A DNA stretch of 52,907 nt from Pedobacter sp. (lineage in GTDB: Bacteria > Bacteroidota > Bacteroidia > Sphingobacteriales > Sphingobacteriaceae), in assembly GCA_014377665.1 (NCBI GenBank), contig JACMPF010000076.1, forward strand, positions 1 to 52,907. The letters run 5' to 3'. Shown piece after piece: positions 1-52,907 of this stretch (within the stretch, counting starts at the first letter, position 1; the number at the start of each line of letters is the position of its first letter). The notes beneath the pieces were generated by a model. It was not told the DNA's origin, searched no databases, and saw nothing but the letters and a program-made list of their open reading frames with translations. Made by a program: the position numbers and the translations under genes.

Positions 1-1
1 G

Positions 2-352
2 GCGTTGGACAGTTGTCCACAGCGAAGAGGTGTATGTACACGTGTATATACTACTACCCCTAAAAAACCAAACTCAGCAATGCGTAAAGTTGCCCGTGTA
101 CGTTTAACCAATGGAAAAGAGGTGAATGCCTATATTCCTGGTGAAGGTCACAATTTACAGGAGCACTCAATCGTATTGATCCGTGGTGGTCGTGTTAAAG
201 ATTTACCAGGTGTACGTTATCACATCATTCGTGGAGCATTAGATACTTCAGGTGTTGCTGGTCGTAACCAACGTCGTTCCAAATACGGAACAAAACGTCC
301 TAAGCCGGGACAAGTAGCTGCGGCTCCAGCAAAAGGTGGTAAGAAGAAGTAA
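2..352 (+). CDS. rpsL: 30S ribosomal protein S12, 5' truncated
   Basis: C-terminal 116 or so residues of S12, the decoding-centre protein of the small subunit. The window opens inside the gene: the first full codon is Ala at base 2, and the expected N-terminal 20 to 25 residues lie upstream. The TTPKKPNSA loop and the [10 protein letters not shown] loop are intact and carry the equivalents of E. coli Lys43 and Lys88, so the classical streptomycin-resistance positions look wild type. The Asp that is methylthiolated in some bacteria lies in the second loop. The end is the usual Lys/Gly-rich tail. It is followed after 16 bases by rpsG, as in the str operon. Confidence 0.98.
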
Positions 353-368
353 TTATTAGGAAAGAAAA

Positions 369-836
369 ATGAGAAAGTCAAAACCAAAAAAGAGAATTAT
401 CCTTCCTGATCCTAAGTTTAATGATGTTCAGGTAACGAGATTTGTAAACAATATGATGTACGATGGAAAGAAATCCATTGCTTATGATATTTTTTATGAT
501 GCAGTTGAGTTAGCCGAGAAAAAAGCTGGCGAAAGTGGCTTAGAAGTGTGGAAACGTGCTTTAACTAACGTAATGCCTGCAGTGGAAGTAAAATCACGCC
601 GTGTTGGTGGTGCAAACTTCCAGGTACCTACAGAAGTAAGGCCAGACCGTAAGATTGCATTAGGCATGAAATGGTTAATTTCTTACGCTCGTAAACGCGG
701 TGAAAAAACTATGAAAGAGAAATTAGCCGGTGAAATTGTTTCAGCAGCTAAAGGTGAAGGTGCAGCAGTTAAGAAAAAAGAAGATACGCATAAAATGGCT
801 GAAGCCAACAAAGCGTTCTCTCATTTCCGTTTCTAA
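369..836 (+). CDS. rpsG: 30S ribosomal protein S7
   Basis: S7, 155 residues, the usual length for bacteria. It nucleates assembly of the 16S rRNA 3' major domain and lies near the exit-site tRNA. The start MRKSKPKKR and the [14 protein letters not shown] segment are diagnostic. It sits between rpsL and fusA (16 bases to each), the standard str order. No Shine-Dalgarno is seen; the region before the ATG is A-rich, as is usual in this phylum. In E. coli S7 represses the str operon by binding the rpsL-rpsG spacer, but the spacer here is only 16 bases, so that mechanism is not evident. Confidence 0.98.
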
Positions 837-852
837 TATTTGAAATTATATA

Positions 853-2967
853 ATGTCAAGAGATTTAAGATTTACTAGAAATATCGGGATTGCAGCTCAC
901 ATTGATGCGGGTAAAACTACTACTACTGAGCGTATCCTTTATTATGCTGGTGTTAGTCACAAAATTGGTGAGGTGCACGAAGGTGCTGCAACGATGGACT
1001 GGATGGCACAAGAGCAGGAGCGTGGTATCACGATTACTTCTGCTGCTACAACAGTAGGATGGAAATATAGAGGTCAGGATTACCACATCAACATTATCGA
1101 TACACCGGGACACGTAGATTTTACCGTAGAGGTAAACCGCTCGCTGCGTGTATTGGATGGTTTGGTATTCTTGTTTTCAGCAGTTGATGGTGTTGAGCCC
1201 CAATCTGAAACTAACTGGCGTTTAGCTAACAACTACAATGTTGCCCGTATCGGCTTCGTTAATAAAATGGACCGTTCAGGAGCAGATTTCTTGAAAGTTG
1301 TTGCGCAGGTAAAAAGCATGTTAGGTAGCAATGCAGTTCCATTGCAATTGCCTATAGGTGCTGAGGATAGCTTTACAGGTGTTGTTGATTTGATCAATAA
1401 CCGCGGTATTGTTTGGAATGAGGAAGATAAAGGGATGACCTTTACAGAGGTTCCAATTCCGGAAGATATGGTTGATGAGGTTGCAGAATGGAGAGAGAAA
1501 TTATTGGAATCTGTTGCAGATTACGATGAGTCTTTGATGGAGAAATTCTTCGACGATCCAAACTCAATCACTGAACGTGAGATCTTAAACGCATTGCGTG
1601 CAGCTGTATTGGATGCTAAAATTGTACCAATGGTTTGTGGTTCATCTTTCAAAAACAAAGGTGTACAAACTATGCTTGACTATGTGATGGAATTATTGCC
1701 TTCACCAATGGATTCAGCGGGTATCGTTGGTACTCACCCTGATACAGGTGAAGAAGTTTTGCGTAAACCAGATGAAAAAGAGCCTTTTGCAGCTTTAGCT
1801 TTTAAAATTGCAACGGATCCTTTTGTTGGTCGTCTATGCTTTATCCGTGTTTACTCTGGTAACCTGGAAGCTGGATCATATATTTATAATGCCCGTTCTG
1901 AGAATAAAGAGCGTATTTCCCGCATCTTCCAAATGCACGCTAACAAGCAAAACCCAATTCCAAATGTTGGAGCAGGTGATATTGCAGCTGTTGTTGGATT
2001 TAAAGATATCAAAACTGGAGATACGCTTTGTGAAGAGAAAAATCCAATAGTATTGGAGTCTATGAACTTCCCTGAGCCGGTTATTGGTTTAGCTATTGAG
2101 CCTAAAACTCAAGCTGATATTGATAAATTAGGTTTGGGATTGTCTAAACTTGCAGAAGAAGATCCTACATTTAGAGTTCAAACTGACGAGGAAACTGGTC
2201 AGACGGTAATCTCTGGTATGGGTGAGCTTCACCTGGATATTCTGATTGACCGTCTTAGACGTGAGTTTAAGGTTGAGGTAAACCAGGGAGCACCACAAGT
2301 TGCTTACAAAGAGGCGATCTTTGGGACAACTCAACACCGTGAAACGTATAAAAAACAATCAGGTGGTCGTGGTAAATTCGCGGACATCCAGGTTGTGATT
2401 TCACCAATCGACCCAGACTACGAAAAGGGTGGTTTACAGTTTGTAAACGAAATTAGCGGTGGTTCAATTCCACGTGAATTTATCCCTTCGGTAGAAAAGG
2501 GATTTGCAGCAGCGATGGCCAACGGAGTATTGGCAGGTTATCCATTACCTGACATGAAAGTTCGCTTAATTGATGGTTCATTCCATGCAGTCGATTCAGA
2601 TGCTTTGTCATTTGAACTTGCAGCTAGAATGGCTTACCGTGAAGCATTGCCTAAATGTAAACCAACATTGATGGAGCCAATCATGAAAATCGAGATTCTT
2701 ACCCCTGAAGAAAATATGGGTGATGTTATCGGTGACATGAACCGTCGTCGTGGTCAGCTTTTAGGTATGGATACACGTGCGGGATCACAGGTAATTAAAG
2801 CAACTGTGCCATTGTCTGAGATGTTTGGTTATGTAACTCAGTTACGTACGATCACTTCAGGCCGTGCAACTTCAACAATGGAATTTGACCATTATGAAGC
2901 TGCTCCGAAAAATGTACAGGATGAAGTAATTGCTAAATCAAAAGGTAGAGTTAAATCTATAGATTAG
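853..2967 (+). CDS. fusA: Translation elongation factor G
   Basis: EF-G, 704 residues, the GTPase that drives translocation of tRNA and mRNA and helps RRF recycle ribosomes. G1 is AHIDAGKTT near residue 17, G3 is DTPGHVDF near 85, and G4 is NKMD near 140. Domains II to V follow at normal spacing, including the GMGELHLDI segment of domain III and the C-terminal region ending in Ile-Asp. It is the only EF-G copy in the window and follows rpsG by 16 bases. The ATG is preceded by an AT-rich stretch without a Shine-Dalgarno. It is a canonical translational EF-G judging by its place in the str cluster. Confidence 0.98.
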
Positions 2968-2981
2968 TACGAATTAACTTA

Positions 2982-3013
2982 GCGGGTAGTTATTAATAGC
3001 TCTAACTACCTGC
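2982..3013 (+). promoter_or_regulatory. Stem-loop between fusA and rpsJ
   Basis: An 11-bp stem with one G-U pair (GCGGGTAGTTA with TAACTACCTGC) and a 10-nt loop fills most of the fusA-rpsJ spacer and ends 18 bases before the rpsJ start. There is no T-tract, so it is not an intrinsic terminator. It may be a leader, a processing site or an mRNA stabiliser for rpsJ. Only base pairing is seen; function is inferred. Confidence 0.45.
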
Positions 3014-3031
3014 TTCATTTAAATAAATATC

Positions 3032-3337
3032 ATGAGCCAAAGAATCAGAATCAAATTGAAATCTTACGATTACAACTTAGTAGATAAATCTGCTGAGAAA
3101 ATCGTTAAGACAGTTAAACCTACGGGTGCAGTGGTAAGCGGACCAATTCCGTTGCCTACAGAAAAGAAGATCTTCACTGTTTTGCGTTCACCACACGTGA
3201 ACAAAAAAGCGCGTGAGCAGTTTCAATTGTGTGCCTACAAACGTTTGTTAGACATTTATAGCTCGAACTCTAAAACAGTTGATGCGTTGATGAAACTTGA
3301 ATTACCTAGCGGTGTTGAAGTTGAAATCAAAGTATAA
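3032..3337 (+). CDS. rpsJ: 30S ribosomal protein S10 / NusE
   Basis: S10, 101 residues, normal length. It is a head protein of the small subunit and also, as NusE, pairs with NusB in rRNA transcription antitermination. The start [13 protein letters not shown], the central [10 protein letters not shown] loop and the [10 protein letters not shown] segment are diagnostic. In most bacteria S10 opens the S10 operon directly before rplC. Here it is instead the last gene of the str segment: a terminator follows 20 bases later and rplC is 2.2 kb away. A stem-loop sits just upstream. Confidence 0.98.
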
Positions 3338-3356
3338 CTTTAGGGCTTGATAATAG

Positions 3357-3394
3357 GAAAAGGTCTTTCAGAATTATTTCTGAAAGACCTTTTT
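3357..3394. terminator. Bidirectional intrinsic terminator after rpsJ
   Basis: A 13-bp perfect stem (AGGTCTTTCAGAA with TTCTGAAAGACCT) with a TTAT loop is flanked by AAAA on the left and TTTT on the right, so it can end transcription from rpsJ and from the converging gene at 3418-4026. It closes the str segment before the interruption. Confidence 0.9.
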
Positions 3395-3417
3395 ATTTAG
3401 ATAAGTTTTTAAATTGG

Positions 3418-4026
3418 TTATCCCTTGTTTTTGAGCTCATCAATTTTGTTGCGCTCATCCTGCAGTTCTCTCGCTAACTTCTTTTCTTTATCGTTCGCTT
3501 TGACTTTGTAAGCATGGTATTCCTGAGACACCTCTTCATACAACCCTTTTCTATATTTAGCCTCCTGTACGCTTTTCGCCGATCGCAGAAAAACTATGGT
3601 CAGCAGCAATGCCAACACGATGATGATAGCCCAGACTGCCACGTTATAACTGGATTTTGAAAAAGCAATTCCCAGGAAGCTGATCTGGTCCATCTTTGCG
3701 TTGGTTGCAGCTAGCGAGGATTCGGTTCCTGAAATCTCCGACTTTAGTCCGGACACTCCCTTTTCAAGGCTTAATATTTTTTGTTGAGCAGTGGTAGACC
3801 GTATCTTTTCGGTTTTGATGGTGTCTTTAACATTTTTCCAAAATTGTGTTAACCTTGAGGGATTGATAAGTTTATAACCGTTTAATGTTTTAGATTTTGA
3901 TAGCATCAGCTGATATTGTCCTTGCAGACTTGGATCAGCAACAACGGAATCCCTGGACTTAGTCTGTGCCATTAAATTTAGATTTAACAAGAGCAGGGCT
4001 GTTAGGAAAAAGGTAATTTTTTTCAT
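3418..4026 (-). CDS. Hypothetical exported protein, one TM helix, coiled coil
   Basis: 202 residues, family not recognised with certainty. An N-terminal signal peptide (about residues 1-20, ending LMAQ) is followed by a mostly helical region, a strong hydrophobic segment (about 127-147, VAVWAIIIVLALLLTIVFL) and a charged tail from about 160 that is rich in Glu/Lys heptads and likely coiled coil. The layout suggests a periplasmic domain anchored to the inner membrane with a cytoplasmic coiled coil. I believe related proteins in this group often carry the label tRNA (guanine-N1)-methyltransferase, but no knot or SAM motif is visible, so that name should not be used. It converges on rpsJ and diverges from the TauE gene. 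Confidence 0.8.
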   Translation of the reverse strand: MKKITFFLTALLLLNLNLMAQTKSRDSVVADPSLQGQYQLMLSKSKTLNGYKLINPSRLTQFWKNVKDTIKTEKIRSTTAQQKILSLEKGVSGLKSEISGTESSLAATNAKMDQISFLGIAFSKSSYNVAVWAIIIVLALLLTIVFLRSAKSVQEAKYRKGLYEEVSQEYHAYKVKANDKEKKLARELQDERNKIDELKNKG

Positions 4027-4065
4027 TAAGGCAATTTTAGTTTTTCGTGAATATAATATATTGAA

Positions 4066-4088
4066 ATTGTTACTGCTATTGTAACAAT
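4066..4088. promoter_or_regulatory. Operator-like inverted repeat upstream of the TauE-family gene
   Basis: Perfect 8-bp arms ATTGTTAC and GTAACAAT with a 7-base spacer, located between two divergent genes, 15 bases upstream of the -33 element of the rightward promoter. The symmetry and place suit a dimeric regulator. No regulator gene lies next to it. Confidence 0.4.
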
Positions 4089-4103
4089 GGAAATTTAATT
4101 TTA

Positions 4104-4132
4104 TTGTCTTTTAGTTCGAGATGGTATATTTG
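4104..4132 (+). promoter_or_regulatory. Bacteroidota-type promoter of the TauE-family gene
   Basis: TTG at 4104-4106, an 18-base spacer, then TATATTTG at 4125-4132, matching the TTTG / TAnnTTTG sigma-ABfr pattern. The start codon is only 5 bases after the -7 element, so the transcript should be leaderless or nearly so. Confidence 0.65.
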
Positions 4133-4137
4133 CAGGA

Positions 4138-4974
4138 ATGTCTGTATTGCTATTTACAATTGTTGTTTTGCTTGGTGCATTCCTCGCTGGACTAGTTGGG
4201 TCCATGACTGGATTGGGTGGCGGCGTAATCATTATACCATTGCTTACACTTGTATTGGGCGTGGACATTCATTACGCAATAGGCGCATCAATAATCTCCG
4301 TAATTGCAACATCATCTGGATCTGCAGCCGCATATGTCAAAGAGGGTATTACTAATATAAGAATAGGGATGTTTTTGGAGATTGCGACAACGATCAGTGC
4401 GATTTTCGGTGCGGTAATCACCGTGTATATTAACCCCTCCTATATCGCAATTGTATTTGGGATGATCCTATTGTTTTCTGCGACAATGATGATTAGAAAA
4501 AAAGTGGACAGGTCCGACAATGATACTTCGGGCAAGCTTGCCCTTTGGCTCCGGCTCAACGGTACGTATCCTGTAGACGGGAGTATTAAGAAGTATGCGG
4601 TTCATAACGTGATAGGTGGCTTTATGATGATGTTTGTTGCAGGCATCATCTCAGGGCTTCTTGGTATCGGTTCCGGTGCATTAAAAGTGATTGCGATGGA
4701 CAATATTATGAGGATTCCTTTTAGGGTTTCCACAACCACGAGTAATTTTATGATGGGTGTAACTGCGGCAGCAAGTGCTGTTGTTTATTTCCACAGAGGG
4801 CAGATAGACCCGGGAATTGCAATGCCGGTAACCATTGGCGTATTGATAGGCTCTACGCTCGGCGCAAAGATTTTGTTAAGGACAAAACCAGATAAGCTTA
4901 AAGTTGTTTTTGCGGTAGTTGTGACTTTTCTCGCCTTGCAAATGATTTATAACGGAATGGCAGGAAGATTATGA
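4138..4974 (+). CDS. TauE/SafE family sulfite/sulfonate-type exporter
   Basis: 278 residues, polytopic with about eight hydrophobic segments. The N-terminal half has the family signature GSMTGLGGGVIIIP near residue 21 and the second half repeats it as SGLLGIGSGALKV near 178, the inverted internal repeat typical of TauE/SafE permeases. Family members move small organosulfur or other anions across the inner membrane, and the substrate here cannot be told from sequence. The next gene overlaps by 4 bases (ATGA) and encodes a DUF1634 membrane protein, a pairing common in other bacteria. The start chosen has a promoter immediately upstream. Confidence 0.92.
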   Translation: MSVLLFTIVVLLGAFLAGLVGSMTGLGGGVIIIPLLTLVLGVDIHYAIGASIISVIATSSGSAAAYVKEGITNIRIGMFLEIATTISAIFGAVITVYINPSYIAIVFGMILLFSATMMIRKKVDRSDNDTSGKLALWLRLNGTYPVDGSIKKYAVHNVIGGFMMMFVAGIISGLLGIGSGALKVIAMDNIMRIPFRVSTTTSNFMMGVTAAASAVVYFHRGQIDPGIAMPVTIGVLIGSTLGAKILLRTKPDKLKVVFAVVVTFLALQMIYNGMAGRL

Positions 4975-5366
4975 AAAGGGATGGAAAGTATTTCTTTACA
5001 GATAAAGACGTCCAGTTGATCCTTGGAACGTTATTACGTGTTGGTGTGATCTCGTCTATGGCAGTAGTTTTTCTGGGGGGAGTAATTTACCTGATTTCTA
5101 GTCATGCAAACCTGGTTGATTACCAGGCGTTCGATGCCGGAAAATCGGGGATGTCTTCAATATTGGCGATTTACCAGGGCGTTTTGCATATGGATGGGGC
5201 TGCCATCATTCAGTTTGGGACACTTTTATTGATTTTTACACCGGTTGCGCGGGTAGTTTTTTCCATATTTAGCTTTCTGATCGAGCGAGACTATTTATAT
5301 GTGGTGATTGGTTTATTGGTTTTGGTGGTAATATTGATAAGTTTGAGCAACAAGCTCGTTGGCTGA
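4971..5366 (+). CDS. DUF1634 family membrane protein
   Basis: 131 residues with three predicted TM helices (about 22-44, 80-98 and 107-126) and a short charged cytoplasmic start that contains DKDVQLILGTLLRVG, typical of DUF1634. Translation is probably coupled to the TauE-family gene through the 4-base stop/start overlap. In other genomes DUF1634 proteins commonly sit beside TauE/SafE permeases, so it may be an accessory subunit of the transporter. Function remains inferred. It is the last gene of the insertion between rpsJ and rplC, 181 bases before rplC. Confidence 0.85.
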   Translation: MKRDGKYFFTDKDVQLILGTLLRVGVISSMAVVFLGGVIYLISSHANLVDYQAFDAGKSGMSSILAIYQGVLHMDGAAIIQFGTLLLIFTPVARVVFSIFSFLIERDYLYVVIGLLVLVVILISLSNKLVG

Positions 5367-5439
5367 AACTAGTTTAAATGATTGGCGTCCTGCCTAAAGA
5401 AACAAAATGCATTTATTTGAAAAAATAATGCGCTAACTA

Positions 5440-5470
5440 TTTGAAGATTAAGATTTATTTCCTATTTTTG
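5440..5470 (+). promoter_or_regulatory. Promoter of the S10-spc-alpha segment (rplC onward)
   Basis: TTTG at 5440-5443, a 19-base spacer and TATTTTTG at 5463-5470 form a near-perfect Bacteroidota housekeeping promoter. The predicted start near 5475 gives a leader of about 70 nt before rplC. This makes the rplC segment independent of the str segment. Confidence 0.8.
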
Positions 5471-5474
5471 CCCT

Positions 5475-5530
5475 CCCTTAACGGGAATGTGTATCCACCT
5501 TGAACGAAGCCCTACTGCTTCGATGGGTGT
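5475..5530 (+). promoter_or_regulatory. Structured rplC leader
   Basis: The leader can form a small CCC/GGG hairpin (5475-5485) and a second hairpin CGAAGC/GCTTCG (5505-5510 with 5517-5522), the latter closed by CACCT/GGGTG (5496-5500 with 5525-5529, one G-U). It lies between the promoter and the L3 start, where S10-operon autoregulatory leaders occur in other phyla. Structure is seen; binding by L4 or another protein is inference. Confidence 0.4.
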
Positions 5531-5547
5531 TAAATTAAAAAAAGAAA

Positions 5548-6165
5548 ATGTCAGGTATTATTGGAAAAAAAGTAGGAATGACCAGCATTTTCGACGCCGA
5601 TGGAAAGAATATTCCATGTACGGTGATCGAAGCTGGGCCTTGTGTAGTAACGCAGGTTAAAACCGAAGAGAAGGATGGTTACGTTTCAGTTCAGCTGGGT
5701 TTCAGTGAAGCTAAAGAAAAGAACACCACTATGCCCTTAAGAGGGCACTTTGCGAAAGCAAACACTACACCAAAACGCAAGTTGGTTGAATTTGAGCCAT
5801 TTGAAGACACTTTAAGCTTAGGTGACACGGTAACAGTAAGCATCTTTAACGAAGGCGACTTTGTTGATGTTGTTGGTACGTCAAAGGGTAAAGGTTTCCA
5901 GGGTGTTGTGAAACGTCATGGATTTGCTGGTGTTGGTGGACAAACTCACGGACAGCACAACAGAATGCGTGCTCCAGGTTCACTGGGAGCTGCTTCATAT
6001 CCTGCACGTGTATTTAAAGGCATGCGTATGGCTGGAAGAATGGGTGGAGACAGAGTTAAAGTTCAGAACTTGCAAGTTTTGAAGGTTTATGCTGATCAAA
6101 ATCTGGTTGTAGTTAGTGGTTCTATACCAGGAGCCAAAGGTTCTTACGTAATCTTAGATAAGTAA
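5548..6165 (+). CDS. rplC: 50S ribosomal protein L3
   Basis: L3, 205 residues, one of the first proteins to assemble onto 23S rRNA. Its long loop reaches the peptidyl-transferase centre. The [18 protein letters not shown] stretch near residues 127-144 and the RMAGRMGG segment that follows are diagnostic. It begins the S10 segment after a dedicated promoter and structured leader and is followed by rplD after 4 bases. In most bacteria rpsJ would precede it directly; here that link is broken by three unrelated genes. Confidence 0.98.
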
Positions 6166-6169
6166 GCAG

Positions 6170-6799
6170 ATGGAAGTTAAAGTATTAAACATTTCAGGAA
6201 AAGAGACGGGTGCAACAGTGCAGCTTCCTGAGTCGGTTTTTGGCATTACGCCTGTTGACCACGCAATCTATTTAGATGTAAAGCAGTATTTGGCTAATCA
6301 ACGTCAAGGTACTCATAAGTCTAAACAACGTAATGAGATTGCTGGTTCAACCCGTAAATTATATAAACAAAAAGGTACCGGTGGTGCTCGTGCGGGAAGT
6401 ATTAAATCTCCGTTGTTCAATGGTGGTGGTCGCGTTTTCGGTCCTCAACCTCGTGATTATAGTTTCAAATTGAACAAAAAGTTGAAGGTGTTGGCTCGTA
6501 AGTCTGCATTATCCTACAAAGCACAGGATTCAAATGTTGTTGTTTTAGAGGATTTCGCTTTTGATTCCATCAAAACTACAAACTATATCAATTTAGTTAG
6601 CGCGTTGAATCTAGCTGGCGAAAAGACATTGTTGGTTTTACCTTCACAAAATAACAATATCTATTTATCAAGTAGAAACATTCAGAAAGCGAAAGTGATC
6701 ACTGCAGATCAGTTGAATACATATGATGTATTGAATTGCGGAAAACTTTTGTTAACTGCTGATTCTCTTAAAACATTGGAGGAGGCATTCGCCAAGTAA
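6170..6799 (+). CDS. rplD: 50S ribosomal protein L4
   Basis: L4, 209 residues, lining the nascent-peptide exit tunnel. The tunnel loop is recognisable as [21 protein letters not shown] near residues 66-86. In E. coli L4 also represses its own S10 operon by attenuation and translational control. The leader here is different, and whether L4 regulates it is unknown. It is 4 bases after rplC and 1 base before rplW. The last codons contain GGAGGAGG about 15 bases before the rplW start. Confidence 0.98.
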
Positions 6800-6800
6800 T

Positions 6801-7091
6801 ATGGAAATTCTAAGAAAACCAATATTAACAGAAAAAGCTTCTGTATTGACTGAGAAGTCAAATCGCTTCACTTTCAGAGTTGAGCATAAAGCAAACAAAC
6901 TGCAAATCAAAGCTGCTATTGAAAAAATGTACGGTGTTAACATTCTAGCGATCAACACGATGATTGTGACTGGAAAGGTTAAATCCAGAAACACTAAAGG
7001 TGGCTTGGTAACTGGACGTAGCCCGAAATACAAAAAGGCTATCGTTACATTGAAAGCAGGTGAGACGATAGATTATTACGCGAACATTTAA
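6801..7091 (+). CDS. rplW: 50S ribosomal protein L23
   Basis: L23, 96 residues, located at the tunnel exit, where trigger factor and SRP dock. The start MEILRKPILTEKAS and the central loop with TGKVKSRNTKGG are typical. Length is normal for a bacterial L23. It lies between rplD and rplB in canonical order with short spacers (1 and 20 bases). Confidence 0.97.
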   Translation: MEILRKPILTEKASVLTEKSNRFTFRVEHKANKLQIKAAIEKMYGVNILAINTMIVTGKVKSRNTKGGLVTGRSPKYKKAIVTLKAGETIDYYANI

Positions 7092-7111
7092 GAATTGAAT
7101 ATTTATAAACT

Positions 7112-7936
7112 ATGGGCTTAAGAAAATTTAAACCAGTCACTCCGGGAACCCGCTTTAGAGTAGGTGCCAGTTTTACGGAGATTACAGCAACCAAGCCCGA
7201 AAAATCATTGGTTGTATCTTCTAAGAAATCGGGAGGACGTAACAATACAGGAAAGATGACTATGCGCTACATGGGTGGTGGTCACAAAAAATCTTACCGT
7301 TTAATTGATTTTAAACGTGAGAAATTTGATATTCCTGCAACAGTAGCTACTGTTGAATACGATCCAAACCGTACAGCACGTATCGCATTGTTACATTATG
7401 CGGATGGTGAGAAGCGTTATATTATTGCACCGGAAGGATTGCAAGTAGGGCAAAAAGTAGTATCGGGTGATACTGCAACCCCAGAAGTGGGAAATACTTT
7501 GAAATTGAGCAATATTCCATTGGGATCTATTGTACATAACGTTGAAATTCATCCAGGTCGTGGTGCTCAGTTGGCACGTAGCGCTGGTGCTTATGCACAA
7601 TTGGCTGCTCGTGACGGTAAATACGCAACATTGAAAATGCCTTCAGGTGAGACAAGATTAATTTTGACTACCTGTTTGGCTACGATAGGAGCTGTTTCCA
7701 ATTCAGATCATGCAAATGAAGTATTAGGTAAAGCTGGTCGTAATCGTTGGTTAGGTCGTCGGCCAAGAACACGTCCGGTAGCGATGAACCCTGTCGATCA
7801 CCCAATGGGTGGTGGTGAGGGACGGTCATCAGGTGGTCAGCCAAGGTCAAGGAATGGTATGTATTCTAAAGGCTTCAAGACCCGTACACTTAAAAAATAC
7901 TCAAATCGTTTCATCATAGAGAAAAGGAAGAAATAA
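7112..7936 (+). CDS. rplB: 50S ribosomal protein L2
   Basis: L2, 274 residues, needed for subunit joining and peptidyl-transferase activity. The C-terminal [17 protein letters not shown] segment contains the highly conserved histidine equivalent to E. coli His229. The N-terminal [12 protein letters not shown] and the zone [19 protein letters not shown] are also typical. Its stop overlaps the rpsS start by one base (TAATG), suggesting translational coupling. No unusual insertion is seen. Confidence 0.98.
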
Positions 7937-8202
7937 TGGCTCGTTCGATAAAAAAAGGACCTTATATTGACCATAACGTAGAGAAGAAAGTAGTCTCTAT
8001 GAATGATTCAGGCAAGAAGTCTGTAATTAAAACTTGGTCTCGCAGATCAATGATCTCACCAGATTTTGTGGGTCATACATTTGCAGTACATAACGGTAAT
8101 AAATTTATACCGGTATACGTAACAGAAAACATGGTTGGTCACAAGCTGGGAGAGTTTGCTCCAACCAGAACATTTAGGGGTCACTCTGAAAAAAGAAAAT
8201 AA
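7936..8202 (+). CDS. rpsS: 30S ribosomal protein S19
   Basis: S19, 88 residues, partner of S13 in the head of the small subunit. The start [12 protein letters not shown] and the segment [21 protein letters not shown] are diagnostic, and the end [13 protein letters not shown] is normal. It overlaps rplB by one base and precedes rplV by 7 bases. AAGGAAG lies 5 bases before the start but is inside the L2 C-terminal codons. Confidence 0.97.
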
Positions 8203-8209
8203 TTAAGAG

Positions 8210-8572
8210 ATGGAAGCAGTAGCGAAATTAAACAATTGTCCAACCTCACCACGTAAGATGCGTTTGGTTGTAGATCTTATCAGAGGTGAGCGTGTTGAGA
8301 AAGCTTTACATATTTTAAAGTTTACCAATAAAGATGCTGCAATAAGAGTTGAGAAGCTTTTATTATCAGCTATCAAAAACTGGGAAACTAAAAATGAAGG
8401 TTCTCGCCCTGAAGAAAACCAATTATACGTGAAAACGATAATGGTAGGCGGCGGTCGTCAACTAAAAAGGCTTAGACCAGCACCTCAAGGACGTGGTTAC
8501 AGAATACGTAAACGTTCAAACCACGTGACCTTGGTAGTAGATAGTAAAAACGTTGAAACTCAAACTAATTAA
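8210..8572 (+). CDS. rplV: 50S ribosomal protein L22
   Basis: L22, 120 residues, whose beta-hairpin lines the exit tunnel next to L4. The sequence [20 protein letters not shown] near the start and [19 protein letters not shown] (residues about 87-105, the hairpin tip and base) are diagnostic. No insertion or deletion of the macrolide-resistance type is apparent in the hairpin. It lies 5 bases before rpsC. Confidence 0.97.
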
Positions 8573-8577
8573 CAGAA

Positions 8578-9447
8578 ATGGGACAAAAAGCACATCCAAT
8601 AGGAAACAGGTTAGGAATCATCAAAGGTTGGGATTCGAACTGGTTCGGTGGCAACAACTATGCTGATAAATTAGTTGAGGACGATAAAATTAGGAAATAC
8701 CTTGCCGCACGTATCGCTAAAGGCGGTGTTGCGAAGGTTGTGATCGAGCGTACTTTAAAACGCATCACGGTTACAATTCACACAGCACGTCCGGGTATTG
8801 TGATTGGTAAAGCAGGAGCTGAGGTTGACAAGATCAAAGAAGAGTTGAAGAAATTGACTAAAAAGGAAATTCAAATCAACATTTTCGAGATCAAGCGTCC
8901 TGAGCTTGACGCACAATTAGTTGCAGAAGGTGTCGCGAAACAATTAGAGGCAAGGATATCTTTCCGTAGAGCAATGAAATCTACAATTGCATCAACCATG
9001 CGTATGGGTGCTGAAGGTATCAAGATCATGACCTCTGGTAGGCTAGGTGGTGCTGAGATGGCTCGTAGCGAACAGTATAAAGAAGGAAGAATTCCTTTGC
9101 ATACTTTTCGTGCAGACATTGATTATGCATTAGCTGAAGCTTTAACTACTTATGGTAAAATAGGTGTTAAAGTTTGGATCTGTAAAGGTGAGGTTTACGG
9201 TAAGCGTGATCTTTCTCCAAACATCGGTGCTACGAGCAATGCTCCTGGTAAAGGTGGCAGACCAGAAGGTGCATTTGCTGGCGGCAGAGACAGAGACAAC
9301 CGTGGCGGTGGTGGCGACAGAAGAAACGATAACCGCGGTGGTGGTAATCGTGGCGGAAGAGGGCCAGGTCAAGGGGGTCCCGGTCAAGGTGGTCCAGGTA
9401 GAGATAATAGAGGCGGAAACACTCCTAACAGAGGTCCTCGTAAATAA
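8578..9447 (+). CDS. rpsC: 30S ribosomal protein S3 with Gly/Arg-rich tail
   Basis: S3, 289 residues, forms the mRNA entry pore with S4 and S5. The start [21 protein letters not shown], the KH domain segment [16 protein letters not shown] near residue 67 and the [18 protein letters not shown] end of the core are canonical. The family core ends near residue 215. The remaining 70 or so residues are low complexity, dominated by Gly, Arg, Asn, Asp and Pro with repeated RGG-like and GQGGPG units (bases about 9220-9440). Extensions on S3 are known in Bacteroidota, but this one is strikingly RGG-like. It is followed by rplP after 38 bases. Confidence 0.97.
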
Positions 9448-9485
9448 TTAGTTAACAGATCGTTTAACGATAATATTAGAATAAA

Positions 9486-9908
9486 ATGTTACAGCCAAAA
9501 AGAACGAAGTTCAGAAAGATGCAAAAAGGCAGAATGAAAGGTTTAGCAACTCGCGGTGCTGAATTGTCATTCGGGTCTTTCGGGATCAAATCTTTAGAGT
9601 CGACCTGGATCACTAGTCGTCAGATAGAGGCAGCCCGTATTGCGGTAACTCGTTTCATGAAACGTGAAGGTCAGGTTTGGATTAGAATTTTCCCGGACAA
9701 ACCGGTAACTAAGAAACCAGCTGAGGTACGTATGGGTAAGGGTAAAGGTGCTCCGGAATACTGGGTAGCTGTTGTTAGACCCGGTCGTATTATTTTTGAA
9801 GCCGAAGGAGTTCCTTTAGATGTTGCTAAGGAAGCGATGAGATTGGCCGCTCAAAAATTACCGATCCAAACAAAATTTGTAGTACGTAGAGATTACGTAG
9901 AGGCATAA
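9486..9908 (+). CDS. rplP: 50S ribosomal protein L16
   Basis: L16, 140 residues, organises the A-site tRNA contact region of the large subunit. The start [19 protein letters not shown] and the segment [22 protein letters not shown] are diagnostic; the latter includes the conserved basic loop whose Arg is hydroxylated in some bacteria. It follows rpsC by 38 bases and precedes rpmC by 72 bases, an unusually long gap for this junction that holds a stem-loop. Confidence 0.97.
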
Positions 9909-9912
9909 GCAA

Positions 9913-9965
9913 GTTGTGGGTTGAATGTTGTAAGTAACTTGTACTATAACCGCTAGACCCACAAC
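9913..9965 (+). promoter_or_regulatory. Long stem-loop between rplP and rpmC
   Basis: A 9-bp perfect stem GTTGTGGGT with ACCCACAAC closes a 35-nt loop, ending 15 bases before the rpmC start. CAAGTT at the left edge could alternatively pair with AACTTG at 9936-9941 inside the loop, so two exclusive folds are possible. There is no T-tract. It could be a leader, a processing site or a stabiliser. Confidence 0.45.
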
Positions 9966-9980
9966 ATAAAAATTAATAAA

Positions 9981-10190
9981 ATGAAGAACTCAGAAATCAC
10001 AGGGCTTTCAAAAGAAGAACTAGTAGTCAGGATTGCAGAAGAAAAGGAAAACTTAGTTAAGTTAAAATTTGCACATACAATTTCGGCTATAGAGAATCCT
10101 ACCCGTATTAGAAAGGTAAGAAGAGATATCGCCCGATTAAACACTGAAGTGGCTAAGCGTAAAGCTGAGCCAGCTACTGAAACTAAATAA
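9981..10190 (+). CDS. rpmC: 50S ribosomal protein L29
   Basis: L29, 69 residues, two-helix hairpin protein at the tunnel exit next to L23. The start [30 protein letters not shown] and the [19 protein letters not shown] second helix are typical. The basic tail is short. It follows rplP and precedes rpsQ by 13 bases in canonical order. The ATG chosen gives the family length. Confidence 0.96.
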
Positions 10191-10203
10191 CTTTAGAGCC
10201 GAA

Positions 10204-10458
10204 ATGGAAAGACATTTAAGAAAAACAAGAAACGGGTTGGTGGTTAGCAACAAGATGGATAAATCGATTGTTGTGGCGGTAGAACGTAAAGTTAAACACC
10301 CGATCTATGGTAAATTTGTTAAGAAAACTACCAAATTTATGGCTCATGACGAGAAAAACGATTGCGGTATTGGTGATACAGTACTGATCATGGAGACTCG
10401 TCCGCTGAGCAAGAACAAGAACTGGAGATTAGTGGAAATTTTAGAGAGGGCTAAATAA
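10204..10458 (+). CDS. rpsQ: 30S ribosomal protein S17
   Basis: S17, 84 residues, primary binder of the 16S rRNA 5' domain. The start [38 protein letters not shown] and the segment [21 protein letters not shown] are diagnostic of the OB-fold. It is between rpmC and rplN, with a one-base gap to rplN. No anomalies are seen. Confidence 0.97.
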
Positions 10459-10459
10459 C

Positions 10460-10828
10460 ATGGTACAACAGGAATCAAGATTAAACGTAGCCGACAATAG
10501 CGGCGCAAAAGAAGTATTGGTTATCCGTGTACTTGGTGGTACTGGAAAGAGATACGCTTCTATTGGTGACAAAATTGTTGTTACTGTGAAAAGTGCAATC
10601 CCTTCTGGAAACATTAAGAAAGGAACCGTCTCTAAAGCAGTCGTTGTGAGAACAAAAAAAGAAATCAGACGTAAGGATGGCTCTTACATTCGTTTCGATG
10701 ACAATGCAGCGGTATTATTAAATGCACAGGACGAGCCGCGTGGTACACGTATTTTTGGCCCGGTAGCAAGAGAGCTGCGTGAGAAACAATTCATGAAAAT
10801 TGTGTCATTAGCACCGGAGGTATTATAA
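10460..10828 (+). CDS. rplN: 50S ribosomal protein L14
   Basis: L14, 122 residues, contacts 16S rRNA in an intersubunit bridge and is the docking site of RsfS in many bacteria. The start [18 protein letters not shown] and the end [11 protein letters not shown] are invariant-type segments. The last codons CCG GAG GTA form GGAGGT 8 bases before the rplX start. This may act as a Shine-Dalgarno, but it is constrained by the conserved APEVL ending. Confidence 0.98.
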
Positions 10829-10829
10829 A

Positions 10830-11168
10830 ATGAAAAAAGAAACAACTACACCAAAAGTAAAAATCCGCAAAGGAGATTTAGTAAAGGTAATAGCCGGCGA
10901 TTCGAAAGGTCAGCAAGGGAAAGTACTTTCAGTATTGATTACTAAAAGTAGGATTCTTATAGAAGGCGTTAACCTTGTGTCAAAACATACAAAACCAAAT
11001 GCTGCTACTCCAAACGGAGGTATCATTAAAAAAGAAGCTGCTCTTCATATTTCTAACGTAGCATTAATTGATCCTAAATCGGGTGAAATTACACGCGTTG
11101 GCAGAAAGCTTAATGCTGATGGGAAATTAGTTAGGGTTAGTAAAAAATCAGGAGAGGAGATCAAATAA
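10830..11168 (+). CDS. rplX: 50S ribosomal protein L24
   Basis: L24, 112 residues, assembly-initiator protein of the large subunit with a KOW motif ([22 protein letters not shown] near residues 11-32). The following VEGVN-like segment [15 protein letters not shown] is typical. It overlaps rplE by one base. Its last codons contain a GAGGAG run 9 bases before the rplE start that may help initiation. Confidence 0.97.
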
Positions 11169-11734
11169 TGGCTTACATACCAAGATTAAAGACTAAATAT
11201 AAAGAGGAAATCGTAACTGCACTTAAAGATAAGTTCAATTACAAAAGCGTAATGCAAGTTCCTAAATTAGAGAAGATAGCTATCAACCAAGGCGTTGGAC
11301 GTTTCTCTGTAACTGACAAAAAGATTATGGACAGCTCTATTTTAGAGATGAGTACCATTTCTGGTCAGCAAGCAGTTGGAGCTAAATCTAAAAAAGATAT
11401 CTCAAACTTTAAATTACGTAAAGGTATGCCTGTAGGTGTACGTGTAACTTTGCGTGACAATAACATGTATGAGTTTTTAGATCGTTTAATTTCCGTAGCT
11501 TTACCACGTATTCGCGATTTCAAAGGTATCAATGATAAGGGTTTTGATGGAAAAGGTAATTATACATTAGGCGTTACTGAACAGATCATTTTCCCTGAGA
11601 TCAATATTGATAAAATCAGTAAGATTTTAGGAATGGATATTACTTTTGTAACAACAGCTAATACTGATGTTGAAGCATTAGAACTTTTAAAACAATTTGG
11701 ATTACCGTTTAAAAATCAAAAAACAGATCAATAA
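11168..11734 (+). CDS. rplE: 50S ribosomal protein L5
   Basis: L5, 188 residues, carries 5S rRNA into the large subunit and touches the P-site tRNA. The segments [17 protein letters not shown] and [16 protein letters not shown] and the FPEINIDKI stretch are diagnostic. It overlaps rplX at its start and rpsN at its stop by single bases (TAATG), a tightly coupled unit. Confidence 0.98.
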
Positions 11735-12003
11735 TGGCAAAAGAAGGTGTAAAAGCTCGCGAAATTAAGCGCCAAAAATTGGTAGCTAAGTATGCTGACA
11801 AACGTGCAGAACTTAAAGCTGCTGGTGATTATGAAGGATTAGATAAGTTACCGAAAAACTCCTCTGCAGTACGTTTACACAACCGTTGTAAAATTACAGG
11901 ACGTCCTCGTGGTTACATGCGTACTTTCGGTATATCAAGGGTATTGTTCCGTGATATGGCTTTAGCAGGAAAAATTCCTGGAGTGAGAAAAGCAAGCTGG
12001 TAG
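11734..12003 (+). CDS. rpsN: 30S ribosomal protein S14, zinc-free long form
   Basis: S14, 89 residues, head protein near S3 and S10. It is the long form: the zinc-ribbon cysteines of the short form are absent and only one Cys remains, in the segment [21 protein letters not shown]. The C-terminal [15 protein letters not shown] is canonical. It overlaps rplE by one base and is followed by a 107-base structured spacer before rpsH. Confidence 0.97.
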
Positions 12004-12006
12004 TAC

Positions 12007-12090
12007 GGCTTCCTTTTGCTTAAATTAATTTAAGCATAGAATTAAATTTTAACCGATGGCAGGTCGTCCCGAATAATTAGGAAGGAAACC
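12007..12090 (+). promoter_or_regulatory. Structured rpsH leader with perfect palindrome
   Basis: The rpsN-rpsH spacer contains a perfect 20-nt palindrome at 12017-12036 (half-site TGCTTAAATT). It is enclosed by a long-range pairing of 12007-12015 with 12082-12090 (8 of 9 pairs). In E. coli the spc operon is controlled by S8 binding its own mRNA. The position just before the S8 gene invites that analogy, but the S8-binding core has not been demonstrated here. Confidence 0.45.
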
Positions 12091-12110
12091 ACTATCACAA
12101 CTATATAATA

Positions 12111-12509
12111 ATGAATACAGATCCAATAGCAGATTATCTTACAAGAGTAAGAAATGCCATAAAGGCAAATCACAGAATTGTAGAGATTCCTGCATCAAAC
12201 CTTAAAAAGGAAATTACTAAGGTACTTTTCGATAAAGGTTACATTGCTAACTACAAATTTGAGGATACGACAACTCAAGGAATCATCAAAATAGCTTTGA
12301 AGTATAACGCTATTACAAAGATTCCTGCGATTCGTACGTTAACACGTATTAGCAAACCAGGTTTAAGGCAATATGCCGGCGTTGATAATATGCCAAGAGT
12401 ATTAAATGGTTTAGGTATTGCAATTTTATCTACATCTAAAGGTGTAATGACTGATAAGGAAGCTGCCAGACTAAACATTGGTGGCGAAGTTTTGTGTCAC
12501 GTTTATTAA
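12111..12509 (+). CDS. rpsH: 30S ribosomal protein S8
   Basis: S8, 132 residues, central-domain assembly protein and classical translational repressor of spc operons. The start MNTDPIADYLTRVRNA and the end segment GLGIAILSTSKGVMTDKEA...GEVLCHVY are diagnostic. It is preceded by a 107-base spacer with strong secondary structure, suggesting autoregulation. It is followed after 18 bases by rplF, which has an exceptional Shine-Dalgarno. Confidence 0.98.
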   Translation: MNTDPIADYLTRVRNAIKANHRIVEIPASNLKKEITKVLFDKGYIANYKFEDTTTQGIIKIALKYNAITKIPAIRTLTRISKPGLRQYAGVDNMPRVLNGLGIAILSTSKGVMTDKEAARLNIGGEVLCHVY

Positions 12510-12511
12510 TT

Positions 12512-12521
12512 AAAGGAGGAT
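12512..12521 (+). promoter_or_regulatory. Strong Shine-Dalgarno of rplF
   Basis: AAAGGAGG lies in the 18-base non-coding spacer between rpsH and rplF, with GGAGG ending 8 bases before the ATG. It is an eight-base perfect match to the 16S anti-Shine-Dalgarno. This is unusual in a phylum in which such sites are rare and the anti-SD is normally masked on the 30S subunit. Confidence 0.85.
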
Positions 12522-12527
12522 AACAAA

Positions 12528-13085
12528 ATGTCAAGAATAGGAAAAGCCCCAATTAGTGTTCCTGCCGGTGTAACCATTACCATATCTAATGATAATGTAG
12601 TTACAGTTAAAGGACCAAAAGGAGAACTTACTCAAGCAGTAGATTCAGATATAACAATCAGTCAGGAAGACGGTGTAATTACAGTTCAACGTCCAACAGA
12701 GCAGAAAAGACACAAGGCGTTACATGGTCTGTATCGTTCTTTGTTAAATAATATGGTTATAGGTGTAACAGAAGGTTATAAAATACAACAAGAATTAGTA
12801 GGTGTGGGTTACCGTGCTACGAACACAGGTAATACGCTTGATCTTGTTTTGGGATATTCTCACCATTATGTATTCCAAATACCAACAGAGATCAAAGTAA
12901 CTACAACTTCTGAAAAAGGTCAGACTCCTAAAATTATTTTGGAGAGTATTGATAAGCAGTTGATTGGCCAGGTAGCGGCGAAGATTCGTTCATTACGTGC
13001 ACCAGAGCCATATAAAGGTAAAGGTATCAAATTTGTAGGTGAAGTGTTAAGAAGAAAAGCGGGTAAATCAGCTTCTAAAAAATAA
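12528..13085 (+). CDS. rplF: 50S ribosomal protein L6
   Basis: L6, 185 residues, binds near the sarcin-ricin loop and the GTPase centre. The start [15 protein letters not shown], the central [19 protein letters not shown] and the end [19 protein letters not shown] are diagnostic of the two repeated domains. The preceding spacer holds the only full-length consensus ribosome-binding site in non-coding sequence noticed in the cluster. rplR follows after 5 bases. Confidence 0.98.
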
Positions 13086-13090
13086 GTATC

Positions 13091-13444
13091 ATGGCAGGGA
13101 AAAAATTATCTCGTAGAGATCGTATAAAAAAAGGAATCAGAAAAAGATTGACAGGTTCCGAAAGCCGTCCACGTTTATCGGTTTATAGAAGTAATAAAGG
13201 TATTTATGCTCAAATCATTAATGACGTAACCGGTAGTACAATTGCATCAGCATCTTCTTTATCTAAAGACTTTGCAGGCACTGGAAACAAATCTGAGCAA
13301 TCAGTAGCTGTAGGTAAATTGGTTGCTGAAAAAGCAATTGCAGCTGGTGTTAAAGAAGTTGTTTTCGATAGAAATGGCTACTTATACCACGGACGTGTTA
13401 AATCGTTAGCAGAAGGTGCTCGCGAAGCTGGTTTAGTATTTTAA
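13091..13444 (+). CDS. rplR: 50S ribosomal protein L18
   Basis: L18, 117 residues, binds 5S rRNA together with L5. The segment [22 protein letters not shown] and the end [28 protein letters not shown] are diagnostic. It is 5 bases after rplF and 18 before rpsE. Length and features are normal. Confidence 0.97.
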
Positions 13445-13462
13445 TCGGAAAATAGGATAAGA

Positions 13463-13981
13463 ATGTCAACTATCAATATAAAAAGAGTCAAGACTAGCGA
13501 GATCGAATTGAAAGATCGTTTAGTTAGCATACAACGCGTTGCCAAAGTAACCAAAGGTGGTCGTACATTCAGCTTCTCAGCAATCGTTGTTGTTGGAGAT
13601 GAGAACGGAATCGTAGGTTACGGATTAGGTAAAGCGAAAGAGGTTACTGAAGCAATTGCAAAAGGCATTGATGATGCTAAAAAGAATTTGGTTAAAGTTC
13701 CATTGTTAAATGGTACTGTTCCTCATGAGCAAATCGGTAAATTCTCAGGTGGTTTCGTATTAATTAAGCCTGCAGCCGTAGGTACTGGTGTAATCGCTGG
13801 CGGTGCAATGCGTGCCGTATTAGAGAGTGCTGGAGTACACAATGTTCTTGCGAAATCAAAAGGTTCATCAAATCCTCACAACGTGGTAAAAGCAACTGTA
13901 GATGCGCTAACAAAAATGCGCGATGCCTACACAGTAGCTCAGCATCGTGGTGTAGATTTAAACAAAGTTTTTAACGGATAA
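13463..13981 (+). CDS. rpsE: 30S ribosomal protein S5
   Basis: S5, 172 residues, fidelity protein of the small subunit near the mRNA entry tunnel. The dsRNA-binding fold includes [26 protein letters not shown], and the second half contains [31 protein letters not shown]. No lesion is apparent at ram or spectinomycin positions from inspection alone. rpmD follows after 4 bases. Confidence 0.97.
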
Positions 13982-13985
13982 TATC

Positions 13986-14165
13986 ATGGCTAAGATTAAA
14001 ATAACCCAGATTAGGAGTATCATCGATAGAAGCGAGCGTCAAAAAAGAACTATGCAAGCTTTAGGTTTAAATAAAATGAACCAAAGCGTAGAAGTTGAAG
14101 CGAATGCTGCCATCATTGGTATGGTTAGAAAAGTGAATCACTTGATAGCTATCGAAAGTTTATAA
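13986..14165 (+). CDS. rpmD: 50S ribosomal protein L30
   Basis: A short gene (59 residues) reading MAKIKITQIRSIIDRSE... and ending VNHLIAIESL. The N-terminal KITQIRS followed by R..RQKRTMQALGLNKMNQSV matches the L30 pattern (beta strand, then the GL.K...V motif). It begins 4 bases after rpsE in the canonical S5-L30-L15 order. It is followed by a 110-base spacer with two stem-loops. Confidence 0.96.
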   Translation: MAKIKITQIRSIIDRSERQKRTMQALGLNKMNQSVEVEANAAIIGMVRKVNHLIAIESL

Positions 14166-14171
14166 TTATTA

Positions 14172-14259
14172 GGGGTTGCAAATTTCAGTTATATAACTAG
14201 ATTTGCAACCCTCGTATATGTTTAACCGTTGACCCTGATTAGTGAAAGCGAAGGGCAAC
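14172..14259 (+). promoter_or_regulatory. Two stem-loops in the rpmD-rplO spacer
   Basis: The first hairpin pairs GGGTTGCAAAT (14173-14183) with ATTTGCAACCC (14201-14211), 11 perfect pairs plus a G-U at its base, with a self-complementary AGTTATATAACT in the loop. The second pairs GTTG and CCCT (14228-14231, 14233-14236) with AGGGCAAC (14252-14259), with one bulged A. It ends 16 bases before rplO. No T-tract follows, so it looks like a leader or processing structure. Confidence 0.5.
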
Positions 14260-14275
14260 ACAATAAGTTTCAAAA

Positions 14276-14722
14276 ATGAACTTAAGTAATTTAAAACCTG
14301 CAAAAGGTTCTACTAAAAATAGTAAGAGAATTGGTCGTGGTACTGGTTCAGGTCGTGGTGGTACTTCAACACGTGGTCATAAGGGTGCTGGATCTCGTTC
14401 AGGCCATAAAACCAAAATTGGTTTTGAAGGTGGTCAAATGCCTTTACAACGTCGCGTACCTAAGGTGGGTTTCAAGCCTATCAACCGCGTGGAGTATGTT
14501 GGTGTAAACCTTGATGTTTTGCAAGAATTGGCGGAACGTTTCGAATTGACCAGCATTGATTTTAGTATTTTGCAAGAACATGGTTTAGCATCTAAAAATG
14601 ACTTAGTTAAAATCTTAGGTCGTGGTGAGGTTAAATCTAAATTAGAAGTTAAGGCACATGCTTTTTCTGCTACTGCATTAAAGGCTATTGAGGCTGTTGG
14701 AGGCTCAATCGAAAAATTGTAA
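14276..14722 (+). CDS. rplO: 50S ribosomal protein L15
   Basis: L15, 148 residues, late-assembly protein of the large subunit. The Gly/Arg/Lys-rich start ([23 protein letters not shown], residues about 6-28) and [15 protein letters not shown] near 57-71 are diagnostic. It precedes secY by 3 bases, as in most spc operons. The 110-base structured spacer upstream is unusual for this junction. Confidence 0.97.
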
Positions 14723-14725
14723 TTA

Positions 14726-16060
14726 ATGAAGAAGCTGTTTACTACTTTAAGTAACATTTGGAAAATTCAGGAATTGAAGGAGCGGATATTATTTACGCTC
14801 ATCATTCTTTTGATTTATAGATTTGTATCACACGTGGTTTTGCCAGGTGTTGATGCATCACTTTTAGGTGACAATTCAAAGTCAGGTCTTTTAGGCTTAC
14901 TGGATATGTTTGCTGGGGGATCTTTCTCTCGTGTTTCAATCCTTGCTTTGGGTGTTATGCCTTACATCTCAGCGTCAATTGTAGTTCAGCTCTTAGGAAT
15001 TGCGGTTCCTTCGTTCCAGAAAATGCAGAAGGAAGGCGAAAGCGGCAGGAAGAAGTTGAATCAAATTACCCGTTACCTGACGGTAGCAATTACTGCAGTG
15101 CAGGCCGCTGGTTATGCTAAGACTCAGGTTCCGCAGGAAGCCATCATTATTGATCATACCTTATTCCTTGTTTTATCAACATTCGTTTTGTCTGCTGGAA
15201 CTTTGTTTGTGATGTGGTTAGGCGAGAAGATTACAGATAAAGGTATTGGAAACGGGATTTCATTGATCATTATGGTTGGTATCATTGCTCGTCTGCCAAT
15301 TGCTTTGCAGCAAGAGATCAGCTCGCGATTTGTTGGTGACGGTGGGCTAATTGCCTTGGTTGTGGAAATCGTAGCTCTATTTGCTGTTGTGATGTTCACG
15401 ATTATGATCGTACAAGGTGTCCGTAAGGTTCCTGTACAATACGCTAAAAGAATTGTAGGCAATAGACAATTTGGTGGTGTTAGACAATACATTCCGCTTA
15501 AAGTGAATGCTGCAGGTGTAATGCCAATCATTTTTGCTCAGGCGTTAATGTTTATACCTGCTGCCCTGACTGGTTTTTTCCCGTCACTGCAAAACACATG
15601 GCTAACTCAATTTAGTGATTACACTTCATTGGCTTACAGCTTAACGTTTGCATTCCTTATCATTGCATTTACATTTTTCTATACAGCGATAACAGTTAAT
15701 CCGACGCAGATGTCTGATGACATGAAAAAGAATGGGGGCTTTATTCCAGGTATTAAACCAGGACTGGCAACTTCCAGTTTCATAGATGATGTCATTTCTA
15801 AGATTACGCTTCCAGGAGCAGTATTTCTAGCTATAATAGCAATTTTGCCTTCATTTGCTGTTATGTTCGGTATCAAATCAGAGTTCGCGCATTTTTATGG
15901 AGGAACATCATTATTGATTCTTGTTGGCGTGGTATTGGATACACTTCAACAAATCGAGAGTTATTTGTTGATGCGTCATTATGATGGATTGATGAAAACA
16001 GGTAGAGTTACGGGAAGAACAGGGATACCTGCAGCCGCTGGTAGCAATGCAGTGATTTAG
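14726..16060 (+). CDS. secY: Preprotein translocase subunit SecY
   Basis: SecY, 444 residues, the channel of the Sec translocon with ten TM helices. Recognisable parts are the plug-containing GGSFSRVSILALGVMPYISASIVVQLL near residue 64, the cytoplasmic loop after MQKEGESGRKKLNQITRYLT, and the ALMFIPAALTG and DDMKKNGGFIPGIKPG segments. The N-terminal cytoplasmic helix begins MKKLFTTLSNIWKI. It is 3 bases after rplO and 8 before map. The adk gene often found between secY and map is absent here. Confidence 0.98.
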   Translation: MKKLFTTLSNIWKIQELKERILFTLIILLIYRFVSHVVLPGVDASLLGDNSKSGLLGLLDMFAGGSFSRVSILALGVMPYISASIVVQLLGIAVPSFQKMQKEGESGRKKLNQITRYLTVAITAVQAAGYAKTQVPQEAIIIDHTLFLVLSTFVLSAGTLFVMWLGEKITDKGIGNGISLIIMVGIIARLPIALQQEISSRFVGDGGLIALVVEIVALFAVVMFTIMIVQGVRKVPVQYAKRIVGNRQFGGVRQYIPLKVNAAGVMPIIFAQALMFIPAALTGFFPSLQNTWLTQFSDYTSLAYSLTFAFLIIAFTFFYTAITVNPTQMSDDMKKNGGFIPGIKPGLATSSFIDDVISKITLPGAVFLAIIAILPSFAVMFGIKSEFAHFYGGTSLLILVGVVLDTLQQIESYLLMRHYDGLMKTGRVTGRTGIPAAAGSNAVI

Positions 16061-16068
16061 TCAATTAA

Positions 16069-16854
16069 ATGTCCAAAATCTATTATAAGTCTTCCGAGGA
16101 GATTGAGCTGATCAGAGAAAGTTCCCTGTTGGTCTCTAAAACGCTGGCTCAAGTAGCTAAGATCATTAGACCTGGCATAACTACAAAAAGTCTCGATGAT
16201 CTTGCTTATACGTTTATCAGTGATCATGGCGCAATTCCAGCATTTTTGAACTATAAAGGGTTTCCTAATTCACTTTGTATATCTCCAAACGATCAGGTTG
16301 TTCATGGATTTCCTAATGAATATATTATTAAGGAGGGTGATTTGATCTCTGTAGATTGTGGTGTTATTAAGAACAATTATTTTGGTGATTCTGCATATAC
16401 TTTTGCTATAGGGGAAATCAGTTTGGAAAAGCAAAAGCTAGTTGAGGTAACAAAGCGATGTTTGGTGTTGGCGATTGAAAAGGCCGTTGTTGGCTTCAGA
16501 ATTGGAGATATAGGTTTTGCGGTGCAAGATTACGCTGAAAAAAATGGGTTTGGAGTGGTTAGGGAGCTCGTAGGACATGGTGTAGGAATTAAGCTTCATG
16601 AGAGTCCAGAGGTTCCGAATTACGGTAAACGAGGTATTGGGATCAAATTAGAGGAAGGAATGGTAATTGCCATTGAACCAATGATCAATGCTGGGGTTGC
16701 CGGGATTAAGTTTTGGTCTGATGGATGGACAGTAACCAGCAAGGATAATAAGCCGTCCGCTCATTTTGAGCATACTGTAGCGGTTAAAAAGGGACAGGCG
16801 GATGTTTTATCAACCTTTTCATTAATAGAAGAAGTTTTAAATAAAAAAGACTAG
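16069..16854 (+). CDS. map: Methionine aminopeptidase, type I
   Basis: MetAP, 261 residues, removes N-terminal Met from nascent proteins. It has the pita-bread fold with the metal ligands visible: the Asp of SVDCGVI, the Asp of FGDSAYTF, the His of VGHGVG, the Glu of IEPM and the Glu of HFEHTVAV. The pocket sequence CISPNDQVVHGFP is typical of type I. The family core starts at residue 1 without the zinc-finger extension of eukaryotic forms. It follows secY by 8 bases and precedes a promoter for infA. Confidence 0.96.
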   Translation: MSKIYYKSSEEIELIRESSLLVSKTLAQVAKIIRPGITTKSLDDLAYTFISDHGAIPAFLNYKGFPNSLCISPNDQVVHGFPNEYIIKEGDLISVDCGVIKNNYFGDSAYTFAIGEISLEKQKLVEVTKRCLVLAIEKAVVGFRIGDIGFAVQDYAEKNGFGVVRELVGHGVGIKLHESPEVPNYGKRGIGIKLEEGMVIAIEPMINAGVAGIKFWSDGWTVTSKDNKPSAHFEHTVAVKKGQADVLSTFSLIEEVLNKKD

Positions 16855-16873
16855 AATATTAATTTTTTTTATT

Positions 16874-16881
16874 TAATTTTG
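16874..16881 (+). promoter_or_regulatory. Candidate promoter upstream of infA
   Basis: TAATTTTG matches the TAnnTTTG -7 element, 44 bases before the infA start in the 71-base map-infA gap. No clear -33 TTG was found at the expected spacing, so support is partial. Confidence 0.4.
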
Positions 16882-16925
16882 CAACCCTGTTTGACAACAG
16901 CTAAATAAGTAAATATCAATATTAT

Positions 16926-17144
16926 ATGGCTAAACAAGCCTCAATTGAACAAGACGGTGTAATAAAAGAAGCGTTATCAAATGCGATGTTCCGGGTAGAG
17001 CTGGAGAATGGACATGAGATAATTGCACATATTTCAGGAAAGATGAGGATGCACTATATCAAGATTCTTCCTGGAGACAAAGTTAAATTAGAGATGTCGC
17101 CTTACGATTTATCAAAAGGCAGGATTACTTATAGATACAAATAA
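16926..17144 (+). CDS. infA: Translation initiation factor IF-1
   Basis: IF-1, 72 residues, OB-fold protein that blocks the A site during initiation. The segments [31 protein letters not shown] and [24 protein letters not shown] are diagnostic, and the length is exact for bacteria. It is preceded by a possible promoter and followed one base later by rpmJ. Confidence 0.98.
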
Positions 17145-17145
17145 A

Positions 17146-17262
17146 ATGAAAGTTAGGTCGTCAATTAAAAAACGTAGCGCGGATTGTAAGATTATTCGTC
17201 GTAAGGGTAAACTTTACGTTATCAACAAGAAAAACCCTAAGTACAAGCAACGTCAAGGTTAA
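17146..17262 (+). CDS. rpmJ: 50S ribosomal protein L36, zinc-free type
   Basis: 38 residues, start [19 protein letters not shown] and end NPKYKQRQG, the L36 pattern. Of the four zinc ligands of the C+ form (CxxC, C, H) only Cys14 remains; positions 11, 27 and 32 are Ser, Asn and Tyr. This is therefore the C- form, seen as the only copy in this operon. It starts one base after the infA stop, the conserved infA-rpmJ-rpsM order. Confidence 0.95.
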
Positions 17263-17282
17263 GAAATTATTGAAGGATGATT

Positions 17283-17309
17283 AGATTGAATGTATAGGTT
17301 ACTCAATCT
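17283..17309 (+). promoter_or_regulatory. Stem-loop in the rpmJ-rpsM spacer
   Basis: AGATTGA pairs perfectly with TCAATCT (7 bp, 13-nt loop) in the 83-base spacer before rpsM. No T-tract. The position at the head of the rpsM-rpsK-rpsD-rpoA-rplQ block is where S4-dependent leaders occur in other bacteria; binding here is only a hypothesis. Confidence 0.35.
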
Positions 17310-17345
17310 GTTGTTTATTCAAGTAATCAAACATTTAGTACAAAT

Positions 17346-17723
17346 ATGGCAAGGATATCAGGTATTGATTTACCAAGAAACAAAAGAGGCGAAATTGGAT
17401 TAACCTACATCTTCGGAATAGGCAGATCAACTGCACAGCGTATATTGACTGAGGCAGGTATCGATTTAAGCAAGAAAGTACAAGATTGGTCAGATGATGA
17501 ATTGTCTGCAATCCGTACTATTATTAACGATGGCGTAAAAGTAGAAGGTGCTTTACGTTCAGAGGTTCAGTTGAACATTAAACGTTTGATGGACATCGGT
17601 TGTTATCGTGGTTTACGTCACAGAAAGGGTTTGCCTGTTCGTGGTCAGCGTACTAAGAACAATTCTCGTACACGTAAAGGAAAGAGAAAAACAGTTGCAA
17701 ACAAGAAAAAAGCTACTAAATAA
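17346..17723 (+). CDS. rpsM: 30S ribosomal protein S13
   Basis: S13, 125 residues, head protein bridging to the large subunit. The start [34 protein letters not shown] and the [25 protein letters not shown] tail are diagnostic. It opens the alpha-type block and lies 21 bases before rpsK. Confidence 0.98.
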
Positions 17724-17744
17724 AATTAGTACTGAATAATAATT

Positions 17745-18134
17745 ATGGCTAAGAGTAAAAAAGTTACCAAAAAACGTATTGTTGTTATTGAGCCTGTTGG
17801 TCAGGCACACATCAATGCTACTTTTAACAATATCATTGTTACTTTAACAAATAACAACGGTCAAACTATTTCATGGTCTTCTGCAGGTAAAATGGGTTTT
17901 AAGGGTTCTAAAAAGAACACTCCATATGCAGCTGGACAAGCAGCATCTGACTGTGGTAAAGTAGCATTTGATTTAGGTCTGCGTAAAGTAGAGGTTTTTG
18001 TTAAAGGTCCAGGTTCAGGTCGTGAGTCTGCAATTAGAACATTGCAAGTTTCGGGTATCGAAGTAACCTCGATCAAAGATATTACCCCGCTTCCACACAA
18101 TGGATGTCGTCCTCCTAAGAAGAGAAGAGTTTAA
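17745..18134 (+). CDS. rpsK: 30S ribosomal protein S11
   Basis: S11, 129 residues, platform protein near the E-site codon. The segments [21 protein letters not shown] and [15 protein letters not shown] are diagnostic; the Asn in the final HNGC motif is the site of isoaspartate formation in E. coli. It lies between rpsM and rpsD. A 63-base structured spacer follows. Confidence 0.98.
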
Positions 18135-18142
18135 TTTATAAT

Positions 18143-18189
18143 TTTTAAAGCTAAGAGTCTGTAGCTATAGGTTGCATGATACTTTAAAA
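18143..18189 (+). promoter_or_regulatory. Stem-loop upstream of rpsD
   Basis: TTTTAAAG (18143-18150) pairs with CTTTAAAA (18182-18189), enclosing an inner CTA/TAG stem, and ends 8 bases before the S4 start. S4 is the translational regulator of this block in several phyla, so the structure is a reasonable candidate leader. Pairing is seen; regulation is inferred. Confidence 0.4.
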
Positions 18190-18197
18190 CAAAAGCA

Positions 18198-18806
18198 ATG
18201 GCAAGATACACCGGACCAAAGTCCAAAATCGCGCGTAAATTCAGAGAGCCTATTTTTGGCCCTGACAAAGTATTAGACAGAAAAAACTATCCTCCTGGGC
18301 AACATGGTGCTTCAAAAAGAAGAGGAAAGCAATCTGAATATTCAGTACAGTTAATGGAGAAACAGAAAGTTAAGTACACTTATGGTGTATTAGAACGTCA
18401 GTTCCGTAACCTCTTTACTAAAGCGTCTTCACGTGAAGGTATTACTGGAGATAACTTACTACAATTATTAGAAGCCCGTTTAGATAATACGGTATATAGA
18501 TTGGGTATTGCTACTACTCGTTCCGCTGCTCGCCAGTTAGTTAGCCATAAACACGTAATAGTTAATGGTGAAGTAGTTAATATTCCATCATACCAATTAA
18601 AAGCAGGTGATGTTGTCGCAGTTCGTGAGAAATCAAGAACTCTTGAAGCAATTACTTACTCGGTAGCAGGAAGAGTAATCAATAAATTCAATTGGTTAGA
18701 CTGGAATGCAAGTGAGTTAACTGGAACGTTCCTTACTTACCCAAATCGCGATGAAATACCTGAGAATATCAAAGAGAACTTGATCATAGAGTTGTACTCT
18801 AAATAA
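18198..18806 (+). CDS. rpsD: 30S ribosomal protein S4
   Basis: S4, 202 residues, primary assembly protein of the 16S 5' domain and part of the mRNA entry pore. The start [21 protein letters not shown] lacks the zinc-binding cysteines of the C+ form. The S4 RNA-binding domain is seen as [34 protein letters not shown] near residues 96-129. It is followed by an intrinsic terminator before rpoA. Confidence 0.97.
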
Positions 18807-18817
18807 AATACAGAGTT

Positions 18818-18846
18818 AATTGCCTTAAGGGCAATTGATTTTTTTT
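18818..18846 (+). terminator. Intrinsic terminator/attenuator between rpsD and rpoA
   Basis: AATTGCC (18818-18824) pairs perfectly with GGCAATT (18830-18836) across a 5-nt loop and is followed by GA and eight T residues. This is a typical intrinsic terminator inside the operon, upstream of rpoA. Because no clear promoter was found in the remaining 38 bases, partial termination that lowers rpoA and rplQ relative to the ribosomal genes is likely. Confidence 0.7.
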
Positions 18847-18884
18847 GCGATACATAATTTAATAACGATCTAAAAACATTATAA

Positions 18885-19877
18885 ATGGCAATTTTAGCAT
18901 TTCAGAAGCCCGATAAGGTAATCATGCAGAAATCAACTGATTTCGATGGCATATTTGAATTTCGTCCGTTAGAGCCCGGTTTCGGTGTAACAATTGGTAA
19001 TGCACTAAGAAGGATATTGCTTTCTTCATTAGAAGGTTATGCAATTACAAGTATTCGCTTTTCTGGAGTATCTCATGAGTTTTCTACCATGAAAGGTGTT
19101 GTTGAAGATTTAACTGAAATCATTCTTAATTTGAAACAAGTTCGTTTTAAGAAAGTAGGCGATACTGGTGATACAGAAAAAGTTTTTATCGTGGTAAACG
19201 GACAAGATCAGTTTACTGCGGGTGACATCACTAAATTCTCTACTAATTTTGAAGTTCTTAATCCAGATTTCGTTATCTGCAATATGGAGAAATCAGTGAC
19301 CTTGGAGGTAGAGTTGTCCATCAATAAGGGGCGTGGATATGTTCCGGCTGAAGAGAATAAAGTTAATGATGCAGTAGTTGGGGTAATCGCGATTGACTCT
19401 ATTTTCACTCCAATGAAAAACGTAAAATACACGATTGAAAACTATCGTGTTGAACAAAAAACAGATTACGAAAAGTTGATTCTTGATATCTCAACGGATG
19501 GATCTATCCACCCTGAAGAGGCGTTAAAAGAAGCTGCTAAAATCTTGATTCAACATTTTATGTTGTTCTCTGATGAGAATCTAGTATTGGAATCTCAAGC
19601 TAAAGAAGAAACTAAAGAAGTTGATGAAGAGATACTGCATATGCGTAAGATCTTAAAAACTGAATTGGTTGATCTAGATCTATCTGTACGTGCATTAAAC
19701 TGCCTCAAAGCGGCTGATATTCGTACTCTTGCTGATTTGGTTTCTTATGATGTTGCTGACATGTTAAAATTCAGAAACTTCGGTAAGAAATCTTTAACTG
19801 AAATTCAAGAGCTTGTAAAATCAAAAAGCTTAACATTTGGAATGAACTTATCTAAGTTCAAACTAGACGAAGAATAA
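18885..19877 (+). CDS. rpoA: RNA polymerase subunit alpha
   Basis: Alpha subunit, 330 residues. The N-terminal domain shows [24 protein letters not shown] near residues 28-51, the dimerisation and beta/beta' contact region. The C-terminal domain starts near residue 255 with [27 protein letters not shown] and ends in the helix-hairpin-helix [15 protein letters not shown], which binds UP elements and activators. It follows a terminator-like element after rpsD and precedes rplQ by 78 bases. Confidence 0.98.
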
Positions 19878-19896
19878 CAAATAACAAATTTCAAAT

Positions 19897-19941
19897 AGTG
19901 CATAATTCCCTCAGATTAATTTCTATGAGACGGTATGCATT
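19897..19941 (+). promoter_or_regulatory. Stem-loop upstream of rplQ
   Basis: AGTGCATA pairs with TATGCATT (8 pairs, one G-U), enclosing an inner CTCA/TGAG stem, in the 78-base rpoA-rplQ spacer. No T-tract. It is a possible L17 leader or processing site. Confidence 0.35.
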
Positions 19942-19955
19942 GAATAAACTAAAAA

Positions 19956-20486
19956 ATGAGACACGGTAAAAAAAACAATCACTTAGGAAGAACAGATTCA
20001 CATCGTAAGGCGATGTTGGCTAACATGGCTTCATCTTTAATTAAGCACAAAAGAATCTCCACTACATTAGCAAAAGCTAAAGCTTTACGTATGTATGTTG
20101 AGCCTTTAATTACAAAATCTAAAAATGATACTACGCACTCTCGTCGTATTGTATTTGGATACTTACAAGATAAAGAAACTGTTACTGAACTTTTCCGTGA
20201 TATTGCTACTAAAGTTGCAAATCGTCCGGGTGGTTACACCAGAATCATTAAATTGAACAATCGTCTAGGTGATAATGCAGAGATGGCTTTAATCGAACTT
20301 GTTGATTATAATGAGGTTTACGGTAAAGAATCTGAAGGTGCAGAGAAGAAAACAACTCGTCGCGGGAGAAGCAAAACAAAAAAGGCTGATGCTCCCAAGG
20401 AAGCTGTTTTATTAGCTGAAGATAAGGTTGAAGAGACTACTGCAGCAGAAGAAACTCCTGCAACTAAAGAAGATAAAGGCGAATAG
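19956..20486 (+). CDS. rplQ: 50S ribosomal protein L17 with C-terminal extension
   Basis: L17, 176 residues. The core, about 115-120 residues, begins [29 protein letters not shown], which is diagnostic. The last 60 residues are an extension: first basic and Lys/Arg-rich ([17 protein letters not shown]), then acidic and Ala/Glu-rich ([19 protein letters not shown]). Extensions of this type occur in Bacteroidota. It is the last gene of the cluster and is followed by a strong terminator. Confidence 0.96.
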
Positions 20487-20506
20487 TCCTTTTATTAATT
20501 TTATTA

Positions 20507-20537
20507 AAAGCCCGGTTCGAACAGAGCCGGGTTTTTT
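20507..20537 (+). terminator. Intrinsic terminator of the ribosomal cluster
   Basis: CCCGGTTC (20511-20518) pairs with GAGCCGGG (20524-20531; one G-U), loop GAACA, followed by TTTTTTT. It lies 20 bases after the rplQ stop and marks the end of the ribosomal supercluster. Confidence 0.92.
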
Positions 20538-20546
20538 TATTTACTA

Positions 20547-21743
20547 ATGAACAATTTTATGTCAAGCCAGGCCACTCTAGATCAGCTTAAGGAAGTGTTA
20601 TTTGCTGTCATCTCTGATAACAAACTTATTAAGGTTACCTTGGGGAACTATCAGGGAAATGACAAACTATTGAAGAACATTTATGTGCGGAAAGTGAGGA
20701 TCAAAAGGGCTGAAAAGCTTTCTTTTACTTATCGATATAGTACACGGGATGTTTTCAAAAATCTTGACATCTCTGAGGGGATTCAATTGATTGCAAATCT
20801 CGCCAGTTACGACTTCAAGATATGTAATGTGTTTTGCACAGATAGAGAGATTTATGTTGAACATAATAACAAGGGAATTATAGTACTTCGACAAAAGAAT
20901 AAGCAGGTAGTTACCGAGCCATCACTATCGCATGATAAGGCGAAGGCAAGGGTGATAAAGCCAGCTGTTGAAAGAAAATATCTTAATGCATTACAGATTA
21001 CAGATGCTGTAGGCAAGGTTTATAAGAATTCACAAGATAAATACCGTCAAATAAATCATTACATCGATATTTTAGCGCCTCTAATAAATGAATTACCAGC
21101 TGAAAAGACAAAGAATGTAGTCGATATGGGCTCAGGAAAGGGGTACCTCACCTTTGCATTGTATGATTATCTACGGAATATCCTGGGCTTTGATGCGAAA
21201 GTTACTGGCGTAGAGTACAGGGAAGACCTCGTTCTATTTTGTAACGAAGTTGCTGTAGATTCTAATTTCGATGACCTTACGTTTTCTCAAGGCACAATTC
21301 ATGATTTTAATGACGATGATTTCAATATACTAATTGCACTTCATGCTTGCGATACAGCTACAGATGATGCCATTTTTAAAGGCATAATGGCGGGTGCTGA
21401 TCTCATCGTAGTTGCTCCTTGTTGCCACAAGCAAATTCGAAGGGAAATTGAAAAGTCGAAGGGTGCTGAGCAACTTATTTTTCTAACGAAAAATGGTGTT
21501 TTTCTAGAACGCCAGGCAGAAATGGTTACGGATGGCTTAAGGGCTCTAATTCTACAGTATGCTGGTTACAAGACAAAGCTCATGGAATTTGTGTCTGATG
21601 TTCATACGCCAAAAAATGTCATGATCGTTGCTACAAGGGTTTACCCGAAGCCGCATCAAGACAAAATGTTAAAGGAAATTCAGGAAGCTATGAATTTCTT
21701 TGGTATTGAGCATCATCATCTAGCTGACTTAATGGGTATTTAG
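20547..21743 (+). CDS. SAM-dependent methyltransferase, Methyltransf_32-like
   Basis: 398 residues. The C-terminal half is a class I SAM methyltransferase: motif I VVDMGSGKGYLTFAL near residue 192, an acidic residue in VTGVEYRED, then ALHACDTATDDAI near 270 and VVAPCCHKQ near 290. The LHACDTATD and PCCHKQ segments are typical of the Methyltransf_32 family, members of which act on RNA in eukaryotes. The N-terminal 150 residues have no recognised domain. Substrate unknown; an rRNA or tRNA target is plausible given the neighbours but unproven. An alternative start is Met5. It begins right after the cluster terminator, with no promoter evident. Confidence 0.8.
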   Translation: MNNFMSSQATLDQLKEVLFAVISDNKLIKVTLGNYQGNDKLLKNIYVRKVRIKRAEKLSFTYRYSTRDVFKNLDISEGIQLIANLASYDFKICNVFCTDREIYVEHNNKGIIVLRQKNKQVVTEPSLSHDKAKARVIKPAVERKYLNALQITDAVGKVYKNSQDKYRQINHYIDILAPLINELPAEKTKNVVDMGSGKGYLTFALYDYLRNILGFDAKVTGVEYREDLVLFCNEVAVDSNFDDLTFSQGTIHDFNDDDFNILIALHACDTATDDAIFKGIMAGADLIVVAPCCHKQIRREIEKSKGAEQLIFLTKNGVFLERQAEMVTDGLRALILQYAGYKTKLMEFVSDVHTPKNVMIVATRVYPKPHQDKMLKEIQEAMNFFGIEHHHLADLMGI

Positions 21744-21907
21744 GTATGCCTTAATTTCTGTCAAGCTGTCACCATTTTTTTTCTATTTCGGACATCCGTC
21801 TTAATGACAACTTAAAATTAGCAATATTTTCTGCCAAAACTCTATTGGCACATTGCTTGTTAAGTGAATGTAAATACAAGATTTTATAACAAATAGAGAT
21901 AAATAAC

Positions 21908-23824
21908 ATGTCAAAAATTATTGGTATAGACTTAGGAACTACAAACTCTTGCGTAGCCGTAATGGAAGGTAACGAACCTGTAGTTATAGCCAACAGTGAG
22001 GGTAAACGTACAACACCATCAATTGTTGCTTTTACAGAGAACGGAGAGCGCAAGGTGGGAGAGCCTGCTAAACGTCAGGCAATCACTAATCCAACAAAAA
22101 CAATTTCATCGATCAAACGCTTCATGGGTAGCAGCTTTGCTGAAGTATCAAAGGAAGCAGGTCGTGTTCCTTACAAGGTTGTAAAGGGCGATAACAATAC
22201 ACCACGTGTTGAGATTGATGATCGTAAATATACTCCTCAGGAGCTTTCTGCTATGATCTTGCAAAAGATGAAAAAAACTGCAGAAGACTTTTTAGGCCAC
22301 GAAGTAACAGAAGCTGTTATTACAGTTCCTGCATATTTTAACGATGCACAACGTCAGGCTACTAAAGAAGCTGGTGAAATTGCTGGTTTAACTGTCAAGC
22401 GCATCATCAACGAACCTACTGCTGCAGCCCTTGCTTATGGCTTGGATAAAGCACACAAAGACATGAAAATTGTTGTTTTTGACTGTGGTGGTGGTACACA
22501 TGACGTGTCTGTATTGGAACTTGGTGATGGTGTTTTCGAAGTAAAATCTACAGACGGTGATACTCACTTAGGAGGTGATGATTTTGATCATATCATTATT
22601 GAATGGTTGGCTTCTGAGTTTAAAGAAGAGAATGGTATGGACCTTAATAAGGATCCTATGGCGTTACAACGTTTGAAGGAAGCCGCTGAGAAAGCAAAAA
22701 TTGAACTTTCAAGCACAACGTCAACTGAGATCAACCTTCCATACATTACTGCTGATGCTACTGGCCCAAAACACTTAGTAAGAACCTTGAGCCGTGCTAA
22801 ATTTGAGCAATTGGCTGCTGATCTAATTAAACGTACCATTGATCCATGTAAATCAGCATTGAAAAATGCTGGTTTAAAAACTAGCGACATTGATGAGATT
22901 ATTCTTGTAGGTGGATCTACTCGTATTCCTGCCATTCAGGATGCAGTAAAAGCATTCTTCGGTAAAGAGCCATCTAAAGGTGTAAATCCTGATGAAGTTG
23001 TCGCTATCGGCGCTGCAATACAAGGTGGTGTATTGACTGGAGAGGTTAAAGACGTACTTTTATTGGATGTTACTCCACTTTCATTAGGTATTGAAACGAT
23101 GGGTGGTGTTATGACTAAATTAATTGAGTCGAACACGACTATTCCTTCTAAAAAAGCGGAAACTTTCTCGACTGCTGCTGACAATCAGCCTTCAGTAGAA
23201 ATTCATATTCTACAAGGTGAGCGTCCTATGGCTGCTCAGAATCGTACAATTGGTCGTTTTATTCTAGATGGCATTCCCCCATCTCCAAGAGGCGTTCCTC
23301 AAGTAGAAGTTGCCTTCGACATCGATGCTAATGGTATTTTGCACGTAAGTGCAAAAGACAAAGCTACTGGTAAAGAGCAGAAGATCCGTATTGAGGCTTC
23401 ATCTGGTTTAACTGATGAAGAGATCAAAAGGATGAAAGAAGAAGCAGAGCAAAATGCTGATGCTGATAAAGCAGCAAAGGAAGAAGCTGAAAAAATCAAC
23501 AGTGCTGACGCTTTAATTTTCTCAACTGAGAAACAATTGAAAGAGTTTGGCGATAAAATCTCTGTTGATAAAAAGGCTCCAATTGAAGAAGGATTGAAAA
23601 AGCTTAAAGATGCTCATGCTAGCAGAAATTTCGCTGGTATCGATACTGCACAAGAAGAGTTGCAAACTGCATGGAATGCTGCTTCTGAAGATATGTACAA
23701 AGCTGGTCAGGAAGACGGTGGCCAGCCTGAAGGTTCTGCTCCTCAAAGTGAAGGTGGACAATCTAATGGAGGCGACAATGTTACTGATGTTGATTTCGAA
23801 GAAGTTAAAGATGACAGCAAATAG
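21908..23824 (+). CDS. dnaK: Chaperone DnaK (Hsp70)
   Basis: DnaK, 638 residues. The nucleotide-binding domain shows [15 protein letters not shown] at the start and [16 protein letters not shown] near residue 335; the substrate-binding domain follows, with [16 protein letters not shown] near 395, and the tail ends with acidic residues EEVKDDSK. The second phosphate loop reads [14 protein letters not shown] near 197, where most DnaKs have DLGGGTFD. The gene is alone; dnaJ and grpE are not adjacent. No CIRCE element or clear TAnnTTTG promoter was seen in the 164-base upstream gap. Confidence 0.98.
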
Positions 23825-23843
23825 TCTTTAATTATTTAAACAA

Positions 23844-23873
23844 GAAAGCCCGGGATTTTAATCCAGGGCTTTC
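23844..23873. terminator. Hairpin between convergent dnaK and nucleotidyltransferase
   Basis: GAAAGCCC followed by GGGAT pairs with ATCC and GGGCTTTC, 12 of 13 pairs with a TTTA loop. It lies between two converging genes. The T-tract is weak on the plus side (CTGTTT) and TTGTTT on the minus side, so it is likely a bidirectional terminator of moderate strength. Confidence 0.65.
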
Positions 23874-23896
23874 CTGTTTAAGAACTATAATGGACT

Positions 23897-24793
23897 CTAC
23901 CAGAGTTTCTCCGGGTAAGCTCCATCCTTAATTAATAGATCTATGCTAGCTTGTACAAAAGCTTTATCCTTTTTGTAGGTTACGCCGAACCACTGACTAT
24001 CAGTCGGGATTACTTTGAAGGTAGCTTTATCATTGTTTACTAGTGTTTCGCCAATCAGCGGTATAAAAAATTCAGCTTTGGGTTTATCTCGATTCGCAAG
24101 GACAAATTCCTTGAACATTTCTTCAGTTAGTTTAAACACAGCAGGCGTGAAGCCCCAGAAATTCATCGATACCGGTGTTTCAAAATCGAGTGGATACTCT
24201 AATCCATTTTCTTCATATACAATCGCATCCTCTTTTTTATAAACTTGGGTTCTTTCAGTAATTTCCTCTAGAAAACCACCCTCATCCGTTTTGCAAACGC
24301 CACGGGATACGGAGCCGAAATCAGATAAGGTTTTTCCTATTTTATATCCAACTATCGAATAGCTACTATCAGTAGCCTCTTCGTTGAGGAATTCAATCAT
24401 TTTCTTGAAGGAGTCATAGCCGTAGAAATCATCAGCATTGATGACACAAAATGGTTCTTTAACTACCTTTCGGCCGGCCAAGATAGCATGGGCAGTACCC
24501 CAAGGTTTTTCGCGGTAAATTTCTTCCTCAATGCCAAATTGTTTCAGTTCAAAGTTCTGGAAAACATAATCTGTCTCTATTTTTCCATTTAGTTTGGGCT
24601 CAAAAATGGATTTAAAGTTATCTATAAACTCTTCTTTTATAATAAACACAACTTTTCCGAAACCGGCTTTTATTGCATCATATATCGAATAGTCAATGAT
24701 GGTTTCCCCATTTGGGCCAAATCCATCAATTTGCTTCAGACTGCCATAGCGAGTCGCCATTCCTGCAGCTAATATCAATAAGGTAGGTTTCAT
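23897..24793 (-). CDS. Sugar-phosphate nucleotidyltransferase-like protein
   Basis: 298 residues with the Rossmann-like nucleotidyltransferase fold. The signature LAAGMATRYGSLKQIDGFGPNG (residues 8-29) matches the NTP-binding loop of the RmlA/GlmU superfamily, and VINADDFYG near 117 gives the metal-binding Asp. The substrate cannot be told from sequence; NTP plus a sugar phosphate is the family reaction. There is no left-handed beta-helix or other C-terminal acyltransferase domain. It starts 3 bases after the M42 peptidase stop, so it is likely the last gene of a leftward operon. Confidence 0.85.
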   Translation of the reverse strand: MKPTLLILAAGMATRYGSLKQIDGFGPNGETIIDYSIYDAIKAGFGKVVFIIKEEFIDNFKSIFEPKLNGKIETDYVFQNFELKQFGIEEEIYREKPWGTAHAILAGRKVVKEPFCVINADDFYGYDSFKKMIEFLNEEATDSSYSIVGYKIGKTLSDFGSVSRGVCKTDEGGFLEEITERTQVYKKEDAIVYEENGLEYPLDFETPVSMNFWGFTPAVFKLTEEMFKEFVLANRDKPKAEFFIPLIGETLVNNDKATFKVIPTDSQWFGVTYKKDKAFVQASIDLLIKDGAYPEKLW

Positions 24794-24796
24794 TAG

Positions 24797-25909
24797 TTAT
24801 TTCGTGTATTTAAAATCGTGATCTTTTTTGATGTTTAGCAAAGAGTGGTAGATAAGGCTGATTACATTATCAACATCTTCCTTGTGGATCATTTCGACCG
24901 TGGTGTGCATATACCTTAATGGCAATGAAATCAATGCTGAAGGGACACCTCCATTTGAGTATGCAAAAGCATCCGTATCAGTGCCTGTTGAACGGGACGA
25001 GGCCTGACGTTGAAATGGAATTCCATTTTTCTCCGCTGTTTCAATTAACAGCTTATTGAGGTTGATTTGAACTGCAGGGGCATAAGAAACAACTGGTCCC
25101 TTACCTGCCGATAAATCTCCTTGGGTAATCTTATTGATCATAGGAGTTGTTGTGTCATGAGTAACATCTGTTATTATCGCAATGTTGGGTTTGATTCTGT
25201 GTGCAATCATTTCTGCACCACGCAAACCAATCTCTTCCTGAACGCTGTTCACAATATACAATCCGAACGGTAATTTCTTTTTGTTCTCTTTAAGCAACCT
25301 CGCAACTTCTGCGATCATAAATCCACCGGCACGATTGTCTAACGCTCGGCCAACGTAGTATCGATCATTTAATACCATAAATTCATCTTCGTAGGTGATT
25401 ACGCAACCTACATGAATACCCAGATTTTCAATTTCTTCTTTCGATTTACAGCCACAATCCAGAAAGATGTTTTTCAATACTGGAGCTTCTTCTTTTTCGC
25501 CATTTCTTGTGTGGATTGCGGGCCAACCGAAAACCGCTTTTACCATGCCTTTATCCGTATGAATGTTTACCCTTTTAGATGGTGCGATTTGGTGATCCGA
25601 TCCTCCGTTTCTGATCACGTAAATCAGGCCATCAGCGGTTATGTAATTTACAAACCAAGAGATTTCATCTGCGTGTGCTTCGATGACAACTTTAAAGTCG
25701 GCTTTAGGGTTAATAACTCCAACTGCCGTTCCATAAGTATCAATAAAACTTTCGTCGATGTATGGCTTTAAATAATCTAGCCACATTTTTTGTCCTGGAT
25801 ATTCAAATCCTGTCGGAGATGGATTATTAATATATTCTTCAAAAAATTGCAATGATTTCTTAGTTACCACCGCAACATGTTTTGGTTTATCTTCTTTTTT
25901 CTTTGACAT
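24797..25909 (-). CDS. M42 family metallopeptidase
   Basis: 370 residues, dinuclear metal aminopeptidase of the M42 (TET/FrvX-like) family. Ligands are visible: H79 and D81 in IEAHADEI, D191 in GRALDNRAGG, the catalytic pair E225-E226 in VQEEIG, and D248 in ITDVTHD; the closing His is in YMHTTVEMI near 336. The usual GHxDEIG is AHADEIS here. These cytoplasmic enzymes trim peptides and are often large oligomers; some are annotated as endoglucanases, which is an error. It lies between a GNAT gene (37 bases) and a nucleotidyltransferase gene (3 bases). Confidence 0.92.
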   Translation of the reverse strand: MSKKKEDKPKHVAVVTKKSLQFFEEYINNPSPTGFEYPGQKMWLDYLKPYIDESFIDTYGTAVGVINPKADFKVVIEAHADEISWFVNYITADGLIYVIRNGGSDHQIAPSKRVNIHTDKGMVKAVFGWPAIHTRNGEKEEAPVLKNIFLDCGCKSKEEIENLGIHVGCVITYEDEFMVLNDRYYVGRALDNRAGGFMIAEVARLLKENKKKLPFGLYIVNSVQEEIGLRGAEMIAHRIKPNIAIITDVTHDTTTPMINKITQGDLSAGKGPVVSYAPAVQINLNKLLIETAEKNGIPFQRQASSRSTGTDTDAFAYSNGGVPSALISLPLRYMHTTVEMIHKEDVDNVISLIYHSLLNIKKDHDFKYTK

Positions 25910-25946
25910 TTTAATTCTTTATTCTTACAAATATATAAACAAGAGT

Positions 25947-26384
25947 TTAGCTATCAACTTCAGTTTCCAGTTGTAACTCCATGATGACAAAATCTATACC
26001 GTGCTCAGAAAAGGGCTCGCCAAAAGGACTAAAGCCAAATCTTTCGTAAAATTTAATCGCGGATAATCGAGCATTGCACCATACCTTATTTCCTTCGTCT
26101 TGCCTAATGTAAGCAATGATGTAAGAAAGTAACATCGAACCATAACCCTTACTTTGAAACGGCTCTAACGTGGCGAACTTACGGAATTGATAAATACTTC
26201 CCTCATTAAAAACAGACACTACGGATGTCAATTGATCATTGGCATATAGACCAAAGTGAATTCCATCAGGGTCGGAAGGCAATTTTATAGCTTCAAAAGG
26301 AAGATTCGGATACATCACTTCGTGACGGATTCGCCATGTAAGCTCATACCTGACCTGTTCAATTTGCACCTGATTAGGTGACAT
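25947..26384 (-). CDS. GNAT family N-acetyltransferase
   Basis: 145 residues, one GNAT fold. Motif A is RKFATLEPFQSKGYGSMLLSYII near residues 70-92, with the Q-x-x-G-x-G pyrophosphate loop for acetyl-CoA; motif B is NARLSAIKFYERFGF near 108. The acceptor is unknown. The start overlaps the end of the upstream membrane-protein gene by 11 bases, implying translational coupling. Confidence 0.9.
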   Translation of the reverse strand: MSPNQVQIEQVRYELTWRIRHEVMYPNLPFEAIKLPSDPDGIHFGLYANDQLTSVVSVFNEGSIYQFRKFATLEPFQSKGYGSMLLSYIIAYIRQDEGNKVWCNARLSAIKFYERFGFSPFGEPFSEHGIDFVIMELQLETEVDS

Positions 26385-27027
26385 GACGCGTTTTTTTACT
26401 GTAGAAATTGTAGATCAAAAAATTGATAGTAATTATCACAGTCGTTCCAACCCAAAACATGGGCCATTGTCCCTGGTGCCATAATACTAATCCGAGAGCC
26501 GATTCGCAAGTTGCGCACAAGAATGAAACAGACATAAAAACTGGATTCAAATGGTTCCTAGCCTCTTGTAAAACAACGTAAATTCTAGTTTGATTATTTT
26601 GATGGATCACCTGGTGTTCGATATTTATGATGCTTAAATGGCGTAATGTCAGGTCGAATTTGATACATTGTGGTGGATTAATTCTTTCACTAAGCTCTCT
26701 CACAAACGGTGCAGTCAATGCTCCAGCAATTCCAAACAACCCAATCTGCAAGGTCTGGAAATTAAAAGGAAGACTGGCAAGATACCAGGCCCTTTGTGCA
26801 AACACCCTGGACATCAAAAGCATCAATAAAAAAGTAATTCCCACCTTCATAAAATAAACAGACCAAAAGCCATATAGAAACCCCGCACTTACATTTCGTG
26901 CCCTTGAATCTAAAATCCCGAGCAACAAGCAACTAATGATCATGGCAATTGTGGCGGTCTTTCCGGTATGACCTTCCGATAATCCGAAGTCTGTCGTCAC
27001 GAGAAGCACTGGCGGTTTTCTTAGCAT
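26374..27027 (-). CDS. Hypothetical polytopic membrane protein
   Basis: 217 residues, family not recognised. About five hydrophobic segments are visible (around 25-42, 50-76, 86-106, 162-180 and 187-207). Between the third and fourth lies a polar loop of about 50 residues, rich in Arg, His and Asn. The start overlaps the stop of the carboxylase gene by one base (TAATG) and the stop overlaps the GNAT gene by 11 bases, which supports a real, translated gene. No catalytic motif is seen. Its role beside the carboxylase is unknown. Confidence 0.7.
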   Translation of the reverse strand: MLRKPPVLLVTTDFGLSEGHTGKTATIAMIISCLLLGILDSRARNVSAGFLYGFWSVYFMKVGITFLLMLLMSRVFAQRAWYLASLPFNFQTLQIGLFGIAGALTAPFVRELSERINPPQCIKFDLTLRHLSIINIEHQVIHQNNQTRIYVVLQEARNHLNPVFMSVSFLCATCESALGLVLWHQGQWPMFWVGTTVIITINFLIYNFYSKKTRHVT

Positions 27028-28568
27028 TACAACGGGATATTGCCATGTTTTTTACGGGGACTATTGACCACCTTATTTTCCAACATTTTAAATGCTTTAA
27101 TCAGCTTAATTCTGGTTTGTGAGGGTTGAATCACCTCGTCTACGAATCCTCTTTCTGCAGCTCTATATGGATTAGCAAAGATATCGGAGTACATTTTCTC
27201 TTTCTCCAGCCATTTTTTTTCCGGATGCTCAGCAGAAGAAATCTCCTTCTTGAAAATGATCTCAGCTGCTCCTTTTGCCCCCATGACTGCGATTTCTGCT
27301 GTTGGCCATGCATAATTCATGTCAGCGCCAATATGTTTTGAATTCATTACATCATAAGCGCCTCCATACGCTTTTCTGGTGATCACTGTAATTCTTGGGA
27401 TTGTAGCCTCACTAAAGGCATATAGTAATTTCGCGCCGTTAGTAATGATTCCGTTCCACTCCTGATCTGTTCCAGGTAGGAATCCCGGAACGTCTTCAAG
27501 CACAAGAAGCGGTATATTGAAGCAGTCGCAAAATCGTACAAAACGTGCGGCCTTAACTGAGGCATGATTGTCTAAGACCCCGGCAAGGTAGGCTGGTTGG
27601 TTCGCAACGATACCGATGCTTCTGCCTGCTAATCTTGAAAAGCCTACGACAATATTTTCTGCATAGTCTTTGTGTACTTCTAAAAAGCTATCTGAATCAA
27701 CCAGTTCCTCCACAATTGAGCGCACATCATAAGGCTGATTTGCGTTTTCGGGCATTATTGAAGATAATGACGGCCTTGATTCATTACCTGCCGTGTACGG
27801 AAGCTGAATAGGGATTTCTTCACAGTTCTGAGGCATATAACTCAGAAGCATCTTCAGATGGTTGATTGCTTCTAGTTCATTTGCGCAGGCGAAATGAGTT
27901 ACGCCGGATTTTGTAGCATGGGTCGATGCTCCTCCCAATTCCTCAGAAGTTACCACTTCATGTGTGACCGTCTTGACCACGTTGGGACCCGTTACGAACA
28001 TGTATGATGTGCTCTCCACCATCAGAATAAAGTCTGTGATGGCAGGCGAGTATACGGCTCCTCCAGCACACGGGCCCATTATTGCTGAGAGTTGAGGAAT
28101 TACTCCTGATGCCTGCACATTGCGATAAAAGATATCTGCATAGCCTCCCAATGATACCACACCTTCCTGAATGCGGGCTCCACCACTGTCGTTCAAGCCA
28201 ATTAAAGGTGCACCATTTTTCAAGGCCATTTCCATGATCTTACAAATCTTCTCAGCATGTGTTTCAGATAGAGAACCTCCAAAAACGGTAAAATCCTGAG
28301 AAAACACATATACGAGGCGACCTGTAATTGTTCCATATCCTGTAACCACTCCGTCTCCAGAATATTTTTCACGCTCCATCCCAAAATCTGTACTTCTGTG
28401 GGTGACCAACATTCCTATCTCTTCGAAAGAATTTTCGTCTAATAGGAAGTATAATCGCTCACGAGCGGTAAGTTTACCTTTTTTATGCTGAGCTTCTATT
28501 CTTGCCTCACCACCACCAGCATGTGCTTGTTGAACCTTTGTTTGAAGTATATCTATTTTGTTTCTCAT
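27027..28568 (-). CDS. Acyl-CoA carboxylase, carboxyltransferase (beta) subunit
   Basis: Biotin-dependent carboxyltransferase of the propionyl-/methylcrotonyl-CoA type, 513 residues from the chosen start, the usual family size. The crotonase-like oxyanion segments are visible: [19 protein letters not shown] and [17 protein letters not shown] in the N-terminal half, and [15 protein letters not shown] and [23 protein letters not shown] in the C-terminal half. The reading frame is open to an ATG at 28631, but that start overlaps the porin gene by 47 bases; the ATG at 28568 ([12 protein letters not shown]) fits the family N-terminus. The biotin carboxylase and carrier subunits are not in this window. 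Acyl substrate not determined. Confidence 0.93.
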
Positions 28569-28584
28569 GGAGTGCTTTTTAATG

Positions 28585-29814
28585 TTACCAACGATACTGT
28601 AAGCGGGCGGTGAATATATCATCTTCCACATCGGCAGTGTACTGCGGCATCAAAGTATTGTCGTTTACAATGTTCTCATTGTAAATCGTAAGTTTTAATC
28701 TTGGATTAAGTAAATAAGTAAGCCCATACCCAATCGTACTAAACTTGATATCACCTGCTGACGTATTATTATCTAGCCCTATTTCTGCATCGCTGATCTG
28801 TCTGTTAGGGTCGTACATATCGAACGCCATAATAGCAGTAAACTTAGTCTTTGCAATCTTTTGAGTAATCCAGAAATAGTATCCCGAAAAATCTCGGAGA
28901 TACAGATCGGTAGTTGGTTGGGCGCCAAAACTTGTGCTAGCCGCGAAGCCGGTTATCGCAGAGGAAGAGGCGACTCCAGGTTGTCTGCCGGCAATATACT
29001 CTGCTTTAAGAGAGGTCGCACCAAAATTGTTGTCGTACTGTAGCTGTATATTCAACCCGTAATAGTTTCTCTTCGCATACCAATTCACATTATCCGCACC
29101 GGTATTTTTTACATATCTGCCATTTTCATAACTAAAATAATTTTCTGTGTCGCTTCTAACCGATCCCGCATATGCTGAACCCCCAAAACCAACATGCAAT
29201 CTCTTATTTACCAGACGGTCAAATCTGAACCCTAAATTCCCTATAATGTCCTTCTTGGAATCATAATCTCTGGCTGTATGCCCGCTTCCGTTTACTACTG
29301 CCAGGTCGCCATTTATAAATTTAAGTTTTGATGGATGATAACTGATCATAGCACCAATGTCACGTTCGCGTGGCATCAAGGTTTGAAATACTCTGGCTCG
29401 CTCAGGGAAATCACGATATCCCGAAGAGTAAACGATAGAGTAACCAAATGGTCTGTTAAATAATCCGACTGTAAATCTTAAATCCTTTGAATTTGGCTGA
29501 TGAAATTGAATGAAAGCGTCCATTAATGTCAGTCCATTTTGGGTCGCATCAATTTGAAATACGATGCTGGAGAACTTATCTGCTCTGTCTATTTTTAACC
29601 TACCCCTTCTAATCATAAATCGCTCATCAGAATTCTTGGCGAAGTCGCCACCCGACCAAGAGTTGATCCCTGCAGATTGCCCCTTTTGATATTGTGTTTG
29701 CAGATAGCCGGTAATCGCAATCTCATGAGGGTCGTAAGTGGATGGAGCATTGTTATTTTGCGCAAGCCCAAAATGCGGAATAATTGAGGTCAAAATGAAC
29801 AAGATTTTTCTCAT
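28585..29814 (-). CDS. Phosphate-selective porin O/P family outer-membrane protein
   Basis: 409 residues with a signal peptide (about 1-18, cleavage after GLAQ) and a beta-barrel pattern of alternating aromatic/polar strands ending in the C-terminal aromatic motif LQYRW. The [10 protein letters not shown] start of the barrel and the [22 protein letters not shown] segment are typical of the OprO/OprP-like family. It probably forms an anion-preferring channel in the outer membrane; phosphate selectivity is not shown. It opens a leftward run whose next gene starts 16 bases later, and is divergent from the SulP module. Confidence 0.85.
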
Positions 29815-29963
29815 GTATTGGAATCGAAATTTATAAGCCTAAATTAAACTAATTGGAGCATTTTTTATATAATTGCACTTTAAGATTAAAAAACGGCTTC
29901 AATTGTGAAAGTAAATTGCAATTTTTTTACATTTCAAAATAGTCTATTTTGGAATTTTGGACT

Positions 29964-29971
29964 TATTTTTG
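29964..29971 (+). promoter_or_regulatory. Candidate -7 element for the SulP module
   Basis: TATTTTTG matches TAnnTTTG, 21 bases before the start of the first gene of the module. No -33 TTTG lies at the usual 17-23-base spacing; one at 12 bases is too close. Partial support only. Confidence 0.4.
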
Positions 29972-29992
29972 AGTACATAATAAAAAATTAAC

Positions 29993-30334
29993 ATGTTTTT
30001 TAGAAAATATCGGGTTCTTATCGTCGTTGCCTTCTTAGGCATCTTCACCGCGAAGATGATGATATCAGGCGCGCCGGTATTTTTTATTCAGTTTAATAAG
30101 CAAATTATGAATGCTGTGATCATGCAAATTGAGCAGGAACACAACAACGATGGAGAGTCAAGCAAAACCGGTCTCAAATACACGGATTACAAATTGGTTG
30201 AGTTCCATCACATTGATTCGTACGTTACTTTTTTTAATCACTTTGGCATCAATAATAGCTTTGTCGAGCATTACAAACGGTATGTTGACCCATACCATCC
30301 CTCGGTTCCAACGCCACCCCCTAACCTTTCTTAG
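29993..30334 (+). CDS. Small single-pass membrane protein upstream of SulP
   Basis: 113 residues. A basic start is followed by one hydrophobic segment (about 8-32), then an exported-type domain rich in His, Tyr and Phe (FHHIDSYVTFFNHFG near 71-85), and a proline-rich end (DPYHPSVPTPPPN). Family not recognised. It precedes the SulP gene by 128 bases in the same direction and has a possible promoter, so it may be a partner or stabiliser of the transporter. The coding pattern and membrane topology look genuine, but no homology was checked. Confidence 0.65.
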   Translation: MFFRKYRVLIVVAFLGIFTAKMMISGAPVFFIQFNKQIMNAVIMQIEQEHNNDGESSKTGLKYTDYKLVEFHHIDSYVTFFNHFGINNSFVEHYKRYVDPYHPSVPTPPPNLS

Positions 30335-30462
30335 TTTTTCAATTGTCCGTTCTTTTCTCTAGAGGGCTCAGTCTCATTTAAGGAAAAGAATACTTTTAAT
30401 TTAATATTACTGAAGTGGTCTCTGTGTGTTTATGCAGCTTGGCTACTTAAAAAAACACACAA

Positions 30463-32070
30463 ATGAAAAACGGGAATTCAGTCTTTTCAAGATTTGAAGT
30501 GCAAAAATATATATTGGCAAAAAACCTAAAACGTGACCTTCCAGCAAGTGTAGTCGTATTTCTGGTCGCTTTGCCGCTTTGCTTAGGTATTGCTTTGGCA
30601 TCAGGCGCCCCGCTCTTTGCCGGGCTCATAACAGGTGTTATTGGTGGAATAGTCGTTGCCTCTTTCAGCGGCTCACAGTTAAGCGTAAGTGGTCCTGCAG
30701 CTGGTTTGACGGCTATAGTACTTGGGGCAATAGCAACGCTTGGTAGCTACCCTACGTTCCTACTTGCTGTTGTTTTAGCCGGATGTATCCAGATTATTCT
30801 TGGTATAGTCAAAGGGGGAACGATTGGTAACTATTTTCCATCGAGTGTTATCGAGGGAATGCTTGCCGCGATCGGCCTGACCCTGATACTTAAACAGCTT
30901 CCCCATGCACTGGGTGTAGATTCTGATTTCTTTGGTGACGAGAGTTTCGCGCAAGGTGACAGCGAAAACACTTTTTCAGCATTAACATCAGCATTCAGTC
31001 ATTTCGGACTAGCAGCTATTGTGATCAGCGGACTTTCGATTGTAGTATTGATTTTGTGGCCAAAATTCAAAAAGCTGGCTGTAGTACCCGCGCCTTTGGT
31101 CGTTGTACTATTAGGTGTTGGGTTAACCTTTTTATTTAGGGGGACACCATATGCTTTAGGCGATAAACACATGGTCGAGATTCCTGTTGTTAGTGGATGG
31201 TCTGAATTTCTAGGATTGTTCACCACGCCAGACTTTTCGCAAATTTTAAATGCTAAGGTTTGGATCGTTGCTGCTACTATTGCGGTCGTGGCAAGTCTGG
31301 AAACACTTTTAAGTTTAGAGGCTGTTGATAAAATAGATCCTATCAAACGGGTTTCACCAACCAATCGTGAGCTGATTGCACAAGGAACTGGGAATATCGT
31401 GAGTGGATTAGTTGGCGGGTTACCGATGACTTCTGTTATCGTTAGAAGTTCTGCCAATGTGAATGCAGGAGGTAGAACAAAGATGTCGGCCATTTTTCAT
31501 GGGACCTGGTTGCTATTGTCCTTAATTTTTATTCCAGGGCTGATAAATATGATCCCTTTGGCTTGTTTGGCGGCGATACTACTTGTGACAGGATATAAAC
31601 TCACGAGAATAGCTTTGTTCAAACATATGTATCATAAAGGTTGGGATCAGTTTGTGCCTTTTGTGGTCACCATCATTGCTGTTTTGTTGACAGACCTTCT
31701 AAAAGGCGTGGGCGTTGGGATGATATTCTCTATTTTTTACTTGCTACGCACAAATATGCGTAATCCATTCTTTTATAGAATCAAGGAAGATGGTGATAAA
31801 AAGAACCTTCGGATTACACTAGCAGAAGAAGTTTCGTTCTTAAACAAAGCGGCTATCGCAGTTGTACTGAATAAGATACCTAAAGAAACAAATGTGATCA
31901 TTGATGGTTCCAATTCCCGATATATAGATCCTGATGTATTGGAGACCATTTTTAATTATAAGCATAACGCGTATACAAAAGGGATTATAGTTAATTTAGT
32001 GGAAATTAAGAAAAACTATACTGTGCCCAAGTTAAATAATAAAATTATCGAAGAAATTAATAGTAATTAA
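30463..32070 (+). CDS. SulP family anion transporter with STAS domain
   Basis: 535 residues. The N-terminal SulP region starts with LKRDLPASVVVFLVALPLCLGIALASGAP, the family entry helix, and SGPAAGLTAIVLGAI near 81. The second half has QGTGNIVSGLVGGLPMTSVIVRSSAN near 302, the conserved SulP/SLC26 signature. A short cytoplasmic STAS-like domain follows from about 440 (VSFLNKAAIAVVLNKIP and NVIIDGSNSRYIDPDVLE). SulP proteins carry sulfate, bicarbonate, chloride or carboxylates. With a carbonic anhydrase starting 6 bases downstream, bicarbonate is the best guess. Confidence 0.93.
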   Translation: MKNGNSVFSRFEVQKYILAKNLKRDLPASVVVFLVALPLCLGIALASGAPLFAGLITGVIGGIVVASFSGSQLSVSGPAAGLTAIVLGAIATLGSYPTFLLAVVLAGCIQIILGIVKGGTIGNYFPSSVIEGMLAAIGLTLILKQLPHALGVDSDFFGDESFAQGDSENTFSALTSAFSHFGLAAIVISGLSIVVLILWPKFKKLAVVPAPLVVVLLGVGLTFLFRGTPYALGDKHMVEIPVVSGWSEFLGLFTTPDFSQILNAKVWIVAATIAVVASLETLLSLEAVDKIDPIKRVSPTNRELIAQGTGNIVSGLVGGLPMTSVIVRSSANVNAGGRTKMSAIFHGTWLLLSLIFIPGLINMIPLACLAAILLVTGYKLTRIALFKHMYHKGWDQFVPFVVTIIAVLLTDLLKGVGVGMIFSIFYLLRTNMRNPFFYRIKEDGDKKNLRITLAEEVSFLNKAAIAVVLNKIPKETNVIIDGSNSRYIDPDVLETIFNYKHNAYTKGIIVNLVEIKKNYTVPKLNNKIIEEINSN

Positions 32071-32076
32071 GTTATT

Positions 32077-32757
32077 ATGTGTGCAAAATTAGAAAAACAA
32101 TCAACAGAACAAATAACGTACGAAGGACTTTTACAAGGTAATAAGGACTGGGTTGCAGCAACTCTTATAGAAGATCCTGATTATTTCAAGAAGCTGTCTG
32201 CTGGGCAAAAGCCCCCAATTTTATGGATAGGCTGTTCAGATAGTCGCGTACCCGCAAATCAAATTACCAATACCAACCCGGGTGATATTTTTGTTCACCG
32301 CAACATTGCTAACGTAGTTGTTCATACGGATATGAACATGCTGAGCGTGTTGGATTATGCGGTAAATGTACTGGAGGTGGAACATGTTATCGTTTGTGGT
32401 CACTACGGTTGTGGCGGCGTATTGGCTGCTATGGGCAATAAACAATATGGCATTATAGACAATTGGTTGAGAAATATTAAGGATACATACCGATTGCATT
32501 ACCATGAATTGGATTTGATCTCAGATTTGAAAAAAAGATCTGAAAGATTGGTGGAACTCAACGTTATTGAGGGTGTATTCAACCTAACTAAAACTTCTAT
32601 TGTCCAGAACAGGTGGACGAACGGCAAAAAGCTCAGTTTGCATGGATGGGCGTATAGCCTGGAAACAGGTCTGATTACTGATTTGGGCGTTACCTGCGAA
32701 TCGAATAATCACCAAGATTCTGTATTCAGAATCGACGGTATTGAAAAGGTATTGTAA
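32077..32757 (+). CDS. Beta-class carbonic anhydrase
   Basis: 226 residues. The zinc site is complete: C53 in IGCSDSRVP, and H109 and C112 in CGHYGCGG, with the D55-R57 dyad that gates catalysis. It interconverts CO2 and bicarbonate in the cytoplasm. It starts 6 bases after the SulP gene, an arrangement known in bacteria and thought to couple bicarbonate transport to hydration. A perfect terminator follows 15 bases after the stop. Product assignment is secure; the physiological direction (supply of bicarbonate to carboxylases or pH balance) is inferred. Confidence 0.97.
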   Translation: MCAKLEKQSTEQITYEGLLQGNKDWVAATLIEDPDYFKKLSAGQKPPILWIGCSDSRVPANQITNTNPGDIFVHRNIANVVVHTDMNMLSVLDYAVNVLEVEHVIVCGHYGCGGVLAAMGNKQYGIIDNWLRNIKDTYRLHYHELDLISDLKKRSERLVELNVIEGVFNLTKTSIVQNRWTNGKKLSLHGWAYSLETGLITDLGVTCESNNHQDSVFRIDGIEKVL

Positions 32758-32772
32758 TTTTAAATAGATATC

Positions 32773-32809
32773 AAAAGGCTCCTTGATTTCGAAATCAAGG
32801 AGCCTTTTT
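32773..32809. terminator. Perfect bidirectional terminator
   Basis: An 18-base inverted repeat without mismatch (arm AAAAGGCTCCTTGATTTC) is followed by T residues and preceded by A residues. It lies between the convergent carbonic anhydrase and pruA genes and can serve both. Confidence 0.95.
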
Positions 32810-32810
32810 G

Positions 32811-34439
32811 TTATTTTAAAAATGGATATCTGTAATCCTTTGGTGGATCAAATGTTTCTTTAATTGTTCGTGGAGAAACCCAACGTAATAGGTTAATCAT
32901 TGAGCCTGCCTTATCGTTAGTACCCGAACCGCGTGCGCCTCCGAATGGCTGTTGACCAACAACGGCTCCAGTACACTTATCATTTATATAAAAGTTACCT
33001 GCAGCATTCCTCAAATGCTGAGATGCTTTTTCAATCGCATAACGATCCTGAGCTATAAATGCTCCTGTTAAAGCATAAACTGAAGTAGAATCGATAATGT
33101 CAAGCACCTCATCAAAATCTGCATCCTTGTAAACATAAATGGTTAACACCGGACCGAATAACTCCTCACACATGGTGGTATATTTAGGGTCTTTCACAAC
33201 TAAAATGGTTGGTTCTATAAACCATCCCTTAGATTTATCGTAATTTCCACCAGCAATAATCTCTACGGAAGAGTCTGCTTTCGCTGCATCAATATACTTT
33301 GCCAGTTTATCGAACGATTTTTCATTGATAACGGCATTGATGAAATTACTGAAATCTTCTGTGCCCCCCATTTTAAAAGTTGCGAGATCTCTCAGCATGT
33401 TATTTTTGATCGCTGGCCATCTACTCTCTGCAATATAAACACGGGATGCAGCTGAGCATTTTTGCCCTTGGTATTCGAACGCTCCTCGAATTATTGCAGT
33501 GCTTGAAACATCTGCATCAGCAGATTCATGAACCAATATAAAGTCTTTTCCACCAGTCTCGCCTACAATACGAGGGTATGTTTTATACTTATGGATGTTT
33601 GTTCCTATCATCTTCCAGATATTTTGAAAAACTGCAGTTGAACCTGTAAAGTGGATTCCTGCAAAATCAGGATGGTTAAAAATTACTTCACCTGCTTCTG
33701 GACCGTCGACATATATCAGGTTAATAACTCCATCCGGCAATCCAGCTTCTCTAAAAATCTCCATGATCACATTGGCAGCATAAACCTGGGTGTCAGCAGG
33801 CTTCCATACAACCACATTTCCCATCATTGCTACTGATGCAGGTAGATTTCCTGCAATAGCTGTAAAGTTGAAAGGTGTAAGTGCAAAGACAAAGCCTTCC
33901 AACGGACGTTGTTCAACTCTGTTCCAAGATCCTTTAGGAGATACTGGTGGTTGCTGTTTGTATATTTCTGTCATATAACTCACGTTGAAACGCAAAAAAT
34001 CTATGAATTCACAAGCAGCATCGATTTCTGCCTGGTAAGCATTCTTGCTCTGACCAAGCATCGTAGCTGCATTAAGTTTATAACGATAAGGACCTGCGAT
34101 CAAGTCTGCAGCTTTTAGAAATATTGCTGCACGATGTTCCCATGACAGGTTCTCCCAAGTGGCTTTCGAAGCAAGCGCGGAATCTATTGCTTTAACCACA
34201 TGGTCTTTGTTTCCAATGCTGTATTTTCCCAACAAATGCTGATGGTCATGAGGAGGGTTAAGGTTACCTTTTTTTTCAGTATGTACTTCCTGTCCCCCAA
34301 TGTACATTGGTATTTCTACTTGTTTTGAACGTGCCTCTTTTAAAGCAGCTTCCAATAACTCACGTTCTTTGCTGCCCGGTGCATAACCCAGAATGGGCTC
34401 ATTTACCGGTGCCGGCACGTTAAAAAATCCTTTAAGCAT
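32811..34439 (-). CDS. pruA: L-glutamate gamma-semialdehyde dehydrogenase
   Basis: 542 residues from the chosen ATG. It oxidises L-glutamate 5-semialdehyde (P5C) to glutamate with NAD+, the second step of proline breakdown. The catalytic residues are E294 in VGETGGKDF and C328 in YQGQKCSAASR, as in class 4 aldehyde dehydrogenases. The N-terminal MLKGFFNVPAPVNEPILGYAPGS matches monofunctional forms. The frame is open to a TTG at 34493 but the ATG at 34439 fits the family. A -33 TTTG and a TATCTTTA element 23 bases apart lie upstream. The PutA-type proline dehydrogenase is not adjacent. Confidence 0.95.
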   Translation of the reverse strand: MLKGFFNVPAPVNEPILGYAPGSKERELLEAALKEARSKQVEIPMYIGGQEVHTEKKGNLNPPHDHQHLLGKYSIGNKDHVVKAIDSALASKATWENLSWEHRAAIFLKAADLIAGPYRYKLNAATMLGQSKNAYQAEIDAACEFIDFLRFNVSYMTEIYKQQPPVSPKGSWNRVEQRPLEGFVFALTPFNFTAIAGNLPASVAMMGNVVVWKPADTQVYAANVIMEIFREAGLPDGVINLIYVDGPEAGEVIFNHPDFAGIHFTGSTAVFQNIWKMIGTNIHKYKTYPRIVGETGGKDFILVHESADADVSSTAIIRGAFEYQGQKCSAASRVYIAESRWPAIKNNMLRDLATFKMGGTEDFSNFINAVINEKSFDKLAKYIDAAKADSSVEIIAGGNYDKSKGWFIEPTILVVKDPKYTTMCEELFGPVLTIYVYKDADFDEVLDIIDSTSVYALTGAFIAQDRYAIEKASQHLRNAAGNFYINDKCTGAVVGQQPFGGARGSGTNDKAGSMINLLRWVSPRTIKETFDPPKDYRYPFLK

Positions 34440-34456
34440 AATAATTTTTGTTAGTT

Positions 34457-34491
34457 GGGTAAAGATAGCTAATTGCCCTCCTTTACCTGAC
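34457..34491 (-). promoter_or_regulatory. Candidate pruA promoter
   Basis: On the minus strand TTTG is followed after 23 bases by TATCTTTA (one mismatch to TAnnTTTG), about 18 bases upstream of the pruA ATG. Moderate match only. Confidence 0.4.
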
Positions 34492-34509
34492 AAAATGAGT
34501 AATAATTCT

Positions 34510-34517
34510 TATTTTTG
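34510..34517 (+). promoter_or_regulatory. Candidate -7 element of lpxK
   Basis: TATTTTTG, an exact TAnnTTTG match, ends 10 bases before the lpxK ATG, predicting a leader of only a few nucleotides. No convincing -33 TTG at normal spacing. Confidence 0.45.
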
Positions 34518-34527
34518 AGACCTTTAC

Positions 34528-35586
34528 ATGAGCACATACCTAAGATATTTACTCCTTCCGTTTTCATTTTTCTATAGCTTGGTTATTCTGATTAGAAACA
34601 AGCTGTTTGACGTAGGCATTCTAAAGTCAAACTCTTTCGGCCTGCCAATTATATGTATCGGGAACCTGGCTGTAGGCGGCTCAGGTAAAACACCTGTAGC
34701 TGAGTATATAGTACGACTGCTTGAGGGTAAGCGTGTGGCGATATTAAGTCGTGGATATGGTAGATTAACATCTGGCTTTGTTCTGGCGGACAGAGACAGT
34801 ACTGCGAGCAGTATAGGAGATGAGCCACTCCAATATTACCATAAGTTCAAAGACGTAACAGTTGCAGTTTGCGAAGATCGAATTAAGGGGATTAATCTAT
34901 TGAAAGATGAGCATGATGTTATTCTGCTGGATGATGCTTTTCAACATAGAAAAGTACGCGCAGGATTAAATATTCTGCTTTTTGAATACGTCAAATTTTC
35001 CCGGCCACAGTTTCTTATACCTGCTGGGAACTTGAGGGAGCCTTTTCAGGGTTTTCGGCGGTCAGATCTGGTTTTGATCACCAAATCTCCCTTTCAACTC
35101 CAGAAGAAAGAAAGTGAGAACATCCGCAAAAAGTTTGGCTCAGCTCCTCAGATTCCAGTGTTGTTTTCTTACTTGAACTATCAACAATTAAGATCGGCTT
35201 ATTCCAACGAAGCGTTAGCCCCCAAATTGAATAGAGAAATAAGCATCCATCTGCTAACTGGTATTGCTAATCCAGACCCTTTGGTTGCATATTTGAAACA
35301 GCAGTCAAATAACGTCATTCACCATGAATTTCCAGATCATTATCAATTCAGTTTGCGAGATATATCCGACTTGGTGAATGCTTTCAACGATGATTCTGCC
35401 ATCAATAAACTCATCATAACTACAGAAAAAGATTCACAGCGTTTATTAGATGCTTCAATAAAAGAATTACTTTTAGATTTGCCTATATTCTATCTGCCTA
35501 TTCAAGTTATGATAAACGAATCAGACAGGCCAACATTTGATCAAAAGATTTTAAATTATGTTTCAAGCACTACACGAAACCGTTGA
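34528..35586 (+). CDS. lpxK: Tetraacyldisaccharide 4'-kinase
   Basis: 352 residues. LpxK phosphorylates the 4' position of the lipid A disaccharide precursor at the inner membrane. An N-terminal hydrophobic helix (about 6-24) is followed by a Walker A loop, GNLAVGGSGKTPVAEYI near 47-63, and LSRGYGR and DDAFQHRKV segments typical of the family; the latter contains the catalytic Asp region. The 3' end overlaps the purine nucleoside phosphorylase gene by 29 bases in a different frame. Presence agrees with a Gram-negative envelope. Confidence 0.95.
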   Translation: MSTYLRYLLLPFSFFYSLVILIRNKLFDVGILKSNSFGLPIICIGNLAVGGSGKTPVAEYIVRLLEGKRVAILSRGYGRLTSGFVLADRDSTASSIGDEPLQYYHKFKDVTVAVCEDRIKGINLLKDEHDVILLDDAFQHRKVRAGLNILLFEYVKFSRPQFLIPAGNLREPFQGFRRSDLVLITKSPFQLQKKESENIRKKFGSAPQIPVLFSYLNYQQLRSAYSNEALAPKLNREISIHLLTGIANPDPLVAYLKQQSNNVIHHEFPDHYQFSLRDISDLVNAFNDDSAINKLIITTEKDSQRLLDASIKELLLDLPIFYLPIQVMINESDRPTFDQKILNYVSSTTRNR

Positions 35587-36373
35587 ATTTATAAAGCGCA
35601 AAACGAATAACTTCCAACCGGAAATCGGGATCGTCTTAGGTACTGGCTTGGGAGGCTTGGTCAACGATATTCAAATCGAATATCAGATCATGTACTCGAA
35701 TATCCCAAACTTCCCTATCTCAACGCTGGAGTTTCATTCTGGAAAACTGATATTTGGAACGCTGGAGGGTAAAAAAGTTATCGCGATGCAGGGTAGACTA
35801 CATTATTATGAAGGGTACAGCATGCAACAGATCACCTTTCCGATCCGTACTATGAAAGTACTTGGAATTACTCATCTGTTTGTTTCGAATGCTGCGGGCT
35901 CTCTTAATCCAGATTTCAAAAAAGGTGAGCTAATGGTTATTAGTGACCATATTAACTTACAGCCTGAAAGCCCGCTCCGTGGTAGTAATGATGCTGATAT
36001 GGGGCCGCGATTTCCGGATATGAGTCAGCCCTATAAAAGAGATTTAATAACGGCGGCTTTAAAACTTGCTGCAGACCAGAACATTACCTGTCATCATGGT
36101 GTTTACATTGCCGTAACAGGTCCAAATCTTGAAACTAAAGCTGAGTACAATTACTTAAGAGTAATTGGGGGAGACGCGGTAGGCATGAGTACTGTTCCAG
36201 AAGTAATTGTTGCCAATCATATGTCAATCCCTGTTTTCGCAATTTCAGTACTTACAGATGAAGGTTTTCCAGAAGTATTGGAACCAGTGAGCCTGGAAGA
36301 GATTATTGAGACTGCTAAAGCTGCGGAGCCAAACATGACGAAGATATTGAGCCTTTTAATTTCAAAATTATAA
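35558..36373 (+). CDS. Purine nucleoside phosphorylase
   Basis: 271 residues, trimeric type. It cleaves purine nucleosides with phosphate for salvage. GIVLGTGLGGL near residue 23 (phosphate loop), FHSGKLIFG near 63, AMQGRLHYYEGY near 78, VSNAAGSLNP near 112 and VGMSTVPEVIVANH near 207 are family signatures. The specificity position is in LTDEGFPE, where mammalian enzymes have Asn; Asp there is what I recall for bacterial relatives. The start overlaps lpxK by 29 bases, but MFQALHETVEFIKRKT matches the family N-terminus, so the overlap looks real. It overlaps the next gene by one base. Confidence 0.93.
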   Translation: MFQALHETVEFIKRKTNNFQPEIGIVLGTGLGGLVNDIQIEYQIMYSNIPNFPISTLEFHSGKLIFGTLEGKKVIAMQGRLHYYEGYSMQQITFPIRTMKVLGITHLFVSNAAGSLNPDFKKGELMVISDHINLQPESPLRGSNDADMGPRFPDMSQPYKRDLITAALKLAADQNITCHHGVYIAVTGPNLETKAEYNYLRVIGGDAVGMSTVPEVIVANHMSIPVFAISVLTDEGFPEVLEPVSLEEIIETAKAAEPNMTKILSLLISKL

Positions 36374-38373
36374 TGTATATAAAGATATTCCTTCTTGTTT
36401 TCTTTTTAGCCCTATCAGTTACATCTAACTTATTTGCTCAGGATCTAAAAACCAAGGTAAATGACAATAAGGAGCTGGATTCGTTGAGAAAGATGGAAGA
36501 GGAAGGCAAGGATTCTGTGATTTTTACTTCAAAGTACATTCGTTACACTACTTTGAGACTTACCAAAGACAGTATCCAAACAATTCCCCTTGATACCACG
36601 CTTAATGGCTTTCAGAATTTTAGCGTGCTTGTTCAGCCAAGAAGACCTACGGTAGGACTGGGAAATTTAGGACTTTCTGCTCTGCCAATGCTGTTTGAAC
36701 CGCTTAAAACTATCGGTTTTGATGCTGGTTTCCATACGCTTGATTATTATGCGTTGACGAACGAAGACGTTAGGTATTATCAAGCCAGGGCACCTTTTAC
36801 CAGCCTTTACTACGTAAACTCTGGTGAGATTGAGCAGGTTTTCAAAGTGATACATTCACAGAATATAAATAAGAACCTCAATATAGGACTGAATTTTAAT
36901 AGAATTGGAGCAAACGGTAAGTATTCACATCAGCGAGGGGATCACCTTAATGGTGCTCTGTTCAGCTGGTTTCAATCTCCAAGTAAGAGGTATAACCTAT
37001 GGACGAATATTGTTTTTAATACACTCAAAGCTGAAGAAAACGGTTCTATAAGGAACGATACTATTTTCACAAAGCCAACATTTAGCATAGAAAGAGAAGC
37101 ACAAGCGACTAGGCTAACTACGGCTAAAAGAATTTACCGTCAGAGGGCATTTATACTAAAACAGACCTATTTTGTTGGTCGGATCGATAGTTTAGCTGAG
37201 GCAGCAGGAAGGAAGATTTTGCCTACCAATAAGATTGCATACACATTAAAATATGATGCCAATTCTTACACATTCAAAAAGGATGAAGCAGATGACAACT
37301 CCGCATTACCACCCGGCATAGCTGATAAAACCTATACAAACGATAGTACAAGGTATAATCACGTGCAAAATGAATTTATCTATAGCTTCTTTCTGAGGGC
37401 TAAATCTTCTGTGCTTATAAAAAACGAACTCAAGCTTGACGTTGGTATAAAGCACGATTACTACAAATACAATCAGTTTGTGCTGTTCAAGGACAATGCT
37501 AAATATTATGGCTATAATGCCTCTTTCCAAAATGTCACACTTCTTGGAAATGCCGGATACCGATTAAGTGATAAAATTGATTTAAATGTTGATTTGCAAC
37601 AAATATTCCAAGGCCGCAACACTGGAGATTTTTTATATGAAGCAAAAAGTAACGTGCTGTTGAGTAAATCTGTAGGCAGAATCATTCTTGGAGCCTACTT
37701 TCAAAATAAATCACCAGAAGAAATCTATACCAGATATGTAGGTAACCATTACAATTGGGACAATAACTTTGACCGGACAAAGACAATTAATTTCTCCTTT
37801 AATTATCTTAATGAAGAACTGGGTTTTGATGCCGGAGCTCAGTATTATTTAGTTACTAATTATTTGTATTTTTCACAACCGAATGCGAATTCACTGATAA
37901 TCGCGCCTTCACAATCCGCATCTCCGATAAACTTGTTAAAGATCTCGGCTGGAAAGAAGTTTAAGTTCGGAAAGTTTAACCTTGATGCTTATGTGGTTTA
38001 TCAAAAAACAGACAATCCTGGCATCTTAGGAACTCCAGAGCTTTACTCTTTCAATACTTTTTATCTCGATCAAACTTTTTTCAAGGTACTAAAGACGAAT
38101 ATTGGATTTGATGTGCGTTACAATACTCCGTATTCAAATTATTCTTACTCAGCTGCTGCCGGACAGTTTTATGTTGGTTCAAGCAGGAAGTTTAATACAA
38201 CACCAATTATTGATGTTTGGGTAAAAGCGAGCTTGCGTAGAGCCAATCTCTTTCTGAAATTCGATTATGTCAATCAAGGCCTTGATCTTTTAGGATACAA
38301 TACCATTAACAATTATCCAATGCAGGACAGGGCATTATTCAAATTCGGAGTAAACTGGAATTTCTACGATTAG
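36373..38373 (+). CDS. Putative porin, Porin_10-like
   Basis: 666 residues with a signal peptide (about 1-22, ending LFAQ), then a region with TTLNGFQNFSVLVQPRRPTVGLGNLG and repeated amphipathic beta strands with aromatic ends through to the C-terminal FGVNWNFYD. This matches the large putative porins of Bacteroidota (Porin_10). The start overlaps the phosphorylase stop by one base (TAATG), so lpxK, the phosphorylase and this porin probably form one operon. Substrate unknown. The stop codon overlaps the stop of the convergent gene within the tetranucleotide TTAG. Confidence 0.85.
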   Translation: MYIKIFLLVFFLALSVTSNLFAQDLKTKVNDNKELDSLRKMEEEGKDSVIFTSKYIRYTTLRLTKDSIQTIPLDTTLNGFQNFSVLVQPRRPTVGLGNLGLSALPMLFEPLKTIGFDAGFHTLDYYALTNEDVRYYQARAPFTSLYYVNSGEIEQVFKVIHSQNINKNLNIGLNFNRIGANGKYSHQRGDHLNGALFSWFQSPSKRYNLWTNIVFNTLKAEENGSIRNDTIFTKPTFSIEREAQATRLTTAKRIYRQRAFILKQTYFVGRIDSLAEAAGRKILPTNKIAYTLKYDANSYTFKKDEADDNSALPPGIADKTYTNDSTRYNHVQNEFIYSFFLRAKSSVLIKNELKLDVGIKHDYYKYNQFVLFKDNAKYYGYNASFQNVTLLGNAGYRLSDKIDLNVDLQQIFQGRNTGDFLYEAKSNVLLSKSVGRIILGAYFQNKSPEEIYTRYVGNHYNWDNNFDRTKTINFSFNYLNEELGFDAGAQYYLVTNYLYFSQPNANSLIIAPSQSASPINLLKISAGKKFKFGKFNLDAYVVYQKTDNPGILGTPELYSFNTFYLDQTFFKVLKTNIGFDVRYNTPYSNYSYSAAAGQFYVGSSRKFNTTPIIDVWVKASLRRANLFLKFDYVNQGLDLLGYNTINNYPMQDRALFKFGVNWNFYD

Positions 38374-39632
38374 GTTTTCTGATGTTTTTTCTTAGCTGCA
38401 GGAAACAATACGTTGTTTAGAATCAACCGGTAACCAGGTGAGTTTGGGTGCAGGTTTAAATCTGTCGGGGGATCACCAACCTGGTGCTGGTAATCCTCTG
38501 GATCATGCCCGCCATAGAAGGTGAATCTTCCTTTTCCTATCTCTCCGTTTAAATACCTTACCTCTTCAGCACCTTTGTTCTCTCCAAGTACGGTGATGTT
38601 TGGCTTAACTAATCGTTTCTTAAAAGCCGTCGTTTGTCCCATAAATCCTTTTATAACCTTATCGTGGTTTTGAGTAAGCATTGAGGGAACAAGGTCCCAT
38701 TTTGCTGAGAAGTCGAACAGCGTAAAGAAATCATTTGATTCGTTTAGAATTCTATTTTGAGTGACATCAATATCTGAGAACTCATAGTTAGAAGGATTGA
38801 TGTCCAGCCTAAAGTCTTTAAATGCAAAGGTTTTACTATAATCTATCTTGCTTTGTGCTTTTGGATCTGCTGCGTCACCATCAAACATACTTTCACAAAT
38901 ATCAACACCATCGGCGCTGAGAGCGATGTCAAAACTATCAGTGCCAGAGCACATTGCAAATAAGAATCCGCCACCTGAGCAAAACTCTTTTATTCTTTTA
39001 GCAACTGCGAGCTTCACTTGAGAAACTTTGCTAAACCCGTTTCGCTTCGCTGTAGCTTCCTGATTTTTTACGTCTTCCCTGTACCAGGTAGCATTTTTAA
39101 AACTTGCCCAAAACTTACCATACTGTCCTGTAAAGTCTTCGTGGTGTAAGTGCAGCCAGTCGTAATCAGCCAGTTTATTTTTTAAAACATCGTCGTCATA
39201 GATTACGTCGTAAGGAATCTCTGCATAAGTAAGCACCATTGTTACCGCATCATCCCATGGAAGCTTGCTTTTCGGCGAATAAACGGCCATTTTAGGCGCT
39301 TTTTCTAACTTTACTATTTCCATGTTTACTTGTGGGTCGCTAATTTCGTTCAACATGGCGGATACCTTTCCATCGGCGAGTACCTGATAAGATACGCCAC
39401 GGGTTTTGCACTCATCTTCAATCGTTCTATTGTAGTCTATTAAGAAACTACCACCCCGATAGTTTAAAAGCCAACTCACATCTGCCTGCTGTTTTATGCC
39501 CCAATAGGCGATTCCGTAGGCTTTCAAATGATTCTTTTGGTCCTCATCCATATAAATAAGAATTGAGGATGCCCGGACGGCTATACTGAGTATGATGAAG
39601 AATATTGTGAGACTTAGTTTTTTATGTTTCAT
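38370..39632 (-). CDS. Secreted amidotransferase-like protein (often named asparagine synthetase B)
   Basis: 420 residues from the chosen ATG. The signal peptide MKHKKLSLTIFFIILSIAVRA is followed by SSILIYMDEDQKNHLKAYGIAYW, which I associate with Bacteroidota proteins labelled asparagine synthetase B. No N-terminal Cys nucleophile or ATP-pyrophosphatase motif of true AsnB is present. A glutamine-amidotransferase-like segment occurs instead: CSGGGFLFAMCSGTDSFDIAL, in which the Cys of AMCSG could be a nucleophile elbow, with a later YGGHDPED. Function unknown and probably periplasmic. The open frame extends 11 codons upstream to a TTG; the ATG gives a cleaner signal peptide. Confidence 0.75.
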   Translation of the reverse strand: MKHKKLSLTIFFIILSIAVRASSILIYMDEDQKNHLKAYGIAYWGIKQQADVSWLLNYRGGSFLIDYNRTIEDECKTRGVSYQVLADGKVSAMLNEISDPQVNMEIVKLEKAPKMAVYSPKSKLPWDDAVTMVLTYAEIPYDVIYDDDVLKNKLADYDWLHLHHEDFTGQYGKFWASFKNATWYREDVKNQEATAKRNGFSKVSQVKLAVAKRIKEFCSGGGFLFAMCSGTDSFDIALSADGVDICESMFDGDAADPKAQSKIDYSKTFAFKDFRLDINPSNYEFSDIDVTQNRILNESNDFFTLFDFSAKWDLVPSMLTQNHDKVIKGFMGQTTAFKKRLVKPNITVLGENKGAEEVRYLNGEIGKGRFTFYGGHDPEDYQHQVGDPPTDLNLHPNSPGYRLILNNVLFPAAKKKHQKT

Positions 39633-39683
39633 AGGTATGTTCCTGTGAATATAACTTTTTTTCAAAATAAAAAGTATTTTATC

Positions 39684-39691
39684 TAAGTTTG
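39684..39691 (+). promoter_or_regulatory. Candidate -7 element of the cyclophilin gene
   Basis: TAAGTTTG, an exact TAnnTTTG match, ends 19 bases before the start codon. The -33 region is T-rich but has no TTG at the expected distance. Confidence 0.5.
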
Positions 39692-39710
39692 CCCTTCACA
39701 AAAAATAATC

Positions 39711-40172
39711 ATGGGTAAAGCAATAATTAAAACAGAGAAAGGTGAAATGACTGTTCAGTTCTACGAACAAGATGCACCTATAGCGGTTGCTAACTTTAAA
39801 AAATTAGCAGGAGAAGGATTTTATGATGGCGTAAGCTTTCACCGAGTAATTCCAAATTTCATGATTCAGGGCGGTTGTCCAAACTCAAAAGATCCTAGCA
39901 AGGCGCACCTTGCAGGTACTGGCGGTCCGGGTTATAAAATTGACTGTGAATTAACTGGAGAAAACCAATATCACGATCGTGGTGTCCTTTCTATGGCACA
40001 TTCGGGAAGAAATACAGGTGGTTCGCAGTTCTTTATCTGCCACAGCAGAGACAATACTGCTCATTTAGATAGAAATCATACCTGCTTCGGGAAGGTAATT
40101 GAGAATATTGATCTTGTTGACGACATCAAACAAGGCGATAAGATTTTAAGCATTGAAGTTTTAGAAGATTAA
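39711..40172 (+). CDS. Peptidyl-prolyl cis-trans isomerase, cyclophilin type
   Basis: 153 residues, a single cyclophilin domain without a signal peptide, so cytoplasmic. The catalytic Arg is in FHRVIPNFMIQGG near 43-55, followed by SMAHSGRNTGGSQFFI near 103 and LDRNHTCFGKV near 128. It catalyses prolyl bond isomerisation during folding. A TAnnTTTG element lies upstream. The next gene, a DUF5606 protein, starts 27 bases later and is probably co-transcribed. Confidence 0.95.
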   Translation: MGKAIIKTEKGEMTVQFYEQDAPIAVANFKKLAGEGFYDGVSFHRVIPNFMIQGGCPNSKDPSKAHLAGTGGPGYKIDCELTGENQYHDRGVLSMAHSGRNTGGSQFFICHSRDNTAHLDRNHTCFGKVIENIDLVDDIKQGDKILSIEVLED

Positions 40173-40199
40173 TTCTGAACTTTTCAAAAAACAAATGAT

Positions 40200-40739
40200 A
40201 TGAATTTAAGAGGAATAGTTGCAGTATCTGGTAGACCAGGTTTGTATAAATTAGTTGGACAAAATAAAGGCGGTTATGTTCTTGAAAGCCTTGATGCTCA
40301 AAAAGTTAAAATAGTTGCAAATATTACTACAACTAAACTGGCATCATTGGAAGACATCACGATTTATGGTGAAGATGACGATTTAAAACTGGTTAATGTT
40401 TTGGTCAACATAGTTGGAGCAAAAGGTACCGTGCCTGATGCTAAATCTGATGCGAAAGCTTTGAAGTCTTTCTTCGAAGAGGTTGCTCCTAATCATGACC
40501 AGGAAAAGGTTTACTCATCAGATATGAAGAAAATCATCACCTGGTACCATTTGTTAAAAGATCTTCCACTTTTCACTGAAACGCCTGCAGCGGAAGCTGG
40601 CGAAACCGATGGCATTAAAACTGAAGAGAAAGCAGAGAAAAAACCTAAAGCTACTCCTAAACCATCCAATGCTAAAGCTCCGGCTAAGACTTCTCAACCA
40701 GCTAAAAAGGCTAGTATGACTAGTAAAAAGGGAGTATAA
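40200..40739 (+). CDS. DUF5606 domain protein
   Basis: 179 residues. The N-terminal 130 residues, starting MNLRGIVAVSGRPGLYKLVGQNKGGYVLESLD, are the conserved Bacteroidota DUF5606 domain, with a small SH3/KOW-like beta start and a helical second part (KSDAKALKSFFEEVAPNHDQEKVY). The last 50 residues are a low-complexity Ala/Lys/Pro tail. Biochemical role unknown. It follows the cyclophilin gene and is ended by an intrinsic terminator. Confidence 0.88.
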   Translation: MNLRGIVAVSGRPGLYKLVGQNKGGYVLESLDAQKVKIVANITTTKLASLEDITIYGEDDDLKLVNVLVNIVGAKGTVPDAKSDAKALKSFFEEVAPNHDQEKVYSSDMKKIITWYHLLKDLPLFTETPAAEAGETDGIKTEEKAEKKPKATPKPSNAKAPAKTSQPAKKASMTSKKGV

Positions 40740-40766
40740 GCAATTAAATTTTTTGAAAATATCTTG

Positions 40767-40793
40767 AAGGCGTCCTAAAAGGCGCCTTTTTCT
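40767..40793 (+). terminator. Intrinsic terminator after the DUF5606 gene
   Basis: AAGGCG and CCT pair with AGG and CGCCTT with one bulged T, followed by TTTTTC-type U-tract. It lies 27 bases after the stop. Confidence 0.8.
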
Positions 40794-40796
40794 ATA

Positions 40797-40907
40797 CTAC
40801 TCGTTGTAGTTTACAAAGGCATTTAACGGCTTTATCTCCTTGTTGCTACCGCCTATCTCAATCCGGGGTGGAACCAACGCGGTACCAACCTACAAAAAGA
40901 AGCACAA
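40797..40907 (-). other. GC-rich island with short decayed-looking reading frame
   Basis: About 110 bases with clearly higher GC than the AT-rich flanks. On the minus strand a 30-codon open stretch ends at a TAG (40797-40799), reading VPPRIEIGGSNKEIKP in its middle. In the same frame, beyond one TAG (40890-40892), it continues back to an ATG near 40908. It could be the 3' remnant of a lost gene, a short interspersed repeat or part of an RNA. It does not fold as a tRNA. This entry and the next two describe the 530-base gap 40740-41269. Confidence 0.3.
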
Positions 40908-40950
40908 CATTTTCGACGTCTGAAGATTAAGTAAATAAAATAAATGATTC

Positions 40951-40967
40951 AGTGTACAATATACACT
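40951..40967. repeat. Inverted repeat AGTGTA-N5-TACACT
   Basis: Perfect 6-bp arms with a 5-base spacer in otherwise AT-rich intergenic DNA. It could be an operator or the base of an RNA hairpin. No adjacent promoter was found with confidence. Confidence 0.3.
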
Positions 40968-40989
40968 ATGGTATGACGTTTGCTATGTA

Positions 40990-41157
40990 TAACAAAGATG
41001 CAAAATAGGTATTTGTGATTAAATTATAAGAGTTTGTGCTTTCCCTAAGGTGATTTGTGTGTGTTTTTACCGACAAAGGAAATAAAGAGAAAACCGGTTC
41101 ATACGGGTTTATATTTGGTTAGAAAGGGGATGTTTCGTGGATGCGACATCCCTTTTT
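40990..41157 (+). ncRNA. Candidate small RNA ending in an intrinsic terminator
   Basis: A gene-free segment ends with GGGATGT (41127-41133) pairing with ACATCCC (41146-41152), then five T residues: a clear terminator with no upstream ORF on the same strand within 380 bases. Upstream, an imperfect hairpin with arms AAACC and GGTTT surrounds 41093-41112, and CTTTC near 41040 can pair with GAAAG just before the terminator. The 5' end is not known; TAnnTTTG was not found exactly. It may be a small RNA or an attenuator for the CDGSH gene. Confidence 0.35.
41126..41157 (+). terminator. Orphan intrinsic terminator
   Basis: Seven-bp stem (GGGATGT with ACATCCC) with a possible inner TCG/CGA extension, followed by TTTTT. 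It lies 113 bases upstream of the CDGSH gene and over 380 bases downstream of the previous gene, which already has its own terminator. Confidence 0.75.
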
Positions 41158-41244
41158 ATTGTTTAAACTGGTGGTAATTAAGATTATGCTGCACAGAATG
41201 TATCTAAATAAACAACTCACTACTCAGTTCTTAAGCCATTGCTG

Positions 41245-41252
41245 TAAGTTTG
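41245..41252 (+). promoter_or_regulatory. Candidate -7 element of the CDGSH gene
   Basis: TAAGTTTG, an exact TAnnTTTG match, ends 17 bases before the chosen ATG and lies downstream of the orphan terminator. No -33 TTG is obvious. It also supports the internal start over the longer open frame. Confidence 0.5.
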
Positions 41253-41269
41253 TATTAAATCATAAATAC

Positions 41270-41494
41270 ATGTCAAAGACAAAACTTACAATAAACAATA
41301 ACGGATCGGTTAAAATTGAAGGCGATTTTGAAATAGTGGACAGAAGTGGAAATGAATATGGATTACAAGGAAGAACTGTTCTCTCAATTTGTCGTTGTGG
41401 TCTTTCAAAAAACAAACCTTTCTGTGATGGCGCACATAATGGCCATTTTGAGCATGAAGCAATAGCTTTTGATCTACCTCCGAAAAAAGTTTAG
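41270..41494 (+). CDS. CDGSH iron-sulfur domain protein
   Basis: 74 residues from the chosen ATG (MSKTKLTINNNGSVKIEG). The motif CRCGLSKNKPFCDGAH matches C-x-C-x2-S-x3-P-x-C-D-G-A-H exactly, giving the three-Cys, one-His ligand set of a 2Fe-2S mitoNEET-type cluster. Such proteins are redox-active and may store or transfer clusters. The frame is open to 41141 but the extra 43 codons cover the orphan terminator tail and read like non-coding sequence, while the internal ATG has a promoter element. The next gene starts 21 bases after the stop. Confidence 0.93.
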   Translation: MSKTKLTINNNGSVKIEGDFEIVDRSGNEYGLQGRTVLSICRCGLSKNKPFCDGAHNGHFEHEAIAFDLPPKKV

Positions 41495-41508
41495 GAAAAA
41501 TTCCTAAA
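41490..41508. repeat. Inverted repeat at the CDGSH / hydrolase junction
   Basis: TTTAGGAA, AAA, TTCCTAAA: perfect 8-bp arms with a 3-base loop, covering the CDGSH stop codon and ending 7 bases before the next ATG. It could be an mRNA hairpin near the ribosome-binding region or an operator. Confidence 0.4.
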
Positions 41509-41515
41509 TTGGACC

Positions 41516-43687
41516 ATGAGAAAATTATTCGCATGCTTTGCATTAAGTGTTTTGGTTCAATTAGTTTCTGCTCAGAATAATCCGGAAAAAACAGCTTTTC
41601 AGACAGGAAGTCCATGGAGACCAGAAATTGATGTCAGATCGGATATAGCGATTATCTACGGGGCAAATGACCGTAAAAATATGACATTCCAAGAAAGAGT
41701 AAAATCTTGGCGAGACCGCGGTTATCAAACAGATTTTATGACCGGAATCGCTTGGGGTGATTACGGAGATTATTTTCTCGGAAAGTGGGATGGGCAAAAT
41801 CATATGGGTATTGGCCAAGTTCAGATGAATGGGGATACCATCTGGCATAATAAAGGAGTGGTTCCTTACATTGTGCCTGTAAAATCGTTCATAGAATATA
41901 TGAAAACGGCAGTAGTAAAAAAGGTGATTGATGCGGGAATCACAAATGTATTTTTAGAAGAGCCAGAATTCTGGGCAAGAGCTGGATATGAGCAACCTTT
42001 TAAGGAAGAATGGCAACGCTATTATGGATTTCCCTGGAGAGCTCAACATTTATCAGCAGAGAACACCTACCTCTCAAATAAGCTTAAATATCAACTCTAC
42101 TTTGATGCGATCAAAGAAGTTTCTGGCTATGCAAAGACGTATGGTAAGAGTAAAGGCCTAAACATCCGAGTATATATTGCGACTCATTCCCTTGTTAACT
42201 ATGCTTCCTGGAAAATTGTTAGTCCTGAGGCAAGCCTCGCGTCACTTCCCGGCATAGATGGGTACATTGCACAAGTTTGGACGGGTACCGCAAGGGAACC
42301 TGTTTTTTACAACGGTTTATCAAAGGAACGCGTATTCGAAAATGCATTTCTGGAATATGGTTCCATGGTGTCGATGACAGCTCCAACGAAAAGAAAATTG
42401 TTCTTTCTAACAGACCCCATTGAAGATCGCGAGCATGACTGGGCCGATTATAAGCGTAATTATGAAGCTACTTTCGTAGCAAAACTCATGTACCCTATGG
42501 TAGCAGATTATGAAGTTATGCCATGGCCCGAAAGAATATATACCCGTCCATATAAGGTGGCTAATAGCACTGAGCAAGTATTGATTCCTCAATACTATTC
42601 TACTCAAATGCAGGTGATGGTTAATTCACTAAACAGCATTCAAGTATCCGACAATAAAGTTTCCGGCGTAAATAGCATCGGCGTTCTGATGGGCAACTCG
42701 TTGATGTTTCAGAGCTATCCATCTCATGACGGTTATGAAGACCCCTACTTTTCCAATTTCTACGGGCAAACAATTCCACTCTTGAAGCACGGTATTCCAG
42801 TGCAGACTGTTCATATGGAAAATCTTTCCTATGTGGCATCTCTAAAGGATATTAAAGTATTGCTGGTAAGCTATTCAAATATGAAACCGAATTCAGCAGA
42901 GGTGCATACGTACATCTCAAATTGGGTTCGGAATGGAGGAGTGCTTATTTATTGCGGAAGAGACAATGACCCTTATCAAACTGTCTTGGAGTGGTGGAAT
43001 TCCTCAGGAAATGCATTTAAATCTCCTGCAGAACACCTCTTTTACACTTTGGGGATCAAGCCTTCACTCAGTAATAATCAAGATTTTGTAGTTGGGAAGG
43101 GAGCTGTGCATGTGCTTAGAAAGAATCCTAAGGAGTTTGTAATGGAAATCTCAGGTGCCGACGTATTGCTCTCTACTATTAAGCTTGCCTATGAAAGAGA
43201 TGCCAAAGCTGGATTATTAAATTTTAAAAATAACCTAGTTGTACATCGTGGTCCTTATGACATCGTTGCGGTAATGGATGAAAGTGTAAATGCCGAGCCG
43301 GTCGTTGTAAAAGATCTTGTAATCGATTTGTTTGATCCTCAGCTTCCGATATTAAATGGCAAGACTGTAGTGTCGGGAGCGCAAGCTTACCTATATAACT
43401 TATCAAGAGTTAATAACAGAGCCAAACCGCAAGTGCTTGCAACTGCTGCGAGAGTTTATAATGAGGAAACCACAAGCAACAGTTATAGTTTTATAGCCAA
43501 AAGTCCGATTAATACCCTCAATAGCATGAGGGTACTTTTGCCAAAAGCATTCAAAAAAGTGCTCGCTACTAATGCCGAATCCGGCGAGATTAAAGAACTT
43601 AAAGCAATGTGGGACGAGCGTTCTAAAACAGTATATCTTGGCTTTCCGAATAACCCGGAAGGTGTGAAAATCGTCATTTTCTGGTAA
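41516..43687 (+). CDS. Secreted putative glycoside hydrolase-like protein
   Basis: 723 residues with a signal peptide (about 1-19, cleavage near VSAQ). The N-terminal 370 residues look like a TIM-barrel hydrolase: GITNVFLEEPEFWARAGYEQPF places candidate catalytic acids at E148, E149 or E151 at the end of a strand, with DGYIAQVWTGTAR and LFFLTDPIEDREHDW following. Residues about 385-500 resemble a Rossmann or amidotransferase-like domain (SIGVLMGNSLMFQ, IKVLLVSYSNMKP, NWVRNGGVLIYCGRD), as in the trimerisation domain of GH42 enzymes. The C-terminal part is beta-rich. No exact family recognised; substrate unknown. Upstream is the CDGSH gene; downstream, after 18 bases, a secreted C1 peptidase. 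Confidence 0.7.
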   Translation: MRKLFACFALSVLVQLVSAQNNPEKTAFQTGSPWRPEIDVRSDIAIIYGANDRKNMTFQERVKSWRDRGYQTDFMTGIAWGDYGDYFLGKWDGQNHMGIGQVQMNGDTIWHNKGVVPYIVPVKSFIEYMKTAVVKKVIDAGITNVFLEEPEFWARAGYEQPFKEEWQRYYGFPWRAQHLSAENTYLSNKLKYQLYFDAIKEVSGYAKTYGKSKGLNIRVYIATHSLVNYASWKIVSPEASLASLPGIDGYIAQVWTGTAREPVFYNGLSKERVFENAFLEYGSMVSMTAPTKRKLFFLTDPIEDREHDWADYKRNYEATFVAKLMYPMVADYEVMPWPERIYTRPYKVANSTEQVLIPQYYSTQMQVMVNSLNSIQVSDNKVSGVNSIGVLMGNSLMFQSYPSHDGYEDPYFSNFYGQTIPLLKHGIPVQTVHMENLSYVASLKDIKVLLVSYSNMKPNSAEVHTYISNWVRNGGVLIYCGRDNDPYQTVLEWWNSSGNAFKSPAEHLFYTLGIKPSLSNNQDFVVGKGAVHVLRKNPKEFVMEISGADVLLSTIKLAYERDAKAGLLNFKNNLVVHRGPYDIVAVMDESVNAEPVVVKDLVIDLFDPQLPILNGKTVVSGAQAYLYNLSRVNNRAKPQVLATAARVYNEETTSNSYSFIAKSPINTLNSMRVLLPKAFKKVLATNAESGEIKELKAMWDERSKTVYLGFPNNPEGVKIVIFW

Positions 43688-43705
43688 CAACTAATATATC
43701 CACAG

Positions 43706-44899
43706 ATGACTTACAATTCGATTAAATCTTTATTACTGGGAGCAGGCTTATTTCTTGGGTTGGCTTCAGGCTATTCGCAAGACAATCTAATCTACTCCCT
43801 TAAACATAATGAAAGTGAGAATAGCGCAGGCTCTTTTAAATTTACGCCAATAGTAAATGCGGAAGCTACATCTATTAAGGATCAGAAATCTTCCGGTACC
43901 TGCTGGAGTTACAGCACGAACTCTTTTTTAGAGTCTGAAATGATCAGAATAGGGAAGAAGCCGGTAGATATCGCAGATTTATACACTGCTAGAAACACTT
44001 ATATCGAAAAGGGTATCAATTATGTAAGGATGCATGGCGCATTAACATTGGGAGATGGAGGAGCTTGCCATGATGTGATCAACATGTTTGCTAAATATGG
44101 TGCCATGCCTCAGGAGGCCTACCTAGGTAATGGCTACGGAACCGGAAGAACATCTGACAGGATGAACGCGGTCACAAAAGTGATCCTGGAAAAGGCAGTT
44201 AATACTCCTGAAGGTAAATTTAATCCAAACTGGAAAGCGCAATATATCAGAGCAATTGATTCTTGTATGGGTGCAGTACCCGAAAGTTTCAGTTATGAAG
44301 GGAAAACCTATACACCTAAAACATTCGCCTCGGAAGTTGTAGGGATAAACCCGGTAGACTATGTGGAGCTATCTTCGTTTAACACATCGCCGTACTACAA
44401 AAAAGCGGTACTAATGGTCCCTGATAATTGGTCTTATGATCAGGTTTATAATGTTCAAATGGATGACATTACCAATATTATTGATAATGCTTTGAAGGGT
44501 GGATTCACTATTGCCTGGGCTACTGATGTTAGCGAGAAAGGTTTCAGCTGGAAAAATGGCATTGCCTATGTCCCTACAAAAGATGTACAGGATATGACGG
44601 CAGATGAAAAGAGAAACATGTTCAACGGTCCTAAACCGGAGAGACAAATTACAGTTGAAATGCGTCAGGCCTCATTTGATAACTATCAGACCACTGATGA
44701 TCATGGTATGCAAATCACAGGTATAGCTAAAGACCAAAACGGGAAAGAATATTATATAGTGAAAAACTCATGGGGTACGTCAAATGATTACAAAGGATAT
44801 CTTTATGTAACCAAGAACTTCGTGAAATATAAAACAACGGCTTTTCTACTTAATAAGAATGGGATTCCAGCTGAGATTAGAAAAAAATTAGCGTTATAG
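43706..44899 (+). CDS. Secreted C1 (bleomycin hydrolase-like) aminopeptidase
   Basis: 397 residues. The papain-type catalytic set is complete: C66 in DQKSSGTCWSYS, H333 in TTDDHGMQITG and N354 in IVKNSWGTS. The long insert between the Cys and His regions and the pattern of DLYTARNTYIEKGINYVRMHG match bleomycin hydrolase/PepC rather than papain. Unlike cytosolic PepC it has a signal peptide (about 1-25, ending GYSQ), so it probably acts in the periplasm or outside. No lipobox Cys is present. It follows the hydrolase gene by 18 bases. Confidence 0.9.
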   Translation: MTYNSIKSLLLGAGLFLGLASGYSQDNLIYSLKHNESENSAGSFKFTPIVNAEATSIKDQKSSGTCWSYSTNSFLESEMIRIGKKPVDIADLYTARNTYIEKGINYVRMHGALTLGDGGACHDVINMFAKYGAMPQEAYLGNGYGTGRTSDRMNAVTKVILEKAVNTPEGKFNPNWKAQYIRAIDSCMGAVPESFSYEGKTYTPKTFASEVVGINPVDYVELSSFNTSPYYKKAVLMVPDNWSYDQVYNVQMDDITNIIDNALKGGFTIAWATDVSEKGFSWKNGIAYVPTKDVQDMTADEKRNMFNGPKPERQITVEMRQASFDNYQTTDDHGMQITGIAKDQNGKEYYIVKNSWGTSNDYKGYLYVTKNFVKYKTTAFLLNKNGIPAEIRKKLAL

Positions 44900-44934
44900 T
44901 TAAGCAGAGGAGCATTAAAATAGGCACTTAGAAC

Positions 44935-47382
44935 CTAAAATCCGTAGGATAACTTAAATCCATGTTCCACACGTTTGTTTCCATCATAAGCGAACCCGTA
45001 TGTAGCTCTAAAAATCAGGCGTTGTAGTCCAAAATAGAATTCTTTATAATCCCTTTTATCCGGTTGAGTTAGGTAGCTAGCACCCACGATTTCTTCAAAT
45101 TTGCCCTTACGTACTAATGGAATTTTGCTGCTGAAGAGGCCCGAAAAGTTATGCTCAATATGTGCCTCAATGTATTGCTGCTTAGTGCTGAATTGGTAGA
45201 AGTCAAGGAATAAAAACCTTCTCAATTCTGGTTTCACAAACAAGGCACTGTTGCCACGGAAGTGCTTGAAGTCGGGATAATACACGTTGTCGTTGTTAAA
45301 GAACTTGCCCGCCCCGGCTATGAAGGAGAAATAACCCCATAGACCTGCGCTGATCCTATCTTGTAGGATGGAGAAGTTAACTATGTCATAGTCCACAGAG
45401 CTATTTAGAATGCCATTAATACCTTTTCGATAGTTTAACATCAGCGTAGGGTATTTAGATTCCTGATAAAATTTTCCGTCCGGGCGTGTTATATATTGTT
45501 GGTTAAAAGTATAAGTGAGGGCACCACTCAGAGTTAGTGCAGTATAGTTTGGAAAGAGCGGTGTTTCTACGTCAGGACTGAAAGGATTGTTCGAGGTAAA
45601 TTCTTTGTTCTTAACATCTCTTATTTTGAAGGAGGTGTTGTTCACTAATGTAGAATTTCTTGAAAGGTCCGCTACAATGCTTACTTGTAAACCATTAAAA
45701 AGCTCTCTTGTAGTTCCGATATTTACAAACTCTTTCTTGTAGAATTTGATGAAATTGGTTTCAAATAATAAGGAGTTTACGGAGTTTGCTAACAGCGTCA
45801 TTGTGCCTAAGGGATTCAGGTCGTAGATGCCTGATCCTCCACTTACGCTGATATTGGCACGTTTAACCGGATCGTAATAATAGTTGGCTGTTAGGTTAGC
45901 CGTAAATTCTTTACTGGCAAAGCCATACCTCGCTTCTGGCCTTATGCTGTAATATTTTCTGTCTTCAAGATTTTTCAGATATGTGACGCCATAATTTATT
46001 GCGAAACCTTCAACTGTATTATAGATAAGCGCTTTCAATATAGGGTCAAAGCTTAAGGACTTTTTCTCGAAGCGATTGTTAATAGTATAACCAGAAACTA
46101 AAAGCTTAGCGATGCCGAACTTATTGTTTACTCGTTCAATCGAATCAAGGTATTTCTTGGACGTTTTTAATGCAGCTACGCTGTCTTTGCGAACATAATC
46201 CCTGCTTTCTTCAGCTGTTAGTGGAATTGGTCTGTTGTTAAGCCAGAACAAAGAATCTTTTTTGGTAACTGCTTTGGTGATTTTAAGTATCTCCCCTGTA
46301 AAATATCCCTTGGGGAATTCTGGATGAATATTGTAGTTGCTGTAGACACCAACATAATAGCCTTCAAACTTGAAACCCAAAACATTTCCATTGAACTGGA
46401 AATTGACGTTGGAAGGCATATAAGTGTTTCCTACTTTAAGAAACTGCTGAGATATTTTTAAAGTATCGATCAAGTTGACACCCGAGTTTTTCGAAAGGTA
46501 AACATCGGCGTCAACGATATGCCAGCTTTCATCCTGTATGTAAATCACCCCTCTAAATACTGGATCATGTTCTCTGCGTGGAATCACCTGAATTTTATTG
46601 ATGGTAGCACCAGCATCGCTAGTTACTCCCAGCAACTTATACCGATAAAAACTCATAGCGTTATCAGCAATAGGCGATACAAAGCCCCTCGAGCTCAATG
46701 TATTTTCCAAAAGAATATTTTGGTAGAAGTTAACCATCAGATCTGAGGCCTTATTAAAGCTAAAAGCATTATTTCTGCCGGCTACCTTTGATGATACCAT
46801 TTCCTCATGAATTTTGTCAGGTTGTTGAAAGGCAAAGCTTGACGTAGATTCGGACAAATAAAGTATTCCTTTTCTATTGGTGTCGAGATCCAACGTTTTC
46901 TGAATATCTCTGCCGAAGAATTTCTTGGGGGCACCAACAAGCTTTTGGACGCCCTTAATATATACTTTAGTATTAAATTCTTTGACCTCAGTTAGGTGGA
47001 ACTTTCGCTGTTTAATGGCTTGTCGGATGATCTCATAAGCTGGATCTTCGGCATTTCCATCTATAATGACTCCGGTAAGACTGTATGCCTCAGCAGTGAG
47101 CACCACATTCTCTGTATGAATTGCATTTACTGTTACGTTTAGCTCTTTAGATTTGTAGCCAATTGCCCGATATACAATAGTATATGTTCCCTTATCCAAT
47201 GCCAGACCATATACTCCATCAACATTCGCAGAAGTTCCTTTGGTTGTGCTTTTGATGTAAATCGATGCAAACGGTACAGGTTCTCCATCAGCATCTTTTA
47301 CAGTACCGCTAAGTTTCAATTGCTGAGCAGAAATACCCAAGGCGTTTAGTAAAAGGAAAATGGTAAAGTATATGTTCTTCAT
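44935..47382 (-). CDS. DUF5686 outer-membrane protein with carboxypeptidase-like N-terminal domain
   Basis: 815 residues. A signal peptide (about 1-19) is followed by a CarboxypepD_reg-like beta-sandwich (LKLSGTVKDADGEPVPFASIYIKSTTKGTSANVDG, residues about 23-57, through 105), then the DUF5686 region, and a C-terminal beta-barrel-like part with alternating strands ending KLSYGF. There is no TonB box or plug domain, so it is not a SusC-type receptor. Role unknown; probably an outer-membrane barrel. It is convergent with the C1 peptidase gene and divergent from kbl. Confidence 0.85.
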   Translation of the reverse strand: MKNIYFTIFLLLNALGISAQQLKLSGTVKDADGEPVPFASIYIKSTTKGTSANVDGVYGLALDKGTYTIVYRAIGYKSKELNVTVNAIHTENVVLTAEAYSLTGVIIDGNAEDPAYEIIRQAIKQRKFHLTEVKEFNTKVYIKGVQKLVGAPKKFFGRDIQKTLDLDTNRKGILYLSESTSSFAFQQPDKIHEEMVSSKVAGRNNAFSFNKASDLMVNFYQNILLENTLSSRGFVSPIADNAMSFYRYKLLGVTSDAGATINKIQVIPRREHDPVFRGVIYIQDESWHIVDADVYLSKNSGVNLIDTLKISQQFLKVGNTYMPSNVNFQFNGNVLGFKFEGYYVGVYSNYNIHPEFPKGYFTGEILKITKAVTKKDSLFWLNNRPIPLTAEESRDYVRKDSVAALKTSKKYLDSIERVNNKFGIAKLLVSGYTINNRFEKKSLSFDPILKALIYNTVEGFAINYGVTYLKNLEDRKYYSIRPEARYGFASKEFTANLTANYYYDPVKRANISVSGGSGIYDLNPLGTMTLLANSVNSLLFETNFIKFYKKEFVNIGTTRELFNGLQVSIVADLSRNSTLVNNTSFKIRDVKNKEFTSNNPFSPDVETPLFPNYTALTLSGALTYTFNQQYITRPDGKFYQESKYPTLMLNYRKGINGILNSSVDYDIVNFSILQDRISAGLWGYFSFIAGAGKFFNNDNVYYPDFKHFRGNSALFVKPELRRFLFLDFYQFSTKQQYIEAHIEHNFSGLFSSKIPLVRKGKFEEIVGASYLTQPDKRDYKEFYFGLQRLIFRATYGFAYDGNKRVEHGFKLSYGF

Positions 47383-47422
47383 TATCAGAATTAAGTTTTA
47401 AATATCGGATTTGTTCACTGAG

Positions 47423-47443
47423 TTAACACATTTTTAGTGTTAA
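47423..47443. promoter_or_regulatory. Operator-like inverted repeat between DUF5686 gene and kbl
   Basis: TTAACAC, 7 bases, GTGTTAA: perfect arms in the divergent intergenic region, 26 bases upstream of the kbl -33 element. A further partial half-site GTTAAGCAC lies at 47449-47457. Confidence 0.4.
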
Positions 47444-47469
47444 AGTTTGTTAAGCACTATTAAATTAGG

Positions 47470-47502
47470 TTGTTAGGTAAAGACGAATATTTCATAACTT
47501 TG
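47470..47502 (+). promoter_or_regulatory. Promoter of kbl
   Basis: TTG at 47470-47472, a 22-base spacer and TAACTTTG at 47495-47502 match the Bacteroidota pattern. The chosen kbl ATG is 19 bases downstream. Confidence 0.6.
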
Positions 47503-47521
47503 GTTGCAACAACTTATCATT

Positions 47522-48712
47522 ATGTATAAAACTTTATTGCCTATATTACAACAGGAGCTTCAACAAATAGAAAATGACGGTCTGTTTAAAAAGGAACGTA
47601 TCATAGTCACACCCCAAGGTCCTATCATCAAGATCAGTACTGGACAGGAAGTAATAAACTTTTGCGCCAATAACTATCTTGGACTGTCTTCTCATCCTAA
47701 TGTTATCGATGCAGCAAAGAAGGCGATTGATAAATATGGTTATGGTATGTCTTCTGTACGGTTCATTTGCGGGACGCAGGATGTGCACAAAGAACTAGAG
47801 GCAAAGCTTTCACAATTTCTTGGTACTGAGGATACGATCCTATACGCTGCGGCGTTTGATGCTAACGGGGGTGTCTTTGAACCTTTGTTTAACGATCAGG
47901 ATGCCATTATTTCTGATGAATTGAACCATGCTTCTATAATTGATGGGGTCCGCTTGTGTAAAGCAAAACGCTTCAGATACAAAAATGCAGATATGGCTGA
48001 TCTGGAGCAACAATTGATTGCAGCCAAAGATTCAAGACACAGAATTATTGTTACTGATGGAGCTTTTTCAATGGACGGTGTTGTGGCTCCATTGGATAAG
48101 ATTTGTGACCTCGCGGATAAATATGAAGCCTTGGTGATGATCGATGAATCGCATTGTACCGGCTTTATGGGCAAAACAGGCAGAGGCACTCATGAGCACT
48201 TTAATGTCATTGGCCGGATTGACATTATAACAGGCACCCTAGGCAAGGCGCTCGGTGGTGCATCCGGCGGTTTTACGTCAGGTAAAAAGGAAATCATTGA
48301 CATGTTGCGTCAGAGATCAAGACCTTATTTGTTTTCTAATACGCTGGCACCTGCTATCACAGGAGCTTCTGTGGCGGTACTAGACCTTTTAAGCGAAACT
48401 ACTGAACTAAGAGATAAGCTGGAAAGCAATACTTCCTATTTCCGTAAAAAAATGACGGAAGCCGGTTTCGATATTAAAGAAGGCGTACATCCAATTGTTC
48501 CAGTGATGTTGTATGACGCGAAGTTGGCGCAGGAATTTGCGGCAAGAATGCTGGAAGAAGGAATCTACGTGATTGGATTCTACTATCCTGTAGTTGGTCA
48601 GGGTAAGGCCAGAATTCGTGTTCAGCTTTCTGCGGCGCATGAGCAGCACCATTTAGACAAAGCTATAGCTGCTTTTACAAAAGTTGGTAAAGAACTTAGT
48701 GTTATTAAATAG
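47522..48712 (+). CDS. kbl: Glycine C-acetyltransferase (2-amino-3-ketobutyrate CoA ligase)
   Basis: 396 residues from the ATG. A PLP enzyme of the alpha-oxoamine synthase family that converts 2-amino-3-oxobutanoate plus CoA to glycine and acetyl-CoA in threonine breakdown. The PLP Lys is in [13 protein letters not shown] near residue 243, with [16 protein letters not shown] near 210 and [14 protein letters not shown] near 44. The frame is open 6 codons upstream to a TTG, but the ATG fits the family and the promoter. A threonine dehydrogenase is not adjacent. Related enzymes (KBL versus AONS) are distinguished by overall similarity only. Confidence 0.92.
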
Positions 48713-48715
48713 CTG

Positions 48716-48723
48716 TATATTTG
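48716..48723 (+). promoter_or_regulatory. Candidate -7 element of pheS
   Basis: TATATTTG, an exact TAnnTTTG match, ends only 4 bases before the pheS ATG, which would give a leaderless transcript. No TTG at standard -33 spacing was found. Confidence 0.45.
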
Positions 48724-48727
48724 CACC

Positions 48728-49765
48728 ATGTTACAAGGCAAAATAACACAATATTCAGAGGAGATTAATGCATTCTTTACTACAAATGCAAATGAATTAG
48801 AACAATTCCGTATCCGGTTTCTTGGTGCAAAGGGAATCATTAAAGATATTTTTGAAGAATTTAAATCTGTTTCTCCAGAAGCGAAAAGAGTTCTTGGGAA
48901 GGTTTTAAACCAGTTTAAGCAACTTGCTGAAGATAAATATCAGGAACTTAAAGATCAGAGCGCTGTTATTGAAGTGGCGAAAGACAACGGGATGGACCTT
49001 ACCTTATCGGGCGAAGGTTTTGAGATAGGTTCCCGTCACCCATTAGCTTTGGTTAGAAGAGAGATCATTGAAATATTTAATAAGCTTGGATTTGTAGTTG
49101 AAGAGGGTCCTGAGATTGAAGACGACTGGCATAATTTCTCGGCACTTAATTTTCCGGAAGAACATCCTGCAAGAGATATGCAAGACACTTTCTTCATAAA
49201 AAAGGGTGGTGAAAATGGAGACATTGCTTTGCGGACACACACATCCTCTGTGCAGGTAAGGATGATGGAGAGTGGGAAACCTCCATTCAGAGCGATCATG
49301 CCAGGCCGCGTTTATAGAAATGAAGCTATTTCTGCCCGTGCACATTGTTTCTTTCATCAGGTTGAAGGATTATATGTTGATGAGAATGTTTCATTTGCGG
49401 ATCTAAAGCAAACATTGTTTTACTTTGTACAGGAGTTGTATGGTGAGGGAACAAAAGTTCGTTTCAGACCCTCGTATTTTCCGTTTACAGAACCATCTGC
49501 TGAAATGGATATTTCTTGTACCATTTGTAAAGGTGCAGGATGTCAGATGTGTAAGTACAGCGGTTATGTAGAAATTCTAGGCTGCGGCATGGTAGATCCC
49601 AATGTTTTGGAGAACTGCGGCATAGATAGTAAAAAATACAGTGGTTTTGCATTTGGAATGGGTATTGAGAGAATCGCTAACCTTAAGTTTGAGATAAAGG
49701 ATTTAAGATTATTCTCTGAGAACGATACCAGATTTTTAAAGCAATATAAAAGTGCTCTGTTCTAA
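48728..49765 (+). CDS. pheS: Phenylalanyl-tRNA synthetase alpha subunit
   Basis: 345 residues. Class II synthetase alpha chain. The N-terminal coiled-coil arm is residues about 1-85, with FRIRFLGAKGIIKDIFEEFK. Motif 2 is FRAIMPGRVYRNEAISARAHCFFHQVEGLYVD near 195 and motif 3 is FGMGIERIANLKF near 312. The Phe-pocket region GCGMVDPNVL precedes motif 3, and the Cys pairs in CTICKGAGCQMCKYSGYVEI are common in bacterial forms. The beta subunit gene is not next to it, as is often the case in Bacteroidota. It overlaps the following gene by one base. Confidence 0.97.
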   Translation: MLQGKITQYSEEINAFFTTNANELEQFRIRFLGAKGIIKDIFEEFKSVSPEAKRVLGKVLNQFKQLAEDKYQELKDQSAVIEVAKDNGMDLTLSGEGFEIGSRHPLALVRREIIEIFNKLGFVVEEGPEIEDDWHNFSALNFPEEHPARDMQDTFFIKKGGENGDIALRTHTSSVQVRMMESGKPPFRAIMPGRVYRNEAISARAHCFFHQVEGLYVDENVSFADLKQTLFYFVQELYGEGTKVRFRPSYFPFTEPSAEMDISCTICKGAGCQMCKYSGYVEILGCGMVDPNVLENCGIDSKKYSGFAFGMGIERIANLKFEIKDLRLFSENDTRFLKQYKSALF

Positions 49766-50175
49766 TGAGTAAAGGTTGGGTTCGGGTGGTTTCAATGTTC
49801 CTGGTCATGCTCGGAGGATGTGGTAAGGAATCAGAAAATATACCCAACGTTTTTGTTCAGTATAGTGTTACAGTACAAGAATTTAATATAAAGGCGGTTA
49901 ATAGAGTCTTGTTAGTTCCGGGTCATGGTGTTAAAGGCCTTATGATTGTGGCAACTGGTTCAGGTTATGTTGCTTTTGATAGGTGCAGTTCAGTTAGTCC
50001 TCAGAGCGCTTGTGCAGTTGAGCCAGATGACAATGGTATCACTGCTACTGATCAATGCACGGGAGCAAAATATTTACTTACAGACGGTACCCCTCAAAAG
50101 GCTCCAGCAGTGAGAAGCTTAAAAATGTATACTACGTCATTTCGTGGTGGGCAAGTTATAAATGTCAGCAACTAA
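49765..50175 (+). CDS. Rieske-fold-like lipoprotein lacking cluster ligands
   Basis: 136 residues. The lipobox LGGC near residues 16-19 predicts lipid attachment. The second half (GYVAFDRCSSVSPQSACAVEPDDNG, then TDQCTGAKYLLTDGTPQKAPAVRSLKMY) has the layout of a Rieske domain, but neither of the two C-x-H ligand pairs is present, so a 2Fe-2S cluster is unlikely. The remaining Cys residues may form disulfides. It overlaps pheS by one base (TAATG) and ends 3 bases before a TetR gene. Rieske assignment rests on spacing and is tentative. Confidence 0.75.
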   Translation: MSKGWVRVVSMFLVMLGGCGKESENIPNVFVQYSVTVQEFNIKAVNRVLLVPGHGVKGLMIVATGSGYVAFDRCSSVSPQSACAVEPDDNGITATDQCTGAKYLLTDGTPQKAPAVRSLKMYTTSFRGGQVINVSN

Positions 50176-50178
50176 TTA

Positions 50179-50754
50179 ATGGAACCAGAAAAGATTAAAG
50201 AAAGTATAATTAGAGCGGCAAAGGACCTTTTCAGGAAGTATGGTTACCATAAAACCAGCGTAAATGAGATTGCCAAGAAAGCCAGAATTGCCAAAGCTAC
50301 GATATATAAGTATTTCGAAAGTAAAGAGCAGATTCTGGATGCTATTCTTATGAACTACCTCGATCTTAACCTTCATGAGATCTTAAAAAATAAGGCGCAG
50401 TTTGCAGACGAAGAAGAGCATTTGAAAGCCTTGATTATGAAAACCTGCAGGCTTACCTATACGGTTTGCAACGAGTTTATCGGCTGGGACTTTGTGCGCG
50501 AAAATGCCAACTCACAAGAGTTTCTTAAGCACCTATCAGATCAACTCGAATCTCTTTTACTTTCAGCTTACCTGGAACTTGATCACTTCAAAAATAATCC
50601 TTCCCGTAAGGAGGGTCTTGCATTTCTACTAAAAGCGAGTAAAAGTATTTGCTTCTCTTTCGCCTTCACCTCGGTAAGCGATTCTGACGTTCGCAAAAAC
50701 TTTGTGAGCTTTCAAAAGGAACTCTTACCGTTTCTGGTTAAGGCTGCATTATAA
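50179..50754 (+). CDS. TetR/AcrR family transcriptional regulator
   Basis: 191 residues. The N-terminal HTH domain is residues about 8-56, IRAAKDLFRKYGYHKTSVNEIAKKARIAKATIYKYF, with the standard recognition helix. The C-terminal helical ligand-binding domain has no recognisable subfamily. It lies 3 bases after the lipoprotein gene, so it may be co-transcribed with pheS from upstream. An inverted repeat 15 bases downstream of its stop could be its operator. Confidence 0.92.
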   Translation: MEPEKIKESIIRAAKDLFRKYGYHKTSVNEIAKKARIAKATIYKYFESKEQILDAILMNYLDLNLHEILKNKAQFADEEEHLKALIMKTCRLTYTVCNEFIGWDFVRENANSQEFLKHLSDQLESLLLSAYLELDHFKNNPSRKEGLAFLLKASKSICFSFAFTSVSDSDVRKNFVSFQKELLPFLVKAAL

Positions 50755-50769
50755 ATTTGTTAATTCCTA

Positions 50770-50793
50770 TATACCGTTTTGGTTTTCGGTATA
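50770..50793. promoter_or_regulatory. Inverted repeat overlapping a weak promoter downstream of the TetR gene
   Basis: TATACCG (50770-50776) and CGGTATA (50787-50793) form perfect 7-bp arms with a 10-base spacer. The spacer contains TTTG (50778-50781), and 20 bases further is CATATTTG (one mismatch to TAnnTTTG), so a regulator bound here would cover the -33 element of a promoter for the 44-codon ORF. Confidence 0.4.
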
Positions 50794-50831
50794 AAAATGC
50801 TCATATTTGATTTATTAGGCATAATAAAACT

Positions 50832-50966
50832 ATGAGTAAAGAAACATTAGAGATTTCAGTTTCTGTACAGGAGAACTTCGATATGAGTTTTCGTCACGTT
50901 GAAGGTGGCCTTGACTTGTTGCTTAGCATCTTGGTTATAGCGTTCATAAAAGGCGAAAAAGCTTAG
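50832..50966 (+). CDS. Small hypothetical protein, 44 residues
   Basis: Open frame MSKETLEISV..., with a polar N-terminal half and a hydrophobic end LDLLLSILVIAFIKGEKA (about 27-44), possibly a membrane or amphipathic helix. It has a weak promoter and an inverted repeat upstream and lies between the TetR gene and rlmD. Family not recognised; whether it is translated is uncertain. No Shine-Dalgarno. Confidence 0.35.
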   Translation: MSKETLEISVSVQENFDMSFRHVEGGLDLLLSILVIAFIKGEKA

Positions 50967-50996
50967 AAACTGCTGAAAAATTCAGGAGTAAGATAC

Positions 50997-51026
50997 CCGA
51001 CAAAAAAAAACCTGTAAATTTGTCGG
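50997..51026 (+). promoter_or_regulatory. rlmD promoter region with overlapping inverted repeat
   Basis: TAAATTTG at 51015-51022 is an exact TAnnTTTG match ending 7 bases before the rlmD ATG. It overlaps an inverted repeat with perfect 8-bp arms CCGACAAA (50997-51004) and TTTGTCGG (51019-51026). Regulation by a DNA-binding protein at the -7 element is one reading; chance is possible given the A-rich spacer. Confidence 0.45.
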
Positions 51027-51029
51027 ATA

Positions 51030-52469
51030 ATGAGTAGAAATAGAAAATCCGGTATAGTCACGATTCTGCCTAATTTAAGTATTATAGATATCGCGGAAGA
51101 AGGAAAAGGAGTCGGTAAAGCCGATGAGCTGGTTGTATTCGTCGACAAAGCTATTCCTGGAGATGTAGTTGATGTGCGCATAGTAAAGAAGAAGAAAAAT
51201 TTCGCGGAAGCTGTTATTGAAGGTCTGATCACAAGGTCTGAACTAAGAACGGATCCATTTTGTCAGCATTTTGGCGTTTGTGGAGGTTGCAAATGGCAAC
51301 ACATGAGCTACGAAGCACAACTTACCTTCAAGAGTAAAAATGTAGAGGCTGCTTTAAAGCGATTGGGCAAAATCGACACATCAGGGATGGAACCTATTCT
51401 TGGATCAGCAGAAAATAAATATTACCGTAATAAACTTGAATATACCTTCTCTAATAAACGATGGTTAGATAGGCAGGATATGGCTGAGCGATCAGAAGAT
51501 CTGGAAGGACCGGATGAGAAACTGGAGATGAATGCTTTAGGCTTCCATGTACCTCTACGCTTTGATAAGATTCTCGACATTCAACATTGTTACTTACAAG
51601 CTGAGCCATCAAACTCGATAAGAAATAGCGTTCGCACTTATGCCTTAAATAACGGGTTAACATTTTATGATTTGCGTAACCATGAAGGAAATCTAAGAAA
51701 CCTGATCATCAGAACTTCATCCACAGAGGAAGTAATGATTATTGTTGTTTTTGCGTATGCAGAGCTAGAGGTCATCAATGGTTTGATGGAATTCATAAAG
51801 TTAAATTTTCCAGAAATAACTTCGTTACAATACATTGAGAATCAAAAGAAAAACGATACCATCTTTGATCAGGAAGTGATTACCTATTCTGGGAGGGATC
51901 ATATTTTTGAAGACATGGAGGGTTTAAAGTTTAAAATTGGCGCGAAGTCATTCTACCAAACAAACTCTGACCAAGCCTATGAATTATATAAGATTACCAA
52001 GGAATTTGCTGATTTCCAAGGGGATGAACTGGTTTATGACCTTTACACAGGAGCAGGAACTATTGCCAACTTTGTGGCAAGGAGCGTAAAGCAAGTTGTC
52101 GGTATTGAATATGTGCCGACTGCGATCGAAGACGCCAAGTTTAACTCGGGTATAAATGATATCCATAATACCATTTTCTATGCGGGAGATATGAAAGATA
52201 TTTTGACTGTGGAGTTTATAGAGGAACATGGGAAACCGGATGTGGTGATTACTGATCCACCAAGAGCAGGTATGCACGCTGATGTAGTGGAACGTTTACT
52301 CGAGATGGAGGCAGAAAAGATTGTATATGTGAGCTGCAATGCAGGTACGCAGGCCAGAGATTTGGCTTTGCTAAATGTAAAGTATCAAGTTGAACGCATC
52401 AAGCCTGTTGACATGTTTCCACATACGCAGCATGTGGAGAATGTAGTATTGTTAAGATTGAAGAAATAG
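51030..52469 (+). CDS. rlmD: 23S rRNA (uracil(1939)-C5)-methyltransferase
   Basis: 479 residues. An N-terminal TRAM domain (about 1-66) is followed by an iron-sulfur site with C78, C84 and C87 in FCQHFGVCGGCKWQH and a fourth Cys in QHCYLQ near 192. The methyltransferase domain has DLYTGAGTIANFVA near 340, ITDPPRAGMHADVV near 408 and the catalytic Cys in YVSCNAGTQARDL near 433. It forms m5U in 23S rRNA; position 1939 is assigned from overall RumA-type architecture, and RlmCD-type double specificity cannot be excluded. Confidence 0.9.
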   Translation: MSRNRKSGIVTILPNLSIIDIAEEGKGVGKADELVVFVDKAIPGDVVDVRIVKKKKNFAEAVIEGLITRSELRTDPFCQHFGVCGGCKWQHMSYEAQLTFKSKNVEAALKRLGKIDTSGMEPILGSAENKYYRNKLEYTFSNKRWLDRQDMAERSEDLEGPDEKLEMNALGFHVPLRFDKILDIQHCYLQAEPSNSIRNSVRTYALNNGLTFYDLRNHEGNLRNLIIRTSSTEEVMIIVVFAYAELEVINGLMEFIKLNFPEITSLQYIENQKKNDTIFDQEVITYSGRDHIFEDMEGLKFKIGAKSFYQTNSDQAYELYKITKEFADFQGDELVYDLYTGAGTIANFVARSVKQVVGIEYVPTAIEDAKFNSGINDIHNTIFYAGDMKDILTVEFIEEHGKPDVVITDPPRAGMHADVVERLLEMEAEKIVYVSCNAGTQARDLALLNVKYQVERIKPVDMFPHTQHVENVVLLRLKK

Positions 52470-52485
52470 TTAGCCAACATACCTT

Positions 52486-52893
52486 ATGGATATAGAAGAA
52501 TTATTGCCGAAGGAACCGGAACAAGATAAACCGGAGACAACCAAAAGTCCACTTATCAGTTTAGAGAAAGACCTCGAACTATATGCCGAGTCAATTCGCG
52601 AAATCTCGGGGGAGATTATGATGGAAGGATTATCTACTAATCCCATTTTTCTTGCCCATCAACACGTAGTAAATATTGGTGAAATAATCTTGGACAGGAC
52701 AGAGTTGAACACTGACTGGACTATTCAGGCCAGTACAGTCGAAGAGTTTGTGGAAAAGGGAATTATTACTCCCGAAAAAAAGGCATTGTTCCTTAAGAAT
52801 TACAAAAAGCCTGAAGAGTATATGTGTTTGTTTGTAGTGACACCTGAGGGGGCCAATTTTGTATTTTATCCTTATAAAAAAGGAAATAGATAA
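52486..52893 (+). CDS. Hypothetical protein
   Basis: 135 residues, no signal peptide or membrane segment. A disordered acidic/proline-containing start (about 1-22) is followed by a compact alpha/beta domain (EKDLELYAESIREISGEIMMEGLSTNPIF, then FVEKGIITPEKKALFLKNY, then MCLFVVTPEGANFVFYPY). I do not recognise the family with certainty. It begins 16 bases after rlmD and is probably co-transcribed with it. Role unknown. Confidence 0.8.
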   Translation: MDIEELLPKEPEQDKPETTKSPLISLEKDLELYAESIREISGEIMMEGLSTNPIFLAHQHVVNIGEIILDRTELNTDWTIQASTVEEFVEKGIITPEKKALFLKNYKKPEEYMCLFVVTPEGANFVFYPYKKGNR

Positions 52894-52907
52894 AAGGTAC
52901 AAAAAAA

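Follow-up and report, generated by a model that had tools for sequence, protein, structure and literature searches.

A conserved Pedobacter protein with a GH42-type architecture, a putative glycoside hydrolase of mannan-derived oligosaccharides

Analysis of a contig of Pedobacter sp. (the window, i.e., the whole analyzed stretch of 52,907 nucleotides) revealed an open reading frame with an ATG start codon at positions 41516 to 43687 of the forward strand, encoding a protein of 723 amino acids that has full-length relatives in other genomes. With moderate confidence, the protein is interpreted here as a GH42-type glycoside hydrolase that acts on mannan-derived oligosaccharides and belongs to a family not catalogued in Pfam, in NCBIfam, or among PDB sequences. 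It is very likely a glycoside hydrolase because of its fold, its invariant carboxylates, and its context, and a role on a mannose-rich glycan is quite probable.

Domain architecture and candidate active site

The N terminus carries a predicted signal peptide (residues 1 to approximately 20; 41516..41575, forward strand), recognized by eye and consistent with the AlphaFold2 model, in which residues 2 to 16 form a helix and confidence is low at residues 16 to 21. Secretion, assumed in an initial annotation of the window, agrees with this signal peptide. By a crude rule, 63 of 80 relatives have secretory-looking N termini, 8 have lipoprotein-like N termini, and 9 have neither. The AlphaFold2 model, based on an alignment of 78 sequences (mean pLDDT, 92.5; pTM, 0.91), revealed three domains, all encoded on the forward strand, instead of the two of the initial annotation, which did not mention the C-terminal one. 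The (beta/alpha)8-type barrel characteristic of clan GH-A (residues ~25 to 375; 41588..42640), whose absence would have spoken against the initial annotation, was predicted with high confidence and is supported by fold matches. Its strands comprise residues 26 to 30, 44 to 48, 71 to 77, 144 to 148, 218 to 223, 249 to 255, 294 to 300, and 333 to 335, with strand membership and numbering being our own assignment from the model. An amidotransferase/Rossmann-like domain (residues ~385 to 562; 42668..43201) occupies the place of the GH42 trimerization domain; it had been noticed before as a GH42-like amidotransferase fold and was recovered in the model, by Foldseek and VIA-align, and weakly by hhalign. 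The remainder (residues ~570 to 723; 43223..43684) is a beta-strand-rich domain in the model. The three domains of GH42 enzymes (barrel, trimerization-type domain, and C-terminal beta domain) are therefore present in the model and fold match, with the final ~90 residues barely covered by fold matches; residues 19 to 632 are the range spanned by at least one fifth of the VIA-align matches.

Comparison of the whole model with the PDB by Foldseek placed GH42 beta-galactosidases first (4uzs; E = 7.3e-14). A beta-1,2-glucosyltransferase ranked fifth and GH164 beta-mannosidase eighth, ahead of a rhamnosidase, a GH167 enzyme, and lacto-N-biose phosphorylases (ranks 23 to 25). The best solved match in VIA-align was 1kwg (Z = 22.5; rmsd, 4.1; 516 aligned residues; 10% identity), followed by the single-barrel matches Cwp19, PgaB, beta-amylase, and GH35 (Z of 19 to 20 over ~285 to 310 residues). 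For the barrel modeled separately (pLDDT, 81.4), Foldseek listed a GH168 fucanase, then Cwp19 and a beta-amylase, and VIA-align gave GH42, PgaB, beta-amylase, and GH35 nearly tied at Z of 19 to 20, with GH42 and PgaB in the lead. Because the whole-chain matches point to GH42 but the barrel-only matches are mixed, the modeled protein appears to have a GH42-type architecture, with a barrel that by itself indicates no single mechanism; none was read from the ambiguous barrel-only folds.

Sequence profiles do not place the protein in GH42. At E ≤ 1 the protein did not match PF02449, which was also missing from the 12 families matched in 35 family members, and the single GH42-profile match of the genome that carries the window is another gene. 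When the whole protein was aligned with GH42 by hhalign, only the amidotransferase-like domain was covered (profile columns 391 to 488; P = 0.0018; probability, 14.9%), and the barrels could not be credibly aligned with those of 13 GH42 proteins. On this profile evidence GH42 membership was rejected, and the GH42-type architecture was kept.

An alignment of 79 sequences (the window protein, 77 relatives, and a Paenibacillus homologue) revealed 122 invariant positions out of 723, including E148, E149, E151, H224, N228, E238, E275, E280, D300, E303, D304, and E333. Sixteen acidic residues are invariant; 13 of them lie in the barrel, several at strand ends. In the motif FLEEPEF (residues 146 to 152; 41951..41971, forward strand), E148, E149, and E151 are identical in all 79 sequences; the initial annotation had given the motif, the numbering of these glutamates, and the open reading frame exactly. 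In the model the three glutamates sit where, by our own count, barrel strand 4 ends. The motif DPIED (residues 300 to 304; 42413..42427, forward strand), with D300, E303, and D304 identical in the 79 sequences, lies at the end of the seventh strand by our own count, and YEVMPWP (residues 332 to 338; 42509..42529, forward strand), with E333, P336, W337, and P338 identical, lies at the eighth. A glutamate is usual at strand 7 in clan GH-A enzymes. Of the two catalytic glutamates of GH42 enzymes and of the retaining GH-A mechanism, at strands 4 and 7, the first would correspond to E149, but by our count strand 7 carries the invariant D300, which would be a real difference from GH-A if the strand count is right.

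Distribution of the family and genomic context of the relatives

The window protein matched no Pfam family at the cut-off (two matched at E values of 0.14 and 0.19) and no NCBIfam family at E ≤ 1. A Pfam scan of 35 family members revealed 12 weakly matching families, the best being DUF4350 (9 of 35 members; E = 0.0011), and GLMA_2nd matched a single member weakly (E = 0.16). The initial annotation had assigned no glycoside hydrolase family, as is borne out by these scans, and its suggestion of a new family gains support from them as a possibility. Searches of the PDB sequences at E ≤ 10 with the single sequence (27 distinct sequences) and with a profile (15 sequences) revealed no significant match and no link to a solved glycosidase. 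The matches were mostly antibody light chains (best E values of 0.046 and 0.025, respectively), which were taken as chance.

A pattern search of contigs yielded 167 stretches, and 157 of these encode a relative by tblastn; the best 80 of the 157 are 56 to 75% identical, mostly over the full length. With 157 tblastn-confirmed stretches and 122 of 723 positions identical across 79 sequences, the family is not a product of chance. Thirteen minus-strand loci were set aside from the genome-search set, and three loci were dropped from the family alignment: L058, which runs off its contig, L072, which has no clear start, and L080 (Sphingobacterium sp. JB170), which has an in-frame stop. The L080 homologue stands in a SusC/SusD/GH76-type locus and is possibly a pseudogene or the result of a sequencing error.

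The relatives are mostly labeled Bacteroidota (Pedobacter, Mucilaginibacter, Chitinophagaceae, Prolixibacteraceae, Dysgonomonas, Bacteroides luti, and others), and one is labeled Phycisphaerae (L065). Another, labeled Williamsia sp. (L006), an actinobacterial name, lies on a contig with SusC/SusD and GH92, and the tree places it with Bacteroidota; its SusC/SusD neighborhood suggests that the assembly is probably mislabeled. Within the taxonomic family of the window, 44 of 201 genomes contained a match (the own genome included; one match is a fragment). Of 395 genomes in a phylum-wide sample, 4 had a match (the own genome among them), and every match was strong; this was a loose first look that could miss diverged relatives. 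The plasmid records yielded one match among 72,556, a gene of Paenibacillus cellulositrophicus on an 897-kb replicon (L153, 14986 to 17184; 37.6% identity over 98% of the query), which represents a Bacillota branch of the family. Its product has no signal peptide by eye, and genes for two ABC permeases and a solute-binding protein precede it. This neighborhood, which contains no annotated mannan enzyme, is in keeping with a protein that acts on imported oligosaccharides. A search of viral contigs for relatives of the Paenibacillus protein found none.

To describe the surroundings of the homologues, open reading frames were called up to 8 kb on each side in the best 80 of the 157 loci, clustered, named by Pfam, and rescanned with profiles. 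At least one of GH92, GH76, and GH125 was found within 8 kb in 48 of the 80 loci and none of the three in 32. GH92 occurred in 45 loci, GH76 in at most 20 (13 and 7 by two profiles), and GH125 in 8; SusC-type receptors were found in 55, SusD in 45, ROK kinase in 15, and an SGBP-like protein upstream in 28. In 32 of the 80 loci, GH92 follows the homologue immediately downstream on the same strand, at a distance of -20 to 241 bp. The SGBP-like protein (~250 to 280 amino acids, e.g., L027, 6837 to 7640) stands directly upstream of the homologue in 26 of the 80 loci. It is SGBP-like by position, has a weak DUF3823_C match (E = 0.011) and no Pfam family at the cut-off, and probably binds glycan. 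Mucilaginibacter loci such as L013 and L015 consist of SusC, SusD, SGBP, the homologue, and GH92, with no other clustered hydrolase in the cluster and with the unassigned genes beyond it partly scanned. Among 71 other same-strand neighbors scanned (71 of 95 cluster representatives, from 109 unassigned neighbors), GH38 and GH43 were found in 3 each and GH2, rhamnosidase, and fucosidase families in 1 or 2 each. Given the GH43, GH2, rhamnosidase, and fucosidase neighbors, some of the loci cannot plainly be assigned to mannan.

For 18 genomes, hand-picked from the 44 for room on the contig, two stretches elsewhere on the contig served as controls for the 18-kb stretch around the homologue (one homologue stretch was trimmed to 10 kb). 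At least one of GH92, GH76, and GH125 was present in 15 of 18 homologue stretches versus 2 of 36 control stretches. GH76 was found in 11 and 8 of 18 (two profiles) versus 0 of 36, SusD in 16 of 18 versus 9 of 36, and SusC in 16 of 18 versus 11 of 36, whereas GH125 alone was reversed (0 of 18 versus 2 of 36). For GH92 (8 of 18 versus 1 of 36), the Fisher p of 0.0003 is indicative only, because the genomes are related and the control is not independent of the 80 loci (at least 3 genomes are apparently common to both). Linkage to SusC/SusD and GH92/GH76/GH125 thus holds for the family but not for the window copy, which is an orphan. In a tree of the 79 sequences, rows with locus context (59) and without it (19, a class that includes short contigs) are scattered, with 15 context changes versus a shuffled mean of 17.2. 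A single loss of the locus context cannot be claimed from the tree, because 59 of 500 shuffles gave as few changes.

The window copy and the neighboring peptidase gene

The window copy stands among housekeeping-type genes (cyclophilin, LpxK, an aminotransferase, phenylalanyl-tRNA synthetase, and others), with a gene for a CDGSH protein just upstream. Downstream lie genes assigned by Pfam to a C1-like peptidase (43706 to 44899, forward strand) and a DUF5686 protein (44935 to 47382, reverse strand). No open reading frame of the window falls into the SusC or SusD clusters, and neither was found among 13 window proteins scanned with Pfam, in line with the initial annotation. The possibility that it drew from this absence, a non-polysaccharide substrate, is weak or unsupported: the relatives often stand in SusC/SusD loci with alpha-mannan hydrolases, and the own genome (81% complete) is rich in such enzymes. 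Since it has 12 GH92, 5 GH76, and 1 GH125 matches, the genome probably degrades alpha-mannan, although this gene stands elsewhere.

The initial annotation had also paired the hydrolase with the peptidase. The peptidase gene starts 18 bp after the hydrolase gene on the same strand, so that the two could be cotranscribed in the window genome, and in two other loci (L032 and L038) the homologue is followed by the peptidase 1 to 2 kb downstream and then by DUF5686. This proximity stands, but the linkage is not consistent. The closest relative among the best 80 (L002, 75% identity) has the same gene order, including DUF5686, without the peptidase, and none of 29 peptidase loci of other genomes, some of them cut short, has a homologue within 1.5 kb. 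Within the genus, three genomes (G120, G150, and G154) have the peptidase without the homologue and one (G094) has the reverse, at E limits of 1e-60 and 1e-5. The order shared by L002, L032, and L038 indicates a site common to several Pedobacter-type genomes. In four other genomes (L162 to L165) the peptidase lies within ~1.4 kb of DUF5686, with no homologue within 1.5 kb, and the peptidase and the DUF5686 protein possibly form a functional pair. Elsewhere in the window, positions 38370 to 39665 (reverse strand) encode a secreted-looking protein of 431 amino acids with no Pfam match at E ≤ 1, whose synteny is kept in L002 (86.5% identity).

Proposed function and comparison with known systems

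From the computed fold, conservation, family, and genomic association, we infer a hydrolase on the GH42-type plan, with a catalytic barrel, a trimerization-type domain, and a C-terminal beta domain, possibly acting as a trimer. In Bacteroidota the enzyme would work in the cell envelope on oligosaccharides from a mannose-rich, probably fungal, polysaccharide, which SusC/SusD would import and GH92, GH76, and GH125 would degrade. Known enzymes with the GH42 plan (GH42, GH164, and the GH5 exo-beta-mannosidase Op5Man5) cut beta-D or alpha-L bonds. Because of this and because the loci already contain alpha-mannosidases, our guess, guided by the model, is exo-acting removal of a beta-linked residue that alpha-mannosidases cannot cut. 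This residue could be beta-mannose, or galactofuranose, xylose, or the like attached as a beta-linked decoration. E149 on strand 4 would serve as the acid/base and D300 on strand 7 as the nucleophile or base, and the window copy may serve the same mannan pathway from outside the cluster. Several results weigh against this reading: the barrel-only fold matches are ambiguous (GH168 first in Foldseek and a near-tie in VIA-align), the seventh strand by our count ends in Asp and not in the usual GH-A Glu, hhalign relates the barrel credibly to no GH42 protein, 32 of 80 loci lack GH92, GH76, and GH125, GH125 is reversed in the control, GH43 (3 of 71) and individual rhamnosidase and fucosidase families also occur as neighbors, and the Paenibacillus neighborhood has no annotated mannan enzyme.

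The linkage to GH92/GH76 loci would equally suit an alpha-mannan enzyme that cuts an alpha-mannosidic bond, in a side chain or in endo mode, which GH92, GH76, and GH125 do not cut, and that uses carboxylates unlike those of clan GH-A. The L013/L015 loci, in which GH92 is the only accompanying hydrolase, and the first place of GH168 fucanases in the barrel-only Foldseek search point the same way. The three-domain GH42-type plan argues against it, since known enzymes built on that plan cut beta-D or alpha-L bonds, and we regard it as a serious but less probable alternative. A precedent is GH195, an endo-alpha-1,3-mannanase that works with a GH92 and is described as a distant relative of GH99 (PMC13063451); no GH99-type Pfam match was found for the window protein or the 35 members, and no GH99 structure was among the 50 matches listed per fold search, which excludes nothing. 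A diverged GH42-type beta-galactosidase or alpha-L-arabinopyranosidase, beyond the reach of the profile but with the GH42 mechanism, would explain why the top fold matches are GH42 enzymes over most of the protein and why hhalign aligns the amidotransferase-like domain weakly. It is quite improbable, given that PF02449 finds no match here although GH42-profile matches turned up in 46 of 101 genomes by the same search, that the barrel does not align, that the seventh strand by our count ends in Asp, and that the context is one of mannan and not galactan.

The 18-bp spacing and the L032 and L038 loci would fit a protein that works with the C1-like peptidase on glycoproteins or on some other substrate that is not a polysaccharide. 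We consider such a partnership highly improbable from the context: the peptidase is missing beside the homologue in L002, 0 of 29 peptidase loci have a homologue nearby, the two genes are uncoupled in the four genomes checked for both, and the relatives often stand in SusC/SusD loci. Mannoprotein glycans may nevertheless be a substrate. The assignment of the active site is itself inferred, and a GH99-related protein without catalytic machinery appears in the reference list of PMC13063451, both of which would suit a noncatalytic carbohydrate-binding protein that kept the barrel. The identity of 16 acidic residues in 79 sequences, 13 in the barrel and including the 37.6% identical homologue, makes this very improbable.

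Tentatively, the reading as a hydrolase of mannan-derived oligosaccharides can be extended to a glycoside hydrolase family that is new, has a cytoplasmic Bacillota branch, and combines the GH42-type body with an unusual active site, made up of E148-E149-E151 (strand 4), D300/E303/D304 (strand 7), and E333 (strand 8). It might cut a fungal mannan or galactomannan linkage unassigned so far, perhaps one that the GH92/GH76/GH125 scheme leaves unaccounted for in soil Bacteroidota. The architecture is already known; novelty of the family is set against Pfam, NCBIfam, and the PDB sequences, from which it is absent, and is a claim to test. Among the titles and abstract beginnings listed from open-licence PMC papers, none describes the family. 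Fungal cell-wall mannan is an important carbon source in soil, and a conserved protein that repeatedly adjoins GH92 but has no name in the libraries searched offers itself as a candidate for a step of mannan breakdown to which no enzyme has been assigned. The family also offers a concrete test of whether the GH42 body plan is reused for different active sites.

Among characterized systems, the alpha-mannan-inducible locus of Salegentibacter sp. Hel_I_6 contains GH92, GH76, and GH125 (PMC9213526); the families reported there (GH92, GH43, GH125, GH2, and GH76) give the present protein no name. GH195 of diatom-mannan loci, which works with one GH92 and two sulfatases (PMC13063451), is likewise a recently named family beside GH92 in a Bacteroidota locus. 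In contrast to the GH42-type plan modeled here, its description is that of a GH99-related enzyme having an open endo cleft. GH42 enzymes (1kwg and 4uzs) share the barrel, the amidotransferase-like trimerization domain, and the beta domain in the same order (Z of 22.5 over 516 residues), and E149 stands at the end of strand 4 by our count. They differ in sequence (~10% identity, no PF02449 match, and a barrel that profiles do not align), in the Asp that ends strand 7 by the same count, and in the mannan context. The GH164 beta-mannosidase of Bacteroides salyersiae (6t6g) has only 8 to 9% identity and is absent from the PDB chains found by sequence at E ≤ 10, but it resembles the protein in its whole-chain fold (Foldseek E = 1.1e-12) and comes from Bacteroidota and mannose chemistry. 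The GH5 exo-beta-mannosidase Op5Man5 combines the same barrel-plus-trimerization plan with catalytic glutamates at strands 4 and 7 (PMC8233224). It is absent from the PDB chains found by sequence and lacks the small C-terminal domain; its GH42-type architecture was recognized although the sequence has no significant similarity to GH42, and it is active as a beta-mannosidase.
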